Below are positions 1-37,703 of a DNA stretch of 37,703 bases, piece after piece. The translations under genes and the position numbers were made by a program. Where the stretch lies: positions 1 through 37,703 of the forward strand of contig SLLG01000287.1 in the NCBI GenBank assembly GCA_007134215.1, written 5' to 3'. The notes beneath the pieces were generated by a model. It was not told the origin of the DNA and did no database searches. It saw nothing but the letters and a program-made list of their open reading frames with translations. Position 1 is the first letter of the stretch; each line of letters begins with the position of its first letter. Source of the DNA: Opitutales bacterium. GTDB taxonomy: Bacteria > Verrucomicrobiota > Verrucomicrobiia > Opitutales > Oceanipulchritudinaceae.

Positions 1-1836
1 AGGCCCCCATGAAAAGACGTGGACAATGTCGAAAACCAACGCCCGCCCCGAGCGGACGAGCACGGCCTGCGCGACGGCTGTATCAAGTGACTGCACGCGG
101 TAGAAAAATCCGTTGGCGATACGGACCTCCGCGCAATCCTCCACGACCACCGCAACCGCGCGCGGGCTGAGTTGGTTTTCCTCGGTCTGGAGGGCGACGA
201 GGTCAATATTCCGCGAGCGCCGCAGCCATACCTCCCGCTCCCGGTGGTGCTCGACGCTGAGGAGGAAGCCCCGCACGGGACCATCGGTGTCCTCGATGCA
301 GAGTCCCGACTCCGCCGCGATGTCAGCGCTCCAGATGTTGCGGAAAACCCCCGCGCCGCCGTCCGTGATCCACAGGCTGTGTCCGCTGCGTTCGCGGGCC
401 GCGTCGCGGTCGCGGAACGGCGCGTGAAAATACACGTCCTCGCAGAGCGAATCGCACCCCGCCCGCCACCGGATGCCGATGGCGCCAGGGTGGTCGCCCG
501 TGCGCAGGCCGATGCCGCGCACGACGCAGGCACCGCCTGCATCCGTCTCAAGCAGCGCGCGCGGTTTCGCGGCGTCCATGAATCCTTCCGTGCCGGGCCG
601 GAGGATCAGTTGCGTGCGGCCGGGATGGAGCCCGAGCAACACCGTGTCCGCGCGCAGTCGCAGGGGCCGTGTAAGGCGGTATTCACCCACGGGCAGGTAG
701 ACCACACGCGCCGCGTTGACAGCGGCCTGCACGGCGGCGGAGTCGTCGCTTACACCGTCCCCGTGTGCGCCGGACATCCGGACATCCCGCCACCCTTCCA
801 TAGGCGGCAAAACCTCCGGCCCGTCGGCGAGCGGATCCATGCCGCCCTCCGGAAGCGGGGCGAGGTCGGCCTCCGTGCGCACGTCGGCGAGCGGCTCCAC
901 CGCTGCCTGCTCCACCCCGCCGCGAATATGGCAGCCATACCGCAGCGAGCGCACGAACGCGCCGCCCGCCAACGCGCGCACCGCCTCCCCGCCCATGCGC
1001 AGGAGGACGGGCGCGTCGACCGCCGTGCAATCTTCGAAGGAGACCGCCATCTCCACCGGCACGGGCGGCCGCCGCTCCACCACCGCGCCGGACACGCCCT
1101 CGAAGCGGCATCGCCGGGCAAAAAGCCACTCCACATCGTCGGGCGCTTCCGGATACGGCGCGAAGACGGTCCGCTGCGCCCGGAAGACACAATCCTCCGC
1201 CGTCAGACCGGCCCGCGCGCTCGCCACCGCCGCCTCTGTCTGCCCCTCGAAGAGACAGCGCCGCAGGCACAGCGGCCAGCTCGCCGAAGTGCGCCCGGTA
1301 AGCACGCCCGTCGCACCCCCGGAAAAATGACATTCCTCGATGAAATGCCCCGCTGCCTCCACCGCCACCGAGTCCGGCCCCGTTAAAAATCCGCACTGCC
1401 GCAGAACCGAGTGCTGCGCGACTCGGAAACGCACCGCCGCAACCCACCAACAGTCCTCCGGCACGACAAAGTCGATCCCGAACGCCCCGGAGAAAAAGGT
1501 CGTATTGTCCGCGTCCGCCTCCGGTTCGTCCCGGAAATTGCGGAAGTGCAGCATGTACACGCGCCCCGAGCTTGCCGAAGAGCCCGCCCATGTAAACCGC
1601 GCCCGCCCTGAGCCCGCCCCGATCAAACGCACCCCGCGCCACACATTGACAGTCCGCCCGATCCCGTATTCGCCGCCGCGGACAAAAACGATCCCGCCGT
1701 TGCGCTTCTCCGCGGCGGCATCAATCGCGTGTTGCAGCAAGGGCGCGGCGTCTTCTCCGCCGCCGGGCGCGGCCACCGTGAGTCCGGGACCGGCGGGGAC
1801 CGAGTCCAGCCAAGGGCGTGTCAACCATGGGGTCAT
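1..1836 (-). CDS. Tandem pectate-lyase-3-like beta-helix protein (3' end beyond window)
   Basis: The minus-strand frame is open from the ATG at 1836 to the window edge (612 codons, no stop). I translated it by eye. Near residue 20 it has a Pectate_lyase_3-type opening (APGGGEDAAPLLQHAID, then GGIVFVRGGEYGIG and GVRLIGAGSG). A second opening lies near residue 375 (HGDGVSDDSAAVQAAV, then VVYLPVGEYRLTRPLRLR and LLGL), followed by beta-helix text rich in short V/I-x-V strands. Two consecutive beta-helix units are the arrangement seen in GH55-type exo-beta-1,3-glucanases and related phage or polysaccharide-degrading proteins. A polysaccharide-binding or -cleaving role is inference. No signal peptide follows the ATG. 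The frame stays open upstream to a TGA near 1960 without another ATG, so the true start is uncertain. It is divergent from the secreted propeller gene. Confidence 0.8.
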   Translation of the reverse strand, partial: MTPWLTRPWLDSVPAGPGLTVAAPGGGEDAAPLLQHAIDAAAEKRNGGIVFVRGGEYGIGRTVNVWRGVRLIGAGSGRARFTWAGSSASSGRVYMLHFRNFRDEPEADADNTTFFSGAFGIDFVVPEDCWWVAAVRFRVAQHSVLRQCGFLTGPDSVAVEAAGHFIEECHFSGGATGVLTGRTSASWPLCLRRCLFEGQTEAAVASARAGLTAEDCVFRAQRTVFAPYPEAPDDVEWLFARRCRFEGVSGAVVERRPPVPVEMAVSFEDCTAVDAPVLLRMGGEAVRALAGGAFVRSLRYGCHIRGGVEQAAVEPLADVRTEADLAPLPEGGMDPLADGPEVLPPMEGWRDVRMSGAHGDGVSDDSAAVQAAVNAARVVYLPVGEYRLTRPLRLRADTVLLGLHPGRTQLILRPGTEGFMDAAKPRALLETDAGGACVVRGIGLRTGDHPGAIGIRWRAGCDSLCEDVYFHAPFRDRDAARERSGHSLWITDGGAGVFRNIWSADIAAESGLCIEDTDGPVRGFLLSVEHHREREVWLRRSRNIDLVALQTEENQLSPRAVAVVVEDCAEVRIANGFFYRVQSLDTAVAQAVLVRSGRALVFDIVHVFSWGP

Positions 1837-1881
1837 CAACGCACAACGCTGCGTATTCGCCCTCAGCTGGCAATGCCGCGT

Positions 1882-1913
1882 CGAATCTACACCGAAGATT
1901 CGCTGCGTAGCGA
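1882..1913. repeat. Two adjacent hairpins, possible REP-like element
   Basis: CGAATCT and AGATTCG (1882-1888 and 1896-1902) form a perfect 7-bp stem with a 7-nt loop. TCGCT-GCGT-AGCGA (1900-1913) forms a second stem directly after it. They lie in the divergent gap between the beta-helix gene and the propeller gene. The string GCTACGCAGCG on the minus strand resembles the element at 28963-29002 (GCTACGCCGCAGCG). Membership in one dispersed family is inference. Confidence 0.45.
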
Positions 1914-2021
1914 CAGAGCCGCGCCGCCATCGCCCTACGCCCCCAAACCCTGCCGAGCACAGACATCAAGCGGGCGAAACCACCGACCGGATTGACTACG
2001 GGGCGGGAAACCGACATACGT

Positions 2022-3392
2022 ATGTGCGTCATGAATGCACCCCAAAGGCTGGCAAGCGCGGTCTACGCACTTCTCCTCGCATTGACCCCGGGTCTCGCGG
2101 ACGAATGGACTCCGCAGCGCTACAAGGCGGTTTTTCCCGGCGACGGCGAAAGCGGACCATATGTTTCGGGCCGGAGTTTTGACCTCGTGGATTATCCCCA
2201 TCTTGACGGGCAGTGGAAAGGCCTCCTGCACGCCGGCGACGGCAATGTCTACTTCAGTGTGGGTTCGCACGCGAGCGAGCACCATGCCGAAATCTTCCGC
2301 TACCTCGGCGGCGAAGGCCGCATCGAACACCTCGCGGACCTCGGGGATGTCGTGGAAGCAACGGAGCCGCCCGGCGCTCCGCAAGACAAAGTCCACACCG
2401 CCATGTTCGAGTACAACGGATGGATCTACGCGGCGACTTGCGACGGCCCCAGGCACGACGGGCTGGAGTACCACGGGGGCCACTGGATCGCCATCGACAT
2501 GAAGACGGGAGATGTCCGCGACCTCGGACGAACGGAGACCGGCGACGGGATCATCACGGCAGGCTTCGACAGCATACGCGGCATCCTCTACGGGCACACG
2601 AACCGGCTGGGCCGCCTCCTGCGTTTCGATCCTGAAAGCAGCGAAGAAGAGGACCTAGGCTTTCCGTGGGAAGGGGTCGGGAGGCAGTACGCCCGGGGGA
2701 TGTCGCTCATGGTGGCACCCGACGGCCGTGTTTTCGGAGGCAGGCCGCCCGGCGCGACCTTTTGGGAATGGAGCCCCGCGACTGGGAAGATCCGCGTCCT
2801 TGATGCATCGATGCCGGAGCCCGCCGAAATCGCAGCAGAGGACGCGGACGACCGGACCCGGCGCAATTACGCGCAGAGCGCGATCCATGTGACGCGGTGG
2901 AACGAGGACGGCGGATACTTTTACTTCGTGCGCAGCTTCGACGAAATGCTGGGCCGGTTTTATCCCGGCGGCGGGGGGACAGAACCGCGGGCGGAGGCAC
3001 TGGGTCGGCTGCGCCCGCCGCATTTGGGATACCGCTACGCCGACCGTCACGCAGCATGCACTCTCGCCGTCCATGGAAACCGCGTCTACTACACGCCCTA
3101 CACCGGCTGGGGCGGCGTCACCCACCTCGTCCGGTTCGATCTCGACGAAGGCCGCTTGACCGACCTCGGCCCGCTCATCCTTGAAGACGGTCGCCGCGTC
3201 GCGGAGGTGCATGCCATGGATATCGATGAAGCGGGGCGGCTGTATATGCTGGCGTTTGCCTACAACATCGAAGGCGAGGATCCGCTCAACCGGCACGCGA
3301 CCCGCGACGGATATGCATTCCATCCGCGCTTTGTCGTGGTCGACCCGGAGACGGCCCTCCGGAGGGTTCCGCGCGAAGCGTCCGGGCAATGA
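2022..3392 (+). CDS. Secreted beta-propeller-like protein of unknown function
   Basis: This is a protein of about 456 aa. The N-terminus has a short charged stretch, then the hydrophobic run AVYALLLALTPGLA followed by DEW, a typical Sec signal peptide with cleavage after GLA. The mature part repeats blade-like units, each with a G-x-(V/I/L)-Y or F strand (GNVYFSVGS, GWIYAATCDG, RGILYGHTNR, GRVFGGRPP, NRVYYTPYTG, GRLYMLAF) followed by L-x-R-F-D-type strands and turns (RLLRFDPES, HLVRFDLDE). This suggests a propeller fold, probably periplasmic or extracellular. I see no catalytic motif and cannot name a family. The ATG at 2022 has GGGGCGGGA about 13 nt upstream; the ATG at 2031 is an alternative. 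The stop overlaps the start of the next gene (ATGA), so the two are probably translationally coupled. Confidence 0.8.
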   Translation: MCVMNAPQRLASAVYALLLALTPGLADEWTPQRYKAVFPGDGESGPYVSGRSFDLVDYPHLDGQWKGLLHAGDGNVYFSVGSHASEHHAEIFRYLGGEGRIEHLADLGDVVEATEPPGAPQDKVHTAMFEYNGWIYAATCDGPRHDGLEYHGGHWIAIDMKTGDVRDLGRTETGDGIITAGFDSIRGILYGHTNRLGRLLRFDPESSEEEDLGFPWEGVGRQYARGMSLMVAPDGRVFGGRPPGATFWEWSPATGKIRVLDASMPEPAEIAAEDADDRTRRNYAQSAIHVTRWNEDGGYFYFVRSFDEMLGRFYPGGGGTEPRAEALGRLRPPHLGYRYADRHAACTLAVHGNRVYYTPYTGWGGVTHLVRFDLDEGRLTDLGPLILEDGRRVAEVHAMDIDEAGRLYMLAFAYNIEGEDPLNRHATRDGYAFHPRFVVVDPETALRRVPREASGQ

Positions 3393-5134
3393 CCTCTCCC
3401 TCCCGGTTGTTTCCCCGCGGACGATCCGGCGTATGGCGGAATACTTTCGGATTCCTTGCGCTCACCCTTTGCTGCCAGACCGGATGCGCCGGGGACCCAC
3501 CGGAGCCACTGGCCGGATCGGCGCTCGGCGACTGGGGGCACTTCCTCTCCATGCGTCCGCGGATCCATGTGGACAATCCGGATGGGCGCGCCTTCACACT
3601 CACCTTCCACACCATGCTCTGGCCCGTCGCACAGTGGAATCCGGATGAGGTCGCGATACGGGTGGACGGGCCGGACGGCGAGCCCGTGGTTTGGGAACTG
3701 TTCGCGGTCGACGGAAGCCGCATAATACTGGAACTCCCCGCCGGAGAGCCCGGCGTTTACACGGTTGACTGGGGCCGGAAGCCCGGCAATGACGAATGGC
3801 GCGGCCCGAATTTCTGGCTCGAGACCGACCTGCCGCGAAGCGTGGTGTGGACGGGCGACCCGGCGACCGGCGCGCCGTCCGACCGGAGCGCGGTGGAGCA
3901 ACGCCGCCCTTTCTTCCAGGCGTCCGTTCCCCGGCGATGGTGGTTTTGGGTGCCGGACGACGTGGACCGGTTTGTCGTGCGCGCGCAGCGGACGGAGCGG
4001 CACATGAGCCAGCGGGAAGCATGGGGCCTGACGGTCTTCTCGCCGCGCGGGCAAAGGATGGAGGTCCTCTGGGGGCAGCCGCCCCGGACCGCCCGCGCGG
4101 CGTACCGGCAGGAGATGGAGCGGGTTGTCGAAGTCGTCCCCGGATCGGGCGGACGCTTCTGGTATATCGAGGTGCGCAACGGCGATGCCCACCATTTCGC
4201 GAACGTCAACTTCACATTCGAAGGCATCCCGCCCTACATTGCCCGGAGCCCGGAGGCGTGGTTTGACGGCTCCACCGGAGAGCGCCCGCCGGCGCACCCC
4301 TACGATAAAAGCAGCTTTGTGCAGGCGGCCTACGAGCCGGAAGATCCGGAACGCCGTCCACATTTGGAACACTGGACGCCGACCCCGGCCCTCGGCGACC
4401 CCGACGGCAGCTTTATCCGCGGCGGGACGGGCGCCGCCCTGTGGAATCCGGAAGGCCGCCCGCTGCGCTTCGCCTTGGGCGCCTACCTATCGCGGGATCT
4501 GGAGGGTGAGGCCACCGTCGTGTTCGGACACCCCGTCTCCGGCGCACGGGAAGAGCGCCGCATGCCCGTGCCGCATTACCACGAGGGGGTTGACCCGCCC
4601 GAAGAGGCTGAATTCCTCGGCGAAGTCGGCGTCCATCTCATCGACGTAAGCGGCGCCGCGCGCTGGTGGGCATTCACCTATCCTGCCACGCCCGTCGTCC
4701 TTCGCGGGGTGCAAACCGGGCGGCGCTCCGCTTTCCATCTCGAAGTGGGCAACGCGCGCAACTGGTATTTCTTTGTTCCGCCGGGCACCGGTGACTTCAC
4801 TGTGCGCGCGTCGACCGGCGATCCCGCTCACCATGTCCTCGTCGAGGTCAACGCGCCCGACCGCGTCGTCGAAATCATCCACGGACCGAAGGGGGCGCGC
4901 CGGATAGAAGTTCCGGCGGGCCTTGACGGAAAAGTCTGGCACCTGCGCACCGATATCGGCTCGGCCAGCCGCCTGCATACAGGGGACGACCGCGCGCGGC
5001 CCCGCTACCTCTCGATCAACTTGTCGCTCGAACTGGAGGGTGTACCGCCGTTTCTCTCGCCGACATGGGAGCAATGGTTTGATCCGTCGAATCCGGAACC
5101 CGCGTTCGCGCGCGGCGCGACCTTGAGACGGTAG
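3389..5134 (+). CDS. Putative lipoprotein with an internal module duplication
   Basis: This is a 581-aa protein. The N-terminus is basic, then hydrophobic (FGFLALTLCC), ending in QTGC-AGD, a non-ideal lipobox; lipidation is likely but not certain. Two halves repeat. Module A (about residues 182-293) opens WWFWVPDDVDRFVVRA and closes FEGIPPYIARSPEAWFD. Module B (about 458-567) opens NWYFFVPPGTGDFTVRA and closes LEGVPPFLSPTWEQWFD. Between these marks both have a V-x-V-x-x-P strand, a VVE strand, G-(R/K)-x-W, and a polar strand before the closing motif. This looks like two jelly-roll-like beta-sandwiches, perhaps carbohydrate-binding (inference). The ATG overlaps the stop of the upstream propeller gene by 4 bp. 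The 3' end overlaps the convergent gene by 130 bp. Because module B runs almost to the stop, this reading frame is real through the overlap. Confidence 0.8.
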   Translation: MTSPSRLFPRGRSGVWRNTFGFLALTLCCQTGCAGDPPEPLAGSALGDWGHFLSMRPRIHVDNPDGRAFTLTFHTMLWPVAQWNPDEVAIRVDGPDGEPVVWELFAVDGSRIILELPAGEPGVYTVDWGRKPGNDEWRGPNFWLETDLPRSVVWTGDPATGAPSDRSAVEQRRPFFQASVPRRWWFWVPDDVDRFVVRAQRTERHMSQREAWGLTVFSPRGQRMEVLWGQPPRTARAAYRQEMERVVEVVPGSGGRFWYIEVRNGDAHHFANVNFTFEGIPPYIARSPEAWFDGSTGERPPAHPYDKSSFVQAAYEPEDPERRPHLEHWTPTPALGDPDGSFIRGGTGAALWNPEGRPLRFALGAYLSRDLEGEATVVFGHPVSGAREERRMPVPHYHEGVDPPEEAEFLGEVGVHLIDVSGAARWWAFTYPATPVVLRGVQTGRRSAFHLEVGNARNWYFFVPPGTGDFTVRASTGDPAHHVLVEVNAPDRVVEIIHGPKGARRIEVPAGLDGKVWHLRTDIGSASRLHTGDDRARPRYLSINLSLELEGVPPFLSPTWEQWFDPSNPEPAFARGATLRR

Positions 5135-6444
5135 AGCAGCCCGCCGGACCGCGGGAGCCCGCTGCGGTCAGGCGGCCCGTCGTCGCCGTAATCAATGCCC
5201 CCGAACGCCGCCACCCCGTAGAGAAACGATCCATCGGTCGTCAGGCTGCGCATCGGCGTGATCCCCGTCTCCAATCCATCGAACGTCCAGAGCACGCGCA
5301 ACCGCGCAACCGCGCCGCCTTCACCGTCCCCCGGCGGAACAAGCTCGAGCAGCGTGCCCGGTGTTTCGCCGCCGCGCGTGTCGCTGCCGTGCGTGACGAA
5401 GAAACCCCGCCCGTCCCCGATGAACAGGATGCCGCCGTTGGGTTTTGCGCCAGCGTGCGGAAGCTTCGCGAAATCCACGATGGTTTCAACCTCCAGCGTG
5501 GCCGGATCGAGCCGGAACACCGTTCCCGGATCATCGGCGGACTTGAAATCCCCGAACGTCGTGCCCCACAGACGCCCGTCGGGACCGAGACTCAGGCTGT
5601 CGTAAGGATGGGCACCGGGTCCGCCGTTCCCGAAGCGATGCACCACCTCGAAATCCGAACCGTCGCGGCGGACCCGGAACACGCCTCCGTAATCCCCCTG
5701 TTCGGTGCGCCCGTATCCGGACATCGTGCCCCACAACCAGCCGTCGAACCACAGCAAGCGGCCCGTCGGGTGCTGGCCCGTCGCAGGATTGAGACTGGCC
5801 AGTATCGCGAACGTCTCTGTTTCAAGATCATAGGACCACGCGCCCCCGCTCCAGCGCGCCTTTCCCCCGTGAAACGCCGTGCCATAGAGCCGTCGGTCGT
5901 CGACAGTCACGGGCCCGTTCGGCCCCCAGAGGTTTCCGGACACGTCTCCGAACTCGTGATGGATCGCGAACGCAAAGCCGTCTTCCGACGCGAGCCCGAG
6001 GGAGTAGAGCGTCCCGTTCCGGTGGCGTCCGCCGAACTTCGTCGTGCCGTAGAGCCTCTCGCCCGCGACAACCATGTCCCCGAATGGCTCTTGACCGCGC
6101 GGGGGCTCGAAGTGGTGCACAACCTCCCACCCGGTGCCGTCCCATCCGATCCTGTACACAGTGCCGCCGCCGTGTTCGCCCCCGCGGTGCGTCGCCCCAT
6201 AGATCCAGCCCCTGTGATGAAGAGGGCTTGTGAACGGCTGGTGCCCCTCCGGTTCATTGAAGCGGTGGAGGATCTCGACATCCGCGTGTGCGTCCTCTCC
6301 GCCAACCGCTTCGGAGGCGGAGACCTCCGCGACACGCACGGCCGCGTCGCTCGCCGCGATCCAAGGACACGGCAGGCATAAGCCCGCCGTCAAAACGGAG
6401 AGGCACACCCGGACACGACGAAGCGAATGCAAGCTCAGCGGCAT
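5005..6444 (-). CDS. Secreted TIGR03803-type propeller repeat protein
   Basis: This is a 479-aa protein. The signal peptide is plain (RRVRVCLSVLTAGLCLPCPWIAA, then SDA). Five to seven repeats follow of the form L-Y-G-(T/A)-x-x-x-G-G-x-x-x-G-G-x-(V/L)-(Y/F)-R/S, for example WIYGATHRGGEHGGGTVYRI, LYGTTKFGGRHRNGTLYSL, LWGTTFGDF...GTVFRLD and LYGVAAFGGIDYGDD. This is the repeat of the extracellular TIGR03803 family, whose function is unknown. The last repeat ends at GGLLYRLKV (about 5119). The remaining 38 residues look unstructured and are the part antisense to the convergent lipoprotein gene, so the C-terminal tail may be a read-through extension. Start at 6444, with GGGATGGGCT just before the ATG. 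Confidence 0.85.
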   Translation of the reverse strand: MPLSLHSLRRVRVCLSVLTAGLCLPCPWIAASDAAVRVAEVSASEAVGGEDAHADVEILHRFNEPEGHQPFTSPLHHRGWIYGATHRGGEHGGGTVYRIGWDGTGWEVVHHFEPPRGQEPFGDMVVAGERLYGTTKFGGRHRNGTLYSLGLASEDGFAFAIHHEFGDVSGNLWGPNGPVTVDDRRLYGTAFHGGKARWSGGAWSYDLETETFAILASLNPATGQHPTGRLLWFDGWLWGTMSGYGRTEQGDYGGVFRVRRDGSDFEVVHRFGNGGPGAHPYDSLSLGPDGRLWGTTFGDFKSADDPGTVFRLDPATLEVETIVDFAKLPHAGAKPNGGILFIGDGRGFFVTHGSDTRGGETPGTLLELVPPGDGEGGAVARLRVLWTFDGLETGITPMRSLTTDGSFLYGVAAFGGIDYGDDGPPDRSGLPRSGGLLYRLKVAPRANAGSGFDGSNHCSHVGERNGGTPSSSSDKLIER

Positions 6445-6566
6445 AGCCCATCCCAGAAAAACCGGTGTATCGTCAGTGTCAAACGGTTCCGCCGGAAAAG
6501 GAAAACGGGGGATCGAAAGCGCGGGCGCCCCGTAGCGCCGGAGCCACGCCGCCGTCGACCCCGCGC

Positions 6567-7343
6567 CTACAGCCCCGCCACCTGCAACTCGACCAAAACC
6601 GGGCGGTGGTCGCTGAGGAAAGACCGGATCACCTCGCAGCGCACGATGCGGAACCGCTTCGGCACAAACACAAAATCAATCGTCCGCCGCGGCCATTGCG
6701 CGGGAAACGTGCGCGCTCCCTCGGGCAGAAGCCGGTAGCCGTGGCGGTGGTTGAGGTAGCGGAAGAGTTCGGCGGTGGCGTCGAGGCTGCGGTGCGAGGC
6801 GACGTTGAAATCGCCGCACACCACCGGCGGGAGCGGTGTTAGCTGGTATTCCGGCCCCTCGAAGAAATCGACGATCCGCCCCACCTGCTCCAGCCGCCGC
6901 GCGCGCGACCGGAAGTCGAGGTGCAGATTCAACACCGGGATCGGGTGCTCCCCGCCCGTGTCGATCTCCGTGTAGAGAAACCCCTTCTCGCCGAGGCGGC
7001 GCGAGCCGAAGGGCTCGTTGTGGTGCGCCCGCACCGGAAAGCGCGACAGCACGGCCGTCCCGTAGTTGAGCCGGAACCGCCCCGAGTGGCGGTTGTGGAT
7101 GCCCATCACACGGTGCTCAAGGCCCGCCGAATCCCCGATCTCGTGCAGCAAGTTGACCCGCCGGTTCCAGACCGAATCCTCGTCAACCTCCTGCATCGCC
7201 ACGACATCCGCCCGGTGCCCGGCGAGGAGCGACCCGATCGCCCGCAGGTTGTGCCGCAACCGTCGTCGCGTCGTAAACCCTTGGTAGATCCCGAGCCCGC
7301 GCCCGTGGGCGATATTGAATGTGATCACACGCAGCGATTCCAT
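6567..7343 (-). CDS. Endonuclease/exonuclease/phosphatase (EEP) family protein
   Basis: This is a protein of about 258 aa with all EEP-fold marks in order: [11 protein letters not shown] at the N-terminus (metal-binding Asn), MQEVDED (catalytic Glu), a central [25 protein letters not shown] (Asp/Asn pair), [10 protein letters not shown] and C-terminal [10 protein letters not shown] (catalytic His). The family includes DNase I-like nucleases, sphingomyelinases and inositol phosphatases; the substrate cannot be told from sequence. The ATG at 7343 is preceded by TAAAG. An in-frame ATG at 7370 is possible. The frame stays open a further 600 bases upstream, but that stretch is antisense to the ferredoxin gene and has no domain character, so I exclude it. 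No signal peptide, so it is probably cytoplasmic. Confidence 0.88.
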
Positions 7344-7640
7344 CTTTATGAGACTTACGCGCCAAACCATGCCGCGAAAACACGCCGACCTCAAGTCCGT
7401 GCGCACCCCGCCGCCCGAAAACACGCCGCGCGATGCCGGACAGTGGACCAGAAAAACGAGCTTGAAGATCTGCGAAAGGACGGCGCGGTGGCAACGGTTT
7501 TTCCACCGGAGCGGGCGGGTCCCGTAGTCTCCCGCGGGAAGCCCAGGAAGGCGCGACCGGGGCTGAACGCGCCGGTCCGGCCCGGCATTCGCCGCCCCCG
7601 GCGCTTGCATTCCGCGTGGGTCCGCGCATGGTGTCACTCC

Positions 7641-7895
7641 ATGTCCAAAGTGACCTTCAAGCAGAGCGGTAAAACCCTCGAATGGACGGGGGACCACGAA
7701 AGCATCCTCGAACTCGCCGAGGCCAACGGCATCGACCTCGATTTCGGGTGCCGCATGGGCAACTGCACGGCCTGCCAGCAGCCTGTGCTCTCGGGCGAGG
7801 TTGATTACCCGATGGGGCACACGGGCGTGCCCGAAGAGGGCAACCAGTTGCTCTGCTGCAGCGTGCCGAAGGGCGACGTCGTCATCGACGCCTGA
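7641..7895 (+). CDS. Small 2Fe-2S (plant-type) ferredoxin
   Basis: This is an 84-aa protein. It has a beta-grasp start ([14 protein letters not shown]), then [16 protein letters not shown]. The cluster ligands are C37-x4-C42-x2-C45 and a fourth Cys at 72 or 73 (LLCCS). This is the spacing of ferredoxin domains from oxidoreductases (C-x4-C-x2-C-x~26-C). It is free-standing, with no reductase fused. It lies 19 bp upstream of rsmE on the same strand and head-to-head with the EEP gene. It probably serves as an electron carrier for an unidentified partner; cysJ and gltB elsewhere in the window do not normally need one. Confidence 0.9.
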
Positions 7896-7914
7896 GCGCG
7901 CGGGCGGTGCCCCG

Positions 7915-8616
7915 ATGAACCGCATCCTCTTCGACACACGGGCGGAGGACTACCGGCTGGCCCCCGGCGATCCGCGTCTCGAGCACGCGCGCGGCGTTCT
8001 GCGTGTGCGGCCGGGCGACGTGCTCGACATCGGCGTCGTCAACGGACCGGCGGGCCGCGGCACCGTCACGCGGATCTCTGTGGACGGCGTGGACATAGCC
8101 GCGTCATGGGGCAGCCCGCCGCCAAAGCCGCCCGACATCCGCCTGCTCGTCGGCATGCCCCGTCCGCAGACCGCGCGCAAAATCCTTTTTGAAGCGACAA
8201 CGCTCGGCGTGCGCGCCATTCACTTCTTCGCCTCGCGCAAGTCCGACCCCGCCTATGCGCGCAGCACGCTGTGGTCTTCCGGCGAATGGCGGGCACACCT
8301 CGTGCGCGGGGCCGAACAGGCCTTCGACACCCGCATCCCCGAGGTCACCCACGGACGCACGCTTCCGGAGATCGTCGCGACACTTCCGGCAAACGCGCCC
8401 CGCCTCGCCCTCGACGTCTACGAGGGCACCGCCCCCCTCCGCGAAACGCGCCCGGCGCCCCCGCTCGTCCTCGCCGTCGGCCCCGAGCGCGGATGGGCCG
8501 CCGACGACCGCGAAACCCTCCGCGCTGCGGGCTTCCGGCTCGTTCACCTCGGCCCCCGCGTGCTCCGGGTCGAAACCGCCGTGGTCGCAGCCCTTGTTCT
8601 GGCCGGTCCCGTGTAG
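7915..8616 (+). CDS. rsmE: 16S rRNA (uracil-1498-N3)-methyltransferase
   Basis: This is a 233-aa SPOUT-class methyltransferase acting on U1498 of 16S rRNA in the 30S subunit, with S-adenosylmethionine as donor. The N-terminal PUA-like domain (about residues 1-70) contains HARGVLRVRPGD. The C-terminal trefoil-knot domain carries the family signatures: MPRPQTARKILFEATTLGV (81-99), GPERGW (189-194; GPEGGF in most homologues) and HLGPRVLRVETAVVAAL (211-227). Length is usual for the family. The start at 7915 follows the ferredoxin stop by 19 bp, suggesting co-transcription. The gene is convergent with the asparaginase, with an 86-bp gap that shows no clear terminator. Confidence 0.93.
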   Translation: MNRILFDTRAEDYRLAPGDPRLEHARGVLRVRPGDVLDIGVVNGPAGRGTVTRISVDGVDIAASWGSPPPKPPDIRLLVGMPRPQTARKILFEATTLGVRAIHFFASRKSDPAYARSTLWSSGEWRAHLVRGAEQAFDTRIPEVTHGRTLPEIVATLPANAPRLALDVYEGTAPLRETRPAPPLVLAVGPERGWAADDRETLRAAGFRLVHLGPRVLRVETAVVAALVLAGPV

Positions 8617-8702
8617 CCCGCGGGCGCGCACTCCGGCCAAACCGGTTCGCGGGGCGGATGCGCCGAAGCGAACGGAATTTGCGGTGAGTTACCGTCGCCG
8701 GT

Positions 8703-9203
8703 TCACTCCACCGCCTCGAAGCGGTTGTGGGCGCGGTCTTTGCGGACGCGCCCGGCCTCGAAGACGCGGCCCTGCATGGCCACATAGACGCCCGACGGAA
8801 GGATGCGCGCGGCGGCGACGGCGAAGCCGATATTGAAAAAGGCGTCGCTCTCCTGAAAGCGCGCCGGGGTGAGCGATCCGGTGAAGACGATGGTTTTGCC
8901 GGGAATGCCGTCGAGCGCGCGGGCCGTGTCGGCCATGGTGTCGGTCCCGTGGGTAATGAGGACGCGGCCGGCCGCGCAACGCTCGACGGCGGCACGCACC
9001 GCCGCGCGGTCCGCGTCGTCCATCTCGATGCTGTCCTTCTTCATGAGCGAGGTCACCGTGAAGGGAAAGGCCACATGGGCCTGCCGCAGCACTTCCTCCG
9101 CCAGCGGGTGCCCGACCTGGTAGTCGCTCAGGGAATCGAAGTAGACCTTGTCGATCGTGCCGCCCGTCGTGAAAATCTGGAGAGGTTCGTCGGGTTGGCT
9201 CAT
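8703..9203 (-). CDS. One-domain asparaginase family protein
   Basis: This is a 166-aa protein matching only the N-terminal domain of L-asparaginases (usually about 330 aa). It keeps the nucleophile motif FTTGGTIDK (Thr16), THGTDTM (84-90, the second Thr-Asp pair) and IVFTGSLTPARFQESDAFFNIGFA. The basic VRKDRAHNRFE near the C-terminus may supply the catalytic Lys. Such short forms are known in bacterial genomes; activity on asparagine is not established for them. Its ATG overlaps the TGA of pilC (ATGA), so it is the last gene of the pilus-motor operon. A link to pilus function is not obvious. Confidence 0.88.
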   Translation of the reverse strand: MSQPDEPLQIFTTGGTIDKVYFDSLSDYQVGHPLAEEVLRQAHVAFPFTVTSLMKKDSIEMDDADRAAVRAAVERCAAGRVLITHGTDTMADTARALDGIPGKTIVFTGSLTPARFQESDAFFNIGFAVAAARILPSGVYVAMQGRVFEAGRVRKDRAHNRFEAVE

Positions 9204-10390
9204 TGCAGGTTCTGGATGATGGCGATGATCGGCAGGAAAAGGGCGATGACGATGGTCCCGACAACGACGGCGAGGAGCACGATAAGCACCGGCTCCAGTG
9301 CCGAGGTCAGTCCCGCCACCGCGGTATCCACATCTTCCTCGTAGTCATCGGCGATGCGGTCGAGCATGGCGGGCAGCTGCCCGGTCTCCTCGCCCACTTC
9401 GATCATGCTCGATACCATGACGGGAAAGACGTTGGTCTGCTCCAGCGGACGCGCCACCGCATCGCCGTCGCGCACGCGGTCGTGCACGCGGGTGAGAGCG
9501 GCCTCGACGACGCGGTTGCCCGACACATCGCGCGCGATGCGCAGCGCTTCGAGAAGCGGAACACCGCTGGCGATCAACGTGCCGAAGGTCCGCGCGAAGC
9601 GGGCTATGGAAATCTTGCGGATCAACTCGCCGACAATGGGCATCGCGAGCGAAACGCGGTCGATAAGCCGCCCACCCGCCGCCGTGCGCCGCGCGAAGTT
9701 CCATCCGAGAACGACCAGGATAACCGCCCCGCCGAGGACCCACCAGCGGTCGCGCACGAAGTCGCTCACGGCGAGCACGCCTTCCGTCAAGGCCGGCAGG
9801 CTCTGCCCGCGCAGCATGCTCGAGAAGATTGTCTCAAACTGCGGTATGACATAGGACACAAGGAACCCGACGATGACAGCCGCGACCGCGATGACGACCG
9901 TCGGATAAACGAGCGCCGCGCGGACCTTTTTCTTGAGGGCACGGGCCTTCTCCAAAAACGTCGCCACGCGCTGGAGTACCTCCTCCATGATACTCCCGCT
10001 CTCGCCCGCGCGGACCATGTTCACATACAGTCCGTCAAATACATGCGGGTAGCGCGCCAGCCCTTCGGAAAGTTTGTTGCCGCCCCGCACTTGGTTGACC
10101 AAGTCGTCGATCACCTGACGGAAGGCCTTCTGGCGCTCTTGTTTGCGGAGGGTCTCCAGTGCACGCGTCAGGGGAACGCCCGCCCCCAGGAGGGTCGAAA
10201 GCTGGCGGGTGAAAAGCGTCACCTTTTCCGCGCGGTTGCGGATGCGCCGGACCGGGGGCCGCCCGGGGCCGCCCTCTCCCTTCGCCCCTTCGCTTGAGCC
10301 ATTTGCCATGAATCCCGAGGTTGCCGCGCCCCACGACGCGAATCGACACAAAAATCCGCCCCAGGCGCGCAGGCGGGCACGACGGCGCAT
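9200..10390 (-). CDS. pilC: Type IV pilus/type II secretion inner-membrane platform protein (PilC/GspF)
   Basis: This 396-aa protein has two T2SSF domains. The first runs from about residue 60 (LFTRQLSTLLGAGVPLTRAL, then GGNKLSEGLARYPHVFDGLYVNMVRAGE) to the transmembrane segment VVIAVAAVIVGFLVSYVIPQFETIF. The second runs from about 260 (RFARTFGTLIASGVPLLEAL, then FPVMVSSMIEVGEETGQLPAML) to a C-terminal transmembrane segment (LEPVLIVLLAVVVGTIVIALFLPI). A membrane segment (WWVLGGAVILVVLGW) lies between. It anchors the assembly ATPase in the inner membrane. The usual N-terminal beta domain with the FxYxA motif is absent, replaced by a short Gly/Pro-rich leader. The start at 10390 shares its A with the upstream stop (TGATG); the ATG at residue 28 is an alternative. 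Confidence 0.93.
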   Translation of the reverse strand: MRRRARLRAWGGFLCRFASWGAATSGFMANGSSEGAKGEGGPGRPPVRRIRNRAEKVTLFTRQLSTLLGAGVPLTRALETLRKQERQKAFRQVIDDLVNQVRGGNKLSEGLARYPHVFDGLYVNMVRAGESGSIMEEVLQRVATFLEKARALKKKVRAALVYPTVVIAVAAVIVGFLVSYVIPQFETIFSSMLRGQSLPALTEGVLAVSDFVRDRWWVLGGAVILVVLGWNFARRTAAGGRLIDRVSLAMPIVGELIRKISIARFARTFGTLIASGVPLLEALRIARDVSGNRVVEAALTRVHDRVRDGDAVARPLEQTNVFPVMVSSMIEVGEETGQLPAMLDRIADDYEEDVDTAVAGLTSALEPVLIVLLAVVVGTIVIALFLPIIAIIQNLQ

Positions 10391-12114
10391 CAGGTGTAAC
10401 GCAAAATCTCCTCCGCCGTCGTGGCATGATCAAGGAGCGCGCGGGCGCCGTCCTCCCGCAGCGTGCGCGTTCCCTCTTCACAGGCGATCGCGGCAAGACC
10501 GAGGGTCGTCGCCCCGCCAGCGACCGCCTCGCGGAAGCGGTCCGTCACGCGGATGAGTTCGTAGAGCCCGAGGCGCCCCCTGTAGCCGGACCCTCCGCAT
10601 GCCGCGCAGCCGCGGCCCCGCGCGAAAGTTCCCGCGCCGATCATCGCCCGGTCGAGCCCGAGCCGCGCCAGTTCAGCGTCCCCGGGGCGGTAAGTCTCGC
10701 TGCATTCGCGGCACACGCGGCGCACCAGCCGCTGCGCGAGTACAGCCTCCAGCGAGGCGGCGATCAGGTAGGGCTCAAGGCCCATGTCGACAAGGCGGGT
10801 GACCGCGCCCGCCGCGTCGTTGGTGTGCAGGGTCGTGAAGACGAGGTGCCCCGTGAGCGACGCCTGCACGGCAATGCGCGCGGTTTCCAGGTCGCGGATT
10901 TCTCCCACAAGGATCTTGTCCGGGTCCTGGCGCAGAAAGGAACGCAGTGCCGCCGCGAAGGTCAGCCCTATGCCGCTGTTGACCGCCACTTGCATGATCC
11001 CGTCGATTTCGTATTCAACCGGGTCCTCGGCGGTGAGGATTTTCGTCTCCTCTTCGTTTACCTCGCGAAGCGCGCTGTTGAGCGTCGTGGTCTTTCCCGA
11101 TCCGGTGGGGCCGGTGACGATAAAGATGCCGTTGGGCCGGCGCGCCAGCTCACGCACGGCGGCGAGGATCTCCGGGGGCATTCCGAGCGCGTCGAGGTTC
11201 AGGTTGACGACCGACTTGTCGAGAACGCGCAGCACCACGCTCTCCCCGAATTGCGTCGGCAGCGTGCTCACACGCAGATCGACGGCGCGCCCGTCCACCG
11301 TCATCTGGATACGACCATCCTGCGGCACCCGACGCTCCGCGATGTTCAGGTCAGCAAGCACCTTGATGCGCGAAATCACCGGCACGGCAAGGACGCGGGC
11401 CGGTGTACTCACCTCCTGTAGTGCCCCGTCGATACGGCTACGGACGCGGAAGACATCCTCAAACGGCTCAAAATGCACGTCGCTCGCCTGCCGCCGCACG
11501 GCGTCGCGCAGCACGGCGTCAACGAACCGGATAACCGGTGCGTCCCGCGCGGCCATGGCCGCCGCCTCCGCGTCGGCGGGTTCGGCCCCGTCCTCCGCGG
11601 CATCCAGCCCATGCAGAATCTCCGCGGGATCGGCGGTGTCCTTTCCATAGGTCGACTCAAGCAGGTGCGCCACCGCGTCCGGATCCGCCAATCCGATCTC
11701 AATATCGCGCCCGAGGGCAAAGGTGAGGTCGTCGAGAACATGGGGATTCATCGGATCGACGGCGAGCAAGGTCAGGCGTCCGTTGTTTTCCTCCACCGGA
11801 ATGACCCCGTAGTCGCGGGCAAGGCTCGCAGGCACCGCCTCGCGCAACGCCGGCGGCGGCGCGGGCGGAACTTCCGCGAAGTAACGCAGCCGCTCATAAT
11901 CGGCCACCAGCCGCAGCAACTCGCCGCGCTCCAAAACGCCCGCTGATACGGCCACCTCCGCAAGCGGTTTGCCCGTCTGCACATGTGTGGCCTGGAGGTC
12001 GTCGAGCCGACCGGGCTCAAGCCCCGCCCGCTTCTCAAGGACTTCGAAAACCAAACTATTGTGGTCGGCTAACAGCACGGTCTTCGGCCCGTCACGCCGG
12101 AGGCACTTCCACAC
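10390..12114 (-). CDS. Type IV pilus/type II secretion assembly ATPase (PilB/GspE), second copy
   Basis: This 574-aa protein has an N-terminal MshEN-like domain (about 30-160, ending LLESTYG). The GspE core follows: [30 protein letters not shown], Walker [11 protein letters not shown], Asp box [18 protein letters not shown], Walker [13 protein letters not shown], His box [12 protein letters not shown]. It ends in a C-x2-C...C-x2-C zinc region (CREC...CAAC) and GRLGLYELI. It powers pilin extension or secretion at the cytoplasmic face of PilC. The gene overlaps pilT by 23 bp and pilC by one base, so the cassette is one operon. The ATG at 12114 sits inside pilT; a GTG 36 bases later is possible. 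Confidence 0.93.
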
Positions 12115-13222
12115 CGCTCACATCAAGCCCCGCCTGTTTGAATTTCTGGCGCATCTCCGTCGGCTCCTGGGCTTTCTCGATGGCCTGCGCCGGCGTGATC
12201 AGCTCGCGGTTGACGAGGCTTGTCAGGTGCGCGTCGAGCGAAATCATCCCATAGCGCGATCCCGTCTGGATGTCCGAGGCGATGCGGTAGGTCTTGTTTT
12301 CGCGGATCAGCGCGGCAATGGAGGTCGTTGTCACCATGATCTCAAAACCCGCGATGCGCCCGCCGCCGGTCTTGCGGCAGAGCACCTGCGAGATCACCGC
12401 CACAATAGACGACGCAAGCTGCGTGCGGATCTGGTCCTTCACATTCGAGGGAAAGGCGTCGACAATGCGGTCAACGGTCCGCGCCGCGCCCGTCGTGTGC
12501 AGCGTGCCGAAGACGAGGTGTCCCGTCTCCGCCGCGCTCACCGCCGCCTCAATGGTCTCAAGGTCGCGCATCTCACCCACCAGAATGACATCCGGGTCCT
12601 GCCGGAGCGCGCCACGGATCGCCTCCGCGAAACTCGTCGTGTCCGTGCCCACTTCGCGCTGGGTCACGATGCAGTTCTTGTGCTCATGATAATACTCAAT
12701 TGGGTCTTCGATTGTAATGATATGCCCGTCCCGGTTTTCATTGATCCAGTTGACCATTGAAGCGAGCGTCGTCGACTTGCCCGACCCCGTCGGGCCGGTC
12801 ACAAGGATGAGACCACGCGGGCGCACGAGCAGATCCTTGATCGTGTCCGGAAGCCCGATCTCCCTCAGGCCGAATAACTGTTTGGGAATGGTGCGCAGCA
12901 CGAGTCCGTAGTTTCCTTTGGCCTTGAGCACGCTCGTGCGGAAGCGCGCCTTGTCCATGTAGGCGAATCCGAAATCCGCTCCGCCGGCCTTCTTCACGCG
13001 CTCCTGCTGGGAGTCTGGTGTGATCGCACGCATGAGCGCCTCCGTGTCGGACGGGCGCAGATTCGGCCCCTCCACCGGCACCATCCCTCCGCTCATGCGG
13101 AGTGTCGGCGGCTGTCCCACCTGGATATGCAGGTCGCTGGCACCCTGCTCGACCATCAGTTCAAGCAGGTCGTGCATTTCATACGGGCATTCCTCGAGTT
13201 GTTCCGTCAGGTTCGTCGTCAT
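12092..13222 (-). CDS. pilT: Twitching-motility retraction ATPase PilT
   Basis: This 376-aa protein has the usual PilT length. It shows an N-terminal PAS-like part ([20 protein letters not shown]), Walker [11 protein letters not shown], Asp box [14 protein letters not shown], the PilT-type segment [23 protein letters not shown] and the His box [20 protein letters not shown]. The C-terminal part has [12 protein letters not shown] and [12 protein letters not shown], typical of PilT rather than PilB. There is no zinc tetracysteine, also as expected. It disassembles the pilus for retraction. It sits between two PilB-like ATPases, overlapping the downstream one by 23 bp and lying 41 bp after the upstream one. 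Confidence 0.95.
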
Positions 13223-13263
13223 CGCTTTGCCTTCATTGTTGGTTCTCTACACTTTGAAAAAGA

Positions 13264-15003
13264 TCAGTCAATTCCGTCCGCCGTCCCGGCGACGGTCACC
13301 GCAAGCACTTCGCCAATGGTCGTCGTCCCGGAAACCGCTTTTGCCATACCGTCTTCACGCATCGTCCGCATTCCATGCGCGCGGGCATGCCGGCGCAAGT
13401 CGACAAGGCTCGCACGGGCGTCGATGAGGCGGCGGGCCCCCTCGTCGATCCGGAAAAGCTCGAAGATTCCCTTCCGCCCGTAATACCCGCGGCCCGCGCA
13501 GCGTGCGCATCCCTTTCCCCGCCGGAAGCGTGCCGTCTCCACAACATCAGGTGCCAGGCCCGCGATACGCAGCATGGCGGCGTCCGGAGAGTCCGGCATG
13601 GCGCACTCCTCGCACACCGTGCGCACGAGCCGCTGCGCCAGCACCCCGCGCAACGAAGCGGAGACCAGAAACGGCTTCACCCCGATGTCCGTCAGGCGAG
13701 AGACCGCGCTCGGGGCGTCGTTTGTATGCAAGGTGCTGAAGACCATGTGGCCGGTGAGCGATGCGTTCACCGCAATCTCCGCCGTCTCCCGGTCGCGGAT
13801 CTCGCCGACCATGATGATGTTCGGTGCCTGGCGCAGAATTGCGCGCAGGGCCGCCGCAAAGGTCATTCCCACCGCCGGGCGGACCTGCACCTGGTTGATG
13901 CCCGGCAACTGATACTCCACCGGGTCTTCCACGGTGATGATCTTGCGGTCCGGGCGGTTGATGGCGTGCAGGGCTGCGTAGAGCGTCGTCGACTTCCCCG
14001 AGCCCGTCGGACCCGTCACCAGAAAAATCCCGTCCGGCAGCTCAATCAACTCCGAAAAGGCGGCCTCGTCCCACACCGCAAAGCCCAGCTCCGGGAGGCC
14101 GAGCCGCAACCCCCCGCGGTCGAGGATCCGCATCACAATGGTCTCTCCGTGCACGCTCGGCATGCTCGACACCCGCAAATCAAAACTCCTTTCGCCCGCC
14201 GCCGTCTGGATGCGCCCGTCCTGCGGCAACCGCTTCTCCGCAATGGATATTCCCGCCATCAGCTTCACCCGCGAGAGAATCGCCGGTTGCAGACGTTTCG
14301 GCGGAGACGCCGTCTCCTGTAAGCGCCCATCCACACGGAACCGCACCCGGAACCGACGCTCCAGCGGCTCCAGATGAATGTCCGATGCCCGCCGCCGGAT
14401 CGCCTCCGCAATCAACTCACGCGCGTACCGCTCCACAGGGCCGTCGTCCGCCGCCGCCGTGCTACCTTCCGAAGGAACCTCCGCCAACAAACGCTCCAAG
14501 GCATCCGCTTCATCCCGTCCGGGAGCCGCCAGGCCGCTCTCCGCCACGTCGTTGCGCCCGCCCGCGTCTCCGGGCGCCGCCAGTCCGTAGGCCCGCCGGA
14601 TCGCCGCCAGCAACTCCAGCGGGTCCGCCGCGCGGGGCTCAAGAAAGACACCCGCCACGTGCCCGAAATCGTCCATCGCCTCCTGGTCCAGCGGGTCCGC
14701 CACCGCCGTCACCAATCCCCCCGCTTCCTCCCTCAGCGGCAACCAGCCCCGGCGCAGCGCCTCCGCCGCCGGAATCCGCCCCGCCGCTCCGCCCGCGCAC
14801 ACGAGCTCCACCGCCTCCACCGTCTCCACCGCGCCCGCCTCCGCCAGCACCGCGCGCAGCCGCCCCCGGTCCACCTCACCCGACTCCGCCAATGCACACA
14901 ACAAACCAAAACGCGCCCCGGTCCCCGCCGGAGACGCGGCAGGCGTCAGCCCCGCCGGCCAAAGCCCCCGCTCCTTCAACAACTCTATGATCTCAGTCGC
15001 CAC
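13264..15003 (-). CDS. Type IV pilus/type II secretion assembly ATPase (PilB/GspE), first copy
   Basis: The protein is about 579 aa from the GTG start. The N-terminal MshEN-like domain (RIPAAEALRRGWLPL, DPLDQEAMDDF) is followed by a linker of about 50 residues. The core has ASDIHLEPLERRFRVRFRVDG, RLPQDGRIQ, Walker [56 protein letters not shown] and two CxxC pairs (CEEC, CARC) before GYYGRKGIFELF. QAP replaces the usual QDP before Walker B. I chose the GTG at 15003 because GGAGGA (15012-15017) lies 8 nt upstream. The frame is open to an ATG at 15120, but those 39 codons cover the AT-rich promoter gap and look non-coding. First gene of the pilus operon. Confidence 0.9.
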   Translation of the reverse strand: MATEIIELLKERGLWPAGLTPAASPAGTGARFGLLCALAESGEVDRGRLRAVLAEAGAVETVEAVELVCAGGAAGRIPAAEALRRGWLPLREEAGGLVTAVADPLDQEAMDDFGHVAGVFLEPRAADPLELLAAIRRAYGLAAPGDAGGRNDVAESGLAAPGRDEADALERLLAEVPSEGSTAAADDGPVERYARELIAEAIRRRASDIHLEPLERRFRVRFRVDGRLQETASPPKRLQPAILSRVKLMAGISIAEKRLPQDGRIQTAAGERSFDLRVSSMPSVHGETIVMRILDRGGLRLGLPELGFAVWDEAAFSELIELPDGIFLVTGPTGSGKSTTLYAALHAINRPDRKIITVEDPVEYQLPGINQVQVRPAVGMTFAAALRAILRQAPNIIMVGEIRDRETAEIAVNASLTGHMVFSTLHTNDAPSAVSRLTDIGVKPFLVSASLRGVLAQRLVRTVCEECAMPDSPDAAMLRIAGLAPDVVETARFRRGKGCARCAGRGYYGRKGIFELFRIDEGARRLIDARASLVDLRRHARAHGMRTMREDGMAKAVSGTTTIGEVLAVTVAGTADGID

Positions 15004-15011
15004 TCCTCCAC

Positions 15012-15017
15012 TCCTCC
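15012..15017 (-). promoter_or_regulatory. Ribosome binding site deciding the GTG start of the first PilB-like gene
   Basis: On the minus strand GGAGGAGTGGAGGAGTG reads as two copies of GGAGGAGTG, the second overlapping the start. The first GGAGGA is 8 nt from the GTG at 15003, an ideal spacing. It is one of the few strong Shine-Dalgarno sites in this window. Confidence 0.6.
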
Positions 15018-15093
15018 AGCGTTTTCCCAACTCTACCTCTTTCCTCCGCCGCGACAATTCCCGAGTTGTAAAAGTCCCATATAAATCCCCCTT

Positions 15094-15111
15094 AAAATCT
15101 CGAAGAAATTT
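15094..15111. promoter_or_regulatory. Imperfect palindrome sharing an 11-nt core with sites near the tRNA
   Basis: The plus strand AAAATCTCGAAGAAATTT is close to palindromic. Its core TCTCGAAGAAA (15098-15108) is identical to the reverse complement of the core at 18649-18659. It lies in the AT-rich divergent gap between the pilus operon and the transposase gene, about 91 bp from the first PilB start and 50 bp from the transposase start. A protein-binding role is inference. Confidence 0.4.
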
Positions 15112-15161
15112 ATCTTGCACGGCGCGACAGCGGCCTCCAGAATATTTTACTCGATCTAATT

Positions 15162-16166
15162 ATGGGCGAAATTCGTATCAAAACAGACGGACCGGGAGTG
15201 TATCACATCACTTCCCGTGTGATTCAGAAGCGGCGGCTTCTCGCGGAAGGACAACGGGAGGTATGGGTCGGCGCGCTACACCGCGCGGCGGAGTTCAGCG
15301 GCGTCGAGGTCATCACCTACTGCGTCCTTGAGACGCACTTCCACATCCTTGTGCGCATCGATCCTGCGGCGCGCAACTGCGACGACGCGACGCTGGTGCG
15401 CCGCTACCGGGCGCTGTATGGCGACACGAGGGCACAATGGAGCGGTCTCAATGCCGACGAGCTGGCCCACACGCTGGCCACGGGTTCACCCGAAGCAGCT
15501 GAACATTTGCGCGACCGGCTCCGCCGCCGCATGGGCGATGTCTCTGAGTTTATGCGCACCCTGCGGCAGCGCTACACACGGTGGTTCAACCGGGCGCACG
15601 AAACGGCGGGCACCCTGTGGGCCGAGCGCTTCGGCAGTGTCCTGGTGCAGGACACACCATGGCTTGTCGGTCTGATCGCCGCCTATATCGACCTGAACGC
15701 CGTGCGCGCCGGCCTCGCCGACCTTCCCGAAAACTACCGCTGGTGCGGTTACACGGAGGCTCTCGCCGGGCATGAGGCTCTTCAGTCGATGATCGCCCGC
15801 TGCTTCCCGCACACAAAGGACACGACCGAGGCACTCGCCCACTACCGTCTCCTCATGCTCGGAAAGGGCGCGGCCGCAAGGGGCGACGGCACCGGCGCAC
15901 GGATCGACCCCGAGCGCTTGCTCGAAGCCCTGGAAAACGGCGGCGAATTGCAGCCGCACGAGTTGCTCCGTCTCCGCGTCCGGTATTTTTCCGAGGGACG
16001 GGCGCTCGGGTCGCGCGACTGGATGGAATCCGGAGAAGGTGCCCGCTGCCTTGAACGATTGAAATGCCCGCCTTCCCACAAACCCATTGAAGTCATGGAC
16101 AACGCCGACCTCGCCGTCGCACGGACTCGATCCAGATACCGCGCCATCGAGGATCCGCGCACGTGA
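15162..16166 (+). CDS. REP-associated tyrosine transposase (RAYT), Y1/IS200-like
   Basis: This is a 334-aa protein. The Y1 transposase domain has the HUH motif at H59-F-H61 (ETHFHILVRID) and the catalytic tyrosine most probably at Y138 (LRQRYTRWFNRAH), followed by GTLWAERFGSVLVQD and AAYIDLNAVRAGL, the RAYT signature. The C-terminal extension of about 130 residues is unlike IS200 and typical of single-copy domesticated RAYTs. The family cuts and rejoins single-stranded DNA at REP palindromes. There is no terminal inverted repeat or target duplication, and no second orf such as tnpB. It starts at 15162 in an AT-rich gap shared with the pilus operon. Confidence 0.9.
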   Translation: MGEIRIKTDGPGVYHITSRVIQKRRLLAEGQREVWVGALHRAAEFSGVEVITYCVLETHFHILVRIDPAARNCDDATLVRRYRALYGDTRAQWSGLNADELAHTLATGSPEAAEHLRDRLRRRMGDVSEFMRTLRQRYTRWFNRAHETAGTLWAERFGSVLVQDTPWLVGLIAAYIDLNAVRAGLADLPENYRWCGYTEALAGHEALQSMIARCFPHTKDTTEALAHYRLLMLGKGAAARGDGTGARIDPERLLEALENGGELQPHELLRLRVRYFSEGRALGSRDWMESGEGARCLERLKCPPSHKPIEVMDNADLAVARTRSRYRAIEDPRT

Positions 16167-16211
16167 GTTTTCCGCCCGCCGCCGCGTAATTCATAGGGTA
16201 CCGCCCGCCAC

Positions 16212-16282
16212 CGTCCCATGCCGGGACGAATCACCCGATTGTCACACACGTATCGTTGCACCACTTCCGAATCCGTGTGACA
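16212..16282. repeat. Two inverted repeats between the RAYT and lipoprotein genes
   Basis: CGTCCC-ATGCC-GGGACG (16212-16228) is a compact hairpin without a U tract, so it is not a standard terminator. TGTCACAC (16240-16247) pairs perfectly with GTGTGACA (16275-16282) across a 27-nt loop, ending 8 bases before the downstream ATG, where it could mask translation initiation. They may be leftovers of REP elements next to the RAYT gene (inference). Confidence 0.45.
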
Positions 16283-16290
16283 TCCCCTTC

Positions 16291-17190
16291 ATGAGATCAC
16301 TGCTGAAGTTTTTCGTTGGCTCGCTGATGCTGCCGGGCTTTTTCCTCACCTTGGTTGCCGGGTGCGCTGAGGATCACCCGCCCGAACCCGCCGATGCCAT
16401 CCGTGCCGTTTCCTGGAACATCGAATGGTTCCCCGGCAGGTCGCCACGCGCCGAAGCGGCCCGACAGGCAGCCCACCGCGCGGAAGTTCTCGAATACGTT
16501 CCTTCCCTCGACGCCGATATTCTGCTCCTTCAGGAAATACGCGACGCAGAGGCGGCGGAGTGGATTGTCAACGCACTGGACGGCATGGACCTGCACGTTG
16601 TGAGCAACTTCCGGCGAGCGGAGTCCGACCTCTCCCAGCAATTGGTCATCGCAAGCCGTTTTCCCGCACTGGCCGGATTCGCGGAACACTTCACCGGCAT
16701 GGCGGGTGGCGGCGATCAACCCTACCGCGGATTCGCTTTCGCTGCGCTCGACGTGCCCGCGCCCGGTACCCTCTTGGTTTACTGTTTACACCTCAAAAGC
16801 AACCGAGGTGATGCCGCCGTAAACATCGCCATGCGGGAGGCCGCCGCAGAACAGATAATCGCGCACATCCGCGAAATGGAAGCGCTCTACGCAGACACGG
16901 GACCGGTGCGGGTGCTCGTCGGCGGAGACTTCAACCTCCTGCTCGAACAACCGGCAACGGAGCATGAGCGCACGCTGGCGAAATTCATCGACGAAGGGTT
17001 TCACTGGACATGGGAAGGGGTGCCGTTCGAAGAGCGCGTCACGTGGCCCGCGCGGGGGCGCTTCGGCGACGCCTCCTTCGACCATTTCGTCACACGCGGC
17101 CTTCCCGCAACACAGGCCCGCGTCATTGAAACACCCCCGGGAGAACTGAGTGACCACCGTCCGGTCCTGCTCGAATTTACCCTCGATTGA
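16291..17190 (+). CDS. EEP-family lipoprotein (nuclease/phosphatase fold)
   Basis: This is a 299-aa protein. The signal peptide LLKFFVGSLMLPGFFLTL ends in the clean lipobox LVAGC with Cys25, followed by AED. The EEP motifs are in order: AVSWNIEWFPG, ILLLQEIRD, CLHLKSNRGD, LVGGDFNLLLE, ASFDHFVTRG and [11 protein letters not shown]. All catalytic positions (Asn, Glu, Asp/Asn, Asp, His) are present, so it is probably an active phosphodiesterase or nuclease held at the membrane. The substrate is unknown. It is the second EEP protein in the window but is not closely similar to the one at 6567-7343. The inverted repeat at 16240-16282 lies just upstream of its start. Confidence 0.88.
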   Translation: MRSLLKFFVGSLMLPGFFLTLVAGCAEDHPPEPADAIRAVSWNIEWFPGRSPRAEAARQAAHRAEVLEYVPSLDADILLLQEIRDAEAAEWIVNALDGMDLHVVSNFRRAESDLSQQLVIASRFPALAGFAEHFTGMAGGGDQPYRGFAFAALDVPAPGTLLVYCLHLKSNRGDAAVNIAMREAAAEQIIAHIREMEALYADTGPVRVLVGGDFNLLLEQPATEHERTLAKFIDEGFHWTWEGVPFEERVTWPARGRFGDASFDHFVTRGLPATQARVIETPPGELSDHRPVLLEFTLD

Positions 17191-17224
17191 GAAATTCCCG
17201 CGACCCCGGATCCGCAACCCGCGG

Positions 17225-18166
17225 TCAGGCCCATACAAGTACCAACGCCCCGGCGACGGCGACCACGCCCCCGAGGAGCGACCGCGGAGAAGGCCGGTCG
17301 CCCTCAAACCAGAAAGCAAGCGGGATCACAATGATCGGCGTCAGCGCGATAATCGGCTGCACGATGACGCTCGGCGTCGTCGCCAGGGCCCATTGAAAGC
17401 AAATGATCCCGAGCACCGGACCCGTGAGCGCATTGAGGAAGACAAAGGCACCCTTCGCGGTGACCGGATCACCGCACTGCGGCGCGTTCCTCGCGAGCGA
17501 TCCGCGGTAAGCCCGCCACGCCGTGAAGAGAACGACCAGAAGCAATCCGCCGATCAATCGCTGGTAGCCGGCCGTCGCCCCGAGCCATATGGCCTCGGTG
17601 GGCAACAAAAGCGTGCGGTCGACGGGCAATTCGCCCACGGCCTGCGCCGCTTCGTAAGCCCTTCGGCTGAACACCGCACCCATGCCCTGCCCGACGGCTG
17701 CCAACACCCCCGCGAGCACTCCGGGCAGGAAGGGCCCCTCGCGCAACGTCGCCCAGCGCCCCCGCTCCGGAAACAATGCAATTGTTATCCCGGCGAGGAT
17801 GATCGAAATACTCATGATCTGCGCGGCGGAAACGACAGTCCCCATCCACAGCCATTCCGCCAGCCCGGCGACCGGCGCCGCCCCGCACTGCGCAAGGAGA
17901 ATCGTCAGCCGGGAACCGATGCGCGGGAGCGCGAAATAGATTCCGATATCCCCAAGACCGAATCCAATCACTCCGCTCAGGAAGAAATACCAGAATCCCG
18001 CCCCGCCGAGGCCGCCTCCGAAGGTGTGCGCGAGAATTCCGAGCAGCATCGTCGCCACGATGAGCCGGTAGAGATTGGCGCGGTCTTCACCCAACTGGTC
18101 GACGGAACGGCGCGCCGCAACGACACAGAAACTCCAGAGAAACGTCGTGATGAAGGCGGGTAGCAT
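17225..18166 (-). CDS. EamA/DMT-superfamily transporter
   Basis: This 313-aa integral membrane protein has about ten hydrophobic segments, falling into two halves of about five, as in the drug/metabolite transporter superfamily. The first half starts LPAFITTFLWSFCVVAARRS with GDIGIYFALPRIGSRLTILLAQCGAAPVAGLAEWLWMG. The second ends GPVLGIICFQWALATTPSVIVQPIIALTPIIVIPLAFWFEGDRPSPRSLLGGVVAVAGALVLVW, the EamA signature where a duplicated helix pair is followed by a conserved Glu-Pro/Gly turn. Substrate unknown; the family exports amino acids, metabolites or drugs. It ends 35 bp after the convergent EEP lipoprotein gene and is followed upstream by the small unknown gene on the same strand. Confidence 0.88.
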   Translation of the reverse strand: MLPAFITTFLWSFCVVAARRSVDQLGEDRANLYRLIVATMLLGILAHTFGGGLGGAGFWYFFLSGVIGFGLGDIGIYFALPRIGSRLTILLAQCGAAPVAGLAEWLWMGTVVSAAQIMSISIILAGITIALFPERGRWATLREGPFLPGVLAGVLAAVGQGMGAVFSRRAYEAAQAVGELPVDRTLLLPTEAIWLGATAGYQRLIGGLLLVVLFTAWRAYRGSLARNAPQCGDPVTAKGAFVFLNALTGPVLGIICFQWALATTPSVIVQPIIALTPIIVIPLAFWFEGDRPSPRSLLGGVVAVAGALVLVWA

Positions 18167-18211
18167 GGGGAATTCAACGGCAGGAAATCAACGCGCCCGG
18201 AAAATGCGCCA

Positions 18212-18523
18212 TCACACCTCGTCCCACGCCTCGTCGCAAAGTCCGTCCACATCACCGGATGCGAGCCGCTCCCAGAGATGGAGCGCGTCGGTCTTGTCGA
18301 CGCCCAAACGGATTCGGGCGGGCTGGTTCCCATCTTCAAGGTTTTCCAGCACCGCCGTCCCGCCCGCCGTGACCGTGATCGACCAACCGCTCTCGTGCAC
18401 CAGCGCGGCATCAGGGTGGTCGGCGTCATCCGCATGATCCAGCAAATCGAGCACCCGCCGCATCCGGGCGATATCCGGCTCGATATGAGTCACACCGTAG
18501 GGATCGGTGGTGTGGTAGCGCAT
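18212..18523 (-). CDS. Small conserved-looking protein of unknown function
   Basis: This is a protein of about 103 aa starting MRYHTTDPYGVTHIEPDIARM. It is acidic (many Asp: DLLDHADDADHPDA, ASGDVDGLCDEAWDEV). A beta-strand-rich middle (ALVHESGWSITVTAGGTAVLEN) and a C-terminal helix (KTDALHLWERLASGD) suggest a compact alpha/beta fold. I do not recognise the family. The open frame extends to 18580, but the first 19 codons look non-coding. It is followed 45 bp later by the EamA gene on the same strand, so the two may be co-transcribed. Two palindromes lie upstream of it (18611-18664). Confidence 0.6.
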   Translation of the reverse strand: MRYHTTDPYGVTHIEPDIARMRRVLDLLDHADDADHPDAALVHESGWSITVTAGGTAVLENLEDGNQPARIRLGVDKTDALHLWERLASGDVDGLCDEAWDEV

Positions 18524-18610
18524 GCGCCCAGTCCATGGCGATTCCACGCCCGTGCGCGACACAAATCGAGACCAACCCACCCCCGGCAGCCCTGCCGAAT
18601 GTCAACACCT

Positions 18611-18627
18611 AATTTCTCCGAGAAATT
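18611..18627. promoter_or_regulatory. Palindromic operator-like site 1
   Basis: AATTTCTC-C-GAGAAATT is a perfect 17-nt palindrome (8-bp arms, 1-nt centre), AT-rich in a GC-rich region. It is upstream of the small unknown gene and downstream of the tRNA, both on the minus strand. There is no adjacent U tract, so an operator is more likely than a terminator. On the minus strand TTGACA (a -35 consensus) starts about 10 bases past it but has no convincing -10. Confidence 0.5.
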
Positions 18628-18644
18628 AACGCGGCGGTAAATGA

Positions 18645-18664
18645 CTATTTTCTTCGAGAAATAG
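18645..18664. promoter_or_regulatory. Palindromic operator-like site 2
   Basis: CTATTTTCTTCGAGAAATAG is a near-perfect palindrome (one extra T in the left arm). Its core TTTCTTCGAGAAA matches TTTCTCCGAGAAA of site 1 at 12 of 13 positions. The centres are about 36 bp apart, which would put the two sites on the same or nearly the same face of the helix. Confidence 0.5.
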
Positions 18665-18703
18665 AGAGAATACAGGTACATGCGGGGGAGGCGGGCGGTG
18701 AGG

Positions 18704-18778
<75 letters not shown>

Positions 18779-18800
18779 GCTTCGAAAACGAAAGGCTGAG

Positions 18801-18829
18801 GAACAAAACGCGGAATCTGGGAGCGTCAA
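18801..18829 (-). promoter_or_regulatory. Possible promoter for the tRNA
   Basis: On the minus strand TTGACG (18829-18824) is followed after 17 nt by TTGTTC (18806-18801). The tRNA 5' end is 23 bases further on. The -35 is good but the -10 is poor, so this is tentative. The tRNA could also be transcribed with the response-regulator gene upstream. Confidence 0.3.
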
Positions 18830-18847
18830 GCCTTTACGCGGAGGCAA

Positions 18848-20395
18848 TCAGACGCGGAGGTCGAGTTGCTGGATGCGCTTGCGGAGAGTGGCACGGGTCA
18901 TGCCGAGGAGGGCGCTGGTCTTGACTTGGTTGCCTCCGGTTTCAGCAAGCGCACGGACGATCATCTCTTTCTCGATGGCTTGCAAGAGGCCTTCGTCGAC
19001 GTCACCACGCAGGCGTTCGTAGAGGTGGTCGAAGGCGTCTTCAAGGGTGGGTGCCGGGGGAGCGGCTCCGATAACGGGAGGGACGGTCGCGGGAGTTCCG
19101 GCTCCGATTTGGGCGGTATCCCCGCCAGCAGTCTGGTTCTCCGGCGGCTCCGCGGAAGTCCCGGCACCTTCGGCGGCCGGCGGACTTTCCGGCGCGGCGG
19201 CGGCGCAGGCGGCGATTTCGCGGGGGAGGTCTTTGGTGAGGACGGTGTCTCCTTTGGCGACGACGGCGCTGCGCTGGACGACATTCTCGAGTTCACGGAC
19301 ATTTCCCGGCCAGTTGTAGGCGGTGAGGGCGCGCATGGCGTCGTCGGACACCCGGCGGACACCGACACCGCGCTCTTTGCCGAGGCGCTGGAGCATGAAA
19401 TCGACGAGGGCGGGCACGTCCTCACGCCGCTCGCGCAGGCCCGGCATACGTATGCGCATGACGTTGAGGCGGTAGTAGAGGTCCTCGCGGAACTGCTTTT
19501 CCTCGACCATCTTTTCGAGGTCCTTGTTGGTCGCCGCGATGAGGCGGACGTCGACCTTGATCGTCTCGTTGCCGCCGACACGCTGGATCTCGCCCTCCTG
19601 GAGAGCGCGGAGGATTTTCGTCTGCGTGGGCAGGGCCATATCGCCGATTTCGTCGAGGAAGAGCGTGCCGCCGTCGCATAACTCGAACTTGCCCGTCCGC
19701 TGCTGGGTGGCTCCGGTGAAGGAGCCCTTTTCGTGTCCGAACAGCTCGGACTCGATGAGGTTCTCCGGGATGGCGGCGCAATTGACGGCCACGAAATGCC
19801 GGTTGGCGCGGTGGCTGTGCCGGTAGATGCATCGGGCGACGAGTTCCTTGCCGGTACCGCTCTCGCCCGTGATCATGACCGTGACATCGCTCGCGGCAAC
19901 CTGTCCGATGATCTTGAAGACCTCCTGCATGGGCTCGGAGTTGCCGACGATGCCCTCTTTGTAGTCGTCGCTGTTGAGGATGGGGCTGTAGCGGGCCTGC
20001 CGCGCGCTCGCGAGGTCGTCGTGCGCCTTGATCGCCTTGGTGACGAGGGAGAGAACCTTCTTGATGTCGAAGGGCTTGATGATGTAATCAAACGCCCCGA
20101 ACTTCATCGCCTCGATGGCCGTCTGCGTGGTGCCGAAAGCGGTCATGAGGATAACCATCGAGTGCGGGCTGGCGGAGCGCAGGTGCTGGAGCGTCTCGAT
20201 TCCGGTGATCCCCTGCATGCGGTTGTCGAGGAAGACAATGGGCGGCTGCGATTTCTCGGCGCGTTCGATGCCTTCTTCGCCGCTCGACGCGCTCTCAACC
20301 TGATAGCCGTTGGCTCCGAGGACCCGCTCGAGGGAGTAGCGGATCTCGGAATCGTCGTCGATGACGAGAATGGACGTTTTCGGTTCGGCGCTCAT
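18848..20395 (-). CDS. Sigma-54-dependent response regulator (NtrC/AtoC/ZraR type)
   Basis: This is a protein of about 515 aa starting [15 protein letters not shown]. The receiver domain (8-125) has acidic D13-D15, phospho-acceptor D57 ([10 protein letters not shown]), T (ILMTAFG) and K (YIIKPF). The AAA+ domain follows: [15 protein letters not shown], Walker [24 protein letters not shown] (GSFTGA in place of GAFTGA at the sigma-54 contact loop), Walker [23 protein letters not shown], and [14 protein letters not shown] linker of about 80 residues rich in Ala, Pro and Glu precedes a Fis-type HTH ([29 protein letters not shown]). No kinase gene is adjacent. It is divergent from the site-2 protease. 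The frame is open upstream of 20395, but the ATG there begins the domain properly. Confidence 0.93.
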
Positions 20396-20401
20396 GTTTG
20401 T

Positions 20402-20442
20402 GCGAATAAAAGGATGGCGCCTTGCCGGGCGCGAATAAAAGG
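20402..20442. promoter_or_regulatory. Perfect 12-nt direct repeat in a divergent promoter region
   Basis: GCGAATAAAAGG occurs at 20402-20413 and again at 20431-20442, 29 bp apart, inside the 61-bp gap between the response-regulator and site-2 protease starts. It is AT-rich within GC-rich flanks. It may bind a shared regulator or provide promoter elements for both genes; which one is inference. The second copy runs into the GAAGG ribosome site of the protease gene. Confidence 0.5.
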
Positions 20443-20456
20443 GCGAAGGTATTTTC

Positions 20457-21605
20457 ATGGGCCGCGCATGGTCAATTCCCTTGTTCCGCGTCTTCGGCAT
20501 CCGTCTGGAGATGCACATTACGTTCATCCTCATCCTTGCCTACGCGGCGTGGATGGGCAGCGGCCACGATGGAGCGCGCGGAGCGGCGTGGAGCGTACTG
20601 CTTGTGGCCCTGCTCTTCGTCTGCGTGGTGCTCCACGAACTTGGCCACAGTCTCACGGCGCGTCTTTACGGGATTCCGACGCACCGCATCCTCCTGCTGC
20701 CCATCGGCGGCATGGCGCAACTGGCGGAAATGCCCCGCGAGCCGTGGCGCGAGTTTTTCATCACGGCGGCGGGACCGGCGGTCAACGTGGTCATCGTGCT
20801 CCTGATCGGTGTGCCGCTGTGGACGGCGGGCCTCGTTCCGACCACGGAGCAGGAGGTGCTCGCCGTATTCCAGGACTACACGCCCCTCGCCCTCGCGCTC
20901 ACGCTGCTCGTCTACAACGTGATCATGGCAGGCTTCAACCTCATCCCGGTCTTCCCCATGGACGGGGGCCGAATCTTCCGCTCGCTCCTCGCCATGCGCC
21001 TCTCATACCTGCACGCAACGCGGGTGGCGGCGTGGGTAGCGAAACCGCTTGCGGCGGCGGGGGCGCTCTACGCGCTGCTCGGTCCGGGGCATATCCTCCT
21101 CGCGCTGCTTTTCGCCTTCATCTACATCGCGGGCGATATGGAGTACCGCATGGTGGAGCGTCAGGAACGGTTCCGCGATCAAGTCATCGGCGACCTGACG
21201 GCGCGTTTTGTGCGGACGGTGCCCGGGCACCTCTCCATTGATGACGCCCTTTGGCTCATGCAACACGAACAGCCGCGCGAAATCGTCGTGCACAACGGCG
21301 GGGGTCCCGTGCGAATTCTCACGCCGGGCGACCTGCGCCGCGCGGCGCGGGAACGCCCCCGCTCGACGCCCTTGGAGGCCGTCGCCCCGCAACCCTCGAT
21401 CCATTTGCAGGCGGGCTGGCCCTTCGGCGTGCTGTCCAAAGAGCTGGCCCGCCGCAAAGAGGACAGATTCGCCGTCTACAACGGATCCGATTTCCTCGGT
21501 ATCCTGCGCTGCGACGATCTCGAGCGGGCGGCGGCATGGGAACGCCTGCGCGCCACACCGCCGGAGACGGAGCGCCCCCGCCGCCGCTGGATGCCTTGGG
21601 GCTGA
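20457..21605 (+). CDS. Site-2 protease family (M50) metalloprotease with CBS-like tail
   Basis: This 382-aa membrane metalloprotease has zinc motif H60-E-L-G-H64 ([17 protein letters not shown]) in a transmembrane segment, [18 protein letters not shown] and the second motif N161-L-I-P-V-F-P-M-D169-G-G, the SpoIVFB/Rip-type active site. About six hydrophobic segments lie before residue 230. The C-terminal part ([33 protein letters not shown] and the [13 protein letters not shown] stretch) looks like a pair of CBS domains. The family cleaves membrane-embedded anti-sigma factors or regulators. The start follows GAAGG by 7 nt. It shares its upstream region with the sigma-54-type response regulator, which suggests regulated intramembrane proteolysis tied to that pathway (inference). 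Confidence 0.92.
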
Positions 21606-21670
21606 GAGCGGAGAGCGGGCCGTGCCATAGCAGGGCAAAAGCCGGACGCCCGGCTTCGGTATGATTTCCC

Positions 21671-23557
21671 TCAATACACGTCGCGCTGGTAGCGCCGCTC
21701 TTTCTGGAGCGCTTTGACGTAGGCTTCGGCATCCTCGGCGGACCGTCCGCCCTGCTCCGCAACCACCTCGATGAGGGCTTGGTGGACATCCTTGGCCATA
21801 CGCGAGGCGTCCCCGCAGACATAGAAGTACGCGCCCTCCTCCAGCCAGGCGTAGAGGTCCTTGGCACGTTCCTTCATACGGTGCTGCACATAGACCTTGC
21901 GGTCGGTGTCGCGTGAGAAGGCGACGTCCATGCGGGTGAGCACACCGCTCTTGAGGTAGCTCTGCCACTCTGTCTGGTAGAGGAAATCGGACTGAAAGTG
22001 CTGATCGCCGAAGAAGAGCCAGATGCGTCCCTTCGCCCCGACGGCGGCGCGCTCCTCGACAAAGGCGCGGAACGGTGCGATCCCCGTCCCCGGCCCGACC
22101 ATGATAATCGGCGTATCCGGATCGGCGGGAAGCTTGAAGTTTTTGTTCACGTGCACGTAAACAGGAACCTTCTCCCCGACGCCCCGCCGGTCCGCGAGAA
22201 ACGTGGAACACACGCCTTTGCGCTGTTTGCCGTGGGTGTCGTAGCGAACCACGCCGACACAAAGATGCACTTCTTCCGGGTGCGCCTTGAGGCTGGAAGC
22301 GATCGAATAGAGACGCGGCGGAATCTTCCGCAGCAACCCGAGGAGCTGGTCCACGGAAATCTGGTCGACGGACGGAAAGTCATAGAAAAGATCGCAAAGC
22401 TCCCGCCCGTGGAGGTAGTCATTCAACTTGCTTCTGTTCTCCTCTTGGAGCAATGCATCGAGCGCCCTGTTCTTCGCGGCCGCCGCATACTTCGTCATGA
22501 GGCTTTTGTTGAGCGAAGTCACATCGTACCCGCCGATTAATATCTCCTGAATGGTGAGGTATTCACCGTCGATCTCCTTGATCTCGTCGCCGCGGAAGCC
22601 CGCGCAACGGAGCATGTGCTCCGAAACCTCCGCGCAATTTTCCGGGAAAACGCCCAAGGCGTCGCCGACTTCATAGGTGAGCCCGGAGCCTTCAAGCGAA
22701 AGCTCGACGTGCAGCGTCTCCTTGGCCGAGCCCCGGCCGTTGAGAATGACCGCGTCTTTGACCTCCGCAGGGAAGGGCTTGTTCTTGGAATAGCCCGCCT
22801 CGGCGGGCGGTGCGAAAGCGGGCGCTTCAAATCCCCCGCCCGCCCCGGCGGATACGGCGGCGGGTTCCGGCGCCGCCGCCGCAACGGCCTCCTTCACTCC
22901 CGCGACCTCGACCATCTTTGGCATGACCGCCGAAAGCCATGCGTTGAAGGGCTCTTCAAAATCAACATCGGCGTCGATCCGCTCCATGACCCGGTTCGCG
23001 CCGAGTTCGGAGAAGCGTTTGTCGAACTGCTTGCCGCACTCGCAAAAGTCCGGATAGCTCGTATCACCCAAAGCGAAGACGGCAAAGTTCACCCCTTCCA
23101 GTTTCGGCGCGCCGTCGCCCATAACCCACTCATGGAAGTCGACCGCCCGCTCTGGCGGATCGCCCTCGCCCCACGTGCTCACGATGATGAGGACATTCTT
23201 TTCGTCCTTGAGCCTGGAGGACTCGTAATCGCCCATGTCGAAAACCGCGGAGCGGAAGCCGGCGGCCTTGGCGGCTTTGTCGGCGCGCTCGGCCAGGCCC
23301 TCGGCGTTGCCCGACTCCGACCCGTAAAGAATCGTCAGCGGAACCGTCGGCGCGGCGGCCTGAGCGGCGGCGGGCGCGGAAGCCGTGGCGGCGGTTCCGG
23401 CGGGAGCGGCGCCGGCCGTTTGCGCGGCATGCGCGAAGTACCCGCTCAGCCACGACGCCTGCTGCGGCGAGAGCGTGGGAAGAAGCGCATCGAGCGCTAC
23501 CTTCTGCTCGTGGCCGAAAGGCGCGTGTTCAGGAAGACTGAATGTCTGTTCGCTCAT
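21671..23557 (-). CDS. cysJ: Sulfite reductase (NADPH) flavoprotein alpha subunit
   Basis: This 628-aa diflavin reductase has an N-terminal leader (LPTLSPQQASWLSGYFA) and an Ala-rich linker, then the FMN flavodoxin domain (ILYGSESGNAEGLAERA at 76-92, VSTWGEGDPPERA, FALGDTSYPDFCECGKQFDKR). The connecting and FAD domain has RLYSIASS and GVCSTFLADR. The NADPH domain has MVGPGTGIAPFRAFVEER, YVCGDASRMAKDV and the C-terminus RRYQRDVY, which matches the E. coli CysJ end. It passes electrons from NADPH to the sirohaem CysI in sulfite reduction. No cysI is in the window. It lies 51 bp after gltB on the same strand. Confidence 0.95.
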   Translation of the reverse strand: MSEQTFSLPEHAPFGHEQKVALDALLPTLSPQQASWLSGYFAHAAQTAGAAPAGTAATASAPAAAQAAAPTVPLTILYGSESGNAEGLAERADKAAKAAGFRSAVFDMGDYESSRLKDEKNVLIIVSTWGEGDPPERAVDFHEWVMGDGAPKLEGVNFAVFALGDTSYPDFCECGKQFDKRFSELGANRVMERIDADVDFEEPFNAWLSAVMPKMVEVAGVKEAVAAAAPEPAAVSAGAGGGFEAPAFAPPAEAGYSKNKPFPAEVKDAVILNGRGSAKETLHVELSLEGSGLTYEVGDALGVFPENCAEVSEHMLRCAGFRGDEIKEIDGEYLTIQEILIGGYDVTSLNKSLMTKYAAAAKNRALDALLQEENRSKLNDYLHGRELCDLFYDFPSVDQISVDQLLGLLRKIPPRLYSIASSLKAHPEEVHLCVGVVRYDTHGKQRKGVCSTFLADRRGVGEKVPVYVHVNKNFKLPADPDTPIIMVGPGTGIAPFRAFVEERAAVGAKGRIWLFFGDQHFQSDFLYQTEWQSYLKSGVLTRMDVAFSRDTDRKVYVQHRMKERAKDLYAWLEEGAYFYVCGDASRMAKDVHQALIEVVAEQGGRSAEDAEAYVKALQKERRYQRDVY

Positions 23558-23608
23558 GGGAAAGGATTATTTGAAGAGATGACGGATCCGCCCGGAGGCG
23601 CCACGGAA

Positions 23609-26600
23609 TCAGGCGGTAATCTCCTGAAGGTTCTTGTCGAAGGAGAAGATTGCCTTCTCCACTTCCGGGGCCGTATGCGGCGTGACCCGCTGGAACCGTG
23701 CGAGGGCAACATCCCATTGGTCGAGAATCTCCCGCGCACGGGGACTCGCCGTCAGCCGGTAGTGCAGCTCGACAAGCTTCCGCAGCGACAGGATCTCGGC
23801 GTTGTCATCGAGACGTTCGAGAGAGACCATCTCGGGGTTGAGCCGAAGCGGAAGCGTTCCTTCGGCGTCGTAAACGAACGCCACGCCTCCGCTCATGCCC
23901 GCGCCGAAGTTGCGACCGGTCTCGCCAAGGCACACGACCGTGCCGCCGGTCATGTATTCGCAACAATGGTCCCCCACCCCTTCAATAACGGCGGCGGCGC
24001 CGGAATTGCGCACGGCGAAGCGCTCGCCGGCCTGACCCGCGCCGAAGAGGTATCCGCCTGTCGCACCGTAGAGGCAGGTGTTGCCCATGATCGTGTTTTC
24101 ATGCCATGGGTAGGTCACGCTGGGATCCGGACGGACAACAATCTCCCCGCCCGTCATGCCTTTGCCGACGTAGTCGTTGGCGTCGCCGGTAAGGCTGATG
24201 CGGATGCCCTGGACGAGAAACGTCCCGAGGCCCTGCCCCGAACTTCCGCGCAGATCGAGATTGACCGTCCCGGGCTGCAAACCCCGGTTGCCGTGCATGT
24301 AGGCGATCTCTCCGGAAATGTGGGTACCGATATTCCGGTTCGTGTTGAGTACTTTGTATCGACCACGGAATACAGGCTTCTTCAGCGTAACCGTCTCTTT
24401 GGCCTCCTGCAGGATCGTATCGTCGAGCGAGCCTTCGTTGCCGAAGCGGTCGTTGCGGGCGCGGGTGTGGATGCGCGGCTGTTCCCACGCCGGATCGACC
24501 GGGTGGAGAATCTTGCCAAAGTCGATAAAGGCGGTCTTCGGATTGCGCGGATCGTCCAGTTGTTCGAGCCGGTCGACGCGTCCGACCATCTCGTCGACCG
24601 TGCGGAAGCCGAGGCGGCTCATGAGAATACGCACGTCTTCGGCGACGGCGTTGAAATAGCTGACGATGTATTCCGGCTTGCCGCGGAACTTTGCGCGCAG
24701 GTCCTCGCGCTGGGTGGCGACGCCGACAGGACATGTGTTGAGGTGGCACACCCGGAACATGGCGCACCCGCCCGCGATGAGCGCGGCGGTGCCGAAGTTG
24801 TACTCCTCCGCCCCGAGGAGGGAGGCGATGACGATGTCGCGCCCGGTCTTCATGCCGCCGTCGGTGCGCAGCGTCACGCGGGTGCGCAGGTCGTTGAGCA
24901 TGAGCACCTGGTGCGCCTCGGCGAGACCGATCTCCCACGCCGACCCGGCGTTTTTGATGGAGGAAAAGGGAGAAGCCCCCGTGCCTCCGTCGTGGCCGGA
25001 GATGAGGATGACATCGGCGTAGGCCTTGGCGACACCCGCCGCGATCGTGCCCACGCCGGAACTGGAGACGAGTTTGACACACACCTTGGAGCGGGGATTG
25101 ACCTCCTTGAGGTCGAAGATGAGCTGCGCGAGGTCCTCGATGGAATAGATATCGTGGTGCGGCGGGGGCGAAATGAGGGTCACGCCGGGAACGCTGTAGC
25201 GCAGGCGCGCGATGAGCGGGCTGACCTTGATGCCCATGATTTGACCACCTTCGCCCGGCTTCGCTCCCTGTGCGATTTTAATCTCAATCTCTTTTGCATT
25301 GGCAAGGTATTCCGCGGTGACTCCGAAACGTCCGCTGGCAACTTGCTTGATGGCGCTGTTAGCGTTGCGCCCGTCTTCGTAGGGCTTGTAGCGAACGGGA
25401 TCCTCGCCGCCTTCGCCCGAGTTGGACTTGCCGCCGATGCTGTTCATGGCGATGGCGAGCGTCTCGTGCATCTCCGGTGAGAGGGCACCGAGCGACATAC
25501 CCGCCGTGGTGAAGCGGCGGCGGATTTCCTCGACGGGTTCGATCTCGTCGAGCGGCACCCGCTCCCGCGCGTATTTGAAGCGCAAAAGGTCTTTGATGGA
25601 TACCGGCGTGTGCGAGTCGCCCGCCGCGCGGTAGTCCGCGAAACTCTTGTAGTCGCCGCCCTTGCGCAGAAAGGTGTTCATGCCGGAAACGACCTTCGAA
25701 CTCCACGCATGGTATTCGCCGGGGGCACGTTTGTTCACGGCGTAGTAGCCTTCGTGCGACAGCTCCGGCTCATGGTCCACGGGGAAGGCGTCGGCGTGGC
25801 GCGCGAGGACCTCCGCGCCCAGCTGCTCATACCCGATTCCGCTGATCGGGCAGGCTGTGCCGGAGAAGCACTCGTCGATCACGTCCTGACTGATTCCAAT
25901 CGCCTCGAAGACTTTTGCACCCTGGTAGCTGAAGAGGGTGCTGATCCCCATCTTCGACATGATTTTGAGAATACCGGCGTCGATAGCCTTGCGGTAATTG
26001 TCGAGCGCCTTGACCGGGTCGGTCACCCCACGCTCCTTTCCGTTGCCGTTGTCGGCAGAGTCCTTGTCCTCCGCCGCGGCGGCGGCGATCTTACGGACGA
26101 TGTCGAGAGCGAGGTACGGATACACCGCGTTGGCCCCGAACCCGAGGACGCAAGCCGTCTGGTGGACATCACGCACCTCGCCTGTTTCGCAGACGATGTC
26201 GCAGTTGATGCGCCAGCCCCCCTGCACAAGCTCGCTGTGAACCGCGCCGACCGCGAGGAGGGCCGGGACGGCGGCATGATCCGCGTCGATACCCCGGTCG
26301 GAGACGACGACAATGCGGATCCCCGCGCGCCCCGCGGCATCACGCACCTCCCGGCGCATGCGGTGCAGGGCCGCCTTGACCCCGGCCGGTCCCTCGGCAC
26401 GAGGGAAGGCGGAGTCGACACGGAGGATGCGGTCTTTGAGGAAGTCCGTCTTGAACACAGCCTCGAACTCGTGGCCGAGGAGCACGGGAGACTCGAGGGC
26501 GATGACGTCGTGCTCGCGCACCATATCGTCGAAGAGGCCAAGCCGACCGCCGAGGGCCATCTTCTTCGACATGACCAACCGCTCGCGCAGCGAGTCGATA

Positions 26601-28219
26601 GCGGGGTTGGTGACCTGCGCGAAGAGCTGCTTGAAGTAGGTGTAGATCAGGCGCGGGCGGCGCGAGAGAACGGCGAGCGGGGTGTCGTCACCCATCGAAC
26701 CGATCGGCTCCTTGCCGGTGTCGACCATCGGCTTGAGGATGACGTTCTCCTCGTCGAGATCGTACCCGAAAGCCACCCGCAGGTTGGTGATACGCTCCGC
26801 CGGCACGCTTCCCTTGCTGTAGTCGGAAGGCTCTTGGACAAACGACGCCAAGTCATGGACGGAGCGCCCGCACCATGCGCCGTAATCCGCCTGCCCAGCG
26901 AGGTCTTCCATAAGTTCGTCGTCTTCGACGAGGCGGCGCTTCTCCAGATCGACGGCCATCATTTTGCCAGGACCGAGGCGGCCCGACTGTACGACACGGG
27001 CAGGCCACTTTGGAATCAGGCCCACCTCGGAGGCAAGGATGACCGTGCCGTCCTCATACACTTTGAAGCGCGCGGGGCGGAGGCCGTTGCGGTCGAGCGA
27101 AGCGCCCACGTATCGCCCGTCGCTGAAGACAATCGCAGCCGGGCCGTCCCACGGCTCCATAACGACGGAGTGGTAGCGGTAGTAGTGCCGCACGGCGTCG
27201 CTCATCTCCTTGTTCTCCTCCCATGCCGTCGGCATCATGATCGAGACGCCCTGGGTGACGGGCCGCCCGCCGACGGTCATGACATGCAGGCAGTTGTCGA
27301 AGCTGGCGCTGTCGGACATATTCTCATCCACGAGCGGAACGAGATCCTTGTAGCGGTCGCCCCAGACGCCGTGGTCGGAGGAATACTCCCGCGCCTTCAT
27401 GTTGTTGCGGTTGCCGCGGATAGTGTTGATCTCGCCATTGTGGGCGAGCATGCGGAAGGGCTGGGCGAGCACCCAGTCCGGAAAGGTGTTCGTGGCAAAC
27501 CGCTGGTGGAAGATAGCGAAGGCCGTCTTGAACTTCGGTGACTTCAGATCCTTGTAAAACCGGCGCACCTGCGGGGCGTTGAGCAGTCCCTTGTAGGTGA
27601 TCGTGCGGCAGGAGAGGCTCACGACATAGAAGCCCGCAAGCGATTCTTCCGCCGCCCGCCGAGTGCATGCCTTTTGTACGAGGAGGAGCTTCCGCTCAAA
27701 CTCCGCCTGTGAAAAGTCGCCCACCCGCGCGATGAACACCTGCGCGATTTCCGGCCGGGTATTCTCGGCCTTGCGTCCAAGGCAGGTGTTGTCGACCGGC
27801 ACATCCCGCCATGCGAGTAGCTTCAGCCCCTTTTCCGCCGCTATGGATTCCTCGACGAGCGCCCGCGCGCGCTCCAGACGCTTCTTGCTCCCGCGCGGCA
27901 GAAAAATCATTCCCACTCCGAGGTCTTCTCTGCGCTTCAGCTTGATCTTCTGCCCCTCCAAAAAACCGAAGAACAGCTCAAAGGGGATCTGGGTGAGCAC
28001 CCCCGCGCCGTCGCCTGTCACCGCGTCGGCGTCGATCGCACCGCGGTGGGCGAGGTTCTTCAGGCCCGTGATGGCGGCGTCGAGTATCTCGTAGCTCGGC
28101 TTGCCGTGGACATTGGCGATGAAGCCCACGCCGCACGCGTCGTGTTCGTCCGAAGGACGGTAGAGACCCTGCGCGGCGGGATAAACGCTACTGGAATGGG
28201 TGACCGGTGTGTCAGACAT
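23609..28219 (-). CDS. gltB: Glutamate synthase (ferredoxin/NADPH) large subunit
   Basis: This 1536-aa protein has full GltB length. The class II amidotransferase domain starts at C29 ([11 protein letters not shown]), normally exposed by propeptide cleavage, and has the usual [19 protein letters not shown] and [15 protein letters not shown]. The central domain includes [10 protein letters not shown]. The FMN barrel shows [73 protein letters not shown] and the 3Fe-4S cysteines in [19 protein letters not shown] (C-x5-C-x4-C, near residue 1150). The GXGXG beta-helix domain closes it. It converts glutamine and 2-oxoglutarate to two glutamate. No gltD small subunit is seen. The 237 bp upstream of the start has no clear promoter. 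Confidence 0.96.
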   Translation of the reverse strand: [1536 protein letters not shown]

Positions 28220-28324
28220 GGCGTATAATCAATCGGTGGCGGGCTCGGCGCCCTTTCTGCTTCCGCCTCGCGGGAAAGCGACAATGGCTCAAAATACATT
28301 GGCGACGGGCATCGCGCCCGCGCA

Positions 28325-28352
28325 TTCCCGGCGCAGGCCCGCAGCCCGGGAA
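28325..28352. repeat. GC-rich inverted repeat in the gltB leader region
   Basis: TTCCCGG (28325-28331) and CCGGGAA (28346-28352) form a 7-bp stem around 14 nt. It lies about 100 bp upstream of the gltB start, with no A/U tract. It may be a leader structure in gltB mRNA or chance in GC-rich DNA. Confidence 0.35.
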
Positions 28353-28374
28353 GGAGCGGCGGAACACACCGCCA

Positions 28375-28403
28375 ACAGAAAAGACTGCCGGAACTACCGG
28401 CAG
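28375..28403 (-). terminator. Rho-independent-like terminator after the glutaredoxin gene
   Basis: CTGCCGG-AACTA-CCGGCAG (28385-28403) is a perfect 7-bp stem with a 5-nt loop. Read on the minus strand it is followed by TCTTTTCTG, a U-rich tract. It sits 57 bp past the glutaredoxin stop and upstream of gltB, which separates the two transcripts. Confidence 0.6.
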
Positions 28404-28459
28404 GGAAACAAGAGGAAAAAAGACGGCCCTAGGCGACCGCGCGGAAAGCTTTCCGCACC

Positions 28460-28795
28460 CTAGAAAAAACGGATCGCCTTCGACTCCATACTGGCGTGTT
28501 CCTCATCGGTGCAGGGGGCGTTCGTCGGCACGTCCACAGCGGACTCGCTCGGCTTCACCAACTCGTTGGATAGAAGATAGTTCTCGACTTCCTCCCCGCT
28601 TACGTCCGCCAGCATCACGCCGTCGATCTCGACGCAGGGCGAGAGGGGCTGGCCCGATTTGCGGACCATTTCCTCGTAGTTGCGCGGGTCGTTAATGATG
28701 TCGCGGTCCTCGTAATCGAGGGCATACTTGCGGAAAATCGCACGCACGCCCCGGCTCCAACCGCAGGTAGGTTTCAAATAAGCTACGACTTTCAT
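28460..28795 (-). CDS. Glutaredoxin-family protein with a CGWS site
   Basis: This is a 111-aa protein. It has a thioredoxin-fold start MKVVAYLKPTCGWSRGV with C-G-W-S, the arrangement of monothiol (CGFS-type) glutaredoxins, with one Cys at the active site. The cis-Pro region is PLSPCVEIDGVMLADVSGEEVENYL, which includes a second Cys near it. The C-terminal tail of about 30 residues (VPTNAPCTDEEHASMESKAIRFF) has a further Cys and is unusual for a plain glutaredoxin. It may handle Fe-S clusters or thiol redox (inference). The ATG at 28795 is chosen over the open frame to 28837 because the fold starts there. A terminator-like hairpin follows. Confidence 0.85.
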   Translation of the reverse strand: MKVVAYLKPTCGWSRGVRAIFRKYALDYEDRDIINDPRNYEEMVRKSGQPLSPCVEIDGVMLADVSGEEVENYLLSNELVKPSESAVDVPTNAPCTDEEHASMESKAIRFF

Positions 28796-28962
28796 AGGTA
28801 TTAGGTAAGGTTCGGCGGTTCCGCCGGTTGTCAACACGCGAATTGAGACACTTGTTGCAATGTCGCCAAAACAGCCGTGACCGCAAGTGATTGGCGCAAA
28901 AACGCCGGGAGGCGGCGGTCGACGGCTGTCCGGTCGGGCCCGGGGCCAGCCCGCTTCGCCAT

Positions 28963-29002
28963 GGCTACGCAGGTCAAGAGGCCTCGCCGCTGCGGCGTAG
29001 CC
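28963..29002. repeat. REP-like inverted repeat
   Basis: GGCTACGC (28963-28970) pairs with GCGTAGCC (28995-29002). Within the loop CGCCGC and GCGGCG form a further stem. The minus-strand string GCTACGCCGCAGCG resembles the one at 1882-1913. Such elements are candidate substrates for the RAYT at 15162-16166 (inference). Confidence 0.5.
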
Positions 29003-29382
29003 TTCGCGCGCAGTCGCCGGACCGCGCAGCGCTAAAACCGCGCCAGTCGGACAAACCCGTCCGGCATTTCAGCAAAGTGGACCGAATCAAGGATGACCTG
29101 AAGAGCCGCGGGTGAGCGGCCACCGCCGCAGGGATTCCCCGGATTCCCGCGACCTCCGTCCGGCGGTAAGGCCTTCAACGCTGATATCCTCGTCCACCCC
29201 GGGCCAATGAATGCCCTCGCCATCCCCGGTACGCTCGTGATTCCGCCGTTCCTTCGCCGTTCCCGCGCACGTGAAAGGCGTCCCGGCGATAGCCAGAATC
29301 CAGCCGTGCAACGATCGCGCAGAATGTGATCGTGCCGAGGTTCAGTCCCCGCTGCAGAGTAGAAAAACAGTTTGTAAGGACC

Positions 29383-29406
29383 GATGTCCTCAATGATTGA
29401 GGCATC
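29383..29406 (-). terminator. Inverted repeat after ftsH, possible terminator
   Basis: CCTCAAT-G-ATTGAGG (29388-29402) is a perfect 7-bp inverted repeat. With a one-base bulge the stem extends to GATG/CATC (11 bp). On the minus strand a TTTTT run follows some 15-20 nt further on, too far for a classic terminator. It is about 31 bp past the ftsH stop. Confidence 0.4.
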
Positions 29407-29436
29407 TCCGGCGTTTTCTATCTCTCAAAATACCCA

Positions 29437-31437
29437 CTACGCCATCGCCGGGGCGCCCTCGCCGCCGAGGTCCTCCGCCTTTTTCTTCTCTTTTTCTCCG
29501 GCGGCCTCTTTCTCGCCTGTCTCGTCGTCGCCGGACTTCGCGCGGGTGGCGGGTGCGACAATCGAAGAACGGATTTCGCCGTATTTGATGATCTCGTGCA
29601 CGTGCTTGCCCTCAATGGTTTCGAATTCGAGAAGGGCCCGGGCTATCTTTTCGAGCGCTTCCTTGTGCTCGGTAATGATCTCGCGGGCACGTTCAAACTG
29701 CTCGGCGATGATTTTCTTGATCGCCGAGTCGATCTTCTCGGCAGTGGCTTCGCTGTAGTTCTGCGAACGCGTGATTTCCTTGGCGAGGAAGATCTGCTCG
29801 GTGTTTTCGCCGAAAGCGACGGGGCCGAGATCGCTCATGCCCCAGTCGCAGACCATGTGGCGGGCGATTTCGGTGGCCTGCTTGATATCGCTGGCCGCGC
29901 CGGAGCTGAAGTCGCCCGTCTCGATCTCCTCGCCAAGGCGGCCGCCCATTGCCATGCAAATCCGGTTGGTCAGTTCCCTCCGCGTCTCCCCGAGGATATC
30001 CTTGGTGGGGGTGTACATCGTCATGCCGAGGGCGCGCCCGCGGGGGATGATGGTGACCTTGTGCAGCTTCATCTTGCCCTCGCCGATGACTGCCTGCACG
30101 AGCGCGTGGCCCGCCTCATGGTAGGCGGTCATGCGCTTGTCCTCGTCGTCCATGAGCTTGCGGCGTTCGCGGCCGAAGGAGATTTTGTCGCGCGCCTCTT
30201 CGATGTCGTAGTGATCGATCTCCTTTTTGCCGTAGCGGGCAGCGACGAGGGCGCTCTCATTGAGAAGGTTGGCGAGATCGGCACCGGAAAATCCAGGGGT
30301 GGAGCGCGCAACGGAGGTGAGGTCGACGTCTTCCCCGAGCTTTACCTTTTTGGCATGCACGCGGAGGATTTGCTCGCGCCCGGTGAGGTCGGGCAGGTCG
30401 ATGACGACCTGGCGGTCGAAGCGCCCTGGCCGCAGGAGAGCGCTGTCGAGCACGTCGGGGCGGTTTGTCGCGGCAATGATGATGACGCCCTCGTGGCCAT
30501 CGAATCCGTCCAGCTCGACGAGAAGGCTGTTGAGCGTCTGCTCGCGCTCGTCGTTGCCCCCGCCGAGCCCGGCCCCGCGCTGGCGGCCGACGGCGTCGAT
30601 TTCGTCGACAAAGATGATGCAGGGGGCGTTTTTGCGGCCCTGCTCGAACATGTCGCGCACGCGCGCCGCACCGACGCCGACAAACATTTCCACAAAGTCC
30701 GAACCGCTGATGCTGAAGAACGGCACGTCCGCCTCGCCCGCCACGGCGCGCGCGATAAGGGTCTTGCCCGTGCCCGGAGGCCCGACGAGGAGACAGCCCT
30801 TGGGAATGCGCCCGCCGATGTTCTGGAACTTCTTCGGATCCTTGAGAAAATCGACGACTTCGGAAACCTCCTCCTTCGCCTCGTCGCAGCCCGCGACATC
30901 CTTGAAGGTCACCTTCTCACGGTCGCGCGTGAGCATCTTGGCCTTGCTCTTGCCAAAGTTCATCGCCCCCTTGCCCGCGTTGCGCAACTGCCGCACAAAG
31001 AGGAAGTAGAGGATCAGGATGATGAGCATGATCGGCAGGAGCGTGACGAAGACGTCCCGCAGGAGCGTGCTCGCCGGCTCCTCCTTGAAGAGACCCGATT
31101 GCTGCAAGGTCTCGATGGTGGTGTCGGTCAGCTTGCCCTGCGCCTTGAAATTACGCGTTTCGTCGCCGACCCGGAGCTTGCCCGTGATTTCGTACCAGTT
31201 GCGGCCGCCCTGCGGGCTTTCCTTCATGACCGCGCCCGGTTCGATACGGCCCGCCTCACCCGCCTCGGCCTCCGCGATGACCTCGCGGATGGTCAGCGTC
31301 TCCGGCTGCTGAACGTCCTTCTGCGCGTAATAAAGAAGTGCGAAAATCACGAAAAAGACCAACAACCAGATCGAAAGCATCCGGTATTGGCCACCGCCTC
31401 TCAAAGGCTGGTTTTTGCTGGAAGAATCCTCTGCCAT
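29437..31437 (-). CDS. ftsH: ATP-dependent zinc metalloprotease FtsH
   Basis: This 666-aa protein has two N-terminal transmembrane segments (about 21-38, [14 protein letters not shown]; about 135-150, [16 protein letters not shown]) around a periplasmic domain. The AAA+ part has [15 protein letters not shown], Walker A GPPGTGKT (about 217), pore loop [17 protein letters not shown], Walker B IIFVDEID and the second-region RPGRFDRQV. The M41 protease has H-E-A-G-H (about 440) and a C-terminal zinc Asp region ([15 protein letters not shown]). The tail is Lys/Glu-rich. It degrades misassembled membrane proteins and regulators such as LpxC or sigma-32. The start is 4 bp after tilS, the conserved tilS-ftsH pair. 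The ATG at 31437 is at the proper N-terminus. Confidence 0.96.
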
Positions 31438-31441
31438 AAAA

Positions 31442-32923
31442 TTATCCCGACGGTGTCCACCGGTCGAGGTAAGTCAACCTAAGAGCGGACGGGCAACCCC
31501 GCAAGACCCGCGCGCATTCCGCCGGAAGCAGCCCCGGCGCCCACAGCACGGTCCCGTCCCGCGCGGTAACCACGGGCAACCGCCCGCGCCGCTCCGCCGG
31601 GATCCCGCGGTCGACAAACGCATCCTGAAGCTTGCGCGTGCCCGGTGCGCCGAGCGGCCGGTAGCGGTCGCCCGCGCGCCACGGACGCAGGACAAGCGCG
31701 CCCGCGACCGGCACGGAAAGAAAAACCTCCCGCTCCGGATCGACCCCGCCGCGCCCGAGTCGCGCGAGGAGCGCCTCTGTCACCGCGACGGGCTCGCCGT
31801 GCAGCACCCCACCGCCGGGCCACGCCACCGCGAATGGGGCGCCCGCCGGCACGGTGCGCGGCGGCAGCGCGGCGGCAGCGCAGTCTGCGTCCGCCGGGAT
31901 TGGCCGGGCGCGAACCGTTGCGGAATCGACCTCCACGCGCCAGGCCCCCGCCTCAAACGCCGCCGGGGCCGCGCCGAGCGCGGCGTCGACCAACGCATCC
32001 ACGGCCCCCGCCGAAACGTCCGCCAAGCCGTGCAACCCGCGCAACCACCGTTCCACTACCCGCCGCGCCACTGCGCGGTGCGCGGCTCGCAGCGGCTCGC
32101 GGAGCAGCCCGCCGTTCTCCGGCGCGGCCGCGAGTGCCAACTCCGCCGCGAGGGCGTCGAGCGCATCGGCGTCTTCCGCGCAGAGGCACCGGGTGCGCGC
32201 CACGGCACGGCGCCAGTCCTGCGGCAGCGCCGCCTTCCACGCCGGCAAAACATCGAGCCGCATACGGTTGCGTGTGTGGCGGCGGCTCTCATTCGTCGAG
32301 TCCTCGCGCCACGGCACGCCCGCCTCCCGCATCGCCGCCTCCAAATCCGCCCGCGCGATATCGAGGAGCGGCCGCACCCGCGCCGGACCGTCCCCGCCGC
32401 GCGACACCGGCCGGGGCGCGGCCAGCCCCGCCGTCCCGCTGCCCCGCCCCGCGCGCATGAGAAGCGATTCCGCGACATCGTCGAGGTGGTGGCCGAGCAG
32501 CACACAGGCGATTCGCCGTCGACGGCAGGCTTCATCGAAAAACGCCCACCGCGCGCGGCGGCAGTCGGCCTCCGGAGGATTGGGCGGTGCCTCCGTCCAC
32601 CGACCCGTCTCGTACCCGCAGCCAAGGCCTTGCGCAAGCCCGCCGACAAAGGCCGCGTCAGCGTCCGATGCCTCCCCGCGCAGACCGTGGTTGAAATGCA
32701 GCAGCACGGACGCCCCCCCCCGGAGGCGGAACCATGCATCAACGAGCAGCGCGAGCGCCACCGAGTCGACCCCGCCCGAACAGGCGACGCCCCACGTCTG
32801 CCCGCGCTCCCGCTCAAGGCAGTCCGCCGCCTCCCGCGCGAGTGCCGTGCGCGGAACGAGCGCGGCAAGGCGGTCGCGGCACGCCGTCCAAAACGCACGG
32901 TTGTCCCGTTCTCCCGTTGCCAT
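31442..32923 (-). CDS. tilS: tRNA(Ile)-lysidine synthase
   Basis: This is a protein of about 493 aa. The PP-loop S-G-G-V-D-S (about 49-54, [16 protein letters not shown]) is followed by [10 protein letters not shown] and [16 protein letters not shown], the TilS ATP- and metal-binding sequence, and [11 protein letters not shown] and WREDSTN, which are typical of the N-terminal domain. The C-terminal domain ends [41 protein letters not shown], the tRNA-binding end. It makes lysidine at position 34 of tRNA-Ile(CAU). An in-frame GTG at 32938 is an alternative start. The stop is 4 bp from the ftsH start, so they are co-transcribed. It is on the same strand as the upstream AsmA-like gene, 41 bp away. 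Confidence 0.93.
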
Positions 32924-32964
32924 TCCGTCTGCTTTCACGAGCGCCGCCGCACCACGCCCGGCCG

Positions 32965-35898
32965 CTACTGGCGGGGCCGGAAGAGCCCCGGCAGGATGGA
33001 TTGCGCCGAATCCATCATGAGGTTGATGAAGAGCGACTCGGGATTGGCGAGCGTCCCGCGGATGGGCAGTTCCGGCCCCGGGAGAAAACCGAGGTCGTCC
33101 GGCTCGCTGCCGCGGAGTTGCCGCCCCTCCCGCAGGGCGTCGGCGAGCGCTCCCTTCGCGTGGATGCGCAGCGGAAGTTCCATCGGCATGCGCAGCAGAT
33201 CGACGCCCTCGCGGTGCTGGATGCGCCCCTGCCCGCGGATGCGCGTCTCGCGGCTGACGAGGTCAAGCTCGCGCAGCACGAGGTCGAGGTTCTCCTCCCG
33301 CGCGACACGGAAGACCATTTGCTGGTAGGGAATCTCCTTTAGCTGCGCGGCCACGATCTGGATCCAGCGCAGCTCGCGCACGCTGCCCGTAATCGCGCCG
33401 AAGAGACCGGAAGCCGGGTCCACCATGCCGGTATGCTCACCGAGCGGACGAAACACACCCGGGCGCGATGCGCGCAGCGTGAAATCGCCCGTCAGCCGGT
33501 CGGCGATGAGATCGAGGTTCGGGCTGGTCGAGCGGAACTCGCCCGCCACGTCGAACGAACCTTCGAGCATGGGCGGGCGGCGCGGATCCTCCGGGCGGAG
33601 AAAGGGGGTCACATCGAAGGCCTTTACGTCGAGCTCGCCGACGAGGCGGTAAGGTGTGCGGGGCTGCTCCGGGTCGAAGCGCAGATCGGCGTTGAGAACG
33701 AGGGGCGACTCCCCGCTCGTCCCGCCCGCCCGCACCGTTGCGCGGCGGCCCTCCGTCACGCGGATTTTCGCGCGCACATCGCGGAAGTCCGTCTCGCCCG
33801 CGCGCAGACGGCCGATGGTCGCCACCGCCGTGCCGTCCAGTCCGGCGAAGGGGGGCTCGGTATCCGGCTCGTCCGTCACCGGCGGCGGCTCCGGCCCCTC
33901 CGGCACGAGCGCAAGGAGCGGTTGCCAGTCGTCGAGGAGAAAGCTGTCGAGGTCGAGCGCGGCGTCGAACCGCAGATAACCGCCGTTCGGCGGCGGGGTC
34001 CCCTCGAAGCGAAGGCTCCCCGCCGAATCCGAGGCCGGTCCGGTGAGCCGGACCGGCGAAGCCATGCGGATGCGCTCGTCGGAAACCGTCACCTCCGGTT
34101 CCAGCCGGATGACATACGGCCGGCCGGTGTGACCCGTCGGGCGAAGTTCGCGGATATGCAGCAGGCCCGTCGCCTCAAGCGCCCCGCCGAAGGTGCCCCG
34201 CGCCTCGACACGCCCCAGCCCCGTGCGCACACCGCCGCGCAGGCCAAGGGCGGGAATGCCCGAGAGATGCGCAAGGTCCGTCTCCCCGGTGAGGGCAAAG
34301 TCCCCGCTCGCGGTCTCCATCGGATCGCGCACGGAGAAACGTCCCGACCCCGTGAAGACGCGCCCGCCGTTGTGGCGCACTTCGATGTTCGGCACATCCA
34401 CGGCAAGAACCTCCCCGGTCCAGTCGAGGGCCGGGCGCACGCGCGCATCGAGCGACTCCACGAGATCCATCCCGGCGCTGCGCACGCGCAGTCCCTCCAC
34501 GCCGAACGGAGCTTCCGTGCGAAACCGCACACCGCCGTCCGCCGCCGACAGCACACCTTCCGCCGCAAGCGTCGTGCCACGGATTTCCGTGTCGCGCACG
34601 ATGGTCTCGAGGATCTGCAGAGGCACGCGCGCGAAGCGGACGCGCAGCAACTCCCCGGAAAGTTCGCCGAACCCGAAGTCGTCCGCCCGCGGCGAAAGCT
34701 GGAACGGGCGCAGCGCCACCGCGCCGGCCAATTCGACATCGCCCTGCTGGAAAAAGCGCGTCCGCAGCTCGTTCACGCGGACCGTCGCCGGGTCGTAAAA
34801 GAGCGACGCGAGCGCCTCGACCCGCAGCGGCTCGAAGGCCGCAAGATCGGCGCCCACGCGGTCCAGATCCTTGAACGCCGCCTTCAGATCGAGATCCAGT
34901 CCGCCCTCGCGGCTGAACGGAGCATACTCGAAAGAGGCCTTGCCCGCCGCGACCACAGTCGGGACCTGCGCCGCCGACGGAATCCCCGCGAACGCTTCGT
35001 CGCCGATGTCGAGATCCAGTTCGCCGTCGAGGCGCTGCGGCCCGCGCTTCCACTCCGCGCGCAGGTCCGCCAACGCCGTCTCGATGCCCTCGCGGAAAAG
35101 CCGCACCCGGTAGGCCTCGCCCGCCGGCGTCGGGTCCACCGCAAACTCACCCCGCAACGCGAATACCGCCTCCGCGCCGCGCTCCCGCGCCGAGGCGCGC
35201 AGTGTGCCCGAAAGCGATTCGATCCCGCCGCGCCGCGCCTGCCGGACCTCCGCCTCCAGCGCCAGCGCGCCCTCCGCCACCGGCGCGGCCGCGCTCCGGC
35301 TGCGTCCCGCCAGCTCGACCGTCAGCGTGCCCGCATCCTCGGGCTTCCAGTCTGCAAGGCGCACCGATAGGTCGAATTCCGTCTGCTGCGGCAGCAGAAG
35401 CGTGCCGTTCAGTTCGACGCGTCCGATGGCGAGTTTCGGCGCGGCCTCACGGCTCATCGAAATCACGCCCTCGAACCGGTCGGGCGCGTCGCGGCGCGCC
35501 CGACCGGGCGGCGTCTCGACACGATGAACATCCGCGTTAAAAGCCCGCGCAAATCCGCGCCCCCCGCCTTCCGAAAGGTCGACGAGCAGGTTGCGCACCT
35601 CCGCCTCACGCACCGCCACTTCCCCCCGCAGCAACCGGAACGGGGAAAAGCGGAGGGTCATCGACTCGAGGCTCACGCCGTCGGCCCCCGCCATGATAAA
35701 CAAATTGCGCACCTCGCCGCCCGTGAAGCTGAAGCGGATATAATCCGCCTGGGCGGTCACGCCGGGACGGCTGTTCAACTCCTCCAGCACGACGCGCTTC
35801 TGCAGGCCCGCGCTGAAATAGAAAATCAGAAAGATCGTCAGGACGACGGCCGAAGCCGCCGCGAAGACGGCGATGAGAATCTTGAAAAGCTTTTTCAT
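32965..35898 (-). CDS. AsmA-like inner-membrane/periplasmic protein
   Basis: This 977-aa protein has a single N-terminal transmembrane segment (MKKLFKILIAVFAAASAVVLTIFLIFYFSA), then a very long periplasmic part of beta-strand repeats of the AsmA/TamB type. These include the RLLRGEVAVREAEVRNLLVDLSEG near the start, FGFGELSGELLRVRFARVPLQIL in the middle, and a C-terminal AsmA-like end (LTGDFTLRASRPGVFRPLGEHTG, DLVLRELDLVSRETRIRGQGRI, LPIRGTLANPESLFINLMMDS). The family forms long lipid-transport bridges between the membranes. This member is inferred to be a phospholipid carrier. It lies in the yggS-tilS-ftsH gene string. Confidence 0.85.
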   Translation of the reverse strand: MKKLFKILIAVFAAASAVVLTIFLIFYFSAGLQKRVVLEELNSRPGVTAQADYIRFSFTGGEVRNLFIMAGADGVSLESMTLRFSPFRLLRGEVAVREAEVRNLLVDLSEGGGRGFARAFNADVHRVETPPGRARRDAPDRFEGVISMSREAAPKLAIGRVELNGTLLLPQQTEFDLSVRLADWKPEDAGTLTVELAGRSRSAAAPVAEGALALEAEVRQARRGGIESLSGTLRASARERGAEAVFALRGEFAVDPTPAGEAYRVRLFREGIETALADLRAEWKRGPQRLDGELDLDIGDEAFAGIPSAAQVPTVVAAGKASFEYAPFSREGGLDLDLKAAFKDLDRVGADLAAFEPLRVEALASLFYDPATVRVNELRTRFFQQGDVELAGAVALRPFQLSPRADDFGFGELSGELLRVRFARVPLQILETIVRDTEIRGTTLAAEGVLSAADGGVRFRTEAPFGVEGLRVRSAGMDLVESLDARVRPALDWTGEVLAVDVPNIEVRHNGGRVFTGSGRFSVRDPMETASGDFALTGETDLAHLSGIPALGLRGGVRTGLGRVEARGTFGGALEATGLLHIRELRPTGHTGRPYVIRLEPEVTVSDERIRMASPVRLTGPASDSAGSLRFEGTPPPNGGYLRFDAALDLDSFLLDDWQPLLALVPEGPEPPPVTDEPDTEPPFAGLDGTAVATIGRLRAGETDFRDVRAKIRVTEGRRATVRAGGTSGESPLVLNADLRFDPEQPRTPYRLVGELDVKAFDVTPFLRPEDPRRPPMLEGSFDVAGEFRSTSPNLDLIADRLTGDFTLRASRPGVFRPLGEHTGMVDPASGLFGAITGSVRELRWIQIVAAQLKEIPYQQMVFRVAREENLDLVLRELDLVSRETRIRGQGRIQHREGVDLLRMPMELPLRIHAKGALADALREGRQLRGSEPDDLGFLPGPELPIRGTLANPESLFINLMMDSAQSILPGLFRPRQ

Positions 35899-35981
35899 GG
35901 TCTGTTCCGGAGGCGGATTTCAGCGGCAACCCGCCCGCACCGATTCTAAGAGCGCGATTCAACAACATCCGTTCAACGTAC

Positions 35982-36695
35982 TCAAGCGCTGAACCCGCTC
36001 TCCCGCTCGCCGAAGAGCGCCGTTCCCACGCGCAACAACGTGCTCCCCTCCTCCACCGCCGCATCAAGATCACCTGTCATCCCCATCGAAAGCACCGGCA
36101 GCGGCAATCCAAGGCGGTCCGACAGCCGGTCGCGCAGCTCCCGTAGGCCCGCGAAAGCACGCCGTGCCACGTCCGGATCGTCGTCGAGCGCCGGGATAGT
36201 CATCAGCCCCTCAAGGCGCAGGTGCTCCGCCGCCCTCACTGCCTCCGCCAGCGCGGGCGCGTCCGCCACGGAAACACCCGCCTTGCGGGGGTCCTCGCTA
36301 ACGTTCACCTGCACCAGCACCGGCAGTTCCGGACGTCCCAGCTCTTCGCAGGCGCGGCAGAGCGCCCGCACGATCTTCGCCCGCTCCACCGTCTGCACCC
36401 GGTCGAAGTGCGCTGCCGCCAGCCGTGCCTTGTTCGATTGCACAGGGCCGATCAACTCCCAGAAAACCTCCGCTTTCACCCCGTGCTGCTTTTTCGCCGC
36501 CTCCTGCACGCGGTTCTCGCCGATGTGCCGCAAGCCCGCCTCTGCCGCAAGGTCCACCGCCTCAGGACCGTGCGTCTTCGTCACCGCCATGAGCGTGATT
36601 TCCCCCGTGTCGCGCCCGGCCCGGGCCGCCGCCGCCGCAATGCGGTCGCGCACATCCCCGAGACGCCGCCCGAACCCTTCCGGATCTACCATCAT
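35982..36695 (-). CDS. yggS: YggS/PLPBP family pyridoxal-phosphate-binding protein
   Basis: This is a 237-aa PLP-binding TIM-barrel protein without enzyme activity, involved in PLP homeostasis. The PLP lysine is K40 in ITLMAVTKTHGPEAV. Further marks are HIGENRVQEAAKK, WELIGPVQSNKAR, LPVLVQVNVSEDPRKAG, LEGLMTIPA, LSMGMTGDLDAAVEEGSTLLRVGTALFGER, the family signature with PLP-phosphate-binding residues. Start at 36695 or the next ATG at 36692. It heads a minus-strand gene string with asmA-like, tilS and ftsH (84 bp, 41 bp and 4 bp gaps) and is divergent from the LysR gene. Confidence 0.95.
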   Translation of the reverse strand: MMVDPEGFGRRLGDVRDRIAAAAARAGRDTGEITLMAVTKTHGPEAVDLAAEAGLRHIGENRVQEAAKKQHGVKAEVFWELIGPVQSNKARLAAAHFDRVQTVERAKIVRALCRACEELGRPELPVLVQVNVSEDPRKAGVSVADAPALAEAVRAAEHLRLEGLMTIPALDDDPDVARRAFAGLRELRDRLSDRLGLPLPVLSMGMTGDLDAAVEEGSTLLRVGTALFGERESGFSA

Positions 36696-36733
36696 TTTAT
36701 CTAAATTTAAACCTTGAAAATCATTAGCGACCT

Positions 36734-36754
36734 TAATATCGGTAGCCGATTAAC
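36734..36754. promoter_or_regulatory. LysR-type operator (T-N11-A)
   Basis: TTAAT (36734-36738) and ATTAA (36750-36754) flank exactly 11 bases, the LysR box T-N11-A. The inner ATCGG-TAG-CCGAT (36739-36751) is also a perfect palindrome. It sits 35 bp upstream of the LysR gene start and about 39-59 bp from the yggS start on the other strand, so it could autoregulate and also control yggS. Confidence 0.65.
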
Positions 36755-36788
36755 ATTAGGTGTAAACCACGAATTACCCCGTCGCAAC

Positions 36789-37703
36789 ATGCATATTGAG
36801 AACTTCAAAATCTTCTCGGACCTCGTTGAAAGCCAAAGTTTTTCCCGCGCGGCGAAGCTCAACGGCGTCACCCAGTCCGCCGTCAGCCAGCAGCTCCGCT
36901 CCATGGAGCGCCACTTCAACGTCCTCATCGTCGACCGCAGCCAAAAGCAGTTCCGGCTCACCCGCGAAGGCCAGAAGCTCTACGACAGCGCCAAGGACAT
37001 CCTCTTCCGCTACGAAAAACTCGTCAGCGAATTGCAGGAAATGCGCAAGATCATCAGCGGCACCATCCATATCTCCACCATCTACAGTATCGGCCTGCAC
37101 GAACTGCCGCCCTACATCACCCGCTTCCTCAAGGACTTTCCCTCCGTCAACGTCCGCGTCGAATACCGGCGCTCCAACCTCGTTTACGACGATATCGTCC
37201 ACAACGCCGTCGACCTCGGGCTCGTCGCCTACCCGCAGAAAGCCCGGCAGATCGAAATCATTCCATTCCACGAGGATCGCCTCGTCCTCATCTGCAATCC
37301 CGAGCACGCCTTCGCCTCACGCAAGAATATCGAACTCGCCGACATCGCCGCGCAGAAGATCATCGGCTTCGACCAGGACATCCCCACCCGCCGTGCCACC
37401 GACCAGATTTTCCGCGAAGCGAGGCTCGAAGCCGATCCCGTCATGGAGTTCGACAACATCGAGACCGTCAAACGCGCCGTCGAAATCGACGCCGGCGTCG
37501 CCATCGTGCCCGCCGCCACCGTCGACCAGGAGGTCAAGCAGGGCCTACTCAAACTCATCCCCCTCAAGGGCAAGCAGTTCACCCGTCCCCTCGCCATCAT
37601 CCACCGCAAAGGCCGCGTCCTCACCCCGGCCATGAAGAAGTTCATCGCCAACCTCACCGGCAAACCCTACAAAGACGCCCCCGCCGAAGAGGCCGTCCCC
37701 CCG
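36789..37703 (+). CDS. LysR-family transcriptional regulator (3' end beyond window)
   Basis: This frame of 305 codons is open to the end of the window. The N-terminal winged HTH (1-60) has IFSDLVESQSFSRAAKLNGVTQSAVSQQLRSMERHFNVLIVDRS followed by LTREGQKLYDSAKDIL, typical of LysR. The effector domain (about 90 to the end) has IHISTIYSIGLHELPPYITRFLKDFPSVNVRV, VDLGLVAYP, IEIIPFHEDRLVLICNPEH, NIETVKRAVEIDAGVAIVPAATV. The ligand is unknown; by overall appearance it is near the CysL/CbbR side of the family (tentative). It has a T-N11-A box upstream and is divergent from yggS. Confidence 0.95.
   Translation, partial: MHIENFKIFSDLVESQSFSRAAKLNGVTQSAVSQQLRSMERHFNVLIVDRSQKQFRLTREGQKLYDSAKDILFRYEKLVSELQEMRKIISGTIHISTIYSIGLHELPPYITRFLKDFPSVNVRVEYRRSNLVYDDIVHNAVDLGLVAYPQKARQIEIIPFHEDRLVLICNPEHAFASRKNIELADIAAQKIIGFDQDIPTRRATDQIFREARLEADPVMEFDNIETVKRAVEIDAGVAIVPAATVDQEVKQGLLKLIPLKGKQFTRPLAIIHRKGRVLTPAMKKFIANLTGKPYKDAPAEEAVPP

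Follow-up and report, generated by a model that had tools for sequence, protein, structure and literature searches.

Many NtrC-type response regulators are orphans, so a missing neighbouring kinase does not disqualify a protein from this family. Among site-2 proteases, those that contain a CBS region and lack a PDZ domain constitute group III (PMC10202637), and the bidirectional promoters described in E. coli and Salmonella possess a common symmetric -10 element, with transcription starts usually 18 bp apart (PMC12825309, PMC10268837). Here, we analyzed a window of 37,703 nucleotides (the whole stretch of DNA under study) from a 4.4-Mb Opitutales MAG, in which a response regulator gene (RR) and a site-2 protease gene (M50) diverge from a short gap that carries a direct repeat. 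From sequence comparison, we consider it probable that the two genes of an old divergent pair share this region for their control, that the -35-like TTGACC of the RR promoter is embedded in the M50 gene, and that the repeat is a younger, genus-level addition.

The divergent gene pair

The genes and the gap between them are as follows.

18848..20395, minus strand: RR, NtrC-type sigma-54 response regulator (Pfam PF00072, PF00158, PF02954)
20396..20456, no strand: divergent gap of 61 bp between the RR and M50 starts
20443..20449, plus strand: GCGAAGG, likely M50 ribosome-binding site, judged by sequence and position only
20457..21605, plus strand: M50, site-2 protease with a C-terminal CBS region (PF02163, PF00571)

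RR contains a receiver domain with the receiver aspartate, an AAA+ domain with GSFTGA and a Fis-type HTH; as the receiver, the sigma-54 AAA+ domain and the Fis-type HTH are all present, it is an NtrC-type response regulator, a known kind. It resembles NtrC, AtoC and ZraR in domain order, receiver aspartate, GSFTGA loop and Fis-type HTH, but it does not reach the NCBIfam equivalog cut-offs shown for the named members, has no kinase on its contig and has a protease as its neighbour. M50 displays the motif HELGH and the second metal-binding motif (NxxPxxPMDGG), both invariant in the orthologue alignment (invariant columns H60, E61, H64 and D169), and its profile matches MjS2P (3b4r) and also 8vjl. 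The CBS domain PF00571 scored above the cut-off, a Pfam search of M50 for a PDZ domain gave no match, and M50 is a CBS-containing group III site-2 protease, likewise a known kind; the position of its start codon is consistent with those of its orthologues. The initial annotation had named a sigma-54-type response regulator and a site-2 protease, and these identities are confirmed by the Pfam domains and by the presence of RpoN in the genome (PF04552, E 4.6e-60). It was also correct in describing RR as having no adjacent kinase, given that none of the genome's 48 hits to the HATPase (histidine-kinase-type) domain lies on the RR contig. Elsewhere in the window, positions 15162-16166 (plus strand) encode a protein with a Y1 (IS200-like) transposase domain (PF01797), possibly of the REP-associated type, and positions 18212-18580 (minus strand), downstream of RR, contain a 122-aa ORF with no NCBIfam match.

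Comparison among the relatives shows that the pair is conserved. Within Opitutales, RR divergently adjoins M50 in 76 of 80 loci, the sample being made up of the 80 protease loci that matched best among GTDB genomes, and two of the four loci that lack a divergent RR are located at contig ends; outside the order, the divergent pair was present in 4 of the 15 class-mates sampled. This gene order, which the initial annotation had proposed to look for in related genomes, is thus old and conserved, and, as far as the compared sequences indicate, the gene pair is much older than the repeat and is conserved across the order. The genes beyond RR vary between species in the loci inspected (judged by visual inspection rather than by a search for families). 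The source genome also encodes a second M50 paralogue (L182, G000:C214:25146-26189), and no RR was found in the upstream sequence available for it, which measures roughly 250 bp.

RR is distributed more widely than M50: RR orthologues occur in 58 of 89 relatives and are common in genomes without a close M50 match, which indicates that RR can do without M50 and argues against the membrane-signal pathway of the initial annotation as an obligatory unit. We regard as improbable the broader proposal that in Verrucomicrobiia RR and this CBS site-2 protease act as a single undescribed signalling unit, in which intramembrane proteolysis would be coupled to sigma-54 activation and mutually exclusive overlapping promoters would balance the two genes.

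A probable -35-like element in protease codons

The deeply conserved control element lies at 20469-20476, within the M50 gene and outside the segment highlighted by the initial annotation. It and its candidate partner are as follows.

20469..20476, minus strand: ATTGACCA, predicted -35-like element of the RR promoter in M50 codons W-S-I, on the basis of codon constraint, gap-length dependence and the TTGACC that precedes RR in some genomes lacking the pair
20446..20451, minus strand: TACCTT, weak candidate -10-like box of RR, 18 bp from TTGACC, positioned by analogy with relatives

In nearly all loci with a short gap (up to 125 bp; longer gaps are classed as long), M50 codons 5-7, Trp-Ser-Ile, are spelled TGG TCA AT, and the RR strand accordingly reads ATTGACCA (ATTGACC). 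This Ser is encoded by TCA in 70 of 73 short-gap loci versus 1 of 13 long-gap loci, although the genomes are related and neither these counts nor the p-values are independent; elsewhere in the same genes, TCA accounts for 4.4% of Ser codons. Six short-gap loci without the motif and one 148-bp gap with it are the exceptions. Across 106 conserved columns, codon bias peaks at this Ser column (4.1 bits), with the column of the neighbouring Leu TTG ranking next (1.8), and three congeners share an identical 38-nt run at 20466-20503 while their M50 fourfold sites differ by 32-45%. The comparison thus reveals selection on the spelling of these codons. On a protease tree built without the W-S-I codons, gap class changed at least six times, and the motif tracked gap class in a mean of 3.6 of 4 supported independent pairs and almost never in the opposite direction; with only four such pairs, the tree test is not significant on its own.

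The TCA spelling could in principle arise if gene starts generally favour A/T-rich codons; among protease copies and paralogues for which no RR was found nearby, 5 of 15 do use TCA, against the background of 4.4%, and one of them has the full motif. Such a preference may explain part but not most of the TCA use: orthologues of the same gene differ sharply by gap class, as counted above, several lineages lost the motif as the gap grew, and TTGACC is also found upstream of RR genes that lack the pair. As the whole explanation, codon preference is disfavoured, and we consider it very improbable.

The comparison also ties the element to RR. In 31 regions upstream of RR in genomes without the pair, 9 contain TTGACC, where 1.0 would be expected, and 13 contain TTGAC, where 4.3 would be; three of the regions bearing one or the other carry TATGCA 16 bp downstream. 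The profile of 70 motif-bearing loci reads TTGACC-N16-TAAnnA. In long gaps the motif is lost, while several Opitutaceae with long gaps still have the M50-adjacent blocks (CTGGCG, TTTGATTA). The loss at long gaps, the TTGACC upstream of unpaired RR genes and the TTGACC-N16-TAAnnA profile together led us to assign the element to the RR promoter. The CTGGCG...TTTGATTA block just upstream of the M50 start, observed in L102, L108, L100, L098, L077 and other Opitutaceae and retained at long gaps too, is probably M50's own promoter or operator.

We propose that the RR promoter spans the short gap and extends into the M50 gene: its -35-like TTGACC would be written in M50 codons 5-7 on the opposite strand, and a weaker, AT-rich -10-like box would follow after about 16-18 bp, where it overlaps the start region of M50. 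RNA polymerase would use TTGACC, and the RR and M50 promoters would overlap and may interfere with each other. The -10-like box fits TAnnnT poorly and is ill-defined in the window: when TAnnnT was sought at 16-18 bp, the relatives showed TAAnnA at 16 bp and the window showed TACCTT at 18 bp, where it overlaps the likely M50 ribosome-binding site. A sigma-70 consensus scan of the region gave no match, and in a genome-wide TTGAC/TAnnnT profile, which relied on crude gene calls, TTGAC was not evidently a general -35 element in this group.

These features could also be read as those of an operator, in which ATTGACCA would bind a regulator, possibly RR itself, and transcription would start elsewhere. 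The poor -10-like box and the lack of a general enrichment of TTGAC upstream of genes are in keeping with this possibility, as is the near-palindrome TGGTYAAAATTGAYCA in the gap of two long-gap relatives; at most loci, however, there is no dyad around the site, and the constant distance of about 16 bp to a downstream TAAnnA or TATGCA box fits promoter geometry. We therefore consider an operator rather unlikely and continue to favour a -35-like element of the RR promoter.

Other signals around the gap were few. On neither strand was RNA folding across the gap stronger than that of shuffled sequences, inverted repeats in the orthologous gaps were weak overall (mean z 0.5), and a sigma-54 site was not evident in the window (score 6). 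Among the relatives, sigma-54 sites modestly exceeded expectation in the RR direction only, with 9 versus 1.4 expected where M50 is present and 5 versus 1.2 where it is absent, and autoregulation of RR is possible in some lineages, to judge from these sites. Sigma-54-like -24/-12 sites upstream of RR were seen at L238, L246, L249, L251, L252, L060, L091 and L026, often 12-15 nt before the start codon.

The 12-nt repeat in the gap

The repeat that first drew attention to this region comprises the following features.

20402..20413, plus strand: repeat copy 1, GCGAATAAAAGG, exact; degenerate in two congeners
20416..20432, no strand: invariant block GGCGCCTTGCCGGGCGC, identical in three congeners, containing a GCGCC/GGCGC inverted repeat
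20431..20442, plus strand: repeat copy 2, GCGAATAAAAGG, exact; 29-bp spacing kept in three congeners

Both exact copies reported in the initial annotation are indeed present in the shared 61-bp gap, 29 bp apart from start to start and separated by 17 bp. The accompanying statement that this spacing is near three helical turns does not hold: at 10.5 bp per turn, 29 bp corresponds to 2.76 turns, and the copies therefore lie on different faces of the DNA, out of helical phase. By an analytic estimate, about 1e-4 exact non-overlapping 12-mer repeats are expected per 61-bp gap. Such a repeat is unlikely for one preselected gap, and over the few thousand gaps of the genome one of this kind is not astonishing. 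The 12-mer GCGAATAAAAGG has only three copies in the 4.4-Mb genome, two of them in this gap, and the source genome (G000) and the congener G001 each contain a single instance of the paired pattern CGAATAAA-N17-25-CGAATAAA, in both cases at the RR/M50 locus. When the window was scanned for repeats of 12 nt or more lying within 60 bp, two further, unrelated 13-nt close direct repeats were found, at 822-894 and 7375-7428, with starts 60 and 41 bp apart.

The repeat's conservation stops at the genus. The congener G002 carries GCGAATTAAAGG and GCAAATAAAGGG and G001 carries ACGAATAAATTG and GCGAATAAACGA, each at a spacing of 29; a degenerate core of about CGAATAAA and the exact 29-bp spacing thus persist in both, around an invariant 17-bp GC-rich block (GGCGCCTTGCCGGGCGC) that runs from the inter-copy region into copy 2. 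The repeat was not seen in the gap of G006, a member of the same family whose protease is 62% identical, nor in the other orthologous gaps outside the genus. Conservation across homologous divergons, on which the initial annotation had staked its proposal, accordingly stands for the spacing and degenerate core within the genus and fails beyond it, and a direct-repeat operator common to the gene pair is not borne out, the repeat being kept in two congeners only. On this evidence, it would be at most a genus-level cis-element.

Whether the repeat has any function must also be weighed. That it is a functionless chance or recent duplication is a serious possibility, which we place somewhat short of even: it is not seen outside the genus, its copies have already diverged in the congeners and are out of helical phase, and the window contains two other close repeats unrelated to it. 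However, only about 1e-4 such repeats would be expected in this gap, and the 29-bp spacing and the inter-copy block were kept in three species despite differences of 22-45% at the fourfold-degenerate sites of the RR and M50 genes. The most likely role of the repeat is that of a protein-binding site or promoter element for RR, M50 or both. We suggest that it arose as a younger addition within the genus, consisting of a pair of degenerate CGAATAAA-like elements with a constant spacing of 29 bp around a constrained GC-rich block, and that it probably adds a genus-specific layer, as a candidate binding or promoter element, to the control region.

Relation to described systems

These results shift the focus from the repeat, a feature of one genus, to a gene pair that extends across an order, and they point to a promoter-like element under selection in the codons of a neighbouring gene, where synonymous spelling is free only at a long gap. 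In the literature searched, which covered few subscription papers, we found no description of such an embedded -35-like element, of an RR with a site-2 protease in Verrucomicrobia, or of an RR divergent from an intramembrane protease.

M50 shares HExxH, NxxPxxPMDGG and the CBS region with the group III site-2 proteases MjS2P and SpoIVFB but differs from that group in adjoining a sigma-54 response regulator rather than an anti-sigma factor; if the pair is a functional unit, a site-2 protease would be tied to a sigma-54 regulator instead. The bidirectional promoters of E. coli (PMC12825309) and Salmonella (PMC10268837) likewise bring the promoter elements of divergent genes together within a single short stretch, an arrangement that makes polymerase competition possible. 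The RR/M50 locus differs from them in that its conserved part is a -35-like element situated in coding sequence.
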